Source of the DNA: Alphaproteobacteria bacterium 40-19
GTDB lineage: Bacteria; Pseudomonadota; Alphaproteobacteria; Holosporales; Holosporaceae
DNA: 64,000 bases
Reading direction: 5' to 3'
Assembly (NCBI GenBank): GCA_001898075.1
Contig: MKSD01000001.1
Span: 734,108-798,107, forward strand
In this document: piece after piece, positions 1 through 64,000 of the stretch
Layout: every line of letters starts with the position of its first letter
How positions within the stretch are numbered: the stretch's first letter is position 1
Notes under the pieces: generated by a model
What the model was told of the DNA's origin: nothing
Databases searched by the model: none
Seen by the model: the letters and a program-made list of their open reading frames with translations, nothing else
Program-made: the position numbers and the translations under genes

Positions 1-1153
1 CCAGAGAACTGATCAGTAAGAGTTGAGCACCGTAGGGAATAAGCCCCTGAAACACACAAGAAAATGTATCCAACCAAGTCGCCACTCTGGCTGAGGAAAT
101 CTGGCATTGCTGACGAATTTGCGTACTGGTTTCCGAGCTCATTAGAATCGCAATCACATTGTTAGCCAAAAGAAGGTCCATCACACTGACGATAAAGCCA
201 ATATATAACTGTCCTAAGATGGAATTTGTCGTCTTCATCGTCCAGGACTTTGTGAAAAAACTGCTTTGCAACAACCCTGCCAAACCTCCAATAGCTAGCG
301 AAAGAATTAAAATCTCATGCATATCTCCAAAACCTTTTGCCAAGGATTGACAAAGCGTTACAATAGAAAAATGGTGTCCAATGCCAACAAACACTGCAAT
401 AACAAGACTGATTAAAAGACTGCTAAAAACCTCTATCTGACACAAGGCTAAAGTAAAAAGTGCAACATACGGAATTAAAAGACTCCAAGAAAAAACTTTT
501 GCGCTATCCACCTCATAAGCCGTGTAAGAGTATTGCCCCAAAACAAAAATAGTTAACATAGCGGCAGCCAAGGCAACTTTAATATTTAAACGTAATTTTT
601 CATGCGCAGAAGCCTTTTGTGAATTAACAGCAGCAATGGTCGTATCTGAAATGAAAGAAAGGTTGTCCCCAAACATAGCGCCTCCTACCACGGTTGCGCT
701 CACCAATACTTTTGAAAGAGATGCCTGTTGCCCTAAAGCCAAGGCCATAGGCCCTACAGCAGCAATGGTCCCCATAGATGTTCCAATAAAGGTTGAGATC
801 AACGCTGCGATAATAAAAATCGTAATTAATAAAAAGCGTCCTGGAATAGCCCACAAACAAACATCTACCACCGCCTGGATGCTGCCTATGGTTTTTGTAA
901 TCGCTCCGAAAGCCCCAGCAAGCAAAAAGATAAAGCACATTGCCATGATATCCCCATGACCCGCTCCTTTTAAAAAATTTTCTAGCTTATTTTTTCCACT
1001 TAAAAAAAGACCTAAGCCGATAGCTGGTAAAATAGCAACCAAAGGAGAAATTTGGTAAAAAGCGTTAGAAATACCTTGAACCGAAAAATACACACCACTG
1101 CCTAAAAAAATACTTGCAAAAACACCCAAAGGTAAAAGGGATTTCCAATTCAT
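1..1153 (-). CDS. Na+/H+ antiporter, NhaC family (C-terminus cut by window edge)
   Basis: Reverse-strand frame from the ATG at 1153 stays open to base 1, giving about 384 residues of a polytopic inner-membrane protein; the C-terminus lies outside the window. It is almost entirely hydrophobic helices joined by short loops. Recognisable NhaC-family segments are FIGTSMGTIAAVGPMAL near residue 122 and GGAMFGDNLSFISDTTIAA near residue 157, the polar helix motifs of this antiporter family. By family it should exchange Na+ for H+ across the inner membrane; related carriers can instead exchange organic anions such as malate and lactate, so the substrate is inferred. The gene is followed about 100 bases upstream by the end of ctrA on the same strand. 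Confidence 0.8.
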   Translation of the reverse strand, partial: MNWKSLLPLGVFASIFLGSGVYFSVQGISNAFYQISPLVAILPAIGLGLFLSGKNKLENFLKGAGHGDIMAMCFIFLLAGAFGAITKTIGSIQAVVDVCLWAIPGRFLLITIFIIAALISTFIGTSMGTIAAVGPMALALGQQASLSKVLVSATVVGGAMFGDNLSFISDTTIAAVNSQKASAHEKLRLNIKVALAAAMLTIFVLGQYSYTAYEVDSAKVFSWSLLIPYVALFTLALCQIEVFSSLLISLVIAVFVGIGHHFSIVTLCQSLAKGFGDMHEILILSLAIGGLAGLLQSSFFTKSWTMKTTNSILGQLYIGFIVSVMDLLLANNVIAILMSSETSTQIRQQCQISSARVATWLDTFSCVFQGLIPYGAQLLLISSL

Positions 1154-1252
1154 TTAGAAAAAAACAAAATTCTAAAAGAGACTGTTAAAATCTTAGACAT
1201 AAATGACTTGCAAAAGCAAGAAGTGACAAAAATCTCTTCCAATACTGCTCTT

Positions 1253-1993
1253 TTAAAGAGCAGGAGCTACGGGTTGAGGTTCAAAGCCTTTTTCTTTTAA
1301 ATTAGCAGGTGGTTCTTGCAAAATATAACCTCTACCCCAAATGGTTTCAATGTAGTGACGTCCCCCTGCCACAAACTCATCTAGCTTTCGACGAATTTTA
1401 CATACAAAAACATCAATAATTTTTTCTTCTGGCTCATCAATGCCACTGTAAAGTTTATCCAAAAAAGCTGTTTTTGTTACAATTACCCCTTTGCGCTGCA
1501 TCAACAATTCGATGATCTTATATTCTTTACTGGTTAATTGCACAGGTACTCCCCCTGCTTCCAAAGTACCGCGGTCCAAATTCAAAGTTAGATCACCGAC
1601 TTTGATAATAGAACACGCGTTTCCTTCACTGCGTCTTACAAGAGCCTTAATGCGCGCGACCAGTTCTTCTCCACTAAAAGGTTTTGTCATGTAATCATCT
1701 GCTCCAAACCCTAAAGTTTTCACCTTGTCAGAAACCTCTTTTTGGGCAGATAGTATAAGAATAGGAGCATTAGAAAAACTACGTATTTTAGTCAAAACTT
1801 CAAAACCGTTCATATCTGGTAACATCAGATCGATGATGACCAGGTCATAACGGCAAAACTGACTGGTCTGGAGAGCAGACTCTCCTCCATCACAGATATC
1901 ACAATGCATTGCGGAACCCGCAGTATTACTTTCCAGCAAATCACGGATGGCTAGGGCTGTAGGTTGGTGATCTTCGATCAATAAAACTTTCAT
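1253..1993 (-). CDS. ctrA: Cell-cycle response regulator CtrA
   Basis: OmpR-class response regulator of 246 residues. The N-terminal receiver domain starts MKVLLIEDH, has the phospho-acceptor Asp in VIIDLMLPDMNG and the conserved Lys in GFGADDYMTKPF. The C-terminal winged helix carries DEPEEKIIDVFVCKIRRKL and YIETIWGRGYILQEP, which are close to the CtrA signature of Alphaproteobacteria rather than to generic OmpR proteins. An upstream in-frame start at 2044 exists, but the receiver domain begins exactly at the ATG at 1993, so that start was chosen. CtrA is the essential master transcription factor of the alphaproteobacterial cell cycle, acting on division, envelope and replication genes after CckA-ChpT phosphorelay; neither partner lies here. 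A CtrA-like half site sits upstream. Confidence 0.93.
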   Translation of the reverse strand: MKVLLIEDHQPTALAIRDLLESNTAGSAMHCDICDGGESALQTSQFCRYDLVIIDLMLPDMNGFEVLTKIRSFSNAPILILSAQKEVSDKVKTLGFGADDYMTKPFSGEELVARIKALVRRSEGNACSIIKVGDLTLNLDRGTLEAGGVPVQLTSKEYKIIELLMQRKGVIVTKTAFLDKLYSGIDEPEEKIIDVFVCKIRRKLDEFVAGGRHYIETIWGRGYILQEPPANLKEKGFEPQPVAPAL

Positions 1994-2019
1994 GACTAGA
2001 GATGAATTTTTGGTCATTG

Positions 2020-2027
2020 TTAACCAT
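2020..2027 (+). promoter_or_regulatory. Possible CtrA half-site upstream of ctrA
   Basis: The octamer TTAACCAT lies 27 bases before the chosen ctrA start. It matches the right half of the known CtrA recognition sequence (TTAA, seven bases, TTAA). The expected left half is poorly conserved (TTTG seven bases away). Position suggests autoregulation, as known in Caulobacter. An 8-mer in AT-rich DNA can occur by chance. Confidence 0.3.
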
Positions 2028-2170
2028 TTTTCACAAAATGTCAATTCTTTTTTTGTTTAGATGAATATTTTTTTAAACTTTTTTCCCTAACTCAGTTTTT
2101 TAAACAATATTTAGGTTTTTACATTACGGATATTTATTTGTACAATCATTAAAAAATACAAGGACTCTTG

Positions 2171-2977
2171 ATGGACTTTTCCCTTTTTTTATTATGTTTA
2201 ATCCAAGGTATAACCGAAGCTTTTCCCGTCAGCTCTTCGGGGCATTTAGCTTTTTTAACTCTTTTTTTAAAAGTAGACCCAACCCTTTTTGATACAGCAC
2301 TGCATGCAGGAACTTTGTTAGCGTTCATGACCTCGTTTCCTGGGCAAGTTCAACAATTGTTTATAGGTGGGTATGATATTATGTGTGGGAAGATTCATAC
2401 ACTGCCAGCTCAAAAATGGATCTTTTTAGCCTTAGCAACCACCCCAGCTATACTGATCGGAGCCCTACTGCACATCTTTCATCTGCGTTCTGCCAGTCTT
2501 TTTTGGATGGGCTTTAACAGCATTATTTTTGGATTTTTTATGGGATGGGCAGATCGTTACCCCGGAATTTTTCATCCTGGAACCCTTGGCTCTGGGACAC
2601 ACGGCTCTCAAAGATGGTGGCACAGTTTGGTATTAGGGGTAGGACAAGTGTTCGCCTTTTTTCCCGGAGCCAGCCGTATGGGAACCTGTTTAACAGCTGC
2701 TCGATGTTTAGGATATAGCCGTCCTAAAGCTTTTGAGGCCAGCTTTTTAATGGGTATTGCTTGTATCAGCAGTGCTCTGGTTTTAAAAGTCAAAGATATC
2801 GCAGCAATAGGATGGAAAAATTTTATCCTTACCACTCTGTTATCCTTTGTGATATGTTTTCCTTTGGTCAAAGGCGTCATCGCATTCAGCAAGAAGTATT
2901 CCTTGATTCCTTTCGTGCTTTATCGCTTGGGGCTAGGAATACTCATACTGTGGGCCCTTTACAAAGGATGGTTCTAA
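2171..2977 (+). CDS. uppP: Undecaprenyl-diphosphatase UppP (BacA)
   Basis: Integral membrane protein of 268 residues that dephosphorylates undecaprenyl pyrophosphate to recycle the lipid carrier for peptidoglycan and other surface polymers. The two family motifs are visible: EAFPVSSSGHL near residue 16 (usual form E-x-LPVSS-x-GH) and PGASRMGTCLTAARCLGYSR near residue 168, containing the PGxSR core. Length is normal for the family. The ATG at 2171 was chosen over the TTG just before it because an AAGGA ribosome-binding site stands about seven bases upstream. It is divergent from ctrA and convergent with the NUDIX gene that ends at 3004. Confidence 0.92.
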   Translation: MDFSLFLLCLIQGITEAFPVSSSGHLAFLTLFLKVDPTLFDTALHAGTLLAFMTSFPGQVQQLFIGGYDIMCGKIHTLPAQKWIFLALATTPAILIGALLHIFHLRSASLFWMGFNSIIFGFFMGWADRYPGIFHPGTLGSGTHGSQRWWHSLVLGVGQVFAFFPGASRMGTCLTAARCLGYSRPKAFEASFLMGIACISSALVLKVKDIAAIGWKNFILTTLLSFVICFPLVKGVIAFSKKYSLIPFVLYRLGLGILILWALYKGWF

Positions 2978-3003
2978 ATTTGCAGAAAAACGTTAGAAGC
3001 TCC

Positions 3004-3678
3004 TTAACACTCTATTTCTTGAAAATAATGAGGCTTTAAATAAACAACGGTGTCAAAAGCCTGCTTATAGACTCCAGCCAAAAGATATTTCGGGTCGGAC
3101 AAAAAACCCTGAAATTCTTTGATGGGAATCCACTTCCATTCTGCCACACTGGGATCTTTCAAGCTGCACTGATCGGTTGAAATCTCTGAAAAACTAACAT
3201 AAATATCATTAAACTGACGGTCTATATAACAGGGGTTTAAAATAGCTTGGCGTCGATAGGAAAACAAGAATTCAGGCTTTAACACGTTTGGACTTATTCC
3301 CATCTCTTCAGAAATCTCGCGCTCACAAGCGTCAAAACTGGATTCTCCAGCTTTGACATGCCCCACCACTGCAATGGACCAGAGGTCTTTCGCATGATCC
3401 ACTTGGGAACTGCGTTTTTGCATCAAAATGTGTTGCTGGCTGTTAAAAACATAACAATGAATAGCTCGGTGCCACAAACCGTGTTGATGCACCATGGCGC
3501 GGTCCTTAGATAGCCCTGTAAAAGACCCATCTTCATTTAAGACATCTAACAGTTCTTTGTTCATCACTTTTCCTTTTAACTTTTGAAGCAAGGTACTAAA
3601 TTTTTGGCAGTTAGAAAGGAAATACGATGCTTGCACGTTGACACTGATTAAACACATCAAAAAAAGGTATTTGTTCAT
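3004..3678 (-). CDS. NUDIX hydrolase, isopentenyl-diphosphate-isomerase-like, with export-type leader
   Basis: Protein of 224 residues. Residues 1-18 look like a signal peptide (MNKYLFLMCLISVNVQA, then S). The NUDIX fold begins near residue 39 (MNKELLDVLNEDGSF) and holds a full NUDIX box of the form GX5EX7REUXEEXGU around residues 130-150, including the segment REISEEMGI, so the metal- and pyrophosphate-binding residues are intact. The layout resembles the Idi/YfcD branch (HRAIHCYVFN, LMQKRSSQVDHAKDLW). Its ATG overlaps the stop of the upstream ATP-grasp gene as ATGA and is preceded by GAGG, which supports translation coupling and the leader-containing start. A second ATG at 3564 with an AAGGA site would give a leaderless enzyme. 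Substrate unknown. Confidence 0.78.
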   Translation of the reverse strand: MNKYLFLMCLISVNVQASYFLSNCQKFSTLLQKLKGKVMNKELLDVLNEDGSFTGLSKDRAMVHQHGLWHRAIHCYVFNSQQHILMQKRSSQVDHAKDLWSIAVVGHVKAGESSFDACEREISEEMGISPNVLKPEFLFSYRRQAILNPCYIDRQFNDIYVSFSEISTDQCSLKDPSVAEWKWIPIKEFQGFLSDPKYLLAGVYKQAFDTVVYLKPHYFQEIEC

Positions 3679-6572
3679 AACGTGGCCTCATTAGAATAGA
3701 TACATGCTTTATTCCCTACGGAACGGATCGTTATATTTTTTTCTTCGTAATCATGCAAAATTTCTTTTGGGATATAAATAAAATGATAAAATGCTCGATT
3801 GAATTCTATGGAAGGTAAAAAATAAGGCTCATGAGACAGAGCAAAACCCGTGTAGCTATCGATCAAAAAAACGGGTTGATGATGAGATAAGTCTTCTAGC
3901 AACTTTTGAGGCAGCCCTTCAGAAGAAAAATCATCCCTAAAAAAGAACTTAGGATCTTGTCTTAATTCCTTAAAATTGATAGGCCCTATATCCCAAACTC
4001 CCCACGAAAAAGGCGTTTCGTAAAGGGGCTGCCCCTGATTACAATGTTCTAAAGAAGAGTACGGTTTATCAGATGGACAAGGCCTAAATTGTAAAACAGT
4101 TAGCGGTTTAATGGCTCTAGACTTCCAAAATCCTTCCATATTCCAAGTTATGGCCCCAAAAGTCTGATCTAAATTTTTACAAAAATTTTGCAGCTGCTGC
4201 CCAATTTTAAAAAGATCGCTTTCTTGAAAAAAATAAGGAACGTTTTCTTGATTAAGTTTCTGAACATAAGAACGCTTTAAATTTTTCCCCTCAAAACATG
4301 TATAAAAACGACCCTGAGAAATATCAGGTTCCCATAAAGCTTCTATCTCAAAACGATGCCCGTTAAACACAGCATGAAATAAAAAACCTTCTGATTGATT
4401 TATTTTTTCTTGCAAAATAACCTTAGAACACAAAGTTGGTTTTTTCTTAAAAAGTTCTGATACTTTTTCTTTTAACTCTGGAACAGACATGTCTTTTGTA
4501 GAAAAGCGTCGCCCCCTAGAACTGTTAGAACCTCTTTGCCCTGACCCAACAAAATCTTCCCCTCTCAGACTATGCTTCACAAAAAACTCTTTATTAAGCA
4601 AAGAAGAAAAATCTAGCTCCGTTTCTAAGACGTAATACGGTGCAACCTGAACCTTTTCAGGGTCACATAACGTCTTTACAATACTTTGACCATATATCCA
4701 GTCACCTTCAGACCACAACATCTTAGAATCAAATTTTTTTGAAAAATCAAAAGGATACGAAACCATGAATGAAGCGACTTTTTGCACTCCAAAGGATTTA
4801 TAAAATTCTTCCATTTCAGATTCACAGGCCAAAGATAGTTTAGAAATACCCGATTTACTCATATCAGTCATGGCTTTTTGAACAAGCATCGTACCTATCC
4901 CCAGTTTTTGGTATTCAGGAATAACAACAAGATCAGTGAAATAAGCTGTTTTTTCCATTCCTGTAGGTCGTAGATTTTCCAAAATATTAACAGAAATGGA
5001 TCCTATCACTTTATCAGAACGAAAATGGTCACAAGCCACCCACACTTTAAGGCAAGACGGTAACTTTGCAGGCATAATACCTTGGGCCCTAGAGGTCAAA
5101 TGAACGAGAACTTTTTGAATATCTGCTATATCTGAATTTTGTCCCTGACGTATAAAAAAGCGCTCTATATCCGGAGTTAAAGCACAAAAACGGATTAAGG
5201 CTTGTGGGGAACTTAGAATCTTTTTGCAATCTGTGGTCACGCACGGTAATGCTTGATCGTACAATTCCCATAAACGCTTCAAACTTTGAAGAGGTGTGGC
5301 TGTACACGCCACAATTTGGCCTACATTCCAATGACCTGAGGTAGATGCATCAAAAGCAAAAGGACATTCATCCCACAAATCTGCCCAACTGCTGCTTGTG
5401 ATGTAATTTTCTTGGTTGGCCCATTCAATAACTTTCAATGGCTTTTCCAAGAACTGATCAGAATGAAAAGACCCATCATAGGTTGTCACGCAAAGCTGGG
5501 CCAAAGCACACTGAGCTGGGACTTCGTTTACAAACGGTTTAGCTGGTAATCCTGCAAATAATGCCAGCTGAGCCTGAACCAGGTCTACACCCCAAATTTT
5601 TTTATGCCACTGGGCGATATACATTCCTCCAGGCCGTCCGTTCAATTCAATAAGCTCTATTTGTCCATTAGGCTGAACCATGAGCTCAATATGTAACACT
5701 CCATAGATATACCCTAAACTTTGAGCCACTTTTAAGGCATAATCTAAAGCCTCTTTTTGCACATCATCTGATAAAATAGAGGGAGACAGTTGTCCTGTTT
5801 CTAATGCAAAAGGATGAAAAATAGGAAAATTATCACTTATTTTGCCATAAAGCATTTCGCCTTTTTCGCTCACAATATCTGCGTCCACTTCGTGACCTTT
5901 TAAAATTTCTTCTAAAATAAAAAATTTATCTTTGTTGGAATTTTTTAAGATCCCATCTGTGTAGTTCTCTAAAGAGGACTCATCTTGAACAAAACGGCTC
6001 CATTCAGACCGAATGCCACTGCAAGGCTTCACAAAAAAAGGATACCCAAAAGCAACAGCATTTTCTTTCAAATCTAATAAAGAACTTTTTTGGACGCGAC
6101 AAGAAGAAAGCCCTTGTTCCTTAAGAATAGACCGAGCCCTAAATTTATCTTGAGAATTTTGATAGGCTTGAACAGGATGATGCGAAAGATTTAAAAATTC
6201 CGCTAATAAAGAAGTAATTTGCAACCATTCTTCCCTGACAGTAAAAATAACATCGGGCTCTAAACCCTGTTCTTGTAAATTTTTTAATAAAGTACCCTTT
6301 GCTAGATTAACGTCATCAACAGTCTTTTCTTCAAAGAAAAGAATTTGATCGATAAGACCCTGCTTTTGGAGGTCCGGAATTAAAGGATTAGGAGGCGATT
6401 CGACTAAAACAACTCTTTGAGCATGCCCCCTCAGTTCTTTAAAAACATCAATTTTATATTCCTTACCATGAGAACTGCCCGCACCCAAAACCAACAAGGT
6501 TTTCAAATCCATACCTGCAAAAATCTCTTTCCCAGATAGCAACAGAATCATTAATAGGAATTTACGCTTCAC
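3675..6572 (-). CDS. Large ATP-grasp ligase / GNAT / PEP-synthase-like fusion with hydrophobic leader
   Basis: A 965-residue multidomain protein whose exact architecture I do not recognise. Residues 1-20 form a basic-plus-hydrophobic leader ending KEIFAG, followed by MDLKTLLVLGAGSSHG. Residues about 21-370 are an ATP-grasp carboxylate-amine ligase: FFVKPCSG, EEILKGHEVDADIV, and the metal/catalytic segment HIELMVQPNGQIELIELNGR. Residues about 500-610 are a GNAT acetyltransferase (AYFTDLVVIPEYQKLGIGTM, the acetyl-CoA loop). The C-terminal third contains VILQEKINQSEGF and, near residue 847, ITWNMEGFWKS followed by LTVLQFRP, recalling the nucleotide-binding domain of PEP synthase/PPDK. The start is GTG at 6572 without a clear Shine-Dalgarno sequence; the internal ATG at residue 21 could be used instead. 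It likely joins amino-acid-like substrates; the product is unknown. It is coupled to the NUDIX gene downstream. Confidence 0.7.
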   Translation of the reverse strand: MKRKFLLMILLLSGKEIFAGMDLKTLLVLGAGSSHGKEYKIDVFKELRGHAQRVVLVESPPNPLIPDLQKQGLIDQILFFEEKTVDDVNLAKGTLLKNLQEQGLEPDVIFTVREEWLQITSLLAEFLNLSHHPVQAYQNSQDKFRARSILKEQGLSSCRVQKSSLLDLKENAVAFGYPFFVKPCSGIRSEWSRFVQDESSLENYTDGILKNSNKDKFFILEEILKGHEVDADIVSEKGEMLYGKISDNFPIFHPFALETGQLSPSILSDDVQKEALDYALKVAQSLGYIYGVLHIELMVQPNGQIELIELNGRPGGMYIAQWHKKIWGVDLVQAQLALFAGLPAKPFVNEVPAQCALAQLCVTTYDGSFHSDQFLEKPLKVIEWANQENYITSSSWADLWDECPFAFDASTSGHWNVGQIVACTATPLQSLKRLWELYDQALPCVTTDCKKILSSPQALIRFCALTPDIERFFIRQGQNSDIADIQKVLVHLTSRAQGIMPAKLPSCLKVWVACDHFRSDKVIGSISVNILENLRPTGMEKTAYFTDLVVIPEYQKLGIGTMLVQKAMTDMSKSGISKLSLACESEMEEFYKSFGVQKVASFMVSYPFDFSKKFDSKMLWSEGDWIYGQSIVKTLCDPEKVQVAPYYVLETELDFSSLLNKEFFVKHSLRGEDFVGSGQRGSNSSRGRRFSTKDMSVPELKEKVSELFKKKPTLCSKVILQEKINQSEGFLFHAVFNGHRFEIEALWEPDISQGRFYTCFEGKNLKRSYVQKLNQENVPYFFQESDLFKIGQQLQNFCKNLDQTFGAITWNMEGFWKSRAIKPLTVLQFRPCPSDKPYSSLEHCNQGQPLYETPFSWGVWDIGPINFKELRQDPKFFFRDDFSSEGLPQKLLEDLSHHQPVFLIDSYTGFALSHEPYFLPSIEFNRAFYHFIYIPKEILHDYEEKNITIRSVGNKACIYSNEATL

Positions 6573-6644
6573 TTATATAAATTGCTAAAATATTAACTTT
6601 ATTTTCAATATCACTCTTGATAAAAAATAGCAACCTATTCAAAA

Positions 6645-6723
6645 AAATTGCTGCAAGTTATAAATTGTTGCAGGGTATAAATTGCTGCAAGATCTTGAGT
6701 TCGTAAGAAATCTTGCAACAATT
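6645..6723. repeat. Three 17-bp tandem repeats plus an inverted copy
   Basis: Three consecutive 17-base units start at 6645, 6662 and 6679: AAATTGCTGCAAGTTAT, AAATTGTTGCAGGGTAT and AAATTGCTGCAAGATCT. The last unit pairs with a nearby inverted copy (ATCTTGCAACAATT at 6710-6723) to form a 14-bp imperfect hairpin with a 16-base loop. The array lies between the Cys-rich peptide gene and the ATP-grasp gene on the minus strand, where it could be a processing/termination hairpin or a binding-site array for a regulator of the downstream operon. Confidence 0.7.
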
Positions 6724-6739
6724 CACCAACGTTAAAAAA

Positions 6740-6904
6740 TTAGCAGCAATCGCAACCAACTTTTACGGTTTCCACATATTTTGTGCAAACGCCACAAGAG
6801 GTGCAGCTCACCTTTTCTTGAGTTTTGATATCATCGCCACAACAATTTGCGAAAGCAGACGCCCCACAAGCAAAAAAGCCTAACAGAAAAGCTACGATCT
6901 TCAT
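6740..6904 (-). CDS. Small exported cysteine-rich peptide (54 residues)
   Basis: Short gene starting at the ATG at 6904, preceded by a good GGAG ribosome-binding site seven bases away. Residues 1-19 are a textbook signal peptide (MKIVAFLLGFFACGASAFA). The predicted mature part is only about 35 residues and contains eight cysteines in the pattern CC-x11-C-x2-C-x2-C-x10-C-x-CC, ending directly at the stop codon. I do not recognise the family. The spacing suggests metal binding or multiple disulfides after export. It lies upstream of the repeat array and the leader-bearing ATP-grasp/NUDIX operon on the same strand, with about 170 bases between. Confidence 0.72.
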   Translation of the reverse strand: MKIVAFLLGFFACGASAFANCCGDDIKTQEKVSCTSCGVCTKYVETVKVGCDCC

Positions 6905-6987
6905 GTTTTTTCTCCAAAATGTTTTTATAACAGTATCATAACAGCAGAGAATGAATATATATCTAATAAAATACTAAAAAAATTTTT

Positions 6988-7491
6988 CTATTCATCTGAA
7001 TAAGAATTAAATTTATTGTTTTCTTCCTGACGCCATGCTTGTTCTTTATTCAGCTTTTGTCGCAGATCTCCTTTTGTAAAAGCCACCTCTACACCGCGAC
7101 TGGCCCACAACAAAGAATAGACCATCTTAGAAACCGCACTCAAAGCCTCATTAATTTCTTTGGTAAGAATAGGCTCTATATTCAAGTGATTGGCCTGGTT
7201 GTATTCCAAAAAAGTCTTTAAAACAAGTTCTTGCATACAAAAAGTATACGTCATCACATAAATCAAATTCCCGTCGGGATCCGAGGGAGATTGGGTAAGG
7301 GCTCCGATTAAAACATCTTTGCAAGAAAGATGCAGAGGTGTCTTTCCTACAAAAGGCTTTAATGGTAAAGGAGGAATCACTTCTGACATGTTTTCTTGTG
7401 AAAACACCATATCTTCAGCCATCACACAAACGGGCCATAAAATCAAAGCAGCAAAAAAACGCCAGCTAAAATGGTACAGAAAATTATACAA
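6988..7491 (-). CDS. Secreted hypothetical protein
   Basis: Protein of 167 residues, not recognised. The N-terminus has a hydrophobic stretch ending PVCVMA|ED (about residue 25), a likely signal peptide with cleavage after AxA. The rest is soluble, with a mixed helical segment (EPILTKEINEALSAVSKMVY) and a charged, Gln/Glu/Asn-rich tail (KLNKEQAWRQEENNKFN). The first in-frame start is a TTG at 7491 without a clear ribosome-binding site, and it begins only 27 bases from the 3' end of tRNA-Glu, so co-transcription with the tRNA is possible. The presence of a full leader supports this start. The Cys-rich gene follows downstream on the same strand. Confidence 0.6.
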   Translation of the reverse strand: MYNFLYHFSWRFFAALILWPVCVMAEDMVFSQENMSEVIPPLPLKPFVGKTPLHLSCKDVLIGALTQSPSDPDGNLIYVMTYTFCMQELVLKTFLEYNQANHLNIEPILTKEINEALSAVSKMVYSLLWASRGVEVAFTKGDLRQKLNKEQAWRQEENNKFNSYSDE

Positions 7492-7517
7492 GGGAACAAA
7501 ATCTCTTTTACTCAGAG

Positions 7518-7589
7518 CGCCTCCTAGGGGAATCGAACCCCTGTTGCCGCCGTGAGAGGGCGATGTCCTGACCGCTAGACGAAGGAGGC
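7518..7589 (-). tRNA. tRNA-Glu (anticodon CTC)
   Basis: Reverse-strand cloverleaf of 72 bases: acceptor GCCTCCT paired with AGGAGGC and discriminator G, a 16-base D arm, anticodon stem TCGCC/GGCGG with loop CTCTCAC (anticodon CTC), and T arm AGGGG-TTCGATT-CCCCT. No CCA is encoded. The body is glutamate-type; CTC reads GAG. Confidence 0.95.
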
Positions 7590-7626
7590 AATACTCTATA
7601 TCATTATAACTTTTTTACCCTATAAA

Positions 7627-8226
7627 TCAAGGGACTTGATCATAAACAAGGTGCAAGGGTTTGGACCAATCTAAGGCGCATTTTTCTAGACGCTTTTGCA
7701 CATAAGAACTAGGGTTTAAGGCCACAATTTCCAAAGCATTCTGCCACACCGCGAAGTCTTGAGTACTGTCCCCAAGATAAGTAAAAGGTTGACCTCGACT
7801 TAAAATCAGATCTGCCTTTTTCTGCCCCACAAGATGACATTCCCTTGTGCTGCCAAAAACATCCTGAAAGCAACCTAAAAAAGTGTTCACCTTTTGAGCT
7901 ACAGATCTATGGGCTCCGGTGGCAAGAAAACAAGGAATATGATGGGTCCGACACAAATTAATAAACTCTAACACAACCGGGCGGTAAGGCCAGGTTTGAG
8001 CCTGAAAGGAAACCCGAGTACTGATGTATTCTTTAAAGCAAGACCAAGAATATGAAGGCGTTTCCCATATCCAAAAGGGTAGGTATTTTAAAGCTTGCGG
8101 GAAAAAAAAGTAAAGCGAGCTGGTGCGCAGTAAGGTAAAATCCAAGTCAATGTAAACAGGTCTAGGATTTTGAACAAGTTGCAAATCCTGAAAAAGAGTA
8201 CCGGCTTGGTAGTGAAGAATAGACAT
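7627..8226 (-). CDS. HAD-superfamily phosphatase, like the HAD part of HAD-UbiA proteins
   Basis: A 199-residue protein with the haloacid dehalogenase motifs in order: motif I YIDLDFTLLRT near residue 25 (nucleophile Asp and acid Asp), motif II in CFLATGAH near residue 101, and motif III YLGDSTQDFAVW near residue 150. The helical cap (FPQALKYLPFWIWETPSYSW) recalls the N-terminal HAD domain fused to UbiA-type prenyltransferases in other bacteria; here no UbiA domain follows. Substrate unknown, probably a small phosphate ester. Start is the ATG at 8226; the gene is divergent from the antiporter at 8465. Confidence 0.75.
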   Translation of the reverse strand: MSILHYQAGTLFQDLQLVQNPRPVYIDLDFTLLRTSSLYFFFPQALKYLPFWIWETPSYSWSCFKEYISTRVSFQAQTWPYRPVVLEFINLCRTHHIPCFLATGAHRSVAQKVNTFLGCFQDVFGSTRECHLVGQKKADLILSRGQPFTYLGDSTQDFAVWQNALEIVALNPSSYVQKRLEKCALDWSKPLHLVYDQVP

Positions 8227-8464
8227 AGAAAAAAAACAACAACCTACCCTTATTATAAAAGCACCTCACTTGAAAAGAAAATGGGGGCATTTTAAAAATA
8301 TTCAATTCAATAGATTGAATAAGGTCCGAATTATTTATTTATTTTTATTGATCAAGATGATTGTATTTTATTATTTTTTTGATTTTTTATATATTTTTAT
8401 TAAAAAGATCTTGCAAAAATGGCTTCATTTTTCCAATAATAAAAGAAAGATCATAAAAACTCGC

Positions 8465-10147
8465 ATGCTATATAGTTCCGCCATTTACGAAGTATGTATC
8501 TTATTACTAGGGAGCTTGGTTGCTTTTTTGGTCTGTCGTCCTTTAAAAATAAACCTTTTCTTGGGCTATCTGGGTTTAGGCATGGTCTTGGGACCCAGCG
8601 GCCTGGGCATTTTAAAAGGAAGCTCTTTGATGCACTATTTCGGCGAACTAGGAGTCCTGTTCTTTTTGTTTGCGGTAGGCTTAGAAGTCCCTTGGCACCG
8701 CTTATTGGCTCTGCGATATTATATTTTTGGTTTAGGAGCTTGCCAAGTCATCACCTCATCCCTAGCCCTGTGGGGCTTAGGTGCTTTAGGAATCCAACCC
8801 ACCGGAGTGGCATTTTTAATGTCTTTGGCCTTATCTTTTTCTTCCACCGCAGTCATTTTGCAGTTGCTTGCGGAACGTTTCGAACTGACCACCTTAGTAG
8901 GGCGTGTTTCTTTAAGTATTTTACTGTTCCAAGATTTAGTAGCCGTTGCTTTATTTGCCAGCTTAGGGGTCTTATCCGGGCCTTACACCCAAGGAGCTTG
9001 GGGGACGTTAGGCTGGCTTGCTTTGGGGGTTGTCTTGACAGTGCCTGTCCTTAAAATTCTGGCTTTTGTCGTAGAAAAATTATTTCGTTTGTATCAAAAA
9101 GGTGACTTTGTTCTGCCGTGTATCGTTTTGATGGTCATTGGAATGGGCTTGTGGGGGGAGTACTGGGGCTTATCTGCCGAAGCAGGTCCTTTCGTGCTAG
9201 GCATGATGCTGGCAGGTACTCCATGGCGTCATCAGATGGCAGGGGAAATTCATTCTTTGCGTACTTTCTTTATGGCCACTTTTTTTATGGCAGTAGGACT
9301 GCAAGTGGATCTGGCGATGTGTTTGAAGTTTTTGCCAACCATTTTGAAAGGATGGGCCCTTTTAACAGGTGTAAAATGGGTGTTGATGCTGGGTATCAGT
9401 TTCATCTGGCGACTATCCTGGACTTCAGGGGTTCAAATTGCCTGTTTGCTGTCGGGAACCAGTGAATTTCTGTTGATTTTCCTAGGCCAAGAATATATAC
9501 AAAAGCTTTTAGGGCCTCAGTACGTCCAAATCTTTTTAGGAATCAACTTTCTGTCCATGAGTGCTACGCCTTTGGCATTTTGGGGAGTCCGTTTTTTATT
9601 AGATTTAATAAAAAGAAAATGGTCTTTTCAAGGCACCAGAGAAAGCCTGCAAGAAAAACATGACATTATCATTGCCGGATTCGGTCATGTAGGACAAACA
9701 GTAGCTCGTATCTTAGAACACAACTTGTTATCTTTTTTGGTGGTTGATTATGATGTCCTGCGTGTTGAAAAAGCCCGTAAGCAAGGGTACGCAGCCCTGC
9801 AAGGAGATGCACGAGACTTAGAATTCTTGAAAAAAATTGGTATTGCTCATGCAAAGCTTTTCTTGTTAACTTATGGCCATCAAAAAGCTTGTGTGGAATT
9901 GGTAAGAACCGTGGGTAAAAAATTCCCTCATGTCTATACCTGTGTACAGGTCCAAAACCATCAACAAGCCATCTTATTTGCAGGACTAGGAGCTCATATT
10001 ATCATCCCACAGGCCGTAGAAGCAGGCATTCAAATGGCTGCCACAGGTTTAGAATGTCTGGGATTTTCACCAGAGCATGCTCAGCAAATGACGTGCTTGT
10101 CTCAATCTTCTCTCCCTGGTGCTCTGGGAGGAACTCATGCAAATTAA
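8465..10147 (+). CDS. KefB/KefC-type cation:proton antiporter with RCK domain
   Basis: Protein of 560 residues. The first ~385 residues are a CPA2 antiporter domain of about a dozen membrane helices, with LGMVLGPSGLGIL, GRVSLSILLFQDLVAVALF and LGMMLAGTPWRHQMAGEIHS as family landmarks. The C-terminal part is a TrkA-N/RCK nucleotide-binding domain beginning DIIIAGFGHVGQTVARIL (GxGxxG). By family it exports K+ (or Na+) in exchange for protons and is gated by ligand binding to the RCK domain. An in-frame upstream TTG at 8270 would add 65 residues encoded by very AT-rich DNA; I prefer ATG 8465, where family similarity begins, although its ribosome-binding site is weak. The end overlaps murJ. Confidence 0.85.
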   Translation: MLYSSAIYEVCILLLGSLVAFLVCRPLKINLFLGYLGLGMVLGPSGLGILKGSSLMHYFGELGVLFFLFAVGLEVPWHRLLALRYYIFGLGACQVITSSLALWGLGALGIQPTGVAFLMSLALSFSSTAVILQLLAERFELTTLVGRVSLSILLFQDLVAVALFASLGVLSGPYTQGAWGTLGWLALGVVLTVPVLKILAFVVEKLFRLYQKGDFVLPCIVLMVIGMGLWGEYWGLSAEAGPFVLGMMLAGTPWRHQMAGEIHSLRTFFMATFFMAVGLQVDLAMCLKFLPTILKGWALLTGVKWVLMLGISFIWRLSWTSGVQIACLLSGTSEFLLIFLGQEYIQKLLGPQYVQIFLGINFLSMSATPLAFWGVRFLLDLIKRKWSFQGTRESLQEKHDIIIAGFGHVGQTVARILEHNLLSFLVVDYDVLRVEKARKQGYAALQGDARDLEFLKKIGIAHAKLFLLTYGHQKACVELVRTVGKKFPHVYTCVQVQNHQQAILFAGLGAHIIIPQAVEAGIQMAATGLECLGFSPEHAQQMTCLSQSSLPGALGGTHAN

Positions 10148-11723
10148 CTTTTTACGCTCTGCCTTTTGGGTCAGTGCTCTAACCATCCTATCCCGGTTAA
10201 CAGGTTATTTAAGAGATTATTTTATCTTGAACCTGCTAGGAGTAGGGATTGCCAGCGATGCTTTGGCTTTGGCTTTAAAAGTCCCTGCTTTTTTCAGGCG
10301 GGTCTTTTCTGAAGGCGCCTTTCAAGCTGCTTTTGTGCCTGCCTTTACACATATCAGAGATCAGAAAGGTTCAACAGAAGCCTTAGCATTTGCCTCTCGG
10401 GTTTTATTGTGTTTACTGGGAATGTTGCTGCTTTTGGTAGCTGTGGGAGAATTCTACTTCCAACCTTTAACAAAATTCCTATTTCCTGCCAAACCTCAAA
10501 CTCAACAGCTTTTTTTCGAATTAGGATGCATCACCTTTCCCTATATTATCTTGATTTCTTTGGGGGCTTTTTGGTCTGGAATTGCTGGAGTTTATGGACG
10601 ATTCGGATGGGTAACCTTTTCTTGTACCCTGGGCAACCTCTTTATTGTGGCATGGGTTCTGTCGATGCGTTGGATCAAAGGCAGCCAGTTGCCTATGGTC
10701 TATGCCCATTGGTTTGCTTGGGCTGTCCTCTTGTCAGGCATTTTACAGTGGCTCTGGACTCTGTGGGGATGTTGGCGTTTGAGCATTTGGGTTCCTTTTA
10801 AAAAACCTCAATGGGACTCAGCTTTAAAAAAATTTTTCAGGCGTTTTTTTGCTTCTTTTTTAAGTGTAGGAGTCATGCAAGTCAACGCTTTGATTGGTCT
10901 TATCATCTCTGCACGCTTTCTTTCTGTAGGAGGTATCACTTACTTAAACTATGCAGATCGTCTGAATCAATTACCTGCCAGTTTGATTGGTGTTTCTTTA
11001 AGTACAGTCCTTCTACCCGTATTGTCTCATCATATGGCTTCTGGAGCGTGGGAAAAAGCCTGGCGCAGTGAAAACTATACTTTACGCTTGGGTTTGATAT
11101 TAAGCACTCTGACGGCAGTTGTCATGTATTTTTTTGCTCTGCCTATCGTTGTCACCTTATTTGGCCATTTAGTGGGCAAACTATCCTTTACAGACCTCCA
11201 ACAAATGGCTCTGACTTTAAAAATTCTTTCTCTGGGTCTTCCTGCCTATATTTTAATTAAAATTTTAAATACGAAGCTTTTTGCCAGCGGGTTTAATAAC
11301 GCCGCCTTTTATGGCTCCATCATGAACGTGATCAGTGACATCATTTTCAGCTTCGCTTTGGTCAACTCTTGGCAGCATCTAGGTTTGGCTACTGCCATCA
11401 CTTTAGCCGCTTGGACCAACGTTACTTTTATCATGTGGTATTTAGTATCACGAAAAAACTGGCGTTTACTACCTTCAACCGGACGCTTTGTAGGGCGCTT
11501 ATTGCAAGTCACTGGCATACTTTCAGGGTTATCTTTTTTGGTGGCCAAAGGTTTATCTATCTTCCAAGAGGCTCATTTTGTCATCAAATTAGGAACTTTA
11601 ATAGGGGGATTAATCTTTATAGCTCTCCTTGGGTGCTTTTTGATGTTGCAAAGACGTGCTCTGAGTTGGGCTCATTTTCGTTTACTTCAAAAACATTTTT
11701 TTCAAAAAGCCAATAAAAAATAA
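10137..11723 (+). CDS. murJ: Lipid II flippase MurJ (MviN)
   Basis: Polytopic membrane protein of 528 residues, 12-14 hydrophobic helices, MOP superfamily. The N-terminus is diagnostic: FWVSALTILSRLTGYLRDYF, then VPAFFRRVFSEGAFQAAFVP, corresponding to the conserved RxxG(F/Y)xRD and FRRLFAEGAFxxAFVP segments of MurJ. LIGVSLSTVLLPVLSHH in the middle is also typical. MurJ flips lipid II across the inner membrane for peptidoglycan synthesis, so the organism retains cell-wall precursors (consistent with uppP). ATG 10137 was chosen because GGGAGG stands five bases before it; the gene starts inside the last codons of the antiporter, indicating coupled translation. Confidence 0.93.
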   Translation: MQINFLRSAFWVSALTILSRLTGYLRDYFILNLLGVGIASDALALALKVPAFFRRVFSEGAFQAAFVPAFTHIRDQKGSTEALAFASRVLLCLLGMLLLLVAVGEFYFQPLTKFLFPAKPQTQQLFFELGCITFPYIILISLGAFWSGIAGVYGRFGWVTFSCTLGNLFIVAWVLSMRWIKGSQLPMVYAHWFAWAVLLSGILQWLWTLWGCWRLSIWVPFKKPQWDSALKKFFRRFFASFLSVGVMQVNALIGLIISARFLSVGGITYLNYADRLNQLPASLIGVSLSTVLLPVLSHHMASGAWEKAWRSENYTLRLGLILSTLTAVVMYFFALPIVVTLFGHLVGKLSFTDLQQMALTLKILSLGLPAYILIKILNTKLFASGFNNAAFYGSIMNVISDIIFSFALVNSWQHLGLATAITLAAWTNVTFIMWYLVSRKNWRLLPSTGRFVGRLLQVTGILSGLSFLVAKGLSIFQEAHFVIKLGTLIGGLIFIALLGCFLMLQRRALSWAHFRLLQKHFFQKANKK

Positions 11724-11794
11724 TAGATCTTATTTATTTTGCGTTTTATTGAATGTTATAAGTTATATTGTTCAAAATATAACTTTATTAAAAC

Positions 11795-12115
11795 GTGTTT
11801 TTTTTACTTTTGATACTTTCTATGACCCCTCCTTTATGGGCCCGCCCCGGCGATATTCATACGATAACGAACATGCTCAACGCCCGTCCTCCTTATCCAG
11901 ATCCTTTGGTACAATCTGCCGGAGGCTTTTCAGACCCCTTCAACTTAACCCCTTATCCATCCAAAATGCTATACGCCTCTGCTTCTGCTGTCAAAGCTCT
12001 GGAAGCAGGTCAAGGATCACAAGTTACTCCGGTTTCCAGTCTACCCAAATACAAAGAAAGAATTATAGGACAACCCCCTAAAGGATCTTACTCTGTCACT
12101 GTTTTGCTAAGCTAA
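11795..12115 (+). CDS. Small secreted hypothetical protein
   Basis: Protein of 106 residues with a GTG start; an in-frame stop lies two codons upstream of it, so the gene cannot begin earlier. The leader MFFLLLILSMTPPLWA|RPG is a convincing signal peptide. The mature part is short and Pro/Ser-rich (ARPPYPDPLVQSAGGF, SASAVKALEAGQGSQVTP) with no motif I recognise. It follows murJ by 71 AT-rich bases and precedes another secreted protein gene on the same strand. No clear Shine-Dalgarno sequence. Confidence 0.55.
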   Translation: MFFLLLILSMTPPLWARPGDIHTITNMLNARPPYPDPLVQSAGGFSDPFNLTPYPSKMLYASASAVKALEAGQGSQVTPVSSLPKYKERIIGQPPKGSYSVTVLLS

Positions 12116-12236
12116 ACAGCCATACCCTAAAAAAATATTAGAAAATTTTCAGACAGAAAAATTCTACAATTAAATTTTTACTATTTTTTATCTATTTTTT
12201 TCTAGTATTTTTATGTGAAGTTTTTTAAAAATAAAA

Positions 12237-12845
12237 ATGTTTAAATTTTTTTTATGTTTTGTTCTCTTGAACGTTCCTGGTTTTGCTAAGAATTGTTCAG
12301 AGCCTAACAGATGTCCAAAGTCTGGATGTCCCGTCACCTCTAAACAATCCATTCTCGAAAAAGATTCTGCAGAAGACTCAGAAGATGAAATAGAAAATGG
12401 CGTTTTGGAACAGGTGGGCAGCCTTTTAAAAAATTGGTGGGAAAAAACCAAACAACAGTCTTCTCAAACCCTAGAATCAGCCCTAGACTCCGCTTATGAT
12501 TGGGGAGAAAAAGGCCTGGGAAGATTTCAAGAGTATGTTATTCCTGTGTTTTCAGGCGGCTTTTCTGCCCTGCAGCAAACAGCGCAGGATCTTTTCCAAA
12601 GGACTCAAGAAGATTTTACTCAGAAACCAAAAAAACAAAAATCCCAGTCTATTCGTACTATCCATAAATGGTCTGAAGGAAACAACCACAACGTCAGTAT
12701 TCATCAAGAGGAAAGATCATCAGACGGTGGTCTAAAAATCATTGATGTGACAAAAAACTTTAAAGAACCAGAGATTACGATAAAGGAGTTAGACAATGAA
12801 GAGAAAGACGTTCCGGAAGCAACAAGCGAGTTGGAAGATTCTTGA
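12237..12845 (+). CDS. Secreted hypothetical protein, acidic/charged
   Basis: Protein of 202 residues starting MFKFFLCFVLLNVPGFAKN, a signal peptide with cleavage after PGFA. Four Cys residues... three lie close together just after the leader (NCSEPNRCPKSGCPVTSK), followed by an acidic stretch (EKDSAEDSEDEIENG), an amphipathic helical middle (LLKNWWEKTKQQ; ALQQTAQDLFQRTQEDF) and a Lys/Glu-rich tail ending EATSELEDS. No known family recognised. It stands between another secreted gene and tRNA-Thr. The upstream 120 bases are very AT-rich, and the start has no strong ribosome-binding site. Confidence 0.6.
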   Translation: MFKFFLCFVLLNVPGFAKNCSEPNRCPKSGCPVTSKQSILEKDSAEDSEDEIENGVLEQVGSLLKNWWEKTKQQSSQTLESALDSAYDWGEKGLGRFQEYVIPVFSGGFSALQQTAQDLFQRTQEDFTQKPKKQKSQSIRTIHKWSEGNNHNVSIHQEERSSDGGLKIIDVTKNFKEPEITIKELDNEEKDVPEATSELEDS

Positions 12846-12963
12846 AGATCGCTTTTTTGCGAGTTTTTTAGAGGAAAGCAACACTTTTACCTCACAAGAA
12901 AGCTTTTTTGAGCTTGAAAGACCTTTATTTTGCCCCAATAAGCTATTATAATAAAAAATAGTT

Positions 12964-13036
12964 GCCGGGTTAGCTCAGTTGGTAGAGCGGCTGATTTGTA
13001 ATCAGTAGGTCGTTGGTTCAAATCCGATACCCGGCA
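12964..13036 (+). tRNA. tRNA-Thr (anticodon TGT)
   Basis: Cloverleaf of 73 bases: acceptor GCCGGGT with ACCCGGC and discriminator A, D arm TAGCTCAGTTGGTAGAGC, anticodon stem GCTGA/TCAGT with loop TTTGTAA (anticodon TGT), T arm GTTGG-TTCAAAT-CCGAT. No encoded CCA. It lies 36 bases before the flavin reductase gene. Confidence 0.95.
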
Positions 13037-13071
13037 CTGTCAAATTATTTTTTTGGGATATTTTTAAGTCA

Positions 13072-14070
13072 ATGACGATAGATCCAGTAGTGGTGATTGG
13101 AGCAGGACCAGTAGGGCTTTTTTCAGTATTTGCCTGTGGCATGTTGGGCATTCCCTGTTATGTGATAGACACCCTGAAAGAAGCCGGAGGCCAGTGCATG
13201 GCGTTATATCCTGAAAAGCCTATCTTTGATATTCCAGCTTATCCCGCCATCACCGGCAAGAACTTGATTGAACAATTAAAAGAACAAGCTGCTCCTTTTA
13301 AGCCGCGCTATTTTTTTCAAAAAGAAGTTCAAAAACTCCTACCTCAAAAAGATGGGGGTTTTTTGGTCCAATTATCAGACCAAGAATCTCTTCAAGCCAG
13401 TGCTGTTTTGATCTGTACCGGCGGGGGGCAATTTACCCCTAAGCGTCCTCCTTTAAAAGAAATTGAAGACTTTGAAGGATCGAGTATTTTTTATCATATT
13501 ACTGATCCAGCGCTTTTTCGCAATAAACGCGTTCTTATTGCCGGAGGAGGAGATTCGGCCTTAGATTGGGCCTTAGAGCTCAGCACCAGTGCTGAAGTCA
13601 CTTTAATTCACCGTCGCCACCAGTTTAAGGGGCAGGACCACAGTCAAGAAAAGTTGCAGGATGCCATTGCAGAAGGACGCATACGGTTAATGGTCCCTTT
13701 TCAACTGGCGGGCCTAAAGGGACAACAGGGACAACTTAGAGCCGTTCTTCTTGTGGACGACCAAGAGGCTGTTGTAGAGATAGAGACTGATTATTTACTG
13801 CCCTTCTTTGGTCTGGACATCCAAAAAAGTCCTTTTCAAGATTGGGGACTAGACGTTGAAAAGGGTACTTTAAAAATTGATCCTGCCACCGGTCAGACCA
13901 ACATTCCAGGTATTTATGGAGCAGGGGACTGTGTCACTTACCCTCATAAACTCAAGCTCATCCTCACAGGATTTGCCGAAGCCTGTCAGGCTGCTCATTT
14001 CATCAAAAAGACCTCGGGACAACCTTATAAGTTTCAGCATTCCACTAGTAAAGGGGTCTTAGGTTTTTAA
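13072..14070 (+). CDS. Ferredoxin/flavodoxin--NADP+ reductase, thioredoxin-reductase-like type
   Basis: Protein of 332 residues with two dinucleotide-binding folds: FAD-binding VVVIGAGPVGLFSVFACG at residue 6 and NAD(P)-binding VLIAGGGDSALDWALEL near residue 152, followed by LIHRRHQFKGQDHS and the C-terminal FAD motif GIYGAGDCV. The segment GGQCMALYPEKPIFDIPAYP is characteristic of the YumC-type FNR family; the redox CxxC pair of thioredoxin reductases is absent. The enzyme passes electrons between NADPH and ferredoxin/flavodoxin, plausibly for Fe-S cluster or radical-SAM reactions (compare hemW and iscA in this window). Start at ATG 13072; convergent with ntrY. Confidence 0.88.
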   Translation: MTIDPVVVIGAGPVGLFSVFACGMLGIPCYVIDTLKEAGGQCMALYPEKPIFDIPAYPAITGKNLIEQLKEQAAPFKPRYFFQKEVQKLLPQKDGGFLVQLSDQESLQASAVLICTGGGQFTPKRPPLKEIEDFEGSSIFYHITDPALFRNKRVLIAGGGDSALDWALELSTSAEVTLIHRRHQFKGQDHSQEKLQDAIAEGRIRLMVPFQLAGLKGQQGQLRAVLLVDDQEAVVEIETDYLLPFFGLDIQKSPFQDWGLDVEKGTLKIDPATGQTNIPGIYGAGDCVTYPHKLKLILTGFAEACQAAHFIKKTSGQPYKFQHSTSKGVLGF

Positions 14071-14116
14071 AAAAAGTCTTTTTAAGGATCTGGCTTTACA
14101 AACATAACATTCCAAT

Positions 14117-16285
14117 TTAAAGTTCTGGAAGTTCAATATGAACACAGGTGTATTCATTTTCTTGGGATAATTGAATCTTGCCTTCATGGTCGTAAATGAT
14201 TTTTTGGACGATAGCCAGTCCCAAACCAGTGCCTCGCTCTTTGGTGGTGACATAGGGATCCCATAGAAAAAGAAGAGGATCTTGAGGGAGCCCAATACCG
14301 TTATCTTTAATAAAAATTTGCAAAGAACTGGCTTGTTTTATAATAGAAAAAGTAATGATTCCCCGGTATGAATCTTGCGACTGATCTTTTTTTTCCGTAA
14401 TCGCTTCCACAGCATTTTTGATAACATTTGAAAAAACCTGTTCCAGTTGTCCTTCATCACACTTCCATAAGGTTTGGGCGCTCATGTTGTGAGTATGTAG
14501 CTCAAAGGTTACCCAAGGATAGGCTTCTTTTTGAAACGTGATCATACGCTGAATCATTTTCATCACAGCGCTGGGATGAAAAACAGGGTTAGGCATACGG
14601 GCAAAAGAAGAAAATTCTGAAATCAACTGACCAATATATTCAACTTGCTGAATAATGGTTTCAATGCACTCTTCAAAGGTCTGAGGATCTTTCTGAATCA
14701 AGGGCAAATAACGTCTTTTTAATCTTTGAGCAGAAAGCACAATAGGGGTCAGGGGGTTTTTCACCTCATGAGCCACCCGCCGGGCTACATCCTGCCAAAC
14801 TGCTTTTTTTTGGGCTAAGATTAAGTTGGTAATGTCATCAAAAGTGACAATCACACTATCTAAATCTGCAGAAGCTGTCGCATAGAAATAAAAAATTCGG
14901 GGATGTCCGCCATGGGAAAGGGTCAGTTGCGCTTCATGAGCTCGCTCGGGCTGGGCTAATGCTTTCTCAAACAGAGGCTGACACTGAGGAAAAAGCGCGG
15001 TGAGTGTGGTCTGAGGACTTTTTAAAGGGAGCAGACTTTCAGCCTTATTGTTAAAAAGTAAAATCTGTCCCTGTTTATTCAGGCTCAAAACCCCGGAAGA
15101 AACGCCCGCTAAAACATTTTTAATGAATTGATGACGTTCTTTAAGGTGTTGGTTGGTAATGGTCAAACGTTGTTCTTTCAAACTCATTTCCATAACCATG
15201 GCATTAAAGGTACGAATTAAGCTGGTCAGTTCTTGAAAAGAAGTTAAACCTTTCTGATCAACTTGTTCCAGACGTCCTTGACGAATGGCTTGCGCCGCAT
15301 TCAAAAGACGACTGATGGGCACTGTTAACCCTTCCGAAAAGCGAAATCCTCCATAAATAGCTGTCAGTAACAGGCATATACTGAATAAAATAAACAGAAT
15401 AATAAACTGAGTCGTAAACTTTCGTTGCTGGAAAAAAAGATTTTGGTAAGCATCTATAGCTTCATTGGCATGCGTAATGCCGTCGATCACCGTCTTATCA
15501 ATGTCTTTGGCCATCAATAAATACGTGTTTCGAAAATGCTCGGGATCAGAAAATTCTAAAGATACTACGGCAAAAGTGCGACCATCGGTCGGTTCAGAAA
15601 AAAAGCAAGCGCCTTTCATGCGTGCTGTTTTCAGTTGTTCTTGAGTCAACAAATCTAGGCGAAAAAGTAAAGGAGCCGCCAATTGAGAACGCGCCAAAAC
15701 TTCTTTGTTGACTCGAAAAATCCATCCCTTTGACGTGAGGTGAGGCACTTCTTTAAAAATGACAATCTCGGATTGGGCAATCTTTTCAAAAAAACTCAGA
15801 AAATACTGGACTCGATCTTTATAAAGGCTGAAAAAATCGTCCGAAGAATGCGGAACCTGGGAAGCCGCCAGTTCGGCGCTGAAAATATTCAAAGACGTCA
15901 CGACGGACTCGGTAGTGTACTCTAAAACTTTTGTGTGTTCCTTTAAATATCCTTGAGCCACGCTACGGGCCCGATCCAGAGCTGTACGAACGCGATCATG
16001 AAACCAAGCTTGCAAACCGAGCTCTAGAAAAATCAAAGAAAAAAGCGCCATAATCAAGCATGGAACAATGACAAAGCTTGCAAATACGCTGATGACTTTT
16101 AATCGAAAAGGATTGCGCTGACTCTGTCGGTGATAAGAAAAAATCTTATAAACCAAAAAACCATTTAAGACCAACAAACCAAACCCCATCAAGAAAAAAA
16201 TGGGCAAATGCGCGCTGTTAAAAAAACCCAAAATCATCAGGCTTAAAAAAATACCCCCAACTAAAGGAATATATTTTTTTTTCAT
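14117..16285 (-). CDS. ntrY: NtrY-like membrane sensor histidine kinase
   Basis: Protein of 722 residues. Order: three membrane helices in residues 1-90, a long sensor region, a fourth helix near residue 295 (FIILFILFSICLLLTAIYGG), a HAMP linker, a PAS domain (LAGVSSGVLSLNKQGQILLF), then the HisKA domain with the phospho-acceptor in RRVAHEVKNPLTPIVLSAQR, and the ATPase domain with N box FSNVIKNAVEAITEK, IKDNGIGLPQD and TTKERGTGLGLAIVQKI. The H-box sequence is that of the alphaproteobacterial NtrY family, whose partner is the NtrX regulator; ntrX is not in this window. ATG 16285 overlaps the dusB stop as ATGA, fixing the start and suggesting a dusB-ntrY operon. Confidence 0.9.
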   Translation of the reverse strand: MKKKYIPLVGGIFLSLMILGFFNSAHLPIFFLMGFGLLVLNGFLVYKIFSYHRQSQRNPFRLKVISVFASFVIVPCLIMALFSLIFLELGLQAWFHDRVRTALDRARSVAQGYLKEHTKVLEYTTESVVTSLNIFSAELAASQVPHSSDDFFSLYKDRVQYFLSFFEKIAQSEIVIFKEVPHLTSKGWIFRVNKEVLARSQLAAPLLFRLDLLTQEQLKTARMKGACFFSEPTDGRTFAVVSLEFSDPEHFRNTYLLMAKDIDKTVIDGITHANEAIDAYQNLFFQQRKFTTQFIILFILFSICLLLTAIYGGFRFSEGLTVPISRLLNAAQAIRQGRLEQVDQKGLTSFQELTSLIRTFNAMVMEMSLKEQRLTITNQHLKERHQFIKNVLAGVSSGVLSLNKQGQILLFNNKAESLLPLKSPQTTLTALFPQCQPLFEKALAQPERAHEAQLTLSHGGHPRIFYFYATASADLDSVIVTFDDITNLILAQKKAVWQDVARRVAHEVKNPLTPIVLSAQRLKRRYLPLIQKDPQTFEECIETIIQQVEYIGQLISEFSSFARMPNPVFHPSAVMKMIQRMITFQKEAYPWVTFELHTHNMSAQTLWKCDEGQLEQVFSNVIKNAVEAITEKKDQSQDSYRGIITFSIIKQASSLQIFIKDNGIGLPQDPLLFLWDPYVTTKERGTGLGLAIVQKIIYDHEGKIQLSQENEYTCVHIELPEL

Positions 16286-17289
16286 ACAACCTCTGCAGAA
16301 CACGTTTGGTCCACAGATATGGGGCCTGCTTCATGCCAACGAGAATAAAAGTCTTCAATCAATGCTTGAACTTGGTGGGAACAATCACTGGCAAAGACCT
16401 CCTTACGAAACGTACTGCCCATAGGAATACCCTTACTGTACCAACCTAGGTGCTTACGAGCAATTTTCAATCCATGCTCTTTGCCATAATGGGCCAAGGT
16501 TTCAGTAAAGTGTTGTTGAACAATGGCTTTTTGCTGTAGGGCCGAAGGTTCGGGCAAAATAGTCTGATCTTTCAAAAAAGTGGCGATCTGAGATAAAAAC
16601 CAAGGTCTACCGTAGGTTCCCCGTCCTACCATCACGCCTTGCACTCCGCTCTGAAGACAGTCCTGGGCTTTTTGAACTCGGGTGATATCTCCGTTTCCAA
16701 TGACCGGCAAAGGGCAGCTTTTTTGAAATTGCCCAATAAAATTCCAGTCTGCTTGTCCTGTAAACAATTGACAGCGTGTACGGCCATGTAAAGTGACCCA
16801 AGCCAAACCTTCTTGATGGGCAATGTGGGCGATCTTTAAAGCATTCAGGTGATGATGGTCCCACCCCATGCGCATTTTGACGGTAACAGGCACCTTCACA
16901 GCGCCCGCTACTTTTTTGAAAATCTCTACGACCAGTTTTTCATTTTGCATTAAGGCTGCCCCTGCATAACTGTTCACAGCAATTTTTTTGGCAGGACATC
17001 CCATATTAATATCAATCAAGCAAGCCCCTAAATCTTCTGCTAATTTTGCAGCTTGGGCCATCATTTCCGGATCATTTCCCACAATTTGCATAGCCTGAGG
17101 CCCCAGGTTATGATCTAGGCTGGCTCTTTGAAGAGTTTTTTTAGCCTGGTGAATAATAGCCCAGCTGGCCAACATTTCACAAAAGACCAAATCAACCCCA
17201 GGAAAACTTTGCACCATCTTGCGAAAAGGAAGATCGGTCACCCCTGCCATAGGGGCAAGAGCAATCAACGGAACAGAAAAAGGGGCCAT
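16282..17289 (-). CDS. dusB: tRNA-dihydrouridine synthase DusB (NifR3)
   Basis: FMN-dependent TIM-barrel enzyme of 335 residues that reduces uridines in the tRNA D loop. Family landmarks: LAPMAGVTDLPFRKM at residue 11, DINMGCPAKKI near residue 93 (active-site Cys), VTVKMRMGW, LHGRTRCQLFTGQADW and VMVGRGTYGRPWFLSQI. In Alphaproteobacteria this gene heads the nif/ntr regulatory locus (historic name nifR3), and here it is directly coupled to ntrY by a four-base overlap; ntrB and ntrC are missing from the locus. The 259 bases upstream, up to pyrH, carry no gene I can support. Confidence 0.92.
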   Translation of the reverse strand: MAPFSVPLIALAPMAGVTDLPFRKMVQSFPGVDLVFCEMLASWAIIHQAKKTLQRASLDHNLGPQAMQIVGNDPEMMAQAAKLAEDLGACLIDINMGCPAKKIAVNSYAGAALMQNEKLVVEIFKKVAGAVKVPVTVKMRMGWDHHHLNALKIAHIAHQEGLAWVTLHGRTRCQLFTGQADWNFIGQFQKSCPLPVIGNGDITRVQKAQDCLQSGVQGVMVGRGTYGRPWFLSQIATFLKDQTILPEPSALQQKAIVQQHFTETLAHYGKEHGLKIARKHLGWYSKGIPMGSTFRKEVFASDCSHQVQALIEDFYSRWHEAGPISVDQTCSAEVV

Positions 17290-17548
17290 TATCTAGGAAT
17301 TTTTTAAGCACTCTTCTACAGTATGAAGAAAAGAAGATAAAAAGAAAATAGATTGATTAAAAGTCAATCAGTAAACAAAATGTGTCATTATCGTCAGAAA
17401 AGAGCGGACACAACTTCAGATGTCTCTTACACCCCTTTCTATTCATGCTCATAGGATAAGAGCTCTTAAATTTTGTCTTTTTAAGGCCTACTAAATGGTA
17501 TATTGATTTTCAGATTTTATAAGAAAAACTGAAAAACTCTAAAAGGAT

Positions 17549-18247
17549 TCATTGCAGACTGATTTTAGTGTGCTTAAGGCTCCCTTCGAAAAATCGCACC
17601 AAAGCATTTTCCTGTAAAATGGAAAACACATAAAGATCTTTGTTGTTTTCTTCTGCTAAAGCAAAAGCCACCTGATCCATAACCTCTAGTTTTTTTTCTA
17701 AAACTTCAGAATATCGAATCTGGGGATAAAAGACGGCTTCAGGATTTTTAAAAGGATCCTGATCGTACACACCATCGACTGAACTGGCCTTTAAAACAGA
17801 AGAACATTCTAGCTCGCAAGCTCGAACAACCGTAGCTGTATCGGTGGTCACAAACCCTGAACCGGTTCCCCCCACACAAATAACCACCTCTCTTTGGTCT
17901 AAAGCACGCCAAGCTTTTTGCGCAGAGTAAGGCTCTCCAACCCCCTGACAAGGCCCACAAGATAGCACGCTGCTACGCCCCCCTTGCCGTTTCAAAGCCG
18001 CCTGTAAAGCCAGCCCATTCATAGCCGTAGCCAACATGCCAATCTGATCTGCAACCACCCGGGGGCACCATTCTTGATGTGCACCCCTAAAAAAATTACC
18101 CCCTCCGGGGACAATCACCCATTGATAATCCGCCAACTGAACCAGTTGCTGACAGATGCTTTCCAGTAAATCAGGGCACAAACCTTGTCCACGCCCCAAA
18201 GCCTCACCGGAAAGTTTTAAAAGAATACGACTGCCTTTGGCGATCAT
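17549..18247 (-). CDS. pyrH: Uridylate kinase PyrH
   Basis: UMP kinase of the amino-acid-kinase fold, 232 residues, phosphorylating UMP to UDP. Motifs: LLKLSGEALG at residue 8, VIVPGGGNFFRG near residue 44, VICVGGTGSGFVTTDTATVV near residue 120, and LEVMDQVAFALAEENN close to the C-terminus. The usual GGTGNPFFTTD is here GGTGSGFVTTD, a mild substitution in the nucleotide loop. ATG 18247 overlaps the tsf stop (ATGA), forming rpsB-tsf-pyrH. In most bacteria frr follows; here the next gene downstream is dusB, so frr has moved. Confidence 0.92.
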   Translation of the reverse strand: MIAKGSRILLKLSGEALGRGQGLCPDLLESICQQLVQLADYQWVIVPGGGNFFRGAHQEWCPRVVADQIGMLATAMNGLALQAALKRQGGRSSVLSCGPCQGVGEPYSAQKAWRALDQREVVICVGGTGSGFVTTDTATVVRACELECSSVLKASSVDGVYDQDPFKNPEAVFYPQIRYSEVLEKKLEVMDQVAFALAEENNKDLYVFSILQENALVRFFEGSLKHTKISLQ

Positions 18248-19101
18248 ACACTTTGTCCTAAAGCCAAACGTCGTACTGCTGCCAAACGTATTGCACTTCC
18301 CATCTCTTTTTCTGCATCTTTCAGCACATCTTGCACAGTCTTAGAAGGATCGCACACAAAAGGCTGCTGCTCTAAAACACATTCCTCAAAAAATTTCCGC
18401 AAACGTCCTTGAATCATTTTCTCAACAATTTCCTGAGGTTTCCCGCTTTCTTGCAACTGCGCCCTTAAAATATCCTCTTCTTTTTTAACAACATCCTCAG
18501 GAACTTCTGAAATCTGACAATAGGCCGGATTGATGGCAGCTACGTGCATAGCAATTTTTTTACCCAGTTCCATTAATTGAGCTTCGTCAGCCCCTTCTGA
18601 TTCCAAAGCGACCAAAACAGCTATTTTGCCCATCCCTGGCCCTGCGGCACCATGAACATAGCTGGCAACCACGCCAGAGGGAACTTCTAACCCATCCAGA
18701 TGCGTACACACAACGTTTTCCCCTATTCTAGCAACAGCTTCTAGAATTTTTTCTCTTACGCCTTTTTCATGAAAAACCTCCAAAGAAACCGGAAAGAGCT
18801 CATGGGCCTGTTCCAATAACTCTTTGACCAAAGACTGAAAAAATTCATTCCTAGCCACAAAATCTGTCTCGCAGTTGACTTCTAAAAGAACTCCCTTAGA
18901 TCCCTTGGAAAATGCTGCTACCACACCTTGACCAGTCTGACGGTCTTGTTTCTTGACTGCACTGGCAACGCCATGCTTGCGCAGCCATTCCACGGCTTTT
19001 TCAATATCGCCATCGCATTCTTGCAAAGCTTTACGACAATCCAATATTTTAGCCCCAGTTGTCTCTCTTAATTGCTTAATTCCTTCATGAATAGAACTCA
19101 T
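18244..19101 (-). CDS. tsf: Elongation factor Ts
   Basis: Protein of 285 residues, the nucleotide exchange factor for EF-Tu. The N-terminal UBA-like domain contains LRETTGAKILDCRKALQECD and AVEWLRKHGVASAVKK, and the core has LLEVNCETDFVARNEFF and GKIAVLVALES, all signature EF-Ts segments. An AAGGAGGGAGC ribosome-binding site precedes the ATG at 19101. It sits between rpsB and pyrH in the canonical order; an inverted repeat in the 55-base gap after rpsB may adjust its expression. Confidence 0.95.
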   Translation of the reverse strand: MSSIHEGIKQLRETTGAKILDCRKALQECDGDIEKAVEWLRKHGVASAVKKQDRQTGQGVVAAFSKGSKGVLLEVNCETDFVARNEFFQSLVKELLEQAHELFPVSLEVFHEKGVREKILEAVARIGENVVCTHLDGLEVPSGVVASYVHGAAGPGMGKIAVLVALESEGADEAQLMELGKKIAMHVAAINPAYCQISEVPEDVVKKEEDILRAQLQESGKPQEIVEKMIQGRLRKFFEECVLEQQPFVCDPSKTVQDVLKDAEKEMGSAIRLAAVRRLALGQSV

Positions 19102-19128
19102 TGCTCCCTCCTTTTAAACATCATAAAA

Positions 19129-19149
19129 GGAGCGTTTCTTCAACGCTCC
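19129..19149 (-). promoter_or_regulatory. Hairpin between rpsB and tsf
   Basis: Perfect 8-bp inverted repeat GGAGCGTT / AACGCTCC with a five-base loop, followed on the transcribed minus strand by TTTTATG. It resembles a weak terminator/attenuator or mRNA-processing hairpin that would lower tsf-pyrH relative to rpsB. Confidence 0.5.
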
Positions 19150-19156
19150 ACTTTTT

Positions 19157-19978
19157 TTAGGCCGATTCTTTTTTGACCGAAGCTGTAAATTTTTCGGCCA
19201 ATTCATCCAGTAAATTCTGGTTCATGGCTCCGGCATCTTTATAAGGCTCTTCGATTTTCACTTCTTTGCCTTGTTTTTCCATTTCAGCTTGAAGACCAGC
19301 TACTGCCGCATTACTGACAGCTTCTATGTACAATTTAATAGCATCTACCGAATCATCGTTTCCTGGAATGACGTAATCAATAAAGTCTGGATCTCCGTTC
19401 GTATCCACCACACCTACAATAGGAATGCCCAATTTTTTCGCTTCTAACACGGCCGTCCTTTCATGGTAAACGTCCAGGATAAAAACCATATCGGGAAGAT
19501 CGCCCATAGAACGAATACCACCCAGAGCTTTTTCTAACTTGTCGCGTTTACGGGAAAACTGCAACTGTTCTTTTTTGGTATAGTTAACAAAATCAGGAGA
19601 CTCAATCCTCTCATCCAGCTCAGTCAAACGATCAATAGAAGCGGACACAGTGCGCCAGTTGGTAAGAGTTCCACCCAGCCAGCGATGATTGACGTAATAT
19701 TGACCACATTTTTCAGCCTCTTGACGAATAATGTCTTTAGCTTGATTTTTGGTTCCCACAAAAAGAAGACGCCCTCCGTTTTGGATGGTTTCAAAAACTG
19801 CCCCCAGGGCTTTTTTCAAACAAGCCACTGTCTTGGGTAAATCAATAATATGCACTCCATCATGGACCATAAAAGTATACTGGGCCATCTTGGGGTTCCA
19901 ACGGCAAGACTTGTGGCCAAAGTGCACACCGCGTTTTAAAAGATCTTTTAAATTAAATTCAGGGGGAGTATAAACCAT
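19157..19978 (-). CDS. rpsB: 30S ribosomal protein S2
   Basis: Protein of 273 residues. Clear S2 features: LKRGVHFGHKSCRWNPKM near residue 14, IHIIDL-like segment VHIIDLPKTVACLKKAL, GGRLLFVGTKNQAKDII, YVNHRWLGGTLTNWRT and IPIVGVVDTNGDPDFIDYVI followed by PGNDDS. The Lys/Glu-rich C-terminal extension (EKQGKEVKIEEPYKD) is common in Alphaproteobacteria. A GGAAGGAA ribosome-binding site precedes the ATG at 19978. First gene of rpsB-tsf-pyrH, divergent from a pair of 2TM proteins. Confidence 0.96.
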   Translation of the reverse strand: MVYTPPEFNLKDLLKRGVHFGHKSCRWNPKMAQYTFMVHDGVHIIDLPKTVACLKKALGAVFETIQNGGRLLFVGTKNQAKDIIRQEAEKCGQYYVNHRWLGGTLTNWRTVSASIDRLTELDERIESPDFVNYTKKEQLQFSRKRDKLEKALGGIRSMGDLPDMVFILDVYHERTAVLEAKKLGIPIVGVVDTNGDPDFIDYVIPGNDDSVDAIKLYIEAVSNAAVAGLQAEMEKQGKEVKIEEPYKDAGAMNQNLLDELAEKFTASVKKESA

Positions 19979-20222
19979 TTGATTCCTTCCAGTTTCCTTT
20001 GACGTGAAAAAGCTACAACAGCACCGGAATACTTTCCCACGAGCAAAAATTATTTATGAACCTGTATTCTAACCTCTTTTACGGCACATTTTCAACCCAA
20101 AACCTTTTCTTTAAAGCATAAAGATCCTTTTGTTGGCGCAAAAGGAAGAGCAACAGGAAGGTAGAATTTTTAAGAGTTACCCCTCTATCATAACAACAGG
20201 TCCTTAAAAAGTTGAATCCATT

Positions 20223-20525
20223 ATGCAAGCGCACTATGCCCGCTATTACGTCAAGCAACTTCGAGGCTTTTATCAAGAAATAATCATTTTTTTTATCACC
20301 GGCTTTGTATCTTTTTTTTCTATTTTACCTCCAGTGACTTTTTCAATTCTTCTACTAATAGGTTGGGGAATTTTCTTATGGAAGCGCTCTGCCCCTTTAC
20401 ATATTGCGGCTCACTTAAAAATAGTGCTGGGCAAAACAAGCCAGCATTGGGAAAAGCACTACCAAAAAATAATTCCAACTTCTTTGCACCCACATCATCA
20501 GGAGGATTCTTATGACAAATCTTAA
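20223..20525 (+). CDS. Small membrane protein with a 2TM-type hairpin (copy 1)
   Basis: Protein of 100 residues. An RGFYQEIIIFFITGFVSFF segment (first helix), a short turn, and SILLLIGWGIFLWKRSA (second helix) resemble the 2TM domain found in small bacterial membrane proteins and at the N-terminus of some histidine kinases. The tail is His-rich (HPHHQED). The next gene is similar in layout (FYQDALVYFGGF, LWALWGITLFRR), so the two are probably ancient duplicates; they overlap by 14 bases. Function unknown; 2TM proteins are thought to sit in the inner membrane. Confidence 0.65.
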   Translation: MQAHYARYYVKQLRGFYQEIIIFFITGFVSFFSILPPVTFSILLLIGWGIFLWKRSAPLHIAAHLKIVLGKTSQHWEKHYQKIIPTSLHPHHQEDSYDKS

Positions 20526-20838
20526 AGCCTTTAAAAGATCAGAAAGAAAATTGTTTTATCAAGATGCCCTTGTCTATTTTGGAGGTTTTTTGATGTTGGG
20601 GCTGGGGATGAGCCACATGCATCCCAGTGGGATGGGTACTTTTTTATGGGCATTGTGGGGAATAACTCTGTTTAGAAGATATTTTTCTATTTCAAATTCT
20701 TCCTTAGAGTCCTGGATTAAAAATAAACTCCAACACTTGGATTCCTGGGAACAACACCACGTGGAAAAATTGACTAACGATCAGGAATGGCCTTTTAAAA
20801 ACAAGGTTCCTCTTGAAGGAAGTAAAGACTCCAAGTAA
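20512..20838 (+). CDS. Small membrane protein with a 2TM-type hairpin (copy 2)
   Basis: Protein of 108 residues starting at an ATG preceded by GGAGG. It has two hydrophobic helices (residues about 18-32 and 42-57) in the arrangement RKLFYQDALVYFGGF ... GTFLWALWGITLFRRY, like its upstream neighbour, then an amphipathic charged tail (WIKNKLQHLDSWEQHHVEKL). The start lies within the 3' end of copy 1, so the two are translationally coupled. No specific function can be given. The MFS carrier gene follows 27 bases later, probably in the same transcript. Confidence 0.65.
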   Translation: MTNLKAFKRSERKLFYQDALVYFGGFLMLGLGMSHMHPSGMGTFLWALWGITLFRRYFSISNSSLESWIKNKLQHLDSWEQHHVEKLTNDQEWPFKNKVPLEGSKDSK

Positions 20839-20865
20839 CCTGCTTAAAAAGAAAAGGAGAAAACG

Positions 20866-22125
20866 GTGAAATGTTTTTCTAAAAGTTGGGGCACCCTGAT
20901 GTGGGTTTTGGCCGCCACTTTTTACTTTATCGAAATTATCGTCAGAGCTTCTCTGGGCGTCATTTCTGAAAATTTATCAGCGGAGTTTCTGCTTACTGCC
21001 ACTCAGCTGGGATCCTTGGCAGCCGTCTATAATTACGCCTACTCTCCGTTACAAATCCCTTTTGGCCTTCTTGTAGATCGTTGGGGACCCAGAAAGCTAT
21101 TGGCCACCTGCTGTGGTTTATTTGGGGCTGCTACTTTTTTATTTGCATTAGCACCCCATTATTACGTGGCTTTAATCGCCCGTTTTTTTATCGGAGCAGG
21201 ATCAGCCTGCGCCTTCATTGGATGTATACGTTTGGTCGTAGAGTGGTTTCCCCCTACTTTTTTCCCCTTTATGGTAGGGCTGACCAACGCCATTGGGTGC
21301 CTTGCAGGTATGGTTGCGGAATATCCTTTGGCAAAAGCTGTTTCTTTACAAGGGTGGCGCCATCCTTTTCTTCTCTTAGGGGGCGGAGGACTTGCGTTAG
21401 CTTTTCTAATTTGGGCTGTGGTCCGCGATCATCCCTGCCGCTCTACCAATATCTCAGAAGAGGTAGAGGCCCCTCAATCCGTAGGCTATAGTTTATGGCT
21501 TGTCATCAAAAATCCCCAAATTTGGCTTTCAGGTATTGTGGGGGGTGTTTTGTATCTACCTTTAATTGCTTTTGCCGAACTGTGGGCTATCCCTTTTATT
21601 CAAAGTGCCTACGGTATTTCCCATGAACAAGCAGCTTTAAGTGCCACAGCCATTTATGTCAGTTTTGCCGTTGGAAGCCTATGCATGCCTTTTGTGTGTA
21701 AAAGGCTAAAAAGTTATAAAAAGACTATCTTCTTAGGAGGTTGCATCGCAGCTTTCAGTATGAGCCTTTTATGTTTTTCAAAACATATTCCCTTTTATTT
21801 GGGAGTTTGCCTATGTAGCATCACAGGTCTGGCTATTGGAGTTCAAGTGTTAGTCTTTACCTTGACCAATGATCATGTAGACAAAAGCGTCAGTGGAATT
21901 GCCAGCGCTTTTACCAATTGCTTAATTATGTTTATTGCAGGTTTCAGCCAGCATTTTTTGGGACACATCATCGACAAAAATCTGTCTACCCCCGGCCAAT
22001 ATACTTATGGTGACTATCAAAAAGCCATCGCTTTGATTCCGTTAGCAATTTTAGCGAGTTTTTTCTTTCTGTTTTGGGTTAAAGATACGTATCAAAATCA
22101 GACGTCCTCTTCTGAAGCCCCATAA
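20866..22125 (+). CDS. Major facilitator superfamily transporter
   Basis: Protein of 419 residues with 12 predicted membrane helices. The loop between helices 2 and 3 carries the MFS signature as GLLVDRWGPRKLLA (residue ~66), and helix 4 has RFFIGAGSACAFIGCIRLV. The overall pattern resembles the MFS carriers repeated in Rickettsia-like bacteria. Substrate cannot be told from sequence. The GTG start is supported by AAGGAGA seven bases upstream; an ATG five bases downstream is out of frame. The 3' end overlaps the convergent ruvX gene by 28 bases. Confidence 0.83.
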   Translation: MKCFSKSWGTLMWVLAATFYFIEIIVRASLGVISENLSAEFLLTATQLGSLAAVYNYAYSPLQIPFGLLVDRWGPRKLLATCCGLFGAATFLFALAPHYYVALIARFFIGAGSACAFIGCIRLVVEWFPPTFFPFMVGLTNAIGCLAGMVAEYPLAKAVSLQGWRHPFLLLGGGGLALAFLIWAVVRDHPCRSTNISEEVEAPQSVGYSLWLVIKNPQIWLSGIVGGVLYLPLIAFAELWAIPFIQSAYGISHEQAALSATAIYVSFAVGSLCMPFVCKRLKSYKKTIFLGGCIAAFSMSLLCFSKHIPFYLGVCLCSITGLAIGVQVLVFTLTNDHVDKSVSGIASAFTNCLIMFIAGFSQHFLGHIIDKNLSTPGQYTYGDYQKAIALIPLAILASFFFLFWVKDTYQNQTSSSEAP

Positions 22126-22601
22126 GCAGCAGACATCAAACCATGCCAGCGGTCCAAGGCACCTTGTAAAATCACCGCTGCTGCGTGATGATCGATTTGA
22201 TCATCTTTATGCCCCCCTCTTAAAGCTTGTACAGCTCCAGAACTTAACCGTTCATCCCACAATGCTAAAGGCCAGGGGCTGAAAGCAGCCATCCGTAGAA
22301 CAAATTGCTGAACTTTTTGACAGTTTTTACCTTCTGTGCTATCCAACAGTAAAGGCCACCCCACAACAATCCCTACACATTTATAGTCTTGATAAACATC
22401 TTTAATTTGTTCAAAAACCCATCTATCGGATTTTCTTTCTAGAACTTTTAGGGGAAGTGCGATCTTTTTTTCATCATCCGAGACCGCCAGACCCAATCTT
22501 TTCTTCCCCCAATCAAGTCCTATACATGCTCCCTTCTGTTGACAGCCAGGAATGCTTATCCACCGCTCCAGAGCAAAATTTTGAAAAGAAAACTCGCTCA
22601 C
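22098..22601 (-). CDS. ruvX: RuvX/YqgF family RNase H-fold nuclease
   Basis: Protein of 167 residues. IGLDWGKKRLGLAVSD near residue 27 is the YqgF active-site segment (GxDxGxxRxGxAxSD), followed by VGIVVGWPLLLDSTEG and LALWDERLSSGAVQAL (the second acidic position, DERLS) and the terminal Asp-containing HKDDQIDHHAAAVILQ. The family is a proposed Holliday-junction resolvase / 16S pre-rRNA processing nuclease. The N-terminal ~20 residues are an extension. The ATG overlaps the greA stop (ATGA), forming a greA-ruvX pair. Confidence 0.85.
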   Translation of the reverse strand: MSEFSFQNFALERWISIPGCQQKGACIGLDWGKKRLGLAVSDDEKKIALPLKVLERKSDRWVFEQIKDVYQDYKCVGIVVGWPLLLDSTEGKNCQKVQQFVLRMAAFSPWPLALWDERLSSGAVQALRGGHKDDQIDHHAAAVILQGALDRWHGLMSAAYGASEEDV

Positions 22602-23077
22602 ACTTTATACTCAACTGAGCGAATGAAATAGGATTTTTCCCCTCCCGGAGTGCTAAATTCAAAGCGGGCTCCTAGCTCTTTACCAATTAAAGCCCTAGCC
22701 AGACGAGATTCAATGGACAACTTCTGCTGTTGCACATCTGCCTCATCACTGCCTACAATTTGGTAACAAACTTCCTTATCTTCATCTTCATCTACCAAAA
22801 TAACTGTTGCCCCAAAACAAATTTTTGTTCCGGACAACGTCGCAACATCTACAATATGGGCCCGAGACAACTTATCTTCCAGCTCGCGAATGCGTTTTTC
22901 CAGCTGGTACTGTTTTTCTTTGGCTGCCTGATATTCTGCGTTTTCTGAAAGATCTCCGTAACTGCGCGCCCGCGCAATTTCTGCGGCCACATCTAAACGT
23001 TTGTTGGTCATAAGGTCTTTAAGCTCTCTTTGAAGCTTTTCATACCCATAAGTTGTCATAGGGAGCGTGTGTGTCAT
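22598..23077 (-). CDS. greA: Transcription elongation factor GreA
   Basis: Protein of 159 residues, normal length. The N-terminal coiled coil has MTTYGYEKLQRELKDL and the tip ARARSYGDLSENAEYQAAKE, including the two acidic residues (D, E) that enter the RNA polymerase secondary channel; the C-terminal FKBP-like part has FGATVILVDEDED and VGSDEADVQQQKLS. It rescues backtracked polymerase by stimulating transcript cleavage. An internal ATG at 23059 is closer to the common family start. Leads a two-gene unit with ruvX. Confidence 0.93.
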   Translation of the reverse strand: MTHTLPMTTYGYEKLQRELKDLMTNKRLDVAAEIARARSYGDLSENAEYQAAKEKQYQLEKRIRELEDKLSRAHIVDVATLSGTKICFGATVILVDEDEDKEVCYQIVGSDEADVQQQKLSIESRLARALIGKELGARFEFSTPGGEKSYFIRSVEYKV

Positions 23078-23152
23078 CTTCTATACCCTCTGTGCAAACA
23101 TAGGCTTGGAGTATATCCAAAAAACACAAAAAAAACAACACGCTTCCTGTCT

Positions 23153-23839
23153 TTAGGGATAAAATCGCGAAGACCGCCGTCTCCCCAAGGTTTCCGCCCT
23201 CCCGTCATCCTTATGCCCAGTTTTGACCTTACTCGAAGACCTGTTTGGTGAACCGGGCCCAATATACTGGCCTATCTGCTCTCCTTTTGTAGGATACCTG
23301 GGACGATGATTTTCAAAATGATAAGCCCGTCCTGCAATACTTCCGGGGTCAACGGCGTTCACATAGTAACCCGGTTGGTACAAGTTTGAAACAAAAAGAT
23401 CCCAGTCTTTTAAAGGTTTGGCCGAAGATGTTGGACTGTCCACGGACTTTTCTGTGTCTGTTTTTACGGATTTTTTTTGAGATTTATAAGCCTGCAAATT
23501 TTTAAAAAGTGTCTTGAAGCTAAAATCAACAGGTAAATTTCTTAGAATTTCTTGCAAAAATTCCTTGCGATCAGAAGACAAGTATGTGGCATTGAGTTTC
23601 TTAAACAATTTGTTATCCAAATTTTTTATCTGAAAGTAGTTCATTAAGAGTTTTTTCAACACAGGTCCAGCTTTTTTATCATCTGCCAAAAAATCAGAAA
23701 TCTTCCTAATCCAGTTCTGTTGAATTTTTAGTTTAGAATTTTTTATCCTGCGGGATCTTCTTTTTTTAGGAATAGGTTGGGCATCAACGACACAGCTGCA
23801 TGCCAGCACTATTCCTAAAACTAATTTTCTGATGCGCAC
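23153..23839 (-). CDS. Secreted basic hypothetical protein
   Basis: Protein of 228 residues from a GTG at 23839, chosen because AAGGAGGA stands five bases upstream and because a signal peptide follows directly (VRIRKLVLGIVLACSCVVDA|QP). The mature part begins very basic (KKRRSRRIKNSKLK), has a helical region (IRKISDFLADDKKAGPVLKK, FLQEILRNLPVDFSFK), and ends in a Gly/Pro/Arg-rich tail (YPTKGEQIGQYIGPGSPNR). A segment DWDLFVSNLYQPGYYVNAVD is near residue 145. No family recognised. An in-frame ATG at 23908 would add 23 residues before the leader and is unlikely. It is divergent from comF. Confidence 0.62.
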   Translation of the reverse strand: MRIRKLVLGIVLACSCVVDAQPIPKKRRSRRIKNSKLKIQQNWIRKISDFLADDKKAGPVLKKLLMNYFQIKNLDNKLFKKLNATYLSSDRKEFLQEILRNLPVDFSFKTLFKNLQAYKSQKKSVKTDTEKSVDSPTSSAKPLKDWDLFVSNLYQPGYYVNAVDPGSIAGRAYHFENHRPRYPTKGEQIGQYIGPGSPNRSSSKVKTGHKDDGRAETLGRRRSSRFYP

Positions 23840-23931
23840 GGCGTCCTCCTTTTGAAAACTATATAAGTATGTTATAAAATGATTAAACTTTTCGTTTACT
23901 TTTATCACTTTTTTTTTGGGAATTTCAAGGT

Positions 23932-24681
23932 TTGAGCAAAAAATCGTTTGACTTGATGGGGTTGCTTCGATCTATTTTGAATGTGGTTTTACCACTGACT
24001 TGCGCTTACTGTCATAAAGTCCTAGAAAGCAGGGGGTTGTGCAGTCATTGCTGGAAGCGATTTGTCTATTTAACAGGCTCTTTGTGTCAACGCTGTGGTG
24101 AACCTTTGGATCCTTTTACACAACACGCTTTGTGCGCTCAGTGTACCCTCTCACCTCCTTTTTTTCACAAGCATCGATCTGTATGGACCTACAATACCTA
24201 CAGCAAATATCTGATTATGCAGTTTAAACACGGGCACCAACAATGGCTGATTCCCTTTTTGGGCCAAATGATGCTAAGTCCGTTATGGCAACTGTCCGTC
24301 CCTTATAATGGAATTGTTCCTGTTCCCTTACATTGGAAAAAATTGGCTCAGAGAGGCTTTAATCAAGCTGCTCTTTTGGCTTGTTGGTTAGGCCGCCATA
24401 CGGGAATTCCTGTTTTTGTAGATGGGCTGATACGTATTCGCCAAACACCCTCACAAGGCATTCAAAGCCGAAAAAAACGTACAGCTAATGTACAAAATGC
24501 TTTTGAATTAGGCTCTTTGCCCATCACAGTAGGCTCTAAAATTCTTTTGATCGATGATGTTTTTACCACTGGAGCCACCCTAAATGCCTGCAGCCAAACT
24601 TTATTTCAGGCTGGGGTTAAAGAAATTGGAGCCCTTACTTTAGCCAAAGTTCTTATACCTGAAACTTCACCCTCTTTTTGA
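23932..24681 (+). CDS. comF: ComF family phosphoribosyltransferase-like protein
   Basis: Protein of 249 residues. N-terminal zinc-finger-like cysteines (LTCAYCHKVLESRGLCSHC; CQRCGEPLDPF; CAQC) precede a PRTase type-I domain with VPVPLHWKKLAQRGFNQA and the PRPP loop ILLIDDVFTTGATLNAC near residue 203. The stretch RIRQTPSQGIQSRKKRTANV is typical of ComF/GntX. In competent bacteria ComF assists DNA uptake; in many others the function is unclear. Start uncertain: TTG 23932 or ATG 23956 (MGLLRS), neither with a good ribosome-binding site. Confidence 0.85.
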   Translation: MSKKSFDLMGLLRSILNVVLPLTCAYCHKVLESRGLCSHCWKRFVYLTGSLCQRCGEPLDPFTQHALCAQCTLSPPFFHKHRSVWTYNTYSKYLIMQFKHGHQQWLIPFLGQMMLSPLWQLSVPYNGIVPVPLHWKKLAQRGFNQAALLACWLGRHTGIPVFVDGLIRIRQTPSQGIQSRKKRTANVQNAFELGSLPITVGSKILLIDDVFTTGATLNACSQTLFQAGVKEIGALTLAKVLIPETSPSF

Positions 24682-25018
24682 CTCTTGTAAAAACGATCAT
24701 TTTTTATCTCCAGATTCCAAATCTAGGATCCCCGAACCATTTTTAAAACGCCCTTCATCCCGTCAATGATAAATCAAACCTTAAAATCTATTGAAAGAGC
24801 TCATCTACACAAAAATAATATTTGAAAAGAGTCACTTTTTAAATTTTAAAAATGTTATGTTCAAAACCAAATAATATGGGAAAAGCCCTAAAATCAGGCC
24901 AATATTTGAAAATTTTTAGCTATTCAAAAGAACAAAAATTTTTGGACAATACTCTTATTCACATATAAAAAAAGGGAGGCTTAGCACCCCCCTTTTTTCT
25001 GGACAGCCCCATCACTCC
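24682..25018. other. Intergenic region between comF and the ATP/ADP translocase
   Basis: 337 AT-rich bases between the convergent genes comF and tlc. The only structure I can support is the terminator at 24967-24998. A 38-codon open frame at 24852-24968 has no ribosome-binding site or recognisable product. Confidence 0.6.
24967..24998 (-). terminator. Rho-independent terminator, ATP/ADP translocase
   Basis: Inverted repeat with an A-run, GGGAGG, loop CTTAGCA, then CCCCCC and a T-run, 20 bases past the tlc stop. One A-C mismatch in the stem. Being flanked by A and T runs, it could also end comF transcripts. Confidence 0.8.
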
Positions 25019-26575
25019 TTAGAGCGTTGAGCTAGGCCCTGCTTCTGCTTCAGCCGCCTGCAAGCGTTTTGTATAGTCTTCAGACAAAGACTTTACAGCC
25101 CAAAGCCACCAAAAGGTGATTCCCACCAATATCGCTCCCAAGATGGGAACGTTAAGCTGAGGCATTGAAATGGTTTTTGTCACCAATTGAGACACAATCT
25201 GAATGACACTGCCTCCCGACTTTCCGGCACGTCCACCCAGAACGTCCACCGCCGCTTTACCTTTAACTTTTTCTTCTTCGTTCCCGACAATGAAGGCCAT
25301 TTCTTTTGTAGGATCAAACAAAGAGTATTTAGTTCCTTTACTGAGAACGTTTTGAATCAATCCTAAGATGACTGCGACTTCCAAAGCGCTGCTGCCGATG
25401 ATCTGACAAAAACCAGCTAGATGATCTTGGAAAACCATGAATGCAAAGAAGCCCGCCCCGGTAATCATAACAACCCAGGGTGTTAAACTGGCCGCAAACA
25501 ACCAACCCACTTTTAAAAGGTTTTTACTGACTAAAATCAACAGCATAGTCGCCAAACCTGTCCCAATAAAGCTCTTTCCTATAAAAGAACTATAGGCGCC
25601 AGGATCTTTTTTCCCCGTCGCAGGATCAATAAAGTACAAGCTAACACTTTCCTTCCATAATACTTCCACGATATTAATGGTGATCCCATAAGCCAATACC
25701 AGCACCATGATGTACCAAAGGTAACGAGACTTCATTAAAAATAAAGCACTGTCTTTTAGGCTCATTTTTACTTTTTCTTTTTTCGCTTTCCCAGCGCCAA
25801 ATTTTTGTTCCTCAGTCAGTACATTGCCTTTATGCATCCACCAATACATGAGTCCAATCAAGAGGCAGCCCAAAACCACACACCCTGTATAGACCTGCAC
25901 CTGAGTTGTAAAATCTTTCTCTCCGGTCGGTAAACGAACTTCTTTAAATAACTTGTCTCCAAAACCTGTCAGAACACCCGCAGCCACCAATCCTAAATTG
26001 GCATAAAAGCCGTACATAGGGTAGAATCGCTTGGCTTGTGAAGTGGGCGTAATTTGATTAGCAAACTGCCAAAACAACAAAGCCACAGCCACGTTGCCCC
26101 ACAACTCCGCCATCAGATAAAATAAACTAAACAACCAATACCCTACCGCCGGAATAGCAGGAGCTAGTTTTGGGTAAGCCAACATAGTGGCCTCAATCCA
26201 CTCCGGCGACGCATTTAAGTAGGCCCTTGCAGGGTAAAATACAAAAGCAAACAAAAGAAAAAAAGCTGCAAAAGGAAACAGCGTACTGTAATAAAGCTTT
26301 TGCCTAGAAAGCACATTGCTGAGCTTAGCATACCCAATTACCGTGAAAATTGCACACGGCGTTACAAGCCCCATCTTCACCCAAGGAAGAGTAAAACTCC
26401 CAGAATGGGGAGCGTTGACTAACAAAGAATCCTTCAAGTTCCGGACAGTGGTATAGTTAAACAACACCCAAAACATGATAACAACCATCGGCAAAAAGAT
26501 TTTAACTTCGTCCGAAAATACCGGCCACAATCGCTCTCGCCATTTACCCATCGCAGGGGTTTGTGAATTTAGCAT
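25019..26575 (-). CDS. tlc: ATP/ADP translocase (nucleotide transporter, Tlc family)
   Basis: Polytopic protein of 518 residues with about 12 membrane helices, similar in length to rickettsial Tlc (about 500). The N-terminal segment FNYTTVRNLKDSLLVNAP and SGSFTLPWVKMGLVTPCAIF correspond to the YT-x-R-x-x-KD-x-L motif and following helix of the plastid/bacterial energy-parasite translocases; GITINIVEVLWKESV in the second half is another family landmark. These carriers exchange host ATP for bacterial ADP or import other nucleotides; which one cannot be decided here. Its presence is the strongest sign of an obligately intracellular lifestyle. Single gene with its own terminator; the 235 bases upstream contain a short GAGGC/GCCTC inverted repeat. 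Confidence 0.94.
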   Translation of the reverse strand: MLNSQTPAMGKWRERLWPVFSDEVKIFLPMVVIMFWVLFNYTTVRNLKDSLLVNAPHSGSFTLPWVKMGLVTPCAIFTVIGYAKLSNVLSRQKLYYSTLFPFAAFFLLFAFVFYPARAYLNASPEWIEATMLAYPKLAPAIPAVGYWLFSLFYLMAELWGNVAVALLFWQFANQITPTSQAKRFYPMYGFYANLGLVAAGVLTGFGDKLFKEVRLPTGEKDFTTQVQVYTGCVVLGCLLIGLMYWWMHKGNVLTEEQKFGAGKAKKEKVKMSLKDSALFLMKSRYLWYIMVLVLAYGITINIVEVLWKESVSLYFIDPATGKKDPGAYSSFIGKSFIGTGLATMLLILVSKNLLKVGWLFAASLTPWVVMITGAGFFAFMVFQDHLAGFCQIIGSSALEVAVILGLIQNVLSKGTKYSLFDPTKEMAFIVGNEEEKVKGKAAVDVLGGRAGKSGGSVIQIVSQLVTKTISMPQLNVPILGAILVGITFWWLWAVKSLSEDYTKRLQAAEAEAGPSSTL

Positions 26576-26810
26576 TTTTCCTCTAGCTACGAGGCCTCTG
26601 CAGCCTCAAAAAAACTAATTTCATTATAGCTTTTATGCCTTTGTGATTACTAGAGGTATTTATTCACAACTTGGTTTGCGTGTGTTTGCATTTTTTTCGT
26701 TTTTTGACTTTTAAAGCTTTAGAAAACAGGCGCGTCCAGAAAAAATTCTCTAGATTTCATTGATTTTTTTTAGCAAACCGATTTAAATAAAAGAAAAACT
26801 GGGGTATATC

Positions 26811-27506
26811 TTGGGAAAACCAGATCATTCAAATACTTCAGATAAAAAACCCCACTATCTGGGCCATCGTTCTCGTTTGAAAGAGCGCTTTCAAAGTGCT
26901 CCTGGGGCCCTTCCTGACTATGAACTTTTAGAACTTTTTTTAGGGTGGCTTTATCCCCGCAAAGATGTTAAGCCTTTGGCCAAAGAGCTGTTGGAAGAGT
27001 ACGGCTCTTTATGGTCGGTGTTTCACAATCCCAAAAACAGCCCCTGTGCTGTGGGTTTTTTGTGCGTGCGCGAGCTGTGCCGCCGTCTGATCATCAAAGA
27101 AATTCAGGGTCGTCCTTTACTGAATTCCCTCAGTAAAGTTTTGGAATACTGTCATTTAACGATGGGGCATTTAACCTATGAAACGTTTCACCTCTTTTTT
27201 TTAGATCGCAAAAATTTTCTGATTCAAGAAGAAAGTTTTCAAAAAGGCACTCTGGACGAAGTGGCTCTTTACCCCCGCAATGTGATGGCTCGGGCGCTAG
27301 AAGTCAATGCAGCCGGCCTTATTTTGGTCCACAACCATCCCTCGGGGGATCCTACCCCTTCCAAATCAGATGTTTTGCTGACGCAACATCTTGTAGAAGT
27401 TCTGGGGCCTTTTAAAATTCAAGTTCTAGACCACCTTATTATTGGAAAATATGCCCACTTTTCTTTTCGCGAGCAAAATATTTTGTTTAAAAAAACGAAC
27501 CCATAA
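26811..27506 (+). CDS. radC: RadC family protein (JAB/MPN metalloprotease-like fold)
   Basis: Protein of 231 residues. The N-terminal helix-hairpin-helix-like part includes HYLGHRSRLKERF and LPDYELLELFLGWLYPRKD. The C-terminal JAB domain carries the metal motif LILVHNHPSGDPTPSKSD (HxHPSG...S..D) near residue 170 and VLDHLIIGKYAHFSF. RadC is widespread, but its supposed role in DNA repair is disputed. The start used is TTG at 26811, the only reasonable start giving the complete N-terminus; the ribosome-binding site is weak (GGGG upstream). Confidence 0.88.
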   Translation: MGKPDHSNTSDKKPHYLGHRSRLKERFQSAPGALPDYELLELFLGWLYPRKDVKPLAKELLEEYGSLWSVFHNPKNSPCAVGFLCVRELCRRLIIKEIQGRPLLNSLSKVLEYCHLTMGHLTYETFHLFFLDRKNFLIQEESFQKGTLDEVALYPRNVMARALEVNAAGLILVHNHPSGDPTPSKSDVLLTQHLVEVLGPFKIQVLDHLIIGKYAHFSFREQNILFKKTNP

Positions 27507-27658
27507 TTTCTTTTAACGGTTTCTTTTTATTTTTTTAATACTGTGAATTATTATGAAAAACAAATAAAAATATTGAAATTGTGTTTTGTGTCTTTTATGA
27601 TCTGACCATGGGCTTAGAGCAAACAGTGCACTAAGCGACCGATAACTTGGAGGACGAA

Positions 27659-29266
27659 ATGAATAAATTACACACCTTATTACTGGCATTCAGTGCTATG
27701 ACATCTGCAAAAATCTGGGCCGATGGGCCAGCGTTGCAAGGGGCTGCATTGCAAGCTCCAGCACTGACCACATCCTCAGAGGCTAAAGAATCTCCATTCA
27801 AGAAACTGATAGAGCTCTTAGCAAAGGCAAAGCAGAAACAATCTTCTGCGGCCCAAGAATCCTCTGCATTACAAGGGATTGCACAGCCCAGTATCAGTTC
27901 GGCAGAAGATCTTGTCTCTCTGGTCAAATCTCAAAACCTCAGCTTTAAAGATGCCTTAGAAAAAATGGGGGTTAATGTCGCTAAACGTTTTTCTAAAAGA
28001 CTCAACGGTAAAAAAGGACAAAAATTCTTTTTAAACAGAATTAAAAAAGAAGGCCTGTCTTGGCAAGCTGCTGCCGCTTCTTTAAAGCCTGCAACCCCAG
28101 CAGACATCGCACCTGCCAACAAAACCCCCGTTGGTGATCTTTGGAGCGACTTTACAAAATATCTTCAAGACAATTTCCCCGCTGATAACGCTGGTCTTTT
28201 GATGTCTACGTTATTGAACAGCTGGCAAAGTATTATGGGAGATATTTCTAATTCAGATCTTTTAGAAGCTTTTGCGAACTGTGTCTTAAATATGGAAGAT
28301 CAGCTTTCTGGCTCTGTCTTTTCAGCTTTTAAAACAAAATACAAAAGTATTTTAGAAAACCGCGCCTTAGATAATTTGGTGAATTTCCAAAAATCCCTGT
28401 TCTTAAAAGATCCCAGTAAGACCATCGAAGAGACATCTGCTGTCATCACCAATGTCTTTAATGTGATTAAAAACAACACCGATGACCTTTCCAAAGAACT
28501 GAAAAAAACCTTAACGGGCAATTTCGAAAAAGCCTACCGATTGATTGAAAACAGTCTGTCCCGCAATTCTTTTGACAACGCGGATACCCTAAACCCAACC
28601 AATCCTTTGACAGCAGCAACCTACACAGGACTAACAACCCTGGGAACAGCTCAAGCAGGTGCCCTGCAACTGTTGCAAGAGGCCTTGGATTACAAAATGG
28701 ATCGCCAAGGATTGGGACGTTTGATTTACGGAGGTAAAACCATCGCTGCTTTGGCTGCGCATCCCACCACAAATGCTATAACAAGTGATAACAACTTCCA
28801 ATTCGCCTGCCAAAAACTGGATAATACTGGCGCTGTTGTCGTTGATCTGGATAAAAGAACGCAATATGAAACGCTGATTGACAACATTTTAACAAAAGTA
28901 CCAGCTATCTTTAGAGCAACAGACTCCGTGATAGCAGAACCTAGAAATTACGCAGTCACTGCTAACACAAAAAACCAGAGCCTTACATTACAACTTTTGG
29001 CCGCCGCCAGCTGTGATCCTATTGAAGATCACTACGAACTGACGGCCGCAGAAAAACCAGGCGCCTACTACATGCGTCAGCTGCTAAACGGAGGAGCACC
29101 TAGCGATACCTGGTTGGCACGTACAAATGCTCGAATCTACGCCCCAGAACAAGAAGGTGAAGACGGCGAAGGCAGAAGAAACCACATGGACGAAGGTCAG
29201 GAAAACAGATCTGAATCCAGAAGCGCCCGCCAAAACAATAGAAATGATATCGTCTGGGGAAACTAA
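27659..29266 (+). CDS. Large secreted hypothetical protein
   Basis: Protein of 535 residues starting at an ATG with the strong site TTGGAGGA six bases upstream. The leader MNKLHTLLLAFSAMTSAKIWA|D is a signal peptide. After an Ala/Gln-rich stretch comes a predominantly helical soluble protein, e.g. SLVKSQNLSFKDALEKMGVN, followed by a basic patch (KRFSKRLNGKKGQKFF) that resembles a small helical repeat, and a charged tail rich in Glu, Arg and Asn (EGEDGEGRRNHMDEGQENR). No enzyme motif or known domain seen. It has its own terminator. Candidate exported host-interaction protein. Confidence 0.65.
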   Translation: MNKLHTLLLAFSAMTSAKIWADGPALQGAALQAPALTTSSEAKESPFKKLIELLAKAKQKQSSAAQESSALQGIAQPSISSAEDLVSLVKSQNLSFKDALEKMGVNVAKRFSKRLNGKKGQKFFLNRIKKEGLSWQAAAASLKPATPADIAPANKTPVGDLWSDFTKYLQDNFPADNAGLLMSTLLNSWQSIMGDISNSDLLEAFANCVLNMEDQLSGSVFSAFKTKYKSILENRALDNLVNFQKSLFLKDPSKTIEETSAVITNVFNVIKNNTDDLSKELKKTLTGNFEKAYRLIENSLSRNSFDNADTLNPTNPLTAATYTGLTTLGTAQAGALQLLQEALDYKMDRQGLGRLIYGGKTIAALAAHPTTNAITSDNNFQFACQKLDNTGAVVVDLDKRTQYETLIDNILTKVPAIFRATDSVIAEPRNYAVTANTKNQSLTLQLLAAASCDPIEDHYELTAAEKPGAYYMRQLLNGGAPSDTWLARTNARIYAPEQEGEDGEGRRNHMDEGQENRSESRSARQNNRNDIVWGN

Positions 29267-29338
29267 TCGATAAAAATTTCTGAAACCTAAGTTCTGAATT
29301 CTTTTACGAGTTCTATTTCTAGACTTTCAGGTTTAACG

Positions 29339-29370
29339 AAGCCCAGGGGATTTTCCCTTGGGCTTTTTTA
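29339..29370 (+). terminator. Rho-independent terminator of the secreted-protein gene
   Basis: AAGCCCAGGGGA, loop TTT, TCCCTTGGGCTT then TTTTTA: a stable stem followed by a T-run about 70 bases after the stop codon at 29266. Confidence 0.9.
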
Positions 29371-29467
29371 TTGCAAATTAAAAGATTCTGGAAGGTTAAA
29401 GGAGCCTGGAAACCCCCAGAAAGAAAGACCAAGGCAAAAAACTTGGATCAAAGGGAACTTGCCCCCG

Positions 29468-30529
29468 TCAGCTGCTCTTGGTTAGGTACCTTGGATCATA
29501 TGCCTTGAAACACACCTGAACCAAATGGTTCAGTATCCCAGTAAGACCCTCCCCTAATCTACTGCCTCTTAAAGCTTGCAGCGTATACTGCCCCTCGCAC
29601 AGTTCTTGTAAGGGCTTGGGAAATTGCTGCCCGGCTTGGCGATTGCGGGAACTGGCTGCGTAACAAGTCAGAATAAAATCTCCAAGTCCCCCATACCCCA
29701 AGCTGGTCTGCTCATCTAAAGGCTTTTGTAAAATCTGCTGCATAAAACCCCGCATTTCCCCAAAAGCTTTGGTCATGAAGAGGGCTTTGGCATTTTCACT
29801 GGGGCCAAAGTGATGCGGGGCTTGGTTATAAGACCCAGGATCACCGGCTCTTGGGTTATCAGGTTTTGCATTACAAAATTCTGGGTTATCAAAGCTCAAA
29901 GGATCCAATTTTGATTGCATCAACAAACCAAAACCAAAGGCCATCACATTTTTAAGGGCCCCATACCATTCCACTTCATCAGGAAAGGCGCTTTCCTGCA
30001 GGTCCAACAAGGGCCGTTTTTGCAACAACTCTTTAACCTGAGCAGCCATCTTCTTACATTCACTGGCCACCACCATACCGCAGGGATGGCCCGCCAAAAC
30101 TTCTGCCGCAAGGTTCGGTCCTGCCAAAACTCCCGTTCTGGCCTCAGGGAAAAACTCGGCGATGATCTGCCTAACCCGCAGGCCGGTGCCCACTTCAATC
30201 CCTTTTCCCAAGCTCAACACCCAGGCAGGCGCAGGAATAGAGCTCAAATCTATGGAAGCCAACACCCCCCGCACACTTTGAACGGGACAGCCTAAAATCC
30301 AATAAGGGAACTGCTGCAAGGCCCAGGTCAAATCGGTGGTTTGAACAGCCTGGGGATTGTCCGCCGAAAAATCGTGGCGAAAGGATTCTTGACTGCGTCC
30401 CCATACGGCCACAGGAACCCCCACCATACAGGAGGCAACCGCCGCTGAAAAACGTCCTGGCCCTAAAAAAACAACGCCTGGTACTTTTTCTGTCATTTCT
30501 TCTGGTACTGCTCCTGTGGTTTTAAACAT
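29468..30529 (-). CDS. gpsA: NAD(P)-dependent glycerol-3-phosphate dehydrogenase GpsA
   Basis: About 353 residues; reduces dihydroxyacetone phosphate to sn-glycerol-3-phosphate for phospholipid synthesis. Rossmann loop VVFLGPGRFSAAVA (usual GAGxxGxA, first Ala replaced by Pro), VLSLGKGIEVGTG, VLAGPNLAAEVLAG and the catalytic-helix segment WYGALKNVMAFGFGL are in order, and LGYGGLGDFILTCYAASSRN matches the C-terminal G-x-GDL-x-T-C. Unusual: about 35 extra residues after the catalytic helix (from LDPLSFDNPEF to NQAPHHFGP), encoded by DNA with repeated GATAACCCA words. Starts at 30529, 30544 or 30496 are all possible; the 5' end overlaps rppH. Confidence 0.86.
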   Translation of the reverse strand: MFKTTGAVPEEMTEKVPGVVFLGPGRFSAAVASCMVGVPVAVWGRSQESFRHDFSADNPQAVQTTDLTWALQQFPYWILGCPVQSVRGVLASIDLSSIPAPAWVLSLGKGIEVGTGLRVRQIIAEFFPEARTGVLAGPNLAAEVLAGHPCGMVVASECKKMAAQVKELLQKRPLLDLQESAFPDEVEWYGALKNVMAFGFGLLMQSKLDPLSFDNPEFCNAKPDNPRAGDPGSYNQAPHHFGPSENAKALFMTKAFGEMRGFMQQILQKPLDEQTSLGYGGLGDFILTCYAASSRNRQAGQQFPKPLQELCEGQYTLQALRGSRLGEGLTGILNHLVQVCFKAYDPRYLTKSS

Positions 30530-31109
30530 GACTTTCTGGGGCATGACGTTTGGGGGCAAGCTCTTTTTGATCATGCTCTGCTTTTAAAAACGCATCAAAT
30601 TCTTTTAAAACGCTGCGATAGACTTCTTTCTTACTGAAAGGGCATTCTTGAAGCAGCTTTTCAGGAGAAGTCCACTTCCAAGCTTCAAATTCAGGAAAAA
30701 GACTCGCCTTTAAGTTAATATCTTGGTCTATCCCTTGAAATGAAAATAAAAACCACTTGTGTTTTTGGCCCTTAAAACGCAAACGCCACAAAGTAAAACA
30801 TCCCTTAGGAAAGTTGTAGGCATAAAACCCCTGACTTTGGTTCACCAACAGAGCCTTGCGGGTCCCTATTTCTTCTTCCATTTCCCGCCAAGCGGCTTGC
30901 GTAAATCCTTCGGGGCTGCCTTGTTCTTGATGATCAATACCGCCTTGAGGCATCTGCCACTCGGGACGACCAAAGCGTTGTCCCACAAAAATCTGATTTT
31001 TGGAATTCACAAGCATCATTCCCACACCTAAGCGATATCGATCCCCATCCCCCACAGAACCAAAAAAACCTTTCCAGCACTCTAAAAACCACTCTAACAG
31101 CTTTTTCAT
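30522..31109 (-). CDS. rppH: RNA pyrophosphohydrolase RppH (NUDIX)
   Basis: NUDIX enzyme of 195 residues. RYRLGVGMMLVNSKNQIFVG, RFGRPEWQMPQGGID and the NUDIX box with REMEEEIGT (residues ~68-80) match the RppH/NudH family, which removes pyrophosphate from 5'-triphosphate mRNA ends or hydrolyses diadenosine polyphosphates. About 25 N-terminal residues (MKKLLEWFLECWKGFFG) are an extension before the core. It overlaps the gpsA start and follows the IMPase gene by nine bases in one minus-strand operon. Confidence 0.88.
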   Translation of the reverse strand: MKKLLEWFLECWKGFFGSVGDGDRYRLGVGMMLVNSKNQIFVGQRFGRPEWQMPQGGIDHQEQGSPEGFTQAAWREMEEEIGTRKALLVNQSQGFYAYNFPKGCFTLWRLRFKGQKHKWFLFSFQGIDQDINLKASLFPEFEAWKWTSPEKLLQECPFSKKEVYRSVLKEFDAFLKAEHDQKELAPKRHAPESHV

Positions 31110-31118
31110 CCTGCCCCC

Positions 31119-31892
31119 TTAAACAGTCCTTAGTGCTTGAGACAAAAGAATGTATCCAGGGATAGAGCCAGCCATAAAAGCATTTTTCTTTTCAAAAGGG
31201 GCCTTGTGACTAACTTGTCCCCCCGCCTCTTTAACCAACAGCATCCCCGCTGCCACGTCCCAGGGGTTGGGATTCCACTCTAAAACGCCATCAAATCGCC
31301 CAGCAGCTACGTAAGCCAAGGCCAAAGATGTCACCCCAAAAGAACGCACCTTAGCTTCGATCCGACGCAGTGCTTTCAATTCGGAATCTTGATCTCTTCT
31401 TAAATTCATACTGAACATAGGTTGGCAAGACAATTTGGGACTATTCAAACGTAACCGAGTCCTATTCAAAAAGGCCCCCATCCCCTTATGGGCCCAAAAA
31501 ACTTCATTTTTCAAAGGATCGTAAACGACCGCCGCCACCAGCTCTCCGGCTTCTTGTACCGCCACAGAAATGGCAAAATGAGGAATGCCCCGAAAAAAAT
31601 TAGAACTGCCATCCAAAGGATCCACAATCAACCAGGATTCTAATCCTGGAGACGCTTCAATGCGCCCCGCTTCTTCCATCAAAAAATTGTGCCTAGGAAA
31701 ATGTTCTTTTAACACGCGGTAAATGGCGGATTCTGCCCGTTTATCTGTCTTAGCAACAAAACTACCCAGCCCTTTTTCAGAAGACTGTAAAAATCCCACT
31801 TCTCCAAAATCTCGCACCAAGACTTTAGAAGCTGAAGAGACCGCCTTTAAAATAATATTTACCAAAGGGGCATGGGTCGACAAAATAAACAA
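31119..31892 (-). CDS. suhB: Inositol monophosphatase family protein (SuhB-like)
   Basis: Protein of 257 residues. All three metal-binding motifs of the IMPase superfamily are visible: FLMEEAGRI near residue 70, WLIVDPLDGSSNFFRGIPHF near residue 87 and WDVAAGMLLVKEAGG near residue 212. In bacteria SuhB also assists rRNA transcription complexes; the enzymatic substrate here is not determined. The first start is TTG at 31892 and no clear Shine-Dalgarno sequence is seen, so the exact N-terminus is uncertain. Operon order IMPase-rppH-gpsA. Confidence 0.85.
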   Translation of the reverse strand: MFILSTHAPLVNIILKAVSSASKVLVRDFGEVGFLQSSEKGLGSFVAKTDKRAESAIYRVLKEHFPRHNFLMEEAGRIEASPGLESWLIVDPLDGSSNFFRGIPHFAISVAVQEAGELVAAVVYDPLKNEVFWAHKGMGAFLNRTRLRLNSPKLSCQPMFSMNLRRDQDSELKALRRIEAKVRSFGVTSLALAYVAAGRFDGVLEWNPNPWDVAAGMLLVKEAGGQVSHKAPFEKKNAFMAGSIPGYILLSQALRTV

Positions 31893-31988
31893 GGGAAAAA
31901 CATGAACCGAAACCTCTTATAAGGTTAAGGCCTGCCCTTTTAATTTGCAACCAGTCTGCAAACAGACCCAAATTTTCGTTCTTTTAGT

Positions 31989-32300
31989 TTAATGGTAATG
32001 ACTATTAATTTTCTCTTTTAAGACTTTGGATGCGCGAAAACTAATGCTTCTTCTAGGCAAAATAATTTTTTCCTCTTTTGTCCTAGGATTGCGTCCTATT
32101 CGTTCCTTTTTATAGTGCACTAAAAAAGTCCCAAAAGAAAAAATTTTAACGCTTTTTTCTTCCTCAATTAAACTTTCTTTTAAGGTTTCCAGCAAAACTT
32201 CCAGGATGTTTTTGGCTTTGCGGACAGAAATCTGCATTTTTTCTTGAAAAATTTTTTGTAATTCCCCACGGGTCAAAACATCTTTCATCATTAATTTCAT
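31989..32300 (-). CDS. ihfA: IHF/HU family DNA-binding protein (IhfA-like)
   Basis: Protein of 103 residues. LTRGELQKIFQEKMQISVRK and FSFGTFLVHYKKERIGRNPR-TKEE give the helical dimerisation body and the DNA-intercalating beta arm of the IHF/HU fold; the extended N-terminus favours IHF alpha. It bends DNA in transcription, replication and recombination. Several nearby Met codons (residues 1, 4, 5) are possible starts. It is divergent from secD. Confidence 0.85.
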   Translation of the reverse strand: MKLMMKDVLTRGELQKIFQEKMQISVRKAKNILEVLLETLKESLIEEEKSVKIFSFGTFLVHYKKERIGRNPRTKEEKIILPRRSISFRASKVLKEKINSHYH

Positions 32301-32446
32301 AGTTTTTAACTGTTAAGATATTATACAAATTGAAAGTTAAAATACTACGTAACCGAGTACTTAAAAGAAGGACTAAAAGGGTTTTTGGTTGTTTTAAGGC
32401 CTTAATTGTGTCAGAATAAACCAGCTTATCTGGTTACAGGATCCTG

Positions 32447-34030
32447 ATGGTCTATGTCTCGCGTTGGAAATTGATCTCTTTTTTTTTACTGGTGTGTTTC
32501 AGCACCTTACTGTTATTGCCCAATTTTGTGGCAAAAGATCAATGGCCTTCTTGGCTTTTTTATCGACCCATTGCTTTGGGTTTGGATTTAAGGGGCGGAG
32601 TGGACCTTTCCCTAGAAGCTGATTTTAATAGCTTCTTTTCCGACCAATATACACAAATCGCCAATAATTTACGCAAACAAATCCGTGAAAAAAAGTGGTC
32701 CTATACCCGCATCACCGCCACAGCCGAGGACGTTAACTTTATATTGCCCACGGGCGTCAGCCAAACCCAGGTCTCTGAGGTGTTATCTCAGATTGATCCG
32801 GCTCTGGTTGTCGCGTTTTCTTCAGAGGCCGCAGGACAAACAAAAGAACGGATGAAGGCAACAATCTCTTTCCACCCAAGGGCTGTCATCACTTTAAAAA
32901 AGAAAACATTGGATCGCTCTATTGAAGTCATTCGCCGCCGTATTGATACCCAAGGCACTTTAGACCCCTACATCCAAACTCAAGGAGATAACCGGATTAT
33001 CATTCAGGTCCCCGGGTTCCACGATCCCCAAATGGTCAAAAATCTTCTGGGAAAAACCGCTAAGTTAACGTTTCAATGGGTCTGGAACAAAGAAAGCGAA
33101 GGACAGAAAGTGACTTTAAAAGACAAGGAAAACAGAGATTATCCCTTAGAAAATGAGGCACTGTTAACCGGTGAAGACGTGACGGGAGCCAAAGCCGGTT
33201 ACCACACCAACGCTCAGACAGGAGCCCAAGAAGCGGGAGTATTTTTAGAATTTGGCAGCAAAGGGGCCCGGTATTTTTCTGATCTTACACGAAAAGGGGC
33301 TGCTTCTTTTGAAAAAGGAGACCCCAGGTACATCGCAATTGTGTTGGATCAGACCGTCCTCAGTGCTCCTTTGATCAAACATCAGATCAATGATGGCCAT
33401 GCCGTCATCACAGGCGAAACTTCTATTGAAAAGGCTCAGGAACTGGCAGCGCTCGTGCGTTCCGGATCCTTGCCAGCCCCCTTAAATATTTTAGAGGAAA
33501 AAGTTGTGGGACCTGGTCTAGGGGAAGACTCTATTCGCTACGGAACTTGGGCCACTTTGTGGGCCGTTTTGGGTGTTTGTGTTTTTATGATCTTGTCCTA
33601 CTCCTTTTTCGGGCTTCTATCTGTGATTGGAGTTGTTTTTAACTTATTGTTTTTGATGGCGGCTCTCAGTGCTCTGGGGGCGACTCTGACGCTTCCTGGC
33701 ATTGCAGGAATTGCCTTAACCATTGGCATGGCCGTAGATGCTAATGTTTTAATTAACGAGCGTATCAAAGAAGAGCTCCGCCTAGGCCGTAAAGTCATCA
33801 CTGCCGTTCATTCAGGTTACCGCAGAGCCATGAATTCCATTGTCGATTCTAACCTCACCACCCTTATTGGAACCGCATTGCTGTATGGCTTTGGGGCAGG
33901 TCCGGTACGAGGCTTGGCTATCACAATGGCCTTAGGCATTGTAATTTCAATGTTTACGGCTTTGTCTTTAACGCATAATTTAGCTAACTTCTGGCTGCAA
34001 AAATATCCAAGAAAAACCTTACCTCTTTAA
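32447..34030 (+). CDS. secD: Protein translocase subunit SecD
   Basis: Protein of 527 residues. ALGLDLRGGVDLSLEADF at residue ~43 is the SecD signature after the first membrane helix; the large periplasmic domain follows, with the conserved IDTQGTLDPYIQTQGDNRI and VPGFHDPQMVKNLLGKTA. The C-terminal membrane domain includes GIALTIGMAVDANVLINERI. Together with SecF it uses the proton gradient to aid the late steps of Sec export. AGGATC lies just before the ATG. yajC, the usual upstream gene, is absent. Confidence 0.95.
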   Translation: MVYVSRWKLISFFLLVCFSTLLLLPNFVAKDQWPSWLFYRPIALGLDLRGGVDLSLEADFNSFFSDQYTQIANNLRKQIREKKWSYTRITATAEDVNFILPTGVSQTQVSEVLSQIDPALVVAFSSEAAGQTKERMKATISFHPRAVITLKKKTLDRSIEVIRRRIDTQGTLDPYIQTQGDNRIIIQVPGFHDPQMVKNLLGKTAKLTFQWVWNKESEGQKVTLKDKENRDYPLENEALLTGEDVTGAKAGYHTNAQTGAQEAGVFLEFGSKGARYFSDLTRKGAASFEKGDPRYIAIVLDQTVLSAPLIKHQINDGHAVITGETSIEKAQELAALVRSGSLPAPLNILEEKVVGPGLGEDSIRYGTWATLWAVLGVCVFMILSYSFFGLLSVIGVVFNLLFLMAALSALGATLTLPGIAGIALTIGMAVDANVLINERIKEELRLGRKVITAVHSGYRRAMNSIVDSNLTTLIGTALLYGFGAGPVRGLAITMALGIVISMFTALSLTHNLANFWLQKYPRKTLPL

Positions 34031-34041
34031 GGAGACTAAAC

Positions 34042-34941
34042 ATGGGCTTATTATCTTTTCGTCACACACCAAACATTTCCTTTACACGCTTTAAAATGCT
34101 GCCCATTTTGTTGTTGGTAAGCATGTTTTTAATGGCAGGGTTGGGGTATGTTTTCAAAGGGCTAAACGTAGGCATTGATTTTAAAGGAGGCATCCTAGTG
34201 GAAGCTCAGCTCTTAAAAGCTCCCGACCTTTCAAAATTACGCAGCGACCTCAAAGAATCCCTTAAGCAAGAGGTCACTTTGCAACAAATTTCAAAGCCTG
34301 AAAACACTCTGATGATTCGCCTGGAATCTTCTCAAAAATCTGAAGAATCCATTACAACTTTGAAAAAAGTGTTAGGGGAAGGAACAGTCTATCGTAAAAT
34401 AGATTCTATTGGTCCTAAAGTTGGCCAGGAATTAATCAACAGCAGTGCATGGGCAACTTTTTGGGCTATGATCGCTATTTTTGCCTATGTATGGTTTCGT
34501 TTCGAGTGGTCTTTCGCGCTCTCTGCTTTGCTATCCCTTTTACACGATTGTGCTGGGATCTTAGCCTTTTTCTGTTTTTTCGGCATGGAATTTAATGAAG
34601 GGGCTATTATCTCTTTCTTGATTACTATTTCCTATTCTATTAACGATACTGTGGTCATTTTTGATCGTCTGAGAGAAAACAAAGGATATCGCAAGACACT
34701 TAGCTGGAGCGAACTGATTAATTTGAGCATCAACGAAACTCTTTCCAGGACGATCCTGACTTCTGCCACAACTTTGCTGGCTTTAGGATTGCTATATCTT
34801 TTAGGAGGAGAAGTGATTGCCGCTTACAGTCTACCTTTATTTGTCGGCATCATCATAGGAACTTATTCGTCTATTATGATTTCTGCCCCTCTTTTAAGTT
34901 GGTTTCATACAAAAGCCCCCGGAAAGCACGTTATAAAATAA
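34042..34941 (+). CDS. secF: Protein translocase subunit SecF
   Basis: Protein of 299 residues. LNVGIDFKGGILVEAQL near residue 47 corresponds to the SecF GxDFxGG motif; the membrane domain contains GPKVGQELINSSAWATFWAM and ISYSINDTVVIFDRLREN (the conserved NDTVVxxDRxRE). An AAGGAGA site precedes the ATG, 11 bases after the secD stop, so both are one transcription unit. Length is normal. Confidence 0.95.
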   Translation: MGLLSFRHTPNISFTRFKMLPILLLVSMFLMAGLGYVFKGLNVGIDFKGGILVEAQLLKAPDLSKLRSDLKESLKQEVTLQQISKPENTLMIRLESSQKSEESITTLKKVLGEGTVYRKIDSIGPKVGQELINSSAWATFWAMIAIFAYVWFRFEWSFALSALLSLLHDCAGILAFFCFFGMEFNEGAIISFLITISYSINDTVVIFDRLRENKGYRKTLSWSELINLSINETLSRTILTSATTLLALGLLYLLGGEVIAAYSLPLFVGIIIGTYSSIMISAPLLSWFHTKAPGKHVIK

Positions 34942-35021
34942 TTTCTAGAATCTTTTAGAAAACAATGGCACATTTTGCAGAATCTCCAGGCTTTCAAAAC
35001 AACTCTGGTGTCTTTTTTTCC

Positions 35022-35049
35022 TTAACAAGTTCTGTAGGGAACCTGTTAA
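35022..35049 (+). repeat. Inverted repeat downstream of secF
   Basis: TTAACAAGTTC, loop TGTAGG, GAACCTGTTAA: an 11-bp stem with one mismatch, 80 bases after secF and 109 before trmD. No T-run follows, so it is not a typical terminator; it could be a leader structure or protein-binding site for trmD. Confidence 0.45.
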
Positions 35050-35157
35050 ATGCTTTAACCTATTATTCAAATCCTTTTTTTTATCCAATGAGGTCAGCTG
35101 ATTTGATGCAGAAAAAAACCTGTCTTATACTAGGATAAATCTGAACGAATTCTTTTG

Positions 35158-35811
35158 ATGCATATTACCATCTTGACCCTCTTTCCTGATTTTTTTCAGC
35201 CTTTGTTTCTTTCTTTGTTGGGAAAAGCTTTAGAAAAAGGACTCTGGTCTTTAGAAGTGGTATGTCTGCGAGATTACGGCATTGGACAAAGAAAAACTGT
35301 TGACGCTCCTTGTTATGGTGGAGGAGCAGGAATGCTGTTGAGACCAGACGTCATTCATCATGCTCTTGATGATAAAATTGGAAAGATAGATCCAAAGCCT
35401 TTATGTTTGTATCTTTCTGCTAAAGGAACTGCAGTGCAGCAACAACATTTAGAGCAATGGTCTGCGCAACAACATTTGGTGCTTCTGTGTGGGCGATACG
35501 AAGGAGTAGATCAAAGAGTATTAGATTTTTGGAATTTTCAGGAAGTGAGTATCGGCGAATTTGTGGTCTGTGGAGGAGAAGCTCCTGCCTTGATGTTGAT
35601 TGAGGGGTGTATACGGTGGCTTCCTGGTGTTCTGGGGAATACCGAGTCCTTAGTCTGTGAAAGTTTTCGTGATGGCCTTTTAGAACATCCCCATTATACC
35701 CGTCCTTATAACTGGATGGGGATGCAAGTTCCAAACGTTCTGATCTCGGGCCATCATCAGAAAATTGATCAATGGCGTCTGGCCCAATCACAAAAACAAC
35801 CTCAGAACTGA
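35158..35811 (+). CDS. trmD: tRNA (guanine-N1)-methyltransferase TrmD
   Basis: SPOUT-class methyltransferase of 217 residues that makes m1G37 in tRNA. MHITILTLFPDFF, LRDYGIGQRKTVDAPCYGGG-AGM, LLCGRYEGVDQRV and SIGEFVVCGGEAPALMLIEG are the trefoil-knot and substrate motifs; RPYNWMGMQVPNVLISGHHQ is the usual C-terminal segment. Somewhat short at the C-terminus. In most bacteria it stands in rpsP-rimM-trmD-rplS; here it is alone. ATG 35158 preferred over the preceding TTG. Confidence 0.94.
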   Translation: MHITILTLFPDFFQPLFLSLLGKALEKGLWSLEVVCLRDYGIGQRKTVDAPCYGGGAGMLLRPDVIHHALDDKIGKIDPKPLCLYLSAKGTAVQQQHLEQWSAQQHLVLLCGRYEGVDQRVLDFWNFQEVSIGEFVVCGGEAPALMLIEGCIRWLPGVLGNTESLVCESFRDGLLEHPHYTRPYNWMGMQVPNVLISGHHQKIDQWRLAQSQKQPQN

Positions 35812-36054
35812 ATTTAACAAGTTTTTATAATAAACTCTAATCTTTATTTATTTTTTCAAAACTGTTATTGGTAAGTTCTTGAGTGGACAATAAATATACA
35901 TCATTTGATCGGAAAACAATAGAGAAATTGATACCCTCCCCTTAGATTATTCCCGAACCTTCATAAATACGATCAAAAAAGCATAGAAAAAGCAGGATAT
36001 AGGTTTTTTTTAAGTAGATACACATTCAAACTTAATGAAGCCTTTCTGTAATAA

Positions 36055-36276
36055 TCAGCTTTCCGATCCTACATTGTCTTTTTCCAGCTCAAGGACGAAC
36101 ATTTCAATTTCTTGGTCCGTCCATTGAGACAAAGGCTTGTAAGGTTTATCCCTCTCTGATGACTGGCAAAGTTTTAATATCATCTCTTTGGCTTTCAAAG
36201 CTACTGAGACGTTGCCAGAAGCCATCGCTTTTTCAAAAAGAACTTCCAACTCTTGGCGAATTTTTTCCCTAGTCAC
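36055..36276 (-). CDS. Small helical hypothetical protein coupled to BI-1
   Basis: A 73-residue protein from GTG 36276, whose start overlaps the last eight bases of the BI-1 gene; a longer frame within that gene exists but is its shadow. Sequence (VTREKIRQELEVLFEKAMAS, ALKAKEMILKLCQ, DQEIEMFVLELEKD) is almost all alpha-helical and charged. It vaguely recalls small regulatory/terminase-like helical proteins, but I cannot assign a family. Position suggests co-translation with BI-1. Confidence 0.55.
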   Translation of the reverse strand: MTREKIRQELEVLFEKAMASGNVSVALKAKEMILKLCQSSERDKPYKPLSQWTDQEIEMFVLELEKDNVGSES

Positions 36277-36961
36277 GGTTATCAGATAGGCGCAATAAAG
36301 ACAAGAATATTTGCAACACATCCATGTACAGGCTCAAAGCTCCTAATACTGCAAATTTTTCTCTGGTCTCTTGATCATAAGGAAGCTGGAAATAAATAGA
36401 ACGAATCCTTTGGGTGTCATAAGCTGTCAAGCCTGTAAATAACAGAACACTGATCGCAGAAACTGCAAAACTTATAGCACTGCTTCTTAAAAACACATTG
36501 ACTAAACCTGCCACAAGCAACCCAATCAACCCCATCATAAACAGGGATCCCATCGAAGAAAGATCTCTTTTGGTTAAATGACCGTATAGACTGGCTCCCC
36601 CAAAGGTAAGAGCTGTGACAAAAAAGGCCTGCGTGACAGCGGGAACAGAATATGAGCCTACAAACCCTGCAATAGTAATTCCTTGCAAAGCTGCGTAAGC
36701 CCAAAAAAGACCCTGGGCCCTCAGAGCCGACATCCGAGTAAGCGCACGGCTAAAATAGAGCACCACCCCGATGGTTGCAATCAAAGTGATCAACTGAATT
36801 CCAAAGAAAAACTGTTTGATCCCCAAAGGAGCAGAATTAATTAAAAAAACCACAGCTCCGGTTAAGGCCAAACCCAGCCCCATATAATTGTAAGTTCCCA
36901 GCATGAACTGGCGTAAACCTACATCGACTGAAGTCCTACTGAAAACTTTAGAACGGTCCAT
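36269..36961 (-). CDS. Bax inhibitor-1 (YccA/BI-1) family membrane protein
   Basis: Protein of 230 residues with seven predicted membrane helices. N-terminal VDVGLRQFMLGTYNYMGLGL, then SVPAVTQAFFVTALTFGGAS in the middle and LFTGLTAYDTQRIRSIYFQL near the C-terminus match the BI-1 family; the terminal ALSLYMDVLQIFLSLLRL is the conserved last helix. Bacterial members are calcium/pH-sensing channels or quality-control partners of FtsH. In an endosymbiont, interference with host cell death has been proposed for homologues but cannot be read from sequence. Confidence 0.9.
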   Translation of the reverse strand: MDRSKVFSRTSVDVGLRQFMLGTYNYMGLGLALTGAVVFLINSAPLGIKQFFFGIQLITLIATIGVVLYFSRALTRMSALRAQGLFWAYAALQGITIAGFVGSYSVPAVTQAFFVTALTFGGASLYGHLTKRDLSSMGSLFMMGLIGLLVAGLVNVFLRSSAISFAVSAISVLLFTGLTAYDTQRIRSIYFQLPYDQETREKFAVLGALSLYMDVLQIFLSLLRLSDNRD

Positions 36962-37078
36962 AATGGCTCCTTTTATTAGCTATTCTACTTCTATCATAAG
37001 CCTTTTTTCTAAAAAAAACAACGTATTCCAATAAAACGCCTACGTTGAAAAAATATTTAAAAAATTTTAAAAAAAAAC

Positions 37079-37107
37079 TTGACAAACAATCTCTCAGAAG
37101 ACAGAAT
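37079..37107 (+). promoter_or_regulatory. Sigma-70-like promoter of the initiator tRNA
   Basis: TTGACA at 37079-37084, 17 bases, then CAGAAT at 37102-37107, directly upstream of the tRNA gene. The -35 is perfect, the -10 has four of six consensus bases. The predicted start would coincide with the tRNA 5' end, so exact spacing is uncertain. Confidence 0.45.
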
Positions 37108-37112
37108 AACAG

Positions 37113-37186
<74 letters not shown>

Positions 37187-37205
37187 CTCTTTTTGTCGGA
37201 TTTTT

Positions 37206-37895
37206 ATGAAAAACTTACCTTCTTGCCCAAAAGTTGTATTTTTTGACTGGGACGGAACTCTTGTAGACACAGCAGCCCAAGGCTACAAAATCATCTCTGA
37301 AGTCATGCGCCAATTGGGCCATACCTTTATTACTTTTGAAGCCTATTTGGACTCTCCTTCCTTATCCTTGAAGGATTATTTTGCCCAGATTTTAATGCCA
37401 TCTGAGTGGAAAAAGGGAGTCGATCTGTTTTATCAGATTGCCAGAGAATATCGCTTGGAAGCTCTGTCATTTTTTTCTCAATCTCCCAGTATTTTAGAAT
37501 TGCTGCAGAAAAACAACATTCCTATGGGGATCGTTAGCAACAAAGAAAGTTTTTTTCTGAACTTAGAAGTAGACCATTTCGGCTGGAGACACTTTTTTAA
37601 AGTCATCGTAGGATCAGGAGAAGCAAAGGAAGATAAGCCTTCGGCTGCTCCGTTATTATATGCGCTGGAAAAAGCCTCTTTAAAACCAGGTTCAGAAGTG
37701 TGGTTTGTGGGCGACTCTCAAGTCGACATGTCCTGTGCCCACAAAGCAGGTTGTTACCCTGTATCTGTGGGATTACACGCCAGCTTATATCAAGAAGCTC
37801 CTATTCTACAGGCGAACAATTGCGCAGAATTCTACGCTATGCTGGTTGAGATTTTTGAAAAAAACAGTCAAAATGAAAAAACAAATTGTTCATAA
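37206..37895 (+). CDS. HAD hydrolase, phosphoglycolate-phosphatase-like
   Basis: Protein of 229 residues. Motif I VVFFDWDGTLVDTAAQGY (nucleophile Asp at residue ~14), motif II in MGIVSNKES, Lys-containing EAKEDKPSAAPLLYAL and motif III VWFVGDSQVDMSCAHKAGC are in order, with a helical cap after motif I. This is the Gph/beta-phosphoglucomutase-like class. Substrate unknown. It follows the initiator tRNA by 20 bases and precedes hfq by 10, so a tRNA-HAD-hfq unit is possible. Confidence 0.85.
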   Translation: MKNLPSCPKVVFFDWDGTLVDTAAQGYKIISEVMRQLGHTFITFEAYLDSPSLSLKDYFAQILMPSEWKKGVDLFYQIAREYRLEALSFFSQSPSILELLQKNNIPMGIVSNKESFFLNLEVDHFGWRHFFKVIVGSGEAKEDKPSAAPLLYALEKASLKPGSEVWFVGDSQVDMSCAHKAGCYPVSVGLHASLYQEAPILQANNCAEFYAMLVEIFEKNSQNEKTNCS

Positions 37896-37905
37896 AGGAA
37901 AATAA

Positions 37906-38190
37906 ATGTTTGAAACCAATACTTCTTGCGAAAAAGATCCCTTGATCGCAAGCTCTAAAAAAATGGCCAGTGGATTGCAAGATGCTTTCTTAAAAGAAAT
38001 GGTCGCCAAAAGTATTCCTGTCACTGTTTTTTTAGTTAGCGGTATCAAGTTACAAGGTTGTATCATTGCTTACGATTCGTTTTGCTTCTTGTTAAAAAAG
38101 GATCAGATTATCCAGTTGCTCTATAAACATGCCATTTCTTCGGTTATGCCTATGGCTCCTTTTGCTTTTGATTATAACGGGACGATCTAA
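37906..38190 (+). CDS. hfq: RNA chaperone Hfq
   Basis: Protein of 94 residues with the Sm fold: LQDAFLKEMVAKSIPVTVFL (Sm1, Gln8/Asp9-like proximal face), GIKLQGCIIAYDSFCFLLK and YKHAISSVMPM (the YKHA signature of Sm2). The N-terminus has about 20 extra residues compared with typical Hfq, and the C-terminal tail is short. Hfq pairs small RNAs with mRNAs. A Shine-Dalgarno-like AAAGGAAA lies six bases before the ATG. Confidence 0.93.
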   Translation: MFETNTSCEKDPLIASSKKMASGLQDAFLKEMVAKSIPVTVFLVSGIKLQGCIIAYDSFCFLLKKDQIIQLLYKHAISSVMPMAPFAFDYNGTI

Positions 38191-38195
38191 ATTTT

Positions 38196-38765
38196 TTAAG
38201 GGATAAGCCCAACTCCTCTTAAGAGTTGAGAAAGCTGAAACATCGGGAGTCCCTGAATGGTTGTGTGATTCCCGATAAGTTGACGGATAAAACAGCAAGC
38301 TGTCCCTAAAACATCGTAACTTCCGGCTTTATTTTCCCATTCTTGGGTGTTTAAAAAATTCTGAATCTGAACTTCTGACAACATGCTGAAAAGGACTTTA
38401 GCCTGCACCAATTTTGAAAAAATCTTTTGATCTGGTCGGCGTAAGACTATGGCCGTATACACACAATGCCTGCGTCCAGAAAGCAGTTGCAAATGTTGGT
38501 AAGCTTCTTCGCGATTTTGAGTTTTGTGCAAAATTTTTCTTCCTACGATTACAACAGTATCGGCACTAAGGATATAAGCATCAGGAAATTGCACCGCCGC
38601 CACTTCATTTTTCATCAAAGCAACCCGGCTGACATAATCTTTTGGTTTTTCTTGTTTTTTTTCAGATTCATCGCAAGACGGAGAATAGACCTCAAAAGGC
38701 ATATTAAACAATTCGAACAATCTTTTACGCCCAGGGGAAGAAGAGGCTAGGATAAAACGCATCAC
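38196..38765 (-). CDS. maf: Maf family nucleotide pyrophosphatase
   Basis: Protein of 189 residues. FILASSSPGRKRLFELFNM at residue 4 (the Maf SxSPRR loop, here SSPGRKR), YILSADTVVIVGRKILHK with the catalytic SADTVV, and NKAGSYDVLG near residue 142 (usual DKAGAYGIQG) mark the family of dTTP/UTP or m5UTP pyrophosphatases implicated in housecleaning and septum control. Overlaps the parB stop by four bases; convergent with hfq, five bases apart. Confidence 0.88.
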   Translation of the reverse strand: MMRFILASSSPGRKRLFELFNMPFEVYSPSCDESEKKQEKPKDYVSRVALMKNEVAAVQFPDAYILSADTVVIVGRKILHKTQNREEAYQHLQLLSGRRHCVYTAIVLRRPDQKIFSKLVQAKVLFSMLSEVQIQNFLNTQEWENKAGSYDVLGTACCFIRQLIGNHTTIQGLPMFQLSQLLRGVGLIP

Positions 38766-39649
38766 AAATCTCCCTCTTTTTTAAAAGTTTCTTGCATTTT
38801 TTCAATAAAGTCTTCCATCTGTCCTAAGGACGAAAACGTCAATTTAATAGCTCCGCCTTTTTCTCCGGCCTTCACCACGACATCACAGCCGATCATCTGA
38901 TGCAGCTGTTCTTGTAACAAAAGCTCTTCCTGCGAAGCGTGCTCAGAGCGTTTGATGACTCTGATATCCTTCTTACCCTCCCTCTTCAGCCATTCTTCTG
39001 CGTCCCGCACGCTCATTTTTTGCTCAACCATCACTCGGGCACAGGCTAACGGATCAGAGACCCCCGCCATTATTTTGGCATGTCCCAAAGTCAAACGCCC
39101 CTCTAAAATAAACTCTTGCACCTCAATCGGTAGATTTAAAATGCGTAATAGATTGGCAATATGACTTCGACTTTTCCCTAATCGCTGGGCCAACTGTTCT
39201 TGAGTATACTCAAAGGCTCCCATCAAATTTTGATAACCTTTGGCTTCTTCAATAGGGTTTAAGTCATCCCGTTGGATATTTTCCAACAAAGCCACTTCTA
39301 ACTGTTTTTGGGCTTCCATGGTCATTACACAGCAAGGCACTTCTTTAAGTCCTGCCAATTTAGAAGCTCTTAAACGACGCTCTCCGGCGATCAATTCATA
39401 CCGTTGGTCACCCAAATGGCGTACCAATAAGGGCTGCAGGACGCCGTGTTCTCGGATAGAGTGAGCCAGTTCTTGCAGGGCCACCGCATCAAAGACTGTT
39501 CGAGGCTGATAAGGGTTGGGAATAACCTTATCCAAGGAAATATGCAAGATGTCCGCCTTGCTTTCTGGACTGATCGGCCCTGATTCAGACCCCAACAACG
39601 CTGCAAGACCTCGGCCTAAAACTTGTCGGCCTGTACTTTCTAAACGCAT
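38762..39649 (-). CDS. parB: Chromosome-partitioning protein ParB
   Basis: Protein of 295 residues. LGRGLAALLG at the N-terminus (ParA-interacting), the CTPase/ParB box ELIAGERRLRASKLAGLKEV and LENIQRDDLNPIEEAKGYQN, the helix-turn-helix TQEQLAQRLGKSRSHIANLL, and a C-terminal dimerisation domain. It binds parS and spreads to organise the origin region. The usual partner parA is not adjacent but at 47.8-48.6 kb on the same strand, next to a perfect parS site. Confidence 0.95.
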   Translation of the reverse strand: MRLESTGRQVLGRGLAALLGSESGPISPESKADILHISLDKVIPNPYQPRTVFDAVALQELAHSIREHGVLQPLLVRHLGDQRYELIAGERRLRASKLAGLKEVPCCVMTMEAQKQLEVALLENIQRDDLNPIEEAKGYQNLMGAFEYTQEQLAQRLGKSRSHIANLLRILNLPIEVQEFILEGRLTLGHAKIMAGVSDPLACARVMVEQKMSVRDAEEWLKREGKKDIRVIKRSEHASQEELLLQEQLHQMIGCDVVVKAGEKGGAIKLTFSSLGQMEDFIEKMQETFKKEGDL

Positions 39650-39735
39650 CCTGAAATAGAATATAAAACATTCCTTATTTTAATTTTTTTATTCCTTTTT
39701 GTCTACTTGCAAAAAAAAAGTGTAAATAAAAATAA

Positions 39736-40770
39736 TTATAATTCTCCTTTTTCTAATAAAATTAAAAAAGTTGTCAACAACGTTAAAAGGACAGGCAGCC
39801 AACAAAGCCCCTGCACCCAAGCAAAAGGCAGCGGCATGTTTCCGTAGAACGTCCACTCTTTTAAAATAAAAAGGATAAAACAGCCCAATATTCCCCAAAA
39901 AACACTCCAAAACTTACGATACCCACGGGTATACCCCATCATACAAGCAGCAGAAAAAGGTAGTAAAGAAATAACCCAAATAAAATGTGCTACAAGATAG
40001 GTTTGACGCAACAAAAACACTTTTTGGGGTCCAGGGTGTTTAGAGATATGCTTTTGGATGTCCCAAAAAGACATCAACAAAGGGTGCTTCAAAAGAGGAC
40101 GTTTTTTCAGGGCATCGGGAATAGGTAAGCTGATTTCCTTTTCAAAATAAGGAGGCTTTTTGTCTTTAATAACCCAAATATCTTGTAGTCGCAAATTTAA
40201 ATCTTCCCAAAAGACCGTTCTGGCATGAAGATGCTGTACAAAAAGATGTTCCTTAGAAAACACTACCCATTCTGCCTGTTCCCCTTCCACAGCCCGCACT
40301 AAGGTGATTTCTTGCTCTTTAGAAAAACGTCTCCAGGCCTCTGAAGGCTTAAACTGAGATCTGTTAGCAGTTTTTTGTTGTAAAACAAAGGCTTTTTCCA
40401 ACAAAGAAAATGACCACGGCGTCCAAAAAAGCAAATCCCCCCCCGACAAGAGTACAGAAGCTATTAGCGGAGCCATCACCATCTTTGCAAAAGAAGCTCC
40501 GGCAGATTGAAACACGCTCCATTCGTTTTGACTGAGCAGACGCCAGCACACCAAAATTCCTGTGAAAAAAATGCTCAAGGGAAACAATTTTCCCAGGATG
40601 AAGGGAGTTTTTAAAAAAACTCCCTGTAACTGCTGCGTAAAGGATATTTCGTGAAGATTCTTACGAACTATCAGTAATTCTAATGTTCCACACAGAACCC
40701 CTAATCCCAAAAAAACTACTGTAAAACGTAGCAAAAAGAGCTTTAAAGTATATCGAAATAATAAGCTCAT
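39736..40770 (-). CDS. lptG: LPS export permease LptG
   Basis: Protein of 344 residues from ATG 40770, which overlaps the lptF stop (ATGA). Three N-terminal helices, a periplasmic jellyroll-like domain (RAVEGEQAEWVVFSKEHLFV) and three C-terminal helices (LLPFSAACMMGYTRGYRKFW) give the YjgP/YjgQ architecture; FKPSEAWRRFSKE in the periplasmic part fits. With LptF and LptB it extracts LPS from the inner membrane. The C-terminal GxxxG-like region is less conserved than usual, so F/G assignment rests mainly on gene order. Confidence 0.85.
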   Translation of the reverse strand: MSLLFRYTLKLFLLRFTVVFLGLGVLCGTLELLIVRKNLHEISFTQQLQGVFLKTPFILGKLFPLSIFFTGILVCWRLLSQNEWSVFQSAGASFAKMVMAPLIASVLLSGGDLLFWTPWSFSLLEKAFVLQQKTANRSQFKPSEAWRRFSKEQEITLVRAVEGEQAEWVVFSKEHLFVQHLHARTVFWEDLNLRLQDIWVIKDKKPPYFEKEISLPIPDALKKRPLLKHPLLMSFWDIQKHISKHPGPQKVFLLRQTYLVAHFIWVISLLPFSAACMMGYTRGYRKFWSVFWGILGCFILFILKEWTFYGNMPLPFAWVQGLCWLPVLLTLLTTFLILLEKGEL

Positions 40771-41819
40771 ATACTTTCTCTTTGGGCTCTTCTGACCCAA
40801 GCTACCAGCGGATAAAACAAAATTAAATGTGCTATGAAAAAGAAGGGTAAAGGAAGACGAATACCAAAGAAAAGCAATCCATATACCATAAAAAGACTTA
40901 TACTCAATTTAAAAAAAAGTGCTAAAGGTAAGTAACGTAAAAAAGGAGTGATAATAAACAAGAAGCTCACTCCTAAACTGTAACACAACGGTAAAAGAGG
41001 AAAAATATATTGATAATAAAGATCTTTTTGAGCCATGGGAAAATAGTCTGTTCCTTGAAAACTTTTGCATAGGCGTGAAAAGGAAGGAGCCAGAAACTGC
41101 TGGGGTAAAACTTTTTTGGTTTCTGTTAAATAAAATGTATATTTTTTAAAAGAAAGAAAAAGAGGAGGTTTTTGAATCTCTTTAAAAAATTCTTGTCGAG
41201 ACCCATTGATAATAGTGATCATCAATCCCTTAGGCGTACTTTCCAGAGCCCCATATTGACCGGTATAAAAAACATCCTTAGAAGGAAGCTGATGGTGAAC
41301 AAAAAGCCCCTGCAACTTTCCACCCGCGCCTCGCTGATCAATATACAAGGTTTTTTCACCGATTTCAAAAAAAAGGCCCGGCGTAAAGAGGTCAGGATTG
41401 ATAGAGTGGCTTAAACGTTGGGCTTGGCTTTTAGTTTCATAAACCAATACAGGTCCCCAATATAAACTGGTATGATATAACAAGATTGTCAGTCCTAAAG
41501 CCACCACCACTGCAGGCCATGCAAGAGAGAACTCTCTGGCTCCGCTGCCTAAGATGATATCTCTTTCATGGGAACGGGCAAAAGAATAATAGACCCAACT
41601 GAGAGCCATAAAAAAGCTTACAGGAACAACATTTAAGATCAAAGAAGGCACAACACCCAGAGACAAAAAAATAACCTCAGCTATATGAGCCCCTTGCAGA
41701 GGAGCCATTTTACTAAATTTCAATGATTGCGCCAACCATAAAATTACTGCTAAAATTATACTTATGGAAAGGGTCTTAAAAATAAGAGATTTTACTAAAT
41801 AACGTTGAAAAATTTTCAA
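40767..41819 (-). CDS. lptF: LPS export permease LptF
   Basis: Protein of 350 residues of the YjgP/YjgQ family. MKIFQRYLVKSLIFKTLSIS is the canonical first helix; VPSLILNVVPVSFFMALSWV and RSHERDIILGSGAREFSLAW (the coupling helix that contacts LptB, normally the SELxAxRAxGxS region) follow, then the periplasmic domain (DLFTPGLFFEIGEKTLYID). It forms the LPS extraction complex with LptG. Implies that the organism makes LPS. Divergent from the surA-like gene, overlapping its upstream extension. Confidence 0.88.
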   Translation of the reverse strand: MKIFQRYLVKSLIFKTLSISIILAVILWLAQSLKFSKMAPLQGAHIAEVIFLSLGVVPSLILNVVPVSFFMALSWVYYSFARSHERDIILGSGAREFSLAWPAVVVALGLTILLYHTSLYWGPVLVYETKSQAQRLSHSINPDLFTPGLFFEIGEKTLYIDQRGAGGKLQGLFVHHQLPSKDVFYTGQYGALESTPKGLMITIINGSRQEFFKEIQKPPLFLSFKKYTFYLTETKKVLPQQFLAPSFSRLCKSFQGTDYFPMAQKDLYYQYIFPLLPLCYSLGVSFLFIITPFLRYLPLALFFKLSISLFMVYGLLFFGIRLPLPFFFIAHLILFYPLVAWVRRAQRESI

Positions 41820-41876
41820 ATCAATCCAAAAATCAATAAAAAATTACCCCCAAAAAAGTATAACCATATTCCACTT

Positions 41877-42842
41877 ATGATAACAGCTCAAAAAAATTTT
41901 AAAATCGCTTTCTTTTTTCTAGCTTGCGGATCTTGCTTTCAACTTCGTGCAGAACTTTGCTGTAAACCAGTGGCCACCCTGGGGTCAAAAACTGTTATTA
42001 CGGATCAAGATGTCTGGGACCGAGGTCAACTAAGCCTTAAATTGATGGGACAGCCTTTTCAACGGGCCTGGATTCAAAAATTTTACGGACAAATTTTAAA
42101 CATGCTGATTCAAGAACATCAGCAAATTAAGTGGGTTCATCAATTTCAAACCCGATCTCACCAAGAAGATGTAGAAGCATCGTTTAAAGAGTGGTTGGAT
42201 CAAATGAAAAAGATACACCCTGGGCTTGTTTTAACACCCGCAGAAATTAAATCTATTAAAGTTCAGATTGCTGCCAATCAAGGATGGTCTCAGTATCTGC
42301 AGGCCAAATACGGAAATCTTTTAAAGGTAAACCAAAAAGAAATTCTCCGTTATCAAAAAAAATATACCGCACGCTGCCAGCAGCCTTCCTATAAGTATGG
42401 GGAAATTGTGTTGTATTATCAGAAAAATTACGATAAAAAACTACACCAACTGCAAGAATTGCGCACCTTAATGGATCAAGGCATTCCTTTGACCACTCTG
42501 GCAGCACAGTTTTCAGAGGCCCCCAGCAAAAAATCTAGAGGGATCGTTGAAAAGCCTGTCAGTCAGATTGACCCTACGATTATTCAAACCTTGAAAAATG
42601 TGCCCGAAGGAGAATTGGTAGGTCCGACTCACTTAGCTTCTCAGAAAGCCATCGCTTTCTTTATCTTATTTGATAAAAAAGAAGCTCAAAAGGTCCCTCC
42701 TATCACTTTGAAACAAGCAGAGGAAGCGTTAATTCAAGAAAAAATGGAAATTTTTAGCCGTCAAGAAATGCGCAAACTTCAAGCTAATAGCTGTAGTACA
42801 GTTCTGCATACACCTCACGTGACTGTAACCCCGGGAGGGTAA
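41877..42842 (+). CDS. surA: SurA-like periplasmic peptidyl-prolyl isomerase/chaperone
   Basis: Protein of 321 residues from ATG 41877, the position where a signal peptide begins (MITAQKNFKIAFFFLACGSC, cleavage after QLRA). The N-terminal helical chaperone part starts VATLGSKTVITDQDVWDR; a parvulin PpiC domain follows (YKYGEIVLYY ... IVEKPVSQIDPTIIQTLKNV-PEGELVGP). SurA escorts outer-membrane proteins. In Alphaproteobacteria surA follows lptD; here lptD is missing and the gene is divergent from lptF. The upstream in-frame ATG at 41805 would place 24 polar residues before the leader and is rejected. Confidence 0.8.
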   Translation: MITAQKNFKIAFFFLACGSCFQLRAELCCKPVATLGSKTVITDQDVWDRGQLSLKLMGQPFQRAWIQKFYGQILNMLIQEHQQIKWVHQFQTRSHQEDVEASFKEWLDQMKKIHPGLVLTPAEIKSIKVQIAANQGWSQYLQAKYGNLLKVNQKEILRYQKKYTARCQQPSYKYGEIVLYYQKNYDKKLHQLQELRTLMDQGIPLTTLAAQFSEAPSKKSRGIVEKPVSQIDPTIIQTLKNVPEGELVGPTHLASQKAIAFFILFDKKEAQKVPPITLKQAEEALIQEKMEIFSRQEMRKLQANSCSTVLHTPHVTVTPGG

Positions 42843-42901
42843 AAATTTGATCACCCCATTCTTGGATCAAGCAAAAAATGGGCTACTTAAAAAGAATGGC
42901 A

Positions 42902-44563
42902 TCACCGTGTCAAAACAGGACGAGGATCTTTAGTGAACTGGTGGTACAAGCGTTGATCAGCAGGAGAAACACTCTCCACACCTTTAACCAACGATAATTT
43001 CAACAAAATCACCAGTTCACTAAGGTTGGTTTCATCACTGGTCTTTTTAAACAACTCTCCTAACACAGGAATCTCTGATAGCAAAGGGATGCCTTCTGTG
43101 TGTTTACGTACTCTTTCTTCCATTAACCCCCCGGTCACAATGACTGTGTTTTCCCGGGCTACAACCACTGAATCCATTTCTCGTACTTGAACCACAGGAA
43201 TCTCGGACTGCACACTGGACACAGCCCCTCCTTCCATAGCCAACGCCACTGCGGGATCTGCCACTTTACGCACTACACGAGAAATCATAGGATGTAAGGC
43301 CAAAATAATTTCTCCGGTTTCAAAATTTACTGACGGCTGCACATATAAAATGACTCCTACAGGAACGGTTTGGACGCGACTGGAAGAGCGTCGTATCATA
43401 GAGGGTCGTGAATAATTGCCAATGATATCGTCCATTTGTATTTCAAAGAAGATCTCATTACTGGCCACTTTTAAAATAGCAGCCTGATTATTCAAAACTG
43501 TCTGACGTAAATTGGCTAAAGTACGCACAGTGCCAAAACTTTCCATGAATTTTAAAAGGCCGTTTAAGTACTGACCATTGAGCCAAAAAGAAAAATTCCC
43601 CGGCGCCAGACCTCCCAAAGAAAGACCTCCTAGAGTTTGAGGTGCATTGGAAGGAATATCTCCGGACGTATTGTCTGTCTTGTTAAACGTGTTGCCTCCA
43701 AAAGGACTGAAAAAAGTATCCCACTTAATTCCACTTTCATATCCCTGAGCCAGGTCTACTTCCACGATTTTAGCCTCTATCAAGACCTGCGTCGTAGCCA
43801 GTTTTTGAAGATGGGAAAGATAAGAAGCTAAAATCTTATGCTGTTTTTCAGTTCCCCACACAGAAAGCAGTCCCGCATAGCGGTTTAACGAGTAAGAAGG
43901 CACCTTTTTTCCTGCAACCTCTTTCTCTTTTAAAATATATTTTAAATTTTTTTCTAACTCCTCCCAGAAATCAATGGTATTGGAACTCTTTAATTGCATA
44001 TTAGCCCCATTTTCTTGGGAATTTTGTCCTGATTTACCTGAAAGCCCCTGAGCCAAAATATCTGTCTTGACAGCTGTCTGTTTGTGCGCTTGGCGGGCTC
44101 CTAACAAAAACTGTACATTGTGAACTTTCATATAGATCACATCTTGGGTGATGTGGATGGTATCGTTTTCACAATAATACCTTAAATGACAGAGCCCACA
44201 TAGAGCCTTCAAAACCACGTGTAAAGGTTGCTTTTCTGCGTGATATAGAATAGATTTTTTCGAACTTAAAGGTTGATCAAAAACAATGCTGGCCCCGGAT
44301 TGGCGGGCAATTTCAAAAAAAACATCTTGAACCGGCATCGTACCCGACAAAGACAAAGAAATTTTTTTGTGACAAACGTCTGGCAGCGCTTCTTCTGGTA
44401 AACAAGCCCCCAGAGAAGATTTTTGCTCACCCCAAGAGGGAGGAGGCGCTGGAGAACTTAAAGCAGCAAAGTCTTCTCGGGTCTTGCGAATTTTTTGATC
44501 CTGGTAAGGACTTTTGCAGGAAGAGATCAAGATCAAAACAACCCAAAGGAATGGCTTATACAT
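42902..44563 (-). CDS. Secretin lipoprotein, MshL/PilQ-like
   Basis: Protein of 553 residues with a lipoprotein signal (VVLILISSC|KS). An STN-like domain (LSLSGTMPVQDVFFEIARQS) and N-domain (LNRYAGLLSVWGTEKQHKIL) precede the secretin domain: QVLIEAKIVEVDLAQGYESG, VPVGVILYVQPSVNF, EIPVVQVREMDSVVVARENT and VTGGLMEERVRKHTEGIPLL, then LSEIPVLGELFKKT. It forms an outer-membrane ring for a type IV pilus (MSHA-like) or type II secretion system. No other pilus or secretion gene is in this window. Terminates convergently with the surA-like gene. Confidence 0.87.
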   Translation of the reverse strand: MYKPFLWVVLILISSCKSPYQDQKIRKTREDFAALSSPAPPPSWGEQKSSLGACLPEEALPDVCHKKISLSLSGTMPVQDVFFEIARQSGASIVFDQPLSSKKSILYHAEKQPLHVVLKALCGLCHLRYYCENDTIHITQDVIYMKVHNVQFLLGARQAHKQTAVKTDILAQGLSGKSGQNSQENGANMQLKSSNTIDFWEELEKNLKYILKEKEVAGKKVPSYSLNRYAGLLSVWGTEKQHKILASYLSHLQKLATTQVLIEAKIVEVDLAQGYESGIKWDTFFSPFGGNTFNKTDNTSGDIPSNAPQTLGGLSLGGLAPGNFSFWLNGQYLNGLLKFMESFGTVRTLANLRQTVLNNQAAILKVASNEIFFEIQMDDIIGNYSRPSMIRRSSSRVQTVPVGVILYVQPSVNFETGEIILALHPMISRVVRKVADPAVALAMEGGAVSSVQSEIPVVQVREMDSVVVARENTVIVTGGLMEERVRKHTEGIPLLSEIPVLGELFKKTSDETNLSELVILLKLSLVKGVESVSPADQRLYHQFTKDPRPVLTR

Positions 44564-44656
44564 ATATTAATTTCTTTTTTCTTATTCTTAACGAAAAAAA
44601 AGAAAAAAGAAACTATACCTCCCCTAAATTGAAACATTTTTAACAAAAAAATAGCA

Positions 44657-46015
44657 TTATTTTAAAATTTTTTCATAATGCCAGGAAGTTTTTTCTTTGG
44701 TATCCGACACAATCACGTGGTTTTGCAATAAATAATCTCGGATCTGATCAGACAAATCGTAATCTTTAGCTTCCCGTGCCGCACGTCTTTTAGAAAGGTG
44801 CATTTCAATTTCTTCTTCAGACAGCACCTGCAAAAGACGTAAAGTCGGCACACTTCCTAATAAAAATTCGCAAGTTCTTTTCAAAGAAGGAATTTCTTTT
44901 TCTTGCTTCTGGAAAGATTCAGATCTCAGAGCATTGGCCCATTGATAAAGGCGCCCTAGGGCCAGAGGAGTATTTAAATCATCTTTTAAAAAAGTCATCA
45001 CTTCCGGGTCAACGTCTCCTTGCGCTGGAATCTGTGAGAAAGGTTCTAAAACACTGGCTACTTCTTTGACGCAAACTTCTGTTTGCTGTAATAAAGTATC
45101 AGTCCAATCCAAAGTCTGTCGGTAATGGGTAGACAATAAAGCCCAACGAATGACACAGGCGGGAAATAAAGTTAACGCATCATAAAGAGTCACCACATTG
45201 CCTAAAGATTTAGACATTTTTTGTCCATTAATAACCAGCATCCCGTTATGCACCCAGTAACGCACAAACTCTTGGACTCCTAAAGCGGTACAATTTTGAG
45301 CCCTTTCATTTTCATGATGGGGAAACAATAAATCCATCCCGCCCGCATGAATATCGAAAACGTCTCCCAGATATTTTTGACTCATAGCAGAGCACTCAAT
45401 ATGCCAACCTGGTCTTCCTGGACCAAAGGGTGATGGCCAGACCTCTTGCCCTTCTTGGCCTGGCTTCCATAATACAAAATCATAAGGAGACCTCTTGTAA
45501 GGAGCCACTTCTACTCGGGCACCTGCCATCATTTGATCTAAAGAAACACCTGAAAGCTGCCCGTAGTCGGAGTATTTGGAGACCTCAAACAATACATGTC
45601 CCTGAGCCTGATAGGCAAAACCTTTATCTAAAAGAATCTGGATGATGTGAATCATGTCAGGAATATGCTCTGTAGCAAAAGGTTCATGATCTGGGCTTAA
45701 AACACCTAAGACTTGGATATCTTGATGAAAACGATCGATCATTTCTTGAGTCAGTTGCAAAGCACTGATTCCCCTTTGCGAGCTCACCCGGGTAATCTTA
45801 TCATCTAAATCTGTAAGGTTACGGACATAAGTCACCGCAGGAAACATTTCTTTTAATAAACGGTATAAAACATCACACACCACAGCAGCTCGGGCGTTGC
45901 CCAGATGGATAAGACCATACACAGTCGGACCGCACGCATACAACTTTACATGTTGGGGATCTAGGGGAATAAATTCTTGTTTTTCTGAGCCCTGACGTAA
46001 AAACAAAGCATTCAT
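44657..46015 (-). CDS. cysS: Cysteinyl-tRNA synthetase
   Basis: Class I synthetase of 452 residues. KLYACGPTVYGLIHLGNARA (zinc Cys and HIGH-like HLGN), GRPGWHIECSAMS, DIHAGGMDLLFPHHENE (zinc ligands) and the KMSKS loop NGQKMSKSLGNVVTLYDAL are all intact, followed by the anticodon-binding DALR-type helical domain (RRAAREAKDYDLSDQIRDYL). Two starts are possible: 46015 (MNALFLRQG, chosen, with a GATGGA site) and 46027. Normal length. Divergent from hemW. Confidence 0.95.
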   Translation of the reverse strand: MNALFLRQGSEKQEFIPLDPQHVKLYACGPTVYGLIHLGNARAAVVCDVLYRLLKEMFPAVTYVRNLTDLDDKITRVSSQRGISALQLTQEMIDRFHQDIQVLGVLSPDHEPFATEHIPDMIHIIQILLDKGFAYQAQGHVLFEVSKYSDYGQLSGVSLDQMMAGARVEVAPYKRSPYDFVLWKPGQEGQEVWPSPFGPGRPGWHIECSAMSQKYLGDVFDIHAGGMDLLFPHHENERAQNCTALGVQEFVRYWVHNGMLVINGQKMSKSLGNVVTLYDALTLFPACVIRWALLSTHYRQTLDWTDTLLQQTEVCVKEVASVLEPFSQIPAQGDVDPEVMTFLKDDLNTPLALGRLYQWANALRSESFQKQEKEIPSLKRTCEFLLGSVPTLRLLQVLSEEEIEMHLSKRRAAREAKDYDLSDQIRDYLLQNHVIVSDTKEKTSWHYEKILK

Positions 46016-46100
46016 CAAAAATTCCATCTCTTTTGATCTATTGTAGCCAAAGCGTCCGCTAATGTATATTCATAGTCTACCCCTCTCACATCAGCCCTTT

Positions 46101-47303
46101 ATGACTCCTCTTGCTCTTTATATTCACTGGCCTTTTTGCCTATCTATTTGTCCTTATTGTGATTTCAACAGATATTTAGCAACTTCAGGAAACTGGACCG
46201 TTCAAGGGGCTCTGCAGGCCTATCTTAAAGAGCTAGACACTTGGTTAGAAATTTTAGGGACACGTTCTTTAATTTCTATTTTTATAGGAGGTGGCACTCC
46301 TTCACTGATGGATCCCGTCTTATTAAAAGAACTGTTAAAAGGAATATCAGAACGGTTTTCTTGTTCCTTGGACTCTATAGAAGTGACTATGGAAGCCAAC
46401 CCTTCTTCTGCCGAAGGAAAAAAATTGAACACTTTTCGCCAAGCAGGAATCAATCGTCTTTCCATTGGGGTTCAATCTTTTGATGATCAAATTCTTTCTT
46501 TTTTAGGACGTAAACACTGTGCCCAAGAAGCCATCGATGTCATTAAAATGGCTAAGACCATTTTTCCTGAAATTTCTTTTGATTTAATTTACGGCCATAA
46601 ACACCATAATATAGATTCTTGGAAAACAGAATTAAACCAAGCCTTAGCCTTAGCGGGTCATCACGTGTCGTTGTATCAATTAACGATAGAACCTCAAACT
46701 CCTTTTTTTCATCTGCACAAACAGGGCAAAACCTTGCTTTTAACAGAAGATGCTATGGCAGATCTTTACCTGTTAACTGATGAAATTTTAAAAGCGCAGG
46801 GTTGGCAGTCTTATGAGATCTCTAATTACACTTACTCTCAAAAGCCTTGCCGTCACAATATGGCTTACTGGCAGTATGAAGATTACTTAGGTTTGGGCCC
46901 AGGAGCACACAGTCGTTTATGTTTTTTTGCCGAAGGTCAATTAGGCCGTTACGCCATTGCCAATGAAAAACATCCCGAGTCTTGGATGCAAGAAGTTAAC
47001 CTGAAGGGAAAAGGCATCCAAGAGATAGAACGCATAGAGCCAGAACAACAAGCGCAAGAAAAATTATTAATGGGATTGCGATTAGAAAAAGGCTTAGGCT
47101 TACATAGGTTAAAGCAAGACGAATCAGTAATCCCAAAATACACTTTATCAAGCCTTTTTTTAGAAAAAGTCTGCCATTTGAAAGAATCCTCTTTAATAGA
47201 GCCTCTGGCAGATGACTTGGTTTTGTCATTAGAAGGAAAATTAAGGTTAGATACGATTCTACGGTACTTGTTTAAAGATTCCATTTTAGAAGACTCAAAA
47301 TAA
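46101..47303 (+). CDS. hemW: Radical-SAM heme chaperone HemW (HemN-like)
   Basis: About 401 residues. LALYIHWPFCLSICPYCDFN carries the CxxxCxxC 4Fe-4S motif; FIGGGTPSLM, SIEVTMEANPSS and INRLSIGVQSFDDQIL are the SAM and substrate-barrel landmarks of the HemN/HemW family, and YLGLGPGAHSRL is also typical. The fourth Cys of true HemN (CxxxCxxCxC) is replaced by Phe, so HemW, which delivers heme, is preferred to coproporphyrinogen oxidase. ATG 46101 was chosen by family alignment; ATG 46062 would add 13 residues. No clear ribosome-binding site for either. Confidence 0.88.
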   Translation: MTPLALYIHWPFCLSICPYCDFNRYLATSGNWTVQGALQAYLKELDTWLEILGTRSLISIFIGGGTPSLMDPVLLKELLKGISERFSCSLDSIEVTMEANPSSAEGKKLNTFRQAGINRLSIGVQSFDDQILSFLGRKHCAQEAIDVIKMAKTIFPEISFDLIYGHKHHNIDSWKTELNQALALAGHHVSLYQLTIEPQTPFFHLHKQGKTLLLTEDAMADLYLLTDEILKAQGWQSYEISNYTYSQKPCRHNMAYWQYEDYLGLGPGAHSRLCFFAEGQLGRYAIANEKHPESWMQEVNLKGKGIQEIERIEPEQQAQEKLLMGLRLEKGLGLHRLKQDESVIPKYTLSSLFLEKVCHLKESSLIEPLADDLVLSLEGKLRLDTILRYLFKDSILEDSK

Positions 47304-47363
47304 ATAAAAAAAAAACTTTTTTTATTTAGAATATCACTATGAATTATTTTATAGGATAAAAAA

Positions 47364-47744
47364 ATGAAAAAACTTTATTTAGCTTTAATGGGTCTTTTGT
47401 TGTCTTCCGATTTCATCTCTGATGTACACGCTCGCGGCGGAAGAAACAGAGGAAGAAAACCAACTGCCGGTTCAGAAAACAAAGATCAAGATAAATCAGT
47501 TGAGCTGTTAGCAAATACTCTAAAAGAGTTTATTAACTCTAAAGAAGGAAAAGAACACTTGGTCAAATATATACAAAATTATCCAAACTCTTTATTAAAA
47601 GTGATTACTGAAGAAGCCTCCAAAACAAATGACGACAAACTAAAAGAACTTGTTCGTAATTTAGAAAAAGAAGGAGTATCTAAAGATGTTGAAGCTACTT
47701 CTCCATCAACAACACCTACCAACCCTTCTACTGCACCTGCTTAA
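47364..47744 (+). CDS. Small secreted hypothetical protein
   Basis: Protein of 126 residues. Signal peptide MKKLYLALMGLLLSSDFISD followed by VHA|RG, then a basic segment (RGGRNRGRKPT), a helical charged middle (LLANTLKEFINSKEGKEHLV; LKELVRNLEKEGVSKD), and a Ser/Thr/Pro-rich tail (SPSTTPTNPSTAPA). No family recognised. Own bidirectional terminator shared with parA. One of several exported small proteins in this window. Confidence 0.65.
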   Translation: MKKLYLALMGLLLSSDFISDVHARGGRNRGRKPTAGSENKDQDKSVELLANTLKEFINSKEGKEHLVKYIQNYPNSLLKVITEEASKTNDDKLKELVRNLEKEGVSKDVEATSPSTTPTNPSTAPA

Positions 47745-47757
47745 AACAATCTCCTTT

Positions 47758-47786
47758 AAAAGCCTTCTTTTAAAAAGAAGGCTTTT
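47758..47786. terminator. Bidirectional Rho-independent terminator
   Basis: AAAAGCCTTCTTTT and AAAAGAAGGCTTTT form a near-perfect stem between the stop codons of the secreted gene (+) and parA (-). Flanking A and T runs make it functional in both directions. Confidence 0.9.
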
Positions 47787-48553
47787 CAGGACCAAAGAAA
47801 ATCTTTTAAAAGATGTTTTGTAAATTCTAAGTACTGCAACGAAACGGTACTTTTGCGATCATAAAAAATAACAGGTTTCCCAAACGAAGACGCTTCTGCT
47901 GTTTTAATGCTTCTAGGGATAATGACAGGAAACACTTTTTTCCCCAATATTTTAGTCACATCTGCCACAACCTGTTGATTTAAGAGACAGCGCTTATCGT
48001 ACATCGTTAACAAAATTCCCGCAATTGACAAAAGAGAATTAAAATTTTCTTGAACTTTTTTTACGGTTGAAAGTAGACGACTGAGTCCTTCCAAAGCATA
48101 AAATTCACATTGAACAGGAACAATCAAGTGTGTAGAAGCAACCAAAGCATTCAAAGTCAACAAACCCAGCGAGGGAGGACAATCGATAATAATATAATTA
48201 TAATCCTCTTTAACCCTGGATAGAACTTGCTTCAGCTTTTTTTCTCTTTCAAACAAAGGAACCATCTCAATTTCTGCACCAGCCAATTGATTATTCGAAC
48301 CAATAATATCTAAAAAAGGAAGAAAAGTTGAATTAATACTTTTTTCTAAAGGAACAACTTCCAAGATGCTATCATAAATCGTGTATTCCGTCATATAAAT
48401 CCCTATACCAGTCGTAGCATTTCCTTGAGGATCTAAATCTATCAATAAAACTTTTTTTTCTACAGCAGCCAGAGAGCTTGCAAGATTCACGGCAGTAGTC
48501 GTCTTACCAACTCCTCCTTTTTGATTAATAATGGAAATAATCTGAGCAGACAT
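47786..48553 (-). CDS. parA: Chromosome-partitioning ATPase ParA (Soj)
   Basis: Protein of 255 residues. Deviant Walker A IINQKGGVGKTTTAVNLASS at residue ~7, the LLIDLDPQGNATTGIGI segment and Walker B YNYIIIDCPPSLGLLTLNAL are intact; VPVQCEFYALEGLSRLLST is typical of chromosomal Soj/ParA. It drives origin segregation with ParB. parB is 8.1 kb away on the same strand, so the usual parAB operon is split. The gene starts 3 bases past the stop of the upstream O-antigen-ligase-like gene, within whose 3' end lies a parS site. Confidence 0.95.
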   Translation of the reverse strand: MSAQIISIINQKGGVGKTTTAVNLASSLAAVEKKVLLIDLDPQGNATTGIGIYMTEYTIYDSILEVVPLEKSINSTFLPFLDIIGSNNQLAGAEIEMVPLFEREKKLKQVLSRVKEDYNYIIIDCPPSLGLLTLNALVASTHLIVPVQCEFYALEGLSRLLSTVKKVQENFNSLLSIAGILLTMYDKRCLLNQQVVADVTKILGKKVFPVIIPRSIKTAEASSFGKPVIFYDRKSTVSLQYLEFTKHLLKDFLWS

Positions 48554-48556
48554 TTC

Positions 48557-49924
48557 TTAACTTTTTTGTTCCACGTGGAACATTTTAGCATAAGGCATGA
48601 AACGATTCCAGAGAAAAAGACTTCCGAACCATGCCCAAAGCCATTTGTCATAAAAAATTCCAAAATAAAAAGAACTACCCGCTAAAAAATAACCCAGTAA
48701 AGCAAAGTTTACTTGCACGTCAACTTTTTCCCGATCCCGATAAACATCTATGATACATAGGGTTAAAACACAAAGAAACAAAAACACTCCTATCGCCCCA
48801 AAAGAAACCTTTACTTCTAAGAGAAAATTATGCGCATGCATAGGAACCACACAGATATCTTCCACTTTAGAAAAAACAAGATTTCTATAAGAAACAGGTT
48901 CCCGAAAAATGTTTAAAAAAGTTTCATTCCCAATGCCCCAAAGAAAATTTTTATGACTCAATTCTTCCACTGTATTCCATATAAAAATCCGATCATAAAA
49001 TTCACAATATGCCAAAGAAAGAGTTTTAATGCAAGGAATATTTAAAACATCATGAACATGCCATAAAGAGGCTATTCCTAAAAACCACAAAACCCCTCCT
49101 GTTAAAAAAATAAGTACTTTGGGATAACACTTCAATCCAAAGAAAAAAATCAGTGAGATGCTTTGGGCCAAAAAAAGAGAGCGCGCCGAAACCAAATACC
49201 CTACACCTAATAAAATACTGAATATCATGAAAAAAAATATTTTTCCTCTTTCCCACAAAAACGGAAGAGTACAGATCCATAAAGACCCTATTAAAAAAAT
49301 AGCATTTTTAATCATCACTCCATTATAAGAAGGTGAAAGATGAGAAAAACTACCAAAAAGATATCCATTAAACAAAAAAGAATTTGTTGGTAAAACCAAG
49401 ATCAAAAATAGCCCCAAAAGAAGACCCATACCTAGAACAATATAGTTAAAATGAATTGACAATATTTTTTTAAAGTCTTTTAAAAAACCATAACACAAAC
49501 TCAAAGTGATCATCTCATAAACAAAAGGAAGCAATTTTGTTAAACAAATTGTGAAAGGATTTACCAAAAAAATCCGCTCGTAGCAAATTCTTAAAAAAAC
49601 ATATCCCCCCATTAGTAAAAAAAAAATTCTTTTGGAAGAAGGAACAGTTTTAAGTATCCAAAAAACCCATCCTAAACATGCACTCCAAGTTAACCAAGCG
49701 GCTAAGGTATCAGATGTCACTAAAAAAATACAAAGATTTAGTAAAAGAGTTCCTAAAAAATAACTAAGTGTTGTTAAATTAATTAAATTTTTTCCATTGT
49801 AGTTCACGCCTACTAGACACAAGAAACTCCCGATGGCTAAAGAATTGTTAATAAAAAGAGCTAAAAAGCTAAAAACAAGCCCTCCTCCATAAAAAAATCT
49901 GTTTATAAAAATACTTTTTTTCAC
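48557..49924 (-). CDS. O-antigen ligase / polymerase-like membrane protein
   Basis: Protein of 455 residues with about 11-12 membrane helices. The large loop has YDRIFIWNTVEELSHKNFLW and then MHAHNFLLEVKVSFGAIGVF near residue 370, corresponding to the Wzy_C/WaaL signature (R...W......I...H.HN..L...G..G). It would join or polymerise a glycan on a lipid carrier at the periplasmic face. The C-terminal residues MFHVEQKS are dictated by the parS site embedded in the gene. Start is GTG 49924 without a strong ribosome-binding site. Confidence 0.75.
   Translation of the reverse strand: MKKSIFINRFFYGGGLVFSFLALFINNSLAIGSFLCLVGVNYNGKNLINLTTLSYFLGTLLLNLCIFLVTSDTLAAWLTWSACLGWVFWILKTVPSSKRIFFLLMGGYVFLRICYERIFLVNPFTICLTKLLPFVYEMITLSLCYGFLKDFKKILSIHFNYIVLGMGLLLGLFLILVLPTNSFLFNGYLFGSFSHLSPSYNGVMIKNAIFLIGSLWICTLPFLWERGKIFFFMIFSILLGVGYLVSARSLFLAQSISLIFFFGLKCYPKVLIFLTGGVLWFLGIASLWHVHDVLNIPCIKTLSLAYCEFYDRIFIWNTVEELSHKNFLWGIGNETFLNIFREPVSYRNLVFSKVEDICVVPMHAHNFLLEVKVSFGAIGVFLFLCVLTLCIIDVYRDREKVDVQVNFALLGYFLAGSSFYFGIFYDKWLWAWFGSLFLWNRFMPYAKMFHVEQKS
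48567..48582. promoter_or_regulatory. parS centromere site
   Basis: TGTTCCACGTGGAACA is a perfect 16-bp palindrome and matches the conserved chromosomal parS recognised by ParB (TGTTNCACGTGNAACA). It lies inside the last codons of the O-antigen-ligase-like gene, where it encodes MFHVEQ, and 14 bases before the parA start. No second copy was seen in the window. Confidence 0.93.
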
Positions 49925-50012
49925 AAAAACGAGAAAAAATGGCTAACTAAGAATCTTAGCGTTTTTTAAAAACAAAAACAATATAATGAACATAAAATAA
50001 CGTCAAAAAACA

Positions 50013-50348
50013 ATGAAAAAATTTTTATTTTTAATATTACCTATGGTTTCTTATGCTAAAGTACCAGAATGTTTTAACACCACCTTACAAGATTCTAAAT
50101 CGCCTCTTACACAAAAACTTCTAGAAAATGTACTTGCAGTCAACAAAGAAGACATTTCCCGCCTGTCACCAGGATTATTTCTGAACAAGTCATTAAACAC
50201 TGCTGAGGCAGTAAAAAAACAATTAGAAGAAAATCTTATAGAAAAAGGTGCTCTTACAGATACAGCCCACTCAGCGGTAAAAGATATTTCCAAGATTGAT
50301 AAAAAAGCGCCTTTCTTTGCTTTAGGAAGCTCAAATTTATTTGATTAA
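50013..50348 (+). CDS. Small secreted hypothetical protein
   Basis: Protein of 111 residues with leader MKKFLFLILPMVSYA|KV, then a soluble helical part (PLTQKLLENVLAVNKEDISR, TAEAVKKQLEENLIEKGALT). One Cys just after the leader (PECFNTT). No recognisable domain. The stop codon overlaps the stop of convergent hscA by four bases. Upstream 88 bases are AT-rich with no clear Shine-Dalgarno sequence. Confidence 0.6.
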   Translation: MKKFLFLILPMVSYAKVPECFNTTLQDSKSPLTQKLLENVLAVNKEDISRLSPGLFLNKSLNTAEAVKKQLEENLIEKGALTDTAHSAVKDISKIDKKAPFFALGSSNLFD

Positions 50349-52051
50349 TCAGATTTTGATAAAAGAGCCGTTAAATATTTTTCAACCCATGGCAGCACAC
50401 AATCTGAAAAGTGCTGCCAGCTTTGATCCAGTTCTTGAAAAGAAAGGCCTTCCTGTTGATCCAAAAAATCCTTCATATTTTGGCACAATATTTCGACCTC
50501 TTTTCTTTCTTGACAGAGAAATATTTCAGGTGTTGTCCTTAAAAAGCGCTGCAGTTCATCCAACATATCTTGGACCTGTTGAATTTTTTGAAGTTGTAGA
50601 CGAGCAATCACTTCTTGTCCATCCGATTCTTGATACGCCTTTACCCGCTCTTGCACTTCTCCTGCAGTTAAATCTTTGTGGCTAGATACTTTTAAATTGT
50701 ACTTAACTGTTTCTTCGTGGCCTTTCTGAAAAGCCTGCACTGTTAAAAGACCATTCACATCCAAGGTAAAATCAATCTGAATATGAACTTGACCTTTAGG
50801 CAAAGGTGTTATGCCAGAAAGTTCAAATTCTCCTAGGCAACGACACTGCTGGGCAAATTCATTTTCCCCTTGAACGACCCGAATTTTCATCTTAGTCTGT
50901 CCATGCTCGGCAGTGGTAAAAGTAACAGATCCTTTGCTGGGTAAAGGAGCATTGCGAGGTATAATTCTTTCCACTACTCCTCCCCAAGTCTCGACACCTA
51001 AAGATAAAGGCACTGCATCCAATAATAAATAAGACAGTTGATGCGTTAATTGATAAGCTTGGATTCCGGCCCCTAACGCCACCACATGTTCGGGATAATG
51101 ACTTTGATAAATAGGACAGCAAAGGCTTTTCTGCAATGTCTGGAACACATAAGGCATTTTTGTACTGCCCCCTACCAAAATCAACCCTTTTAAATCGGCA
51201 AAAGATTGACCTATGCTCTTAAGAGTCTCGCTACAAATTTCCAACGTCTTTTCAATCCAGGGCAAAACCGTCTCTTCAATTTTTTTAACGGTTAAACTTG
51301 GTTTTTGTATTTCTAAAAATGTTTCTTTAAGATTGCGCCCTTCATTTTGCCATTTTTGTTTTTCTAAGAATGAAAGCTGATCCCAATCGCCTGTAAATAA
51401 GTGTCGCGCTAAGGCATGATCAATATCATCTCCTCCTAAAAAATTATCTCCTCCTGTTCCCAAAACTTGAAAAACTCCGTCAATCATATTCAGAACAGAA
51501 AAATCAAAGGTGCCTCCTCCCCAATCATACACACCGTAGACCCCTTCTACTTTTTCACAAAGTCCATAGGACAAAGCAGCAGCTGTAGGCTCTGCCAACA
51601 ACCTAAGCACACGCCATCCCGCTTGCTGGGCAGCTGTTTGAACTGCAGTTCTTTGGATATCATCAAAATAAGCAGGAACTGTGATCACGGCTTGATCGAT
51701 TTGTTGACCCAAATGCTTTTGCACATAATCTTTTAAATAACCAAACACCAACGAGGCCCAAAAAACAGCTTCCTTCCCTGTTGGATAAATCTCTTGATAA
51801 GGATCTTTAGCCAACCATCTTTTGATAGAGTCAATCTTTGTAAGGCTGAAGGGATCTACCTCTTGCCCAACCTGTAAAGTCTTGTAATCCACCACGCAAG
51901 GAATAAGTCCTTTGTGAACTGTCTGGCCTAAAATTATTGTTTCTTTGCCATCATGATAACTAACCGCACAATGGGTGGTACCAAAATCAAGACCCACAGC
52001 GTTTTGTTCCCTGAACGTCTCTTCTTCAAAAGGTTTTTGAATCTGGATCAT
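50345..52051 (-). CDS. hscA: Fe-S cluster assembly chaperone HscA (Hsp70)
   Basis: Protein of 568 residues, short for Hsp70, as expected for HscA with a trimmed lid. ATPase domain: GLDFGTTHCAVSY, VITVPAYFDDIQRTAVQTAA, GVYDWGGGTFDFSVL and GLILVGGSTKMPYVF; substrate domain: RNAPLPSKGSVTFTT. It acts with HscB to transfer Fe-S clusters from the IscU scaffold. The ATG overlaps the hscB stop (ATGA). iscS, iscU and fdx are not in this window, so the isc cluster is divided. Confidence 0.93.
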   Translation of the reverse strand: MIQIQKPFEEETFREQNAVGLDFGTTHCAVSYHDGKETIILGQTVHKGLIPCVVDYKTLQVGQEVDPFSLTKIDSIKRWLAKDPYQEIYPTGKEAVFWASLVFGYLKDYVQKHLGQQIDQAVITVPAYFDDIQRTAVQTAAQQAGWRVLRLLAEPTAAALSYGLCEKVEGVYGVYDWGGGTFDFSVLNMIDGVFQVLGTGGDNFLGGDDIDHALARHLFTGDWDQLSFLEKQKWQNEGRNLKETFLEIQKPSLTVKKIEETVLPWIEKTLEICSETLKSIGQSFADLKGLILVGGSTKMPYVFQTLQKSLCCPIYQSHYPEHVVALGAGIQAYQLTHQLSYLLLDAVPLSLGVETWGGVVERIIPRNAPLPSKGSVTFTTAEHGQTKMKIRVVQGENEFAQQCRCLGEFELSGITPLPKGQVHIQIDFTLDVNGLLTVQAFQKGHEETVKYNLKVSSHKDLTAGEVQERVKAYQESDGQEVIARLQLQKIQQVQDMLDELQRFLRTTPEIFLCQERKEVEILCQNMKDFLDQQEGLSFQELDQSWQHFSDCVLPWVEKYLTALLSKSD

Positions 52052-52473
52052 GAGGGTACCCTTTGTAAATAAAGAAGACGAAAATAACCTTTTGCAGCTT
52101 GATCTTTAAGACCGTTTTGAAGCCCTTGTCTGACAAGTTCTTGAGCTTTGTCTATCAATTGTTCTTTTTCTTTTAAAGATAATCCTTGTTGGTGCCATAA
52201 AAAAACCTGTGGTAATAACTCTGGGTCTTGTTCCAAAGGCCACCACCCCCGAAGCTCCAACACATGTTCTATTCTTTTCAAAGGATCTTTTAAAATCTGA
52301 TATCCTTTATTCACTATCTGGGACAGCTCTTGGGCTCCCTTTTGTAAACTTCCTTGATATTGGTCAGGGTGCGCTTTTTTTTGCATTTGAAAGTATTGTT
52401 TTTCCAAATCCTGTAAGGACAGATCTAAGGAACAAGGCAATTGAAAAAATTCAAACCAATTTCTATCAGACAT
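52048..52473 (-). CDS. hscB: Fe-S co-chaperone HscB (J protein)
   Basis: Protein of 141 residues from ATG 52473, which overlaps the iscA stop by eight bases. NWFEFFQLPCSLDLSLQDLE, KAHPDQYQGSLQKGAQELSQ (the J-domain HPD) and YQILKDPLKRIEHVLELRGW are the conserved J-domain and linker; a C-terminal helical bundle binds IscU. HscB recruits HscA to the scaffold. Operon order iscA-hscB-hscA. Confidence 0.92.
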   Translation of the reverse strand: MSDRNWFEFFQLPCSLDLSLQDLEKQYFQMQKKAHPDQYQGSLQKGAQELSQIVNKGYQILKDPLKRIEHVLELRGWWPLEQDPELLPQVFLWHQQGLSLKEKEQLIDKAQELVRQGLQNGLKDQAAKGYFRLLYLQRVPS

Positions 52474-52831
52474 AAAATGAGACTCCACACCCACACTTTC
52501 CCTTTTCTTGAGGGTTATGGAAAACAAAACCCGACTTTAAAGGTGTTTCTTGGTAATCCATTTGGGTCCCAATTAAAAACATCACTGCTTTGCTTTGAAT
52601 AAAAATTTTGAAAGATTCATCTAACGAGATCACTTCATCATAAAGAACTTTATCTTTGACAAATGTCATCTCGTAAGCCAGAGCAGCACACCCTCTTGTC
52701 TTTAAGGAAATACGTACTCCTTTATAATCTTGTGCGCCAATCAGCTCTTTTATTTTTTCTTTTGCAGCTTTGGTGAAGGACAAGATTGTCTTTTCAGAGC
52801 TCACTAGACCGTTAATAACTCGCTTTACCAA
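52466..52831 (-). CDS. iscA: A-type Fe-S carrier IscA
   Basis: Protein of about 112-121 residues. SFTKAAKEKIKELIGAQ and the three cluster ligands, Cys in KTRGCAALAYEMTF and the terminal GKCGCGVSF pair, match the A-type carrier (IscA/ErpA/SufA). It receives and delivers Fe-S clusters. First possible start TTG 52831; GTG 52804 (VSSEKTIL) is closer to the normal family length. Next to the intergenic DnaA-box-like region. Confidence 0.88.
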   Translation of the reverse strand: MVKRVINGLVSSEKTILSFTKAAKEKIKELIGAQDYKGVRISLKTRGCAALAYEMTFVKDKVLYDEVISLDESFKIFIQSKAVMFLIGTQMDYQETPLKSGFVFHNPQEKGKCGCGVSFYV

Positions 52832-53167
52832 CCCAAAGTAACATAATTTTTCCCCAAAAGCTATGTAATAACTTTTGGAAAACTTTTTTTGTCTGGGGAA
52901 AAATATCTTGTTCTTTATTTATGCTTCTTTTTTTTCACTTTTTATCCCCAAGAAAAATTTTTTTCACTTTTTCCACAGCACACAGGATTACGCCTTTTTC
53001 TTAAACACTTTTAAAAGATGATGACCTGGGGAAAAGTTCGGGAAAAAAAGTTATACATAAAAAACCTACCCCTATTATCTACCAAATCCTTTTTATAATA
53101 TCTTTTTTAGGTTTGAAAAAAAGTTTTAAGCCTGCATAATAACCCTAGGAATACGACTGACTGTCCC
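52832..53167. other. Intergenic region with DnaA-box-like cluster: candidate replication origin
   Basis: 336 AT-rich bases between divergent iscA and addB. DnaA-box-like 9-mers (consensus TTATNCACA): TTTTCCCCA at 52848, its reverse at 52894 and 53027, TTATCCCCA at 52942, TTTTCCACA at 52969 and TTATACATA at 53051; the best differ from consensus by one base. Two T-rich direct repeats (TTTTTTCACTTTTT) precede the 52942 and 52969 boxes, like an unwinding element. parS is 4.3 kb away. No conserved origin neighbour such as hemE is here. Confidence 0.45.
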
Positions 53168-55804
53168 ATGGCTAGCCTGTTTATTTTGACCCAAAGAGAC
53201 TCTTTGCCCAAGGCTACCGTGCGTCTTTGTAAAAAATTTTTTAGGGATCCTTTTGAAAAAAATCATATCTACTTACCTTGTAAAAGAACGATTCCTTTCG
53301 TCCAACAAGCCTTTTTAAAAGAAGAAAGCAAAACTATTATTTTGCCGTGCATTCGCAGCATTGAATCTTTGTATGATCAGCAGGAAGAACAGACAGAACC
53401 CCTAAAGGAAGTGGGATGGATGCTGTCTTTTTTAACCCCGGTGTTGCCAAAAACTTCTTATGCAGGATCTCTTTTTATTGCTCAGAGCCTTTTACAGTTA
53501 TACAAAAGTGGACAGTTGTACCTAAGTGCATGGGATCATTTAAAAGATATTCCACAAGAATTATTGACTTTGCAGGGAAGAACGGTTTTTCGCTTGTTGG
53601 AATATGTCGCTCAGTTCTGGCCTGATTTTTTAGGGCAGAGGCGCTCTGTGTCTTTAAAATCCTATCAGAAAGCACCTTTTACGCTGATGGCGGGTATTCA
53701 GGGCAGTCTTCCAATTACGCGACAAATTTTAAAAGAATATTTACCCGATCCAGGCACCATCATCTTGTTTCCTTTTGTACCAGAATTTCAACCTCCTTAT
53801 CGTCCTCAGCATCCTCTTTATAATTTTTGGCAAACGTTGCTGGCGTTAGACGTTAAGTATCAAGACTTAAGACCTTTTGGCTCTTCGCAGGAAGGTTTCT
53901 CTGTAGGGGCGCAGTGTTTTTTAGACTCCTATGCTGGAGGAGATCTAACCGTCTTCAAAAATGGGACTCAAGACCTTCAAATGTGGTCATGTTCAGAGTC
54001 ATTGCAGGAAGTGCAACAAATCAGTAAAGCTTTATTCCAAACGGTAGGAAACCGTTTTCTAGTTAGTTCCCAAACCAGTTTAGGATACGTGGTGGCACTG
54101 ACTTTAAAAAGTCTTGGAAAAAAAGTTCATTTTTCTGAAGGTTTTTCTTTATTTCAAAATCTTTCCATCAGCTTTTTGCTTTTGATATTAAAAGGCTTTG
54201 AAAAAAAAATGAGTTTTGAGCTTTTCATTCAAATCTGCCTCCACCCCCTGTTTAAAAAAGCCCACCCTGCCGTTGAAAAAGTCATGCAGATTTTTTTAAA
54301 AGATTTATTGAAAGAAAACCAGATCCCTGAGTGTCCTTACACTTACTTAAATAGTAAGCAAGGCTCTTATCCTTATCTTTACCAACGCATTGCGCAGTTT
54401 TTTGAAAAGTCTTTTTATTCTTTAACGTTTAAAGAAACAACACATCTTTTAGCTCACTGGGTACAAGGGCATCTTCAGGTCGTTCAACATCTTTTAAAAG
54501 ACATCCCTTGGTTAGAAGAAGAAACTCTGATGTTTTTTCAAAATGCTCATCAAGCCAGCCAAGCCTATCATCCCCTATCCTTAGCGGGTTATAAGCAATG
54601 GCTGGAACATTTTTTACAACAACCCGCTGCTTTGGACTCTGGATCAACTGCAGGGGAGATTTATATCTGTTCCCCTTTCCAGGCTGGGATGTTGTTAGAT
54701 AACAATTCTTTTTGTATTTTAGGATCTGTTTGTCAAAATCATTGGCCTAGACCTTCTGCCCTTAATCCTTGGATGGGCCGGGATATGCAAAGAGCTCTTA
54801 ATTTACCTTCGGCCAGTCATGATGTGGGCCAAGAAGCCAGAGATTTTCTATATTGCTTGCAAAGCCACAAGCTTGTTTTGACCCGACAAATCTGTACGCC
54901 AGCGTCACGTTTTTGGATTCGTTTAGAAGCAGGTTTAAAAAAGAATGGATATCTTTTTCCTCCTGCAGCAAAGACGGGGCACATCAAAAACAATCCGTTT
55001 AAAGTAGACTTGATTCCCACAATTCGACAACAAGCCCCTATTGCGACCCTTTCTGCCAGCGATCTGCAATTGTTTTTGGATGATGCTTACAGTTTTTATC
55101 TGAAAAAAATTCTTAAACTGTGGCCGAAAGACTTATTTTCTAAGGCCAGAAACACAGGTCTTAAAGTACATAGTCTGTTAGAAGATTTCATCAAAATAAC
55201 ATCCACAAGCCATGACCTAAGTTTTTTAGACCGTCACATGGAAACTCTGTTTGCCACTTTAGATGGCTGGACTTTTTTTGAAGCCTTAAGGTGGAAGACC
55301 GTTTTCAAAGAATTTGCTTTGCAAGAAGGATTACGGCGTCAAGAACAAAAATATCGGTCTTTTACCGAAGTGTGGGCGCGTTTGCCTCTTATACTAGCTG
55401 GACGTCCCGTTTGCTTAGTGGCCAGAGCCGATCGCCTAGATTGCTTTTCAACTTATCTAGAAATTATTGATTACAAAACCGGGCACATCTCCCCTGCTAA
55501 AGACATCAAAGCAGCTCGGTCTATTCAATTATTATTTCTAGCCTTTTTAGCCCAAGAGGGCGCTTTTGAAGGGATAAAAATTTCAAAAGTTCAAAAGGCA
55601 GGGTTTTGGAAGGTTTCTCAAACCTCTGGCAGTCAGCTGATCTGGCATGACCCAAAGGATTGGGCCGATTGGCAGGAAAAATTACGAGATATTTTAAAAA
55701 AACTAGAGGCCTGCTTACAAGGACAAAGCCCTTATCGGGCCCAGCCAGGATACACTTTTACCAAAGTGCTTTCCCGGCAAGATTTTTGGGCTCATTCTTT
55801 TTAA
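53168..55804 (+). CDS. addB: Double-strand break repair nuclease subunit AddB
   Basis: Protein of 878 residues, rather shorter than the usual ~1000 of alphaproteobacterial AddB. The N-terminal inactivated helicase part reads IYLPCKRTIPFVQQAFLKEE and ILPCIRSIESL; the middle has EIYICSPFQAGMLLDNNSFC and NPWMGRDMQRALNLPSASHD; the C-terminal PD-(D/E)XK nuclease shows LVARADRLDCFS and LEIIDYKTGHIS with its active-site D and K. With AddA it processes DNA ends for RecA. addA normally follows, but here the gene abuts a converging operon. The first ATG (53168) is used. Confidence 0.85.
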   Translation: MASLFILTQRDSLPKATVRLCKKFFRDPFEKNHIYLPCKRTIPFVQQAFLKEESKTIILPCIRSIESLYDQQEEQTEPLKEVGWMLSFLTPVLPKTSYAGSLFIAQSLLQLYKSGQLYLSAWDHLKDIPQELLTLQGRTVFRLLEYVAQFWPDFLGQRRSVSLKSYQKAPFTLMAGIQGSLPITRQILKEYLPDPGTIILFPFVPEFQPPYRPQHPLYNFWQTLLALDVKYQDLRPFGSSQEGFSVGAQCFLDSYAGGDLTVFKNGTQDLQMWSCSESLQEVQQISKALFQTVGNRFLVSSQTSLGYVVALTLKSLGKKVHFSEGFSLFQNLSISFLLLILKGFEKKMSFELFIQICLHPLFKKAHPAVEKVMQIFLKDLLKENQIPECPYTYLNSKQGSYPYLYQRIAQFFEKSFYSLTFKETTHLLAHWVQGHLQVVQHLLKDIPWLEEETLMFFQNAHQASQAYHPLSLAGYKQWLEHFLQQPAALDSGSTAGEIYICSPFQAGMLLDNNSFCILGSVCQNHWPRPSALNPWMGRDMQRALNLPSASHDVGQEARDFLYCLQSHKLVLTRQICTPASRFWIRLEAGLKKNGYLFPPAAKTGHIKNNPFKVDLIPTIRQQAPIATLSASDLQLFLDDAYSFYLKKILKLWPKDLFSKARNTGLKVHSLLEDFIKITSTSHDLSFLDRHMETLFATLDGWTFFEALRWKTVFKEFALQEGLRRQEQKYRSFTEVWARLPLILAGRPVCLVARADRLDCFSTYLEIIDYKTGHISPAKDIKAARSIQLLFLAFLAQEGAFEGIKISKVQKAGFWKVSQTSGSQLIWHDPKDWADWQEKLRDILKKLEACLQGQSPYRAQPGYTFTKVLSRQDFWAHSF

Positions 55805-55827
55805 TGCCAGTACAAAATATATTTTGG

Positions 55828-56114
55828 TTATCTTAATTTCTTGGTAAACCACAACACAAAATCGTCGTCCAAAGGATAGCTTTTTCCTGGAATGTTTGGC
55901 TGGTAATGATGGATATAAAGACTTCCATTGAAGGGGTTATGTGCCCCGCCAATTGGTCCCCTATAAACGCGACCCAAACCAATCGAGGCTCAGATAAATA
56001 TCCTTCAAATAGGCAGGCCGGCTTATGCCAACCGATAGAACGAAATGCTTCAGTGATGGTTGGAATATCTTCTTTGAAAAGTGGACGAATGAACACGTCC
56101 TTTGCCTTATGCAT
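55828..56114 (-). pseudogene. GNAT acetyltransferase pseudogene, core deleted and frameshifted
   Basis: N-terminal half from ATG 56114: VFIRPLFKEDIPTITEAFRS and LVWVAFIGDQLAGHI, a normal GNAT start. After this the frame continues as unrelated sequence to a stop at 55833. In another frame the family C-terminus is recognisable (LYIHHYQPNIPGK, PLDDDFVLWFTKKLR) ending at 55828. About 65 central residues, including the acetyl-CoA-binding motif, are missing, and the two parts are out of frame. Last gene of the minus-strand operon; its start overlaps the preceding GNAT by eight bases. Confidence 0.75.
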
Positions 56115-56574
56115 GGTTCAGAGTTTTCACCATATAGACCATATTCCAATCATAACCCTGGGGTTTAAGTTTAAACAATGGAAAGAAATCTAAGGATTTG
56201 TAAAAGTGATAGGTTTTTAAATAATTTTCATCCGCCTCTTGCGGCGATAAGGTTTCTACAGAAATGGTCCGAGCCCCGGCTGTTTTTGCCTGATGGAAAG
56301 CCGCTTTTACTAACTGTTTTCCGATACCTTGTCTGTGAAAATTTTTTAAAACTCCCATCCAATAAATAGAAGCATTTTCTGGATAAGGAAAATTGATCGA
56401 AAGAAGACCCACATATTCTTCACCTGCTTTTGCAGCGAAGTTAATCCCAGAGCCAACGCCCATAGCGTAATGCTCATTCACCTCAGGGAGCCCGAAATAT
56501 TCAGGTAAGTCCGCGGTTATATTACGACAGAGTTCTTGCGCAAGGCCTCGTTTCATTGTTTCAGTCTTTATCAT
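56107..56574 (-). CDS. GNAT family N-acetyltransferase
   Basis: Protein of 155 residues with an intact GNAT core: VGLLSINFPYPENASIYWMG, then VLKNFHRQGIGKQLVKAAF (acetyl-CoA loop RQGIGK), VETLSPQEADENYLKTYHFY and the terminal YDWNMVYMVKTL. Similar proteins occur in mobile or antibiotic-related clusters; substrate unknown. The ATG overlaps the preceding GrpB-GNAT stop as ATGA. Part of a minus-strand operon with zero to fifteen bases between genes. Confidence 0.82.
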   Translation of the reverse strand: MIKTETMKRGLAQELCRNITADLPEYFGLPEVNEHYAMGVGSGINFAAKAGEEYVGLLSINFPYPENASIYWMGVLKNFHRQGIGKQLVKAAFHQAKTAGARTISVETLSPQEADENYLKTYHFYKSLDFFPLFKLKPQGYDWNMVYMVKTLNHA

Positions 56575-57527
56575 AGCACTTTACCTACCGCCACATCATG
56601 GGAATCAGATTTATGATTTTCGGGATCATCAAAGGCCATGTTTGTATAGCCGTTTTTCAGATAGAATCTTAAATTGCTTTGTCTGGATTCCGCATGAATG
56701 CTTTTAATCTCTAAACGTCCTAGCCATTTTTCTATCAAGGTTAAAAATTTACTCCCAGCATTTTGATTTCGCTTATTTTCATCAATAGTAATAACGCGAA
56801 TGGCTGCTCTTTTATTGGGCCAAAATTGAATATGGGCATAATCAATCACCTCTTTTCCTTGATATAAAACCAGGTGAGAATGCTCTTCGTGGTTAAAAGT
56901 CCATGTGTAGGGATCATCTATGTCGTGGGGGCCAAAGAAATATGTATCGCGAAAAAGTTTAACTGATTGCCATTCGTAAGGGTGGGTTGCTTTTAAAAAG
57001 CGTTGTCCACCATAGGATTCTTGTGCCAAAATAGTTCGAATAAAATGATCTTTTCCCAAAGTATACCCGGTAAACAATTGACCTTCTTGTTTTTGAAAAG
57101 AAGCGGAGTCTTTCAGTAAAGCTTCTTTCAGTTTTGCATATCGGAGCAGACTTTGGGGATTAGAGCTTAAACGGTTTCTAAAAAGAAGGTTGACTTCTAT
57201 TTCTGGATGACCTTCTTCCAGAACATGCAAATTGATAGAGTTTTCAGTACGTTTTGTAAAGCCAAATTTAAAAGGAATATTCCATTCTCCCTTATAAGTA
57301 AATCCGATTTTTTCCAAAATGGGGATAGATAGATTGCCATCTTTGCCGACCGTAATCATGTCTATCTTAGGTTTAGCAGCCAGGCCTGGTACTGCAGTTG
57401 AGCCAATATGATAGACAGCACAGTAGTTATCGCCCAATGCTTGCCTAATAAGCTCTGCTTCTGCTTCAAAAATATGGGGCCAACTGGGATCATAAGCAAT
57501 GACTTCGATACGTTTTATTTTTTGCAT
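56571..57527 (-). CDS. GrpB-GNAT fusion protein
   Basis: Protein of 318 residues with two domains. Residues ~1-165 are GrpB (nucleotidyltransferase-fold family): VIAYDPSWPHIFEAEAELIR, YHIGSTAVPGLAAKPKIDMI and GFTKRTENSINLHVLEEGHP. Residues ~185-315 are a GNAT domain: YAHIQFWPNKRAAIRVITID and NAGSKFLTLIEKWL and SNLRFYLKNGYTNMAFDDP. Function of either part is unknown; GrpB proteins resemble small-molecule nucleotidyltransferases, so this may modify a small metabolite at two positions. ATG 57527 preferred over TTG 57545. Confidence 0.78.
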   Translation of the reverse strand: MQKIKRIEVIAYDPSWPHIFEAEAELIRQALGDNYCAVYHIGSTAVPGLAAKPKIDMITVGKDGNLSIPILEKIGFTYKGEWNIPFKFGFTKRTENSINLHVLEEGHPEIEVNLLFRNRLSSNPQSLLRYAKLKEALLKDSASFQKQEGQLFTGYTLGKDHFIRTILAQESYGGQRFLKATHPYEWQSVKLFRDTYFFGPHDIDDPYTWTFNHEEHSHLVLYQGKEVIDYAHIQFWPNKRAAIRVITIDENKRNQNAGSKFLTLIEKWLGRLEIKSIHAESRQSNLRFYLKNGYTNMAFDDPENHKSDSHDVAVGKVL

Positions 57528-57541
57528 GAGTTTAACTCTGA

Positions 57542-57994
57542 TCAAATATGGTCAATGAGCTCGCGAATATCAGCACATCTATTGGAGTGGTTTTGAAGAT
57601 CTGATCGCTTAAGAAGGTCAATTAAAGACGACAAATTTAATAAATGTACAGTCGTGCGCCAATCAGTGGGTAACTTGATGTTATTTTTTGCCAAACCATC
57701 TATAAATGAATTCTGGAATTCAGGAGGCATTTTATGGGCGTACCTAAATTTTTGAAGAGGATCGAAATAATCTTTTTCTGTCAAAAAAATAGTGGTGTTT
57801 AAGATGGGATTTTGGGGCGTGATGCCAATTTCTTCTTCGGCTTCCCGAATGATCGTGTCTCGTGGGGACTCGCCATTTTCGATACTTCCGGTCACGCAAT
57901 GCCAATGACCTGGCCAAAGCTTTTGGGCAGTAGATCTCCTTGGTAATAAGATTTGGTTTTCTTTTTTTAAGATCAGGTGGGGAAAAACAATCAT
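57542..57994 (-). CDS. NUDIX hydrolase with unusual C-terminus
   Basis: Protein of 150 residues. The first 70 are a complete NUDIX module: MIVFPHLILKKENQILLPRR, WHCVTGSIENGESPRDT and REAEEEIGITP. After about residue 85 the usual last strands are not recognisable; the remaining sequence (PPEFQNSFIDGLAKNN, TVHLLNLSSLIDLLKRS) is unassigned and could be a different domain or the product of an old frameshift. The ATG directly follows the stop of the frameshifted membrane gene (TAA-ATG), showing how tightly the operon is packed. Confidence 0.72.
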   Translation of the reverse strand: MIVFPHLILKKENQILLPRRSTAQKLWPGHWHCVTGSIENGESPRDTIIREAEEEIGITPQNPILNTTIFLTEKDYFDPLQKFRYAHKMPPEFQNSFIDGLAKNNIKLPTDWRTTVHLLNLSSLIDLLKRSDLQNHSNRCADIRELIDHI

Positions 57995-58461
57995 TTAATC
58001 TTTTTTTAAATATTTGCAACTGTAAGTCAAGGCCCTACCTAGAAAAAATCCTGCAAAAAGCCCGCTTAAAATGTTTTCAATGATCACATAGTCCGCATAA
58101 ATCCCAGGAGCTGCTGTTTTTAAGTAACCAAAAATGTACCTTATGGTAAAGAAAAAATCAATAAAAAAAGTGGGATATAGCTGCCAGGAATTTGAACAAA
58201 AAGGGAATTGTGGGTAAACTGAATTTTTTCTTTTCTATAGACCAAAAACCCTACCCCAGCCCCTAAAATCATAGACAAAATAAAAGTCAACGAAAAAAAG
58301 GCAGCGCACTTTGAAGCGCACAATCCTAAAACTGGAAAAAAGAATACGATCAAAGGAACAGTTTGAGTTTTTGTACTTTTTAGTCCCACAAACAAAATAA
58401 AGCCTAAGATAATCCATACATAAAAGGGCGTGCCCTGAAGAATTTGAAAAATACCGCTCAT
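57995..58461 (-). pseudogene. DUF6622-like membrane protein, frameshifted
   Basis: From ATG 58461 the first frame gives a hydrophobic protein (GIFQILQGTPFYVWIILGF; FVQIPGSYIPLFLLIFSLP) ending at 58141. The continuation lies in another frame: FFTIRYIFGYLKTAAPG, NILSGLFAGFFLGRAL, stopping at 57995, immediately before the NUDIX start. The two parts together match the layout of DUF6622-like small membrane proteins. Total length 467 is one base short of 156 codons, and the break falls in T-runs, so a single-base loss is likely (or a sequencing error or slippage). Confidence 0.75.
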
Positions 58462-58464
58462 GAT

Positions 58465-58951
58465 CTATTCGTTGACTCCTATATAAATATCAAAAATAGA
58501 ATGCTGGGGGCCATGACTTCTTGAATCATCAATTTCAAAATCCGCCATATAAGATCTTTTCCCGTCCAGTTGAGTGACGTCCATTTTTCATATTTTTTGC
58601 CACATATCAATGACTACTTGCGGCATAGGCCCGGGGTTTGAGGTCCATTTAATGTAGTTTGGCGCGGGAATGATTAAGGTTTTTAAACCTTGCGGGATAT
58701 TTTGAAAATAAGTCACTTCCTGGCCCAAAAAATACGTATAAGGTCCGTTTTCATCACTTTCGTAGTCGGTGTAGACTGCAAAAATCTGATGAGGTTCTTT
58801 GGGGTGGGGGATACTTTGGGACATGTTTTGTTTGAAAAATCGTTCCATAGTGGCCCCTATCTGAGCGGTTTGTGGATTCATTTCTGCCGCATTACTGGTG
58901 CGGGCAGTGATGCCCACCGATTTCTGGACAGTTTGTATTCACTTGATTCAT
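58465..58951 (-). pseudogene. GyrI-like/effector-binding-domain protein, broken twice
   Basis: The start is clear: AAAGGAGG five bases before ATG 58951. That frame gives only about 19 residues. A frame shift is needed to enter VQKSVGITARTSNAAEMNPQ and FAVYTDYESDENGPYTYFLG (residues of the AraC effector-binding/GyrI-like domain), and an in-frame TGA at 58588 interrupts MWQKI where homologues have Trp. Beyond it the same frame continues with GKRSYMADFEIDDSRSH and FDIYIGVNE to TAG 58465. So one frameshift plus one nonsense mutation. Confidence 0.78.
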
Positions 58952-58952
58952 G

Positions 58953-59729
58953 TTAACCTCCTTTATATTCAAAACATTCAAATGTGCCTACCGGGCGAAA
59001 ACCAAGGCGTTCATAAATACGGTACCCCGAATCGCTAGATGCCAAAAGCGTCACAAACTGGCAGTCTGCCTGTTTTGCGATATTCATTAAAAAAACCATC
59101 ATATCTGTCCCATAACCTTGCCCCCGGAGCTCTTCTTTTGTTAATAAAGTAAAAATCCCTGCTGAATTTTTTGAAACAAATAAAATACCAATGGTGATAG
59201 GTTTATCTTCTTTGTACCCCACAAAAAATTTTTCTTGTAATTGCAATAGATCATCATTTAATAATTTATAAAAATGAACGACGGAACTGTCGTAAAATTT
59301 AAGAATATTAATAAAATCTTGCAGCAAGAGGCCATTTGTGACAGGTTTTATCTGTAAATCTGTCTTTGATGGGGGTATTTTTACGATAGACAAATCACAA
59401 AGCATCGCCTGTTCCACAGCTTCAATGATAAAATGATTGTCTAGTAAGGTTTTTGTTAATTCTGGATTGTGTTGACTGGGGGGTATCCACCATGCAAATG
59501 GATGTCTAGCAAAAATTTCTTTGATTTGTTGAACAGAAGCAGAAACTTTAAAAGTTCTGGGGACTCCATAAGCGCCATAAGCAATATTAAACATACTAGA
59601 AGGCAACTTACAGTAAATGGTCGTGATACCATGGATATCTGTAACCTTGAAGCCTAATTTTTTAGGAAGAAAAACAAAGTGAGCCAGGTGATTTTCTTCT
59701 ATAATTTTTAATTTTTGCAGGATATCCAT
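58953..59729 (-). CDS. GNAT N-acetyltransferase, two-lobed
   Basis: Protein of 258 residues, intact. The N-terminal half (LAHFVFLPKKLGFKVTDIHG; AWWIPPSQHNPELTKTLLD) is a degenerate lobe; the C-terminal half is a GNAT domain with IGILFVSKNSAGIFTLLTKE, LRGQGYGTDMMVFLMNIAK and SGYRIYERLGFRPVGTFECF. Substrate unknown. It is the first gene of the minus-strand operon; its stop (TAA) directly precedes the ATG of the broken effector-binding gene. The 80 bases upstream separate it from the DUF6314 gene. Confidence 0.8.
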   Translation of the reverse strand: MDILQKLKIIEENHLAHFVFLPKKLGFKVTDIHGITTIYCKLPSSMFNIAYGAYGVPRTFKVSASVQQIKEIFARHPFAWWIPPSQHNPELTKTLLDNHFIIEAVEQAMLCDLSIVKIPPSKTDLQIKPVTNGLLLQDFINILKFYDSSVVHFYKLLNDDLLQLQEKFFVGYKEDKPITIGILFVSKNSAGIFTLLTKEELRGQGYGTDMMVFLMNIAKQADCQFVTLLASSDSGYRIYERLGFRPVGTFECFEYKGG

Positions 59730-59810
59730 AGTTTACAATTTAGGGCCATTGTCGATACATTAACTAGAATGACTTAAGAGGACAAGAGAGGAAGATCTAG
59801 ATTTTTTAAT

Positions 59811-60245
59811 TTATTTCTTTTCTAAAAAAGTGTCTATAGAGTAATTTTTTAAAGGACCATATATTTGGTATTTCATGTTAATTATTTTGTCGTTTATTTT
59901 AAAATCAAAACAATACCGATCACGATGGCAGAAATGAATATGAGAAAAATGATAACAAGGAGGTTTTAAATCTGATAAACAAACTTCGTGGAGGAGTGTT
60001 TTCTGATAAGTAAGAATTTTTAAGGTATCTTTTTCAAAAATAAAGTACCTTTTTTGGTAGAATTCATGTTTAATGTGATTTAAAACATACAATCCTTGTT
60101 CATAATAAACAATACATTGGTTTGATTCTAAATAAAAATAAGCTTCCCCTTCTATAGACAAAGGGGGATGGTCCATCTTCCTTTTGAGTGTAAAAAATCC
60201 ATCTAGTTGATTGATTAATGCATTTTGGATACTTGTACTCATCAT
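59811..60245 (-). CDS. DUF6314 family protein
   Basis: Protein of 144 residues. LDGFFTLKRKMDHPPLSIEG, FYLESNQCIVYYEQGLYVLN, KRYFIFEKDTLKILTYQK and IYGPLKNYSIDTFLEKK follow the DUF6314 pattern (an R-x-Y-W core and G-P-x-K-x-Y near the end), a small beta-barrel family common in Alphaproteobacteria with no established function. The ATG overlaps the ABC transporter stop (ATGA), so the two are co-translated. Codon and base composition here are especially AT-rich. Confidence 0.7.
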   Translation of the reverse strand: MMSTSIQNALINQLDGFFTLKRKMDHPPLSIEGEAYFYLESNQCIVYYEQGLYVLNHIKHEFYQKRYFIFEKDTLKILTYQKTLLHEVCLSDLKPPCYHFSHIHFCHRDRYCFDFKINDKIINMKYQIYGPLKNYSIDTFLEKK

Positions 60246-62050
60246 CCTTCTTTGTGCCTGTTGCTACCTAAAAAACCCCCTACTTGAGCGTCCCACAGTT
60301 CTTTGTAAAGCCCCTCTTCATCCAATAGCTTTTGATGAGTACCATCTTGCAGAATCTGACCTTTATTAAAAACCAAAATACGGTCCATTTGCAACAGGGT
60401 CGATAGGCGATGGGCAATAATGATCGTTGTTTTATTTTGCATCAATTCCTGTAAGCTTTTTTGAATCCATGTTTCTGTGACAGAATCCAATTGGCTGGTG
60501 GCTTCATCTAAAACAAGTATGGGAGCATTTTTTAAAAAAGCTCGGGCAATGGCGATACGCTGGCGTTGTCCTCCTGAAAGCTTAATGCCTCGCTCTCCTA
60601 CCAAAGATTCATAACCTTCAGGTAATCTTTCAATAAACTCATGGATATAGGCTGATTTGGCAGCAGTAAAAACCTCTTCATCACTGGCTTCTGGTCGGCC
60701 ATAGCGAATGTTTTCCATCAAACTTCTGTGAAATAGAAAAGAATCTTGGGGAATCATAGATATGTTGGCTCTTAACGAATCTTGAGTTACATCTCTGATA
60801 TCCTGACCATCGATTAAAATGGCGCCGTCCGTCACGTCATAAAGCCGCAAGATTAAATTAATAAAAGTCGTTTTTCCACCCCCTGAATACCCTACCACGC
60901 CTACTTTTTGGCCTGCCGGGATAGAAATGGAAAGGTTTTGGAAAAGCGGCTGACCTTGGGGGTAGCCAAAATGAACACTTTGAAAATTTATATTTCCATA
61001 AGGGTTATGTAAAATTTTTGCATCTGATTTATCTTGGATTTCCAGGGGGCTAAGGACTATCTTCAAACCTTGTTGAATCTGAGCAATGAGGTCAGAAAAT
61101 TGGGAAATTTCATTGTATAAAGGACGTAGGGTGGATATAAAAAGGTTCATATTGATGCTGATCACCAACGCAAAATCACCAGCAGTGACAATGCCGATTT
61201 TAAAATACTGCACCAATAAAATGCAAATCAACGTTTGGTAAATACAAAAATAAAAACTTTGTCGAATCAACATCCACAAAAAAAATAAATCTCTTTTACG
61301 ATCTGCCTTGACGTAATCTTCTAAGTTCTGGAACCATATTAAAGATTCATTTTTCTTTGCAGCAAATAACTGTACAGAAAGGATATTGGAAAACAGATCC
61401 ACCATGCGTCCTAATACAGAAGCTCGGACTTCAGCTGCTTTGTGGAATAAATTTTTTGCTTGCCCAGAAGCCAAGACAGTCCCCACAATAGAGCCTCCAA
61501 TCCAAGCAGCCATAAGAAAAGAAAGTGTAAAATGAATATGCCAAACCATTGCAACAGCGATAAAAACTCCCAAAATACTGCCTAAAAACCCCTCTATCAC
61601 CAGCCCTACGAGGTCTGGAACTCCACTCATCACCTCTTTGATCTTACTGGATACACTGCCAGCAAATTGGTTTTGGAATAAAGAAATAGAATGATCCATC
61701 ATCCTTATAACCAATTTCTGACCTACTGCTTGTTTTAAGTTTGTATTCAGATTCAGCCAGACAAGATGCTGCAACCTAGAGACGCATACAATAAAGACAA
61801 AAAATCCTAAATAAAGGGCAATAGGCCCTGTTAATTCAGCCCAAGCCTGTGTTGGTTTTAAAAAAGAAAGACGATCAATAATAAGTTTTAGTAAATAAGG
61901 CCTTAGACTTAAATCCATGGCCCAAATCATTCCTAGGAAAGTGTACCCTAAGATCCAAAATTTGAAAGGCATTAAAACTTTTAATAAAAACAACCGAACG
62001 GATTTGGAATCCTGTGCCTGAGGCTGTACTTTTATAAATTTAGGCCACAT
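60242..62050 (-). CDS. ABC exporter, fused membrane and ATPase domains (MsbA-like)
   Basis: Protein of 602 residues. Residues ~25-320 are a six-helix ABC type-1 membrane domain; the ATPase part has Walker A VGYSGGGKTTFINLILR (near residue 388), Q loop MIPQDSFLFHRSL, signature LSGGQRQRIAIARAFL and Walker B ILVLDEATSQLDSVTE, with H loop IIAHRLSTL. It resembles half-transporters of the MsbA/multidrug group, exporting lipids or hydrophobic compounds. An asymmetric Walker A (SGGGKT rather than GSGKST) is noted. Last upstream gene before the repeat-rich array. Confidence 0.9.
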   Translation of the reverse strand: MWPKFIKVQPQAQDSKSVRLFLLKVLMPFKFWILGYTFLGMIWAMDLSLRPYLLKLIIDRLSFLKPTQAWAELTGPIALYLGFFVFIVCVSRLQHLVWLNLNTNLKQAVGQKLVIRMMDHSISLFQNQFAGSVSSKIKEVMSGVPDLVGLVIEGFLGSILGVFIAVAMVWHIHFTLSFLMAAWIGGSIVGTVLASGQAKNLFHKAAEVRASVLGRMVDLFSNILSVQLFAAKKNESLIWFQNLEDYVKADRKRDLFFLWMLIRQSFYFCIYQTLICILLVQYFKIGIVTAGDFALVISINMNLFISTLRPLYNEISQFSDLIAQIQQGLKIVLSPLEIQDKSDAKILHNPYGNINFQSVHFGYPQGQPLFQNLSISIPAGQKVGVVGYSGGGKTTFINLILRLYDVTDGAILIDGQDIRDVTQDSLRANISMIPQDSFLFHRSLMENIRYGRPEASDEEVFTAAKSAYIHEFIERLPEGYESLVGERGIKLSGGQRQRIAIARAFLKNAPILVLDEATSQLDSVTETWIQKSLQELMQNKTTIIIAHRLSTLLQMDRILVFNKGQILQDGTHQKLLDEEGLYKELWDAQVGGFLGSNRHKEG

Positions 62051-62224
62051 TTTTTAGGAATGATTAATTGCTCAAAATATTAATTTTGTGTTGACATCCA
62101 AAAATCTTTATGAGAGCATACATTTGGGAAAGGAATTATACCTTGTTCCCAAAAAATCTTCAAGGGGGTAGCTTTATAGTTAGCCCAAAATCACTACCTA
62201 TTACTAAATTAAGGAGGTATGAAG

Positions 62225-62431
62225 ATGGATCAAAGAAATCAAGATGATAACAACCGTCGCTATGACGGGCAGAATGACCGGCAAAACTGTTATTCCGAAG
62301 ACCGCAATGATCGCCGGTCCGATGATCAACAAAGTCGTAGGTCGGATGACTCGCGGTATAATGATCAACGAGATCGTTCATATGACGAATCGAAAAATCG
62401 TCAAGACAGCAATCGCAGAGATCAACGTTAA
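62225..62431 (+). CDS. Charged low-complexity protein, array member 1
   Basis: Protein of 68 residues composed almost only of Asp, Arg, Gln, Asn, Ser and Tyr (e.g. DQRNQDDNNRRYDGQNDR, SRRSDDSRYNDQRDRSYDE). No hydrophobic core, so probably disordered, hydrophilin-like. AAGGAGG lies seven bases before ATG 62225; an earlier ATG at 62219 is too close to it. It is related to the N-terminus of the next two genes (M-x-K/Q...N-x-Q-x-x-R-D-Q-R). A TTGACA element at 62091 could be part of its promoter, but no good -10 is seen. Confidence 0.6.
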   Translation: MDQRNQDDNNRRYDGQNDRQNCYSEDRNDRRSDDQQSRRSDDSRYNDQRDRSYDESKNRQDSNRRDQR

Positions 62432-62604
62432 AGACCGTAACCCCTGCAAAAATTGATTGGGAGGAATGACAATGACACGTTTTTGGAAAAAATCGGGCCT
62501 TCGCTTTGGGCCAGGGACGTGGCAGAGTCTGATTTTTGTCTAAGAAGTTGTGGGGAGATTAAATCATAATATAAATAACGCCTAACTTAGTAGGAGATTT
62601 GAAA
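62432..62604 (+). repeat. Homologous spacer A in the low-complexity array
   Basis: The spacer between array genes 1 and 2 is related to the spacer between genes 2 and 3 (62902-63073) over about 165 bases: both share CAAAAA-TTGATT-like, CCA-GGG-CGTGGCAG, ATTTTTGT, GGGGAGATT and GCCTA-CTTA-AGGAG words in the same order. The duplicated unit therefore includes a spacer and the next gene's leader, not only coding sequence. Confidence 0.7.
62472..62543 (+). CDS. Possible 23-residue peptide in spacer A
   Basis: ATG 62472 with a GGGAGG site seven bases upstream opens MTRFWKKSGLRFGPGT and ends at 62543 (WQSLIFV). The homologous place in spacer B begins MAARPWKTRVFALGQG and shares R-x-W-K and G-x-G, but lacks the ribosome-binding site and remains open into the MarR gene. 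Could be a real tiny gene, a leader peptide or chance. Confidence 0.3.
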   Translation: MTRFWKKSGLRFGPGTWQSLIFV

Positions 62605-62901
62605 ATGGACAAGAAAGATTTGAACTATAATGAGCAAGAGAATCGGGATCAACGGACTGCTCACTTTAATGAGCAAGACAACCGGTCTTCTCACTCTAAC
62701 GAGAAGCAGAATCAGGATAACCGGTCTTCTCACTCTAACGAGAAGCAGAATCAGGACAACCGGTCTTCTCACTCTAACGAGAAGCAGAATCAGGATAACC
62801 GGTCTTCTCACTCTAATGAGAAGCAGAATCAGGATCAACGGACTTCTAGCACTGATGAACAACACGCTCGTAAATCCCACGAGCAGAAAGATCGACGCTA
62901 G
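62605..62901 (+). CDS. Charged low-complexity protein with 13-residue repeats, array member 2
   Basis: Protein of 98 residues from ATG 62605, with AGGAGA seven bases upstream. N-terminus MDKKDLNYNEQENRDQR is nearly the same as that of array member 3. The middle consists of four exact copies of DNRSSHSNEKQNQ, then a tail TDEQHARKSHEQKDRR. No hydrophobic residues to speak of; expected to be disordered. No function known. The reverse strand is open across the repeats only because of the repeat composition. Confidence 0.65.
   Translation: MDKKDLNYNEQENRDQRTAHFNEQDNRSSHSNEKQNQDNRSSHSNEKQNQDNRSSHSNEKQNQDNRSSHSNEKQNQDQRTSSTDEQHARKSHEQKDRR
62677..62832 (+). repeat. Four tandem 39-bp repeats inside array member 2
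   Basis: Units of 39 bases begin at 62677, 62716, 62755 and 62794; each encodes DNRSSHSNEKQNQ. Units differ by only one or two synonymous changes (GAC/GAT, AAC/AAT), which points to recent slippage or unequal exchange. Copy number is likely to vary between strains. Confidence 0.92.
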
Positions 62902-63073
62902 AGGGGGGAATCTTCACAAAAACTGATTCATCAGAACCATGGCCGCACGTCCTTGGAAAACTAGGGTTTTTGCTCTAGGCCAAGGGCGTGGCAGGACTTC
63001 ATTTTTGTGCGGGCAGCGATGGGGAGATTGTACACAGTCATATAAAATGCCTAGCTTAATTAGGAGGGGAAAA
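62902..63073 (+). repeat. Homologous spacer B in the low-complexity array
   Basis: Second copy of the spacer described at 62432-62604, located between array members 2 and 3. It ends with a good ribosome-binding site (AGGAGGGGA) for the MarR-domain gene. In this copy the small frame is open into that gene, but no ribosome-binding site supports such an extended start. Confidence 0.7.
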
Positions 63074-63679
63074 ATGGAAAAGAGAGATCTAAATTATAAT
63101 GAGCAGAGGGATCGGGATCAACAAGATCGCCATTCGTATGAGCAACAGGGTAGGGATCAACGAAATCGACGTGATCATAAACACCAGGATAGGGATCGAC
63201 GCGATCATGAACAGCATGATAGGGATCAAGTTACGGTGAAGGATACCAGCAGTTACTTACTGTATTCTGCTCACTCGGCCTGGAAGCGTAAGATGGATCA
63301 GTTTCTTTCGCATCATAGTCTCACTAATTCTCAGTGCATACTGCTTTTGGGTATGGGGCATTTAGGGGATCACAGTCCTGAGGTTTTGCAAAATGATTTG
63401 ACCAAAGGTGTCTGGTTTGACAGTTCGACTGCATCCCATGCCGTAAGAGCTTTGGAAGACGCGGGATTGATTTCTAGGGCTTATAAAGAGGGTGATGAGC
63501 GATCTAAAGTTGCAAAACTCACTGAAAAAGGAAAGCTTAAACTGCAAGAAGTAGAGAAGGATTTTATGAAAGGAGAATCAGAGTTCTTTGCCCCTTTAAA
63601 AAAGCGTCAAAAAGATCTGAACGAACTTTTGCGGGATCTTTTGGAAGAGTTTGAGGAAGAAAGTGGCAAGGAGTCTTGA
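63074..63679 (+). CDS. MarR-family regulator with charged low-complexity N-terminus, array member 3
   Basis: Protein of 201 residues. Residues 1-58 are low-complexity Asp/Arg/Gln/His-rich (MEKRDLNYNEQRDRDQQDR; KHQDRDRRDHEQHDRDQ), related to array members 1 and 2. Residues ~60-195 are a MarR-type winged helix: YLLYSAHSAWKRKMDQFLSH, LTNSQCILLLGMGHLGD, STASHAVRALEDAGLISRAY (recognition helix) and KEGDERSKVAKLTEKGKLKL (wing). ATG 63074 has AGGAGGGGA upstream; a longer frame from 62939 uses spacer sequence and is rejected. Probably a repressor of the array or nearby genes; ligand unknown. Confidence 0.8.
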   Translation: MEKRDLNYNEQRDRDQQDRHSYEQQGRDQRNRRDHKHQDRDRRDHEQHDRDQVTVKDTSSYLLYSAHSAWKRKMDQFLSHHSLTNSQCILLLGMGHLGDHSPEVLQNDLTKGVWFDSSTASHAVRALEDAGLISRAYKEGDERSKVAKLTEKGKLKLQEVEKDFMKGESEFFAPLKKRQKDLNELLRDLLEEFEEESGKES

Positions 63680-64000
63680 AGTACTTTGTTGTAGGGACGT
63701 TGGTGAACGAATATCGCAGTGTGGGGTTTTGGGGCCGTAAGCTGTAGATACTGCAGAAAAAGTAACTTTTCTTGGCAAGCAGAGCATGCGACACTGGCGT
63801 CCTTTTATATTTGTTTGGATTTTTCTCAAGTTGTGGAGCGATCAGTTTTTGAGCTAATGGCTTTAGTTTGGTAAAAACTATCAAGTTTTTTTGTTAAGAA
63901 GGAAAGACAATAGTCAAGAAAAAGTGTTCTTAGCTTTTATGTCTTTTATCGTAGTTTATTGTGCTAACAGTACTTTCTTGTTTGCGTTTTCTTATTCGTT
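63680..64000. other. Right-end region without a supported gene
   Basis: No gene or RNA that I can support. Reverse-strand open frames here lack start signals and resemble nothing. A frame opening at 63939 (MSFIVVYCANSTFLFAFSYS) runs off the window end but has no ribosome-binding site. Confidence 0.5.

Follow-up and report, generated by a model that had tools for sequence, protein, structure and literature searches.

The window analysed here is a 64,000-nucleotide stretch of the single-contig genome (988,388 bases) of Alphaproteobacteria bacterium 40-19, of the Holosporales. The small genome, an ATP/ADP-translocase-like gene (which we take to be such from reading its sequence; window 25019-26575) and the sizes of sister genomes suggest that the bacterium is an obligate endosymbiont of Holosporales type. 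Two coupled open reading frames (ORFs) lie in the window on the minus strand, as do all of their features described below: a 965-aa ORF (3675..6572) that starts at GTG and encodes an ATP-grasp ligase of the L-amino-acid-ligase (LAL) type, a GNAT domain and an orphan C-terminal region, and a 224-aa NUDIX ORF (3004..3678), which shares 4 bases (ATGA) with the gene upstream of it. ORF coordinates and Pfam confirmed what the initial annotation had described here: two overlapping frames, with ATP-grasp, GNAT and NUDIX domains. The ATGA overlap, together with a Shine-Dalgarno sequence, suggests that the two genes are co-expressed. The codon use of the 965-aa ORF is normal for the window, and the ORF is thus not visibly decaying; this codon use and a GC content of 37.5%, against 40% for the window, rule out a recent foreign origin. 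Upstream of the operon (6740-6900, minus strand), a small Cys-rich reading, CC-rich and with a leader-like start, is visible. PADLOC gave no meaningful link to defence, the NUDIX protein matching the generic candidate model PDC-S07 only.

The first part of the 965-aa protein (residues 21-445, 5238..6512; the end at residue 445 was judged from the length of LALs) comprises pre-ATP-grasp and ATP-grasp domains of LAL type, as assigned by Pfam, PDB, AlphaFold, Foldseek and alignment. Pfam ATP-grasp_4 matched residues 176-316 (E 4e-10), and in the PDB the protein was closest in sequence to BL00235 and BacD (5e-12 and 5e-10, respectively). The Foldseek ranks 1-4 were taken by RizA, BL00235 and two entries of BacD, with E about 1e-15 to 1e-17. 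AlphaFold, run with ten aligned domain relatives, modelled the ATP-grasp core with a pLDDT mostly of 70-96 over residues 100-350; nothing in the model of the 965-aa protein was reliable past residue 390. The ATP-grasp fold carries the ATP-binding Lys/Glu and the metal-binding Glu/Asn and Arg found in L-amino acid ligases. Indeed, alignment and a residue check found K182, E221, E296, E309, N311 and R313 all kept and rightly placed, and the ligase is therefore probably active. LAL_C2 (PF18603) was not detected, residues 341-455 having no Pfam match; the free-standing relative L004 is also without PF18603, and this domain is thus not universal in LALs. As judged from sequence and predicted structure, the ATP-grasp half is a complete LAL-type enzyme. 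The proposal of the initial annotation that a peptide-like compound is made fits this assignment, as the half is closest, in both sequence and fold, to ligases that form dipeptides.

The ligase is followed by a GNAT domain (residues 470-605, 4758..5165; outer limits set by eye) with a Q-K-L-G-I-G acetyl-CoA loop and a Pfam match at residues 509-595 (E 2.6e-11). The late part of the domain and an adjoining GDWxxGQ stretch (residues 529-643, 4644..4988) matched, at 34-37% identity, a gene in a genome of the same order and another family (G008), the shared part comprising GNAT and GDW[IL][FY]GQ. The counterpart in G008 is decayed, with two in-frame TGA codons, and sits at a contig end. Because the remnant matches both elements, the GNAT plus the GDWxxGQ stretch is a family of this lineage that has decayed in G008. 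The ATP-grasp part was not found in G008; the contig end there may hide one. Beside the remnant, at L032:6014-7675, G008 encodes a 553-aa protein whose match to the F-box is marginal (E 0.001, slightly under the cut-off). Within the window, a tandem array with overlapping ends encodes a GNAT (155 aa), a GrpB-GNAT fusion (324 aa) and a NUDIX protein (150 aa; 56107-57994, minus strand), and a further GNAT lies at 58953-59729.

The remainder of the protein (residues 646-965, 3678..4637) has no detectable family: residues 628-965 gave no match in Pfam, NCBIfam or PDB, and AlphaFold of residues 620-965 alone reached a pLDDT of 33. The initial annotation had seen a PEP-synthase-like C-terminus here. 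A third domain of the PEP-synthase/PPDK ATP-grasp kind would turn the protein into a ligase-acetyltransferase-phosphotransferase. The LQFRP string does exist, and V[KR]xS..ED followed by LQxRP, a pattern written post hoc from the sequence, occurred in that order in 0 of 200,000 shuffles. However, a profile built from 27 PEP-synthase domains scored no better against residues 641-890 than against shuffled sequence (333 of 1000 shuffles equalled or exceeded its score; hhalign gave a probability of 0.1%), and the two motifs lie ~60 residues closer together than they do in PEP synthases. Pfam PPDK_N (PF01326), tried as a candidate, was rejected by both Pfam and profile comparison. The resemblance to PEP synthases thus did not hold up, and we consider a domain of this kind very doubtful. 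On the basis of sequence searches we treat the C-terminal third as an orphan region.

In the 224-aa protein, Pfam NUDIX matched residues 70-189 (E 1e-17), and a residue check found a complete Nudix box, GHVKAGESSFDACEREISEEMGI (GX5EX7REUXEEXGU; 3295..3363). The best PDB matches, IDI and YfcD, place the protein near that branch of NUDIX enzymes; it scored, however, far below equivalog cut-offs. The catalytic Cys of IDI is absent (AVVGHV, in contrast to CCGHP/FCGHP in the genomes' own IDIs), and a separate IDI-like gene, with FCGHP, is present in the same genome. Given the complete Nudix box, the missing isomerase Cys and the IDI-like gene elsewhere, we take the protein to be a hydrolase.

We searched for full-length relatives of the 965-aa protein among viral and GTDB contigs, in phages and plasmids, in 96 relatives, and in 385 genomes of the class and 398 of the phylum; the order of the source genome is represented by only 10 genomes in the collection searched. 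No full-length relative and no such fusion was found in any of these collections. The relatives of the ligase were free-standing LALs (frames of 406-440 codons), carbamoyl-phosphate synthases and other ATP-grasp enzymes. A match in Verrucomicrobium (L061) was due to chance: it extended over only 34 residues, and the protein matched, predicted to be exported, is unrelated. Another match, in G300 (L034; 25%, 4 stops in frame), was not reproduced by tblastn. The domain combination, which had been called new, is indeed unusual: common domains are joined in an arrangement so far unique in the collections searched, with one decayed partial relative and a third part unexplained.

Both proteins begin with a short positively charged stretch followed by a hydrophobic one. 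In the 965-aa protein this leader, VKRKFLLMILLLSGKEIFAG (residues 1-20, 6513..6572), a possible Sec signal, is not covered by the alignment with free-standing LALs; in the NUDIX protein the leader spans residues 1-38 (3565..3678) and is followed by an internal ATG at 3564 (Met39). In a home-made test both leaders have the form of signal peptides (charged n-region, hydrophobic core and small-x-small cleavage site), a test passed by ~6% of window start codons with 40 open codons; the two leaders together are thus suggestive, not decisive. The 20 leader codons of the 965-aa ORF scored like the gene body. The NUDIX leader scored 1.28, against 4.5±2.9 for real gene starts and -5.7±4.3 for false frames, 5% of which reach this value, and its ATG is preceded at 7 nt by GAGG and coupled exactly to the stop of the upstream gene. 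From their codon use and, for NUDIX, the Shine-Dalgarno sequence and stop coupling, the leaders look translated.

Alternatively, both proteins may be cytosolic enzymes with true starts at Met21 and Met39, the leaders being untranslated upstream sequence, a serious possibility to which we give somewhat less than an even chance. The starts of free-standing LALs correspond exactly to Met21, L099 (MDKKTLLIIGAG) aligning with MDLKTLLVLGAG; relatives of the IDI/YfcD type start near Met39 (MNKELLD), and AAGGA lies 6 nt before this codon. The cofactors are cytosolic, and so, by its level, is the cysteine content: 2.0% and 2.5% in the 965-aa and NUDIX proteins, respectively, compared with medians of 1.9% for non-exported and 0.95% for exported proteins of the window (the latter being seven genes picked by eye). 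These points are countered by the start-like codon use of the leaders, by the GAGG and exact coupling of the NUDIX leader ATG, and by Met21, which has no well-placed Shine-Dalgarno sequence. Moreover, the relatives compared correspond to single domains; their starts show the leaders to be additions to these families but are not proof of non-translation. The initial annotation had held that its reading would be refuted if all homologues began at the internal Met residues. This is half the case: such homologues do occur, but only as these single-domain relatives; of the leaders themselves, the form and the coding-like codon use stand, while cysteine content and the relatives' starts point the other way. 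Internal starts would concern location only and are compatible with the ligase/acetyltransferase chemistry discussed below.

Another proposal of the initial annotation, action outside the bacterium on host nucleotides, gained no positive evidence. As exported effectors, both proteins would leave the bacterium by way of their Sec leaders, reach the cytosol of the host and, at the expense of its ATP and acetyl-CoA, attach amino acids or acetyl groups to host molecules. The signal-peptide form and the coding-like codons of both leaders would agree with this, as would an MshL-type secretin (window 42902-44563) and, at another site of the genome (G000:C1:816128-817240), a GspE/PilB-like ATPase next to a GspF-like protein; these make an outer-membrane route possible, without a link to these two genes. 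However, Sec alone ends in the periplasm, from which ATP and acetyl-CoA are absent. The genome also encodes an exported DsbA-like protein with CHGC, so that the periplasm is probably oxidising; the cysteine content of the two proteins speaks against their residing there. A eukaryote-like targeting part was not found in either protein. In favour of an effector, it has been proposed that ATP-grasp proteins of the CDC123 family in bacteria are delivered as effectors into amoeboid hosts (PMC4431377). On balance we regard an exported effector as unlikely, and as less likely still a Sec-exported ligase/acetyltransferase with a new C-terminal domain that, with its NUDIX partner, would modify host molecules in the host cytosol with host ATP and acetyl-CoA. 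Signal-peptide-like orphan proteins are encoded elsewhere in the window at 6988-7491, 12237-12845, 23153-23908, 27647-29266 and 47364-47744; the first four were scanned and gave no confident family match.

The reading we favour is that the 965-aa protein is a bifunctional biosynthetic ligase/acetyltransferase that makes an acyl-capped dipeptide-like product, with the coupled NUDIX hydrolase in the same pathway (probability about 0.42, as judged from domains and models). We grade the chemical function as moderately likely. The LAL-type ATP-grasp part would use ATP to turn a carboxyl group into an acyl phosphate and join it to an amine, the most likely pair being two amino acids. The GNAT domain would use acetyl-CoA to cap either the substrate or the product, giving a dipeptide with an N-acyl group or some comparable small amide. 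The orphan region (~320 aa) may serve in substrate binding or represent a second, highly diverged ligase, and the NUDIX hydrolase may clear or supply a phosphorylated substrate or by-product. ATP-grasp ligases in operons with GNATs have been described, with an acyl-capped peptide as the proposed product (PMC4431377), and in Ngg, N-acetylglutaminylglutamine synthetase, both steps reside in one protein (PMC8070244). We count against the ligase/acetyltransferase reading the lack of a full-length homologue showing the domains conserved together, the G008 remnant without a detected ATP-grasp part, the unexplained third of the protein and the NCBIfam model of Ngg, which matches the GNAT part only (E 0.013).

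The same domains could instead serve detoxification or resistance, the GNAT and ligase modifying a toxic small molecule, such as an antibiotic or an amino-acid analogue, and the NUDIX protein cleaning up nucleotides. The LAL relatives include BacD, an alanine-anticapsin ligase, the window holds a second NUDIX/GrpB-GNAT/GNAT cluster, and the GNAT domain weakly matches aminoglycoside and arsenic-resistance acetyltransferases; these last matches, however, all lie far below family cut-offs and are generic for the GNAT fold. We think a role in resistance improbable. If the favoured biosynthetic enzyme does make a capped dipeptide-like compound, a bacterium with a genome of <1 Mb would devote a gene, out of the few it has, to a synthase dedicated to a small molecule, which may act on the host. 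The orphan region, for its part, might represent a ligase or binding domain of a new kind.

Among known systems, BL00235, RizA and BacD share with the 965-aa protein a complete N-terminal and ATP-grasp domain and the catalytic residues, and are its best matches in sequence and fold. In contrast to these LALs, which occur here as free-standing enzymes, the 965-aa protein adds a leader, a GNAT domain and a 320-aa orphan region, and PF18603 was not detected in it. NDP-forming acyl-CoA synthetase/GNAT fusions of the Pat/Pka type also join ATP-grasp to GNAT; however, CoA_binding, Succ_CoA_lig (succinyl-CoA-ligase-like) and ATP-grasp_5 are all absent among the Pfam matches of the 965-aa protein to E 1. 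In Ngg (TIGR03103) the GNAT comes first in the chain, the model aligning GNAT at positions 93-220 of 547, whereas the order is reversed in the 965-aa protein. The score against TIGR03103 (14.1 bits, from the GNAT part only, against a family cut-off of 569 bits) places the protein outside that family, and no asnO-type gene adjoins its ORF. Like Ngg, however, it unites a GNAT and an ATP-grasp ligase in one chain, and by analogy the two successive reactions of Ngg may illustrate a possible way of working.
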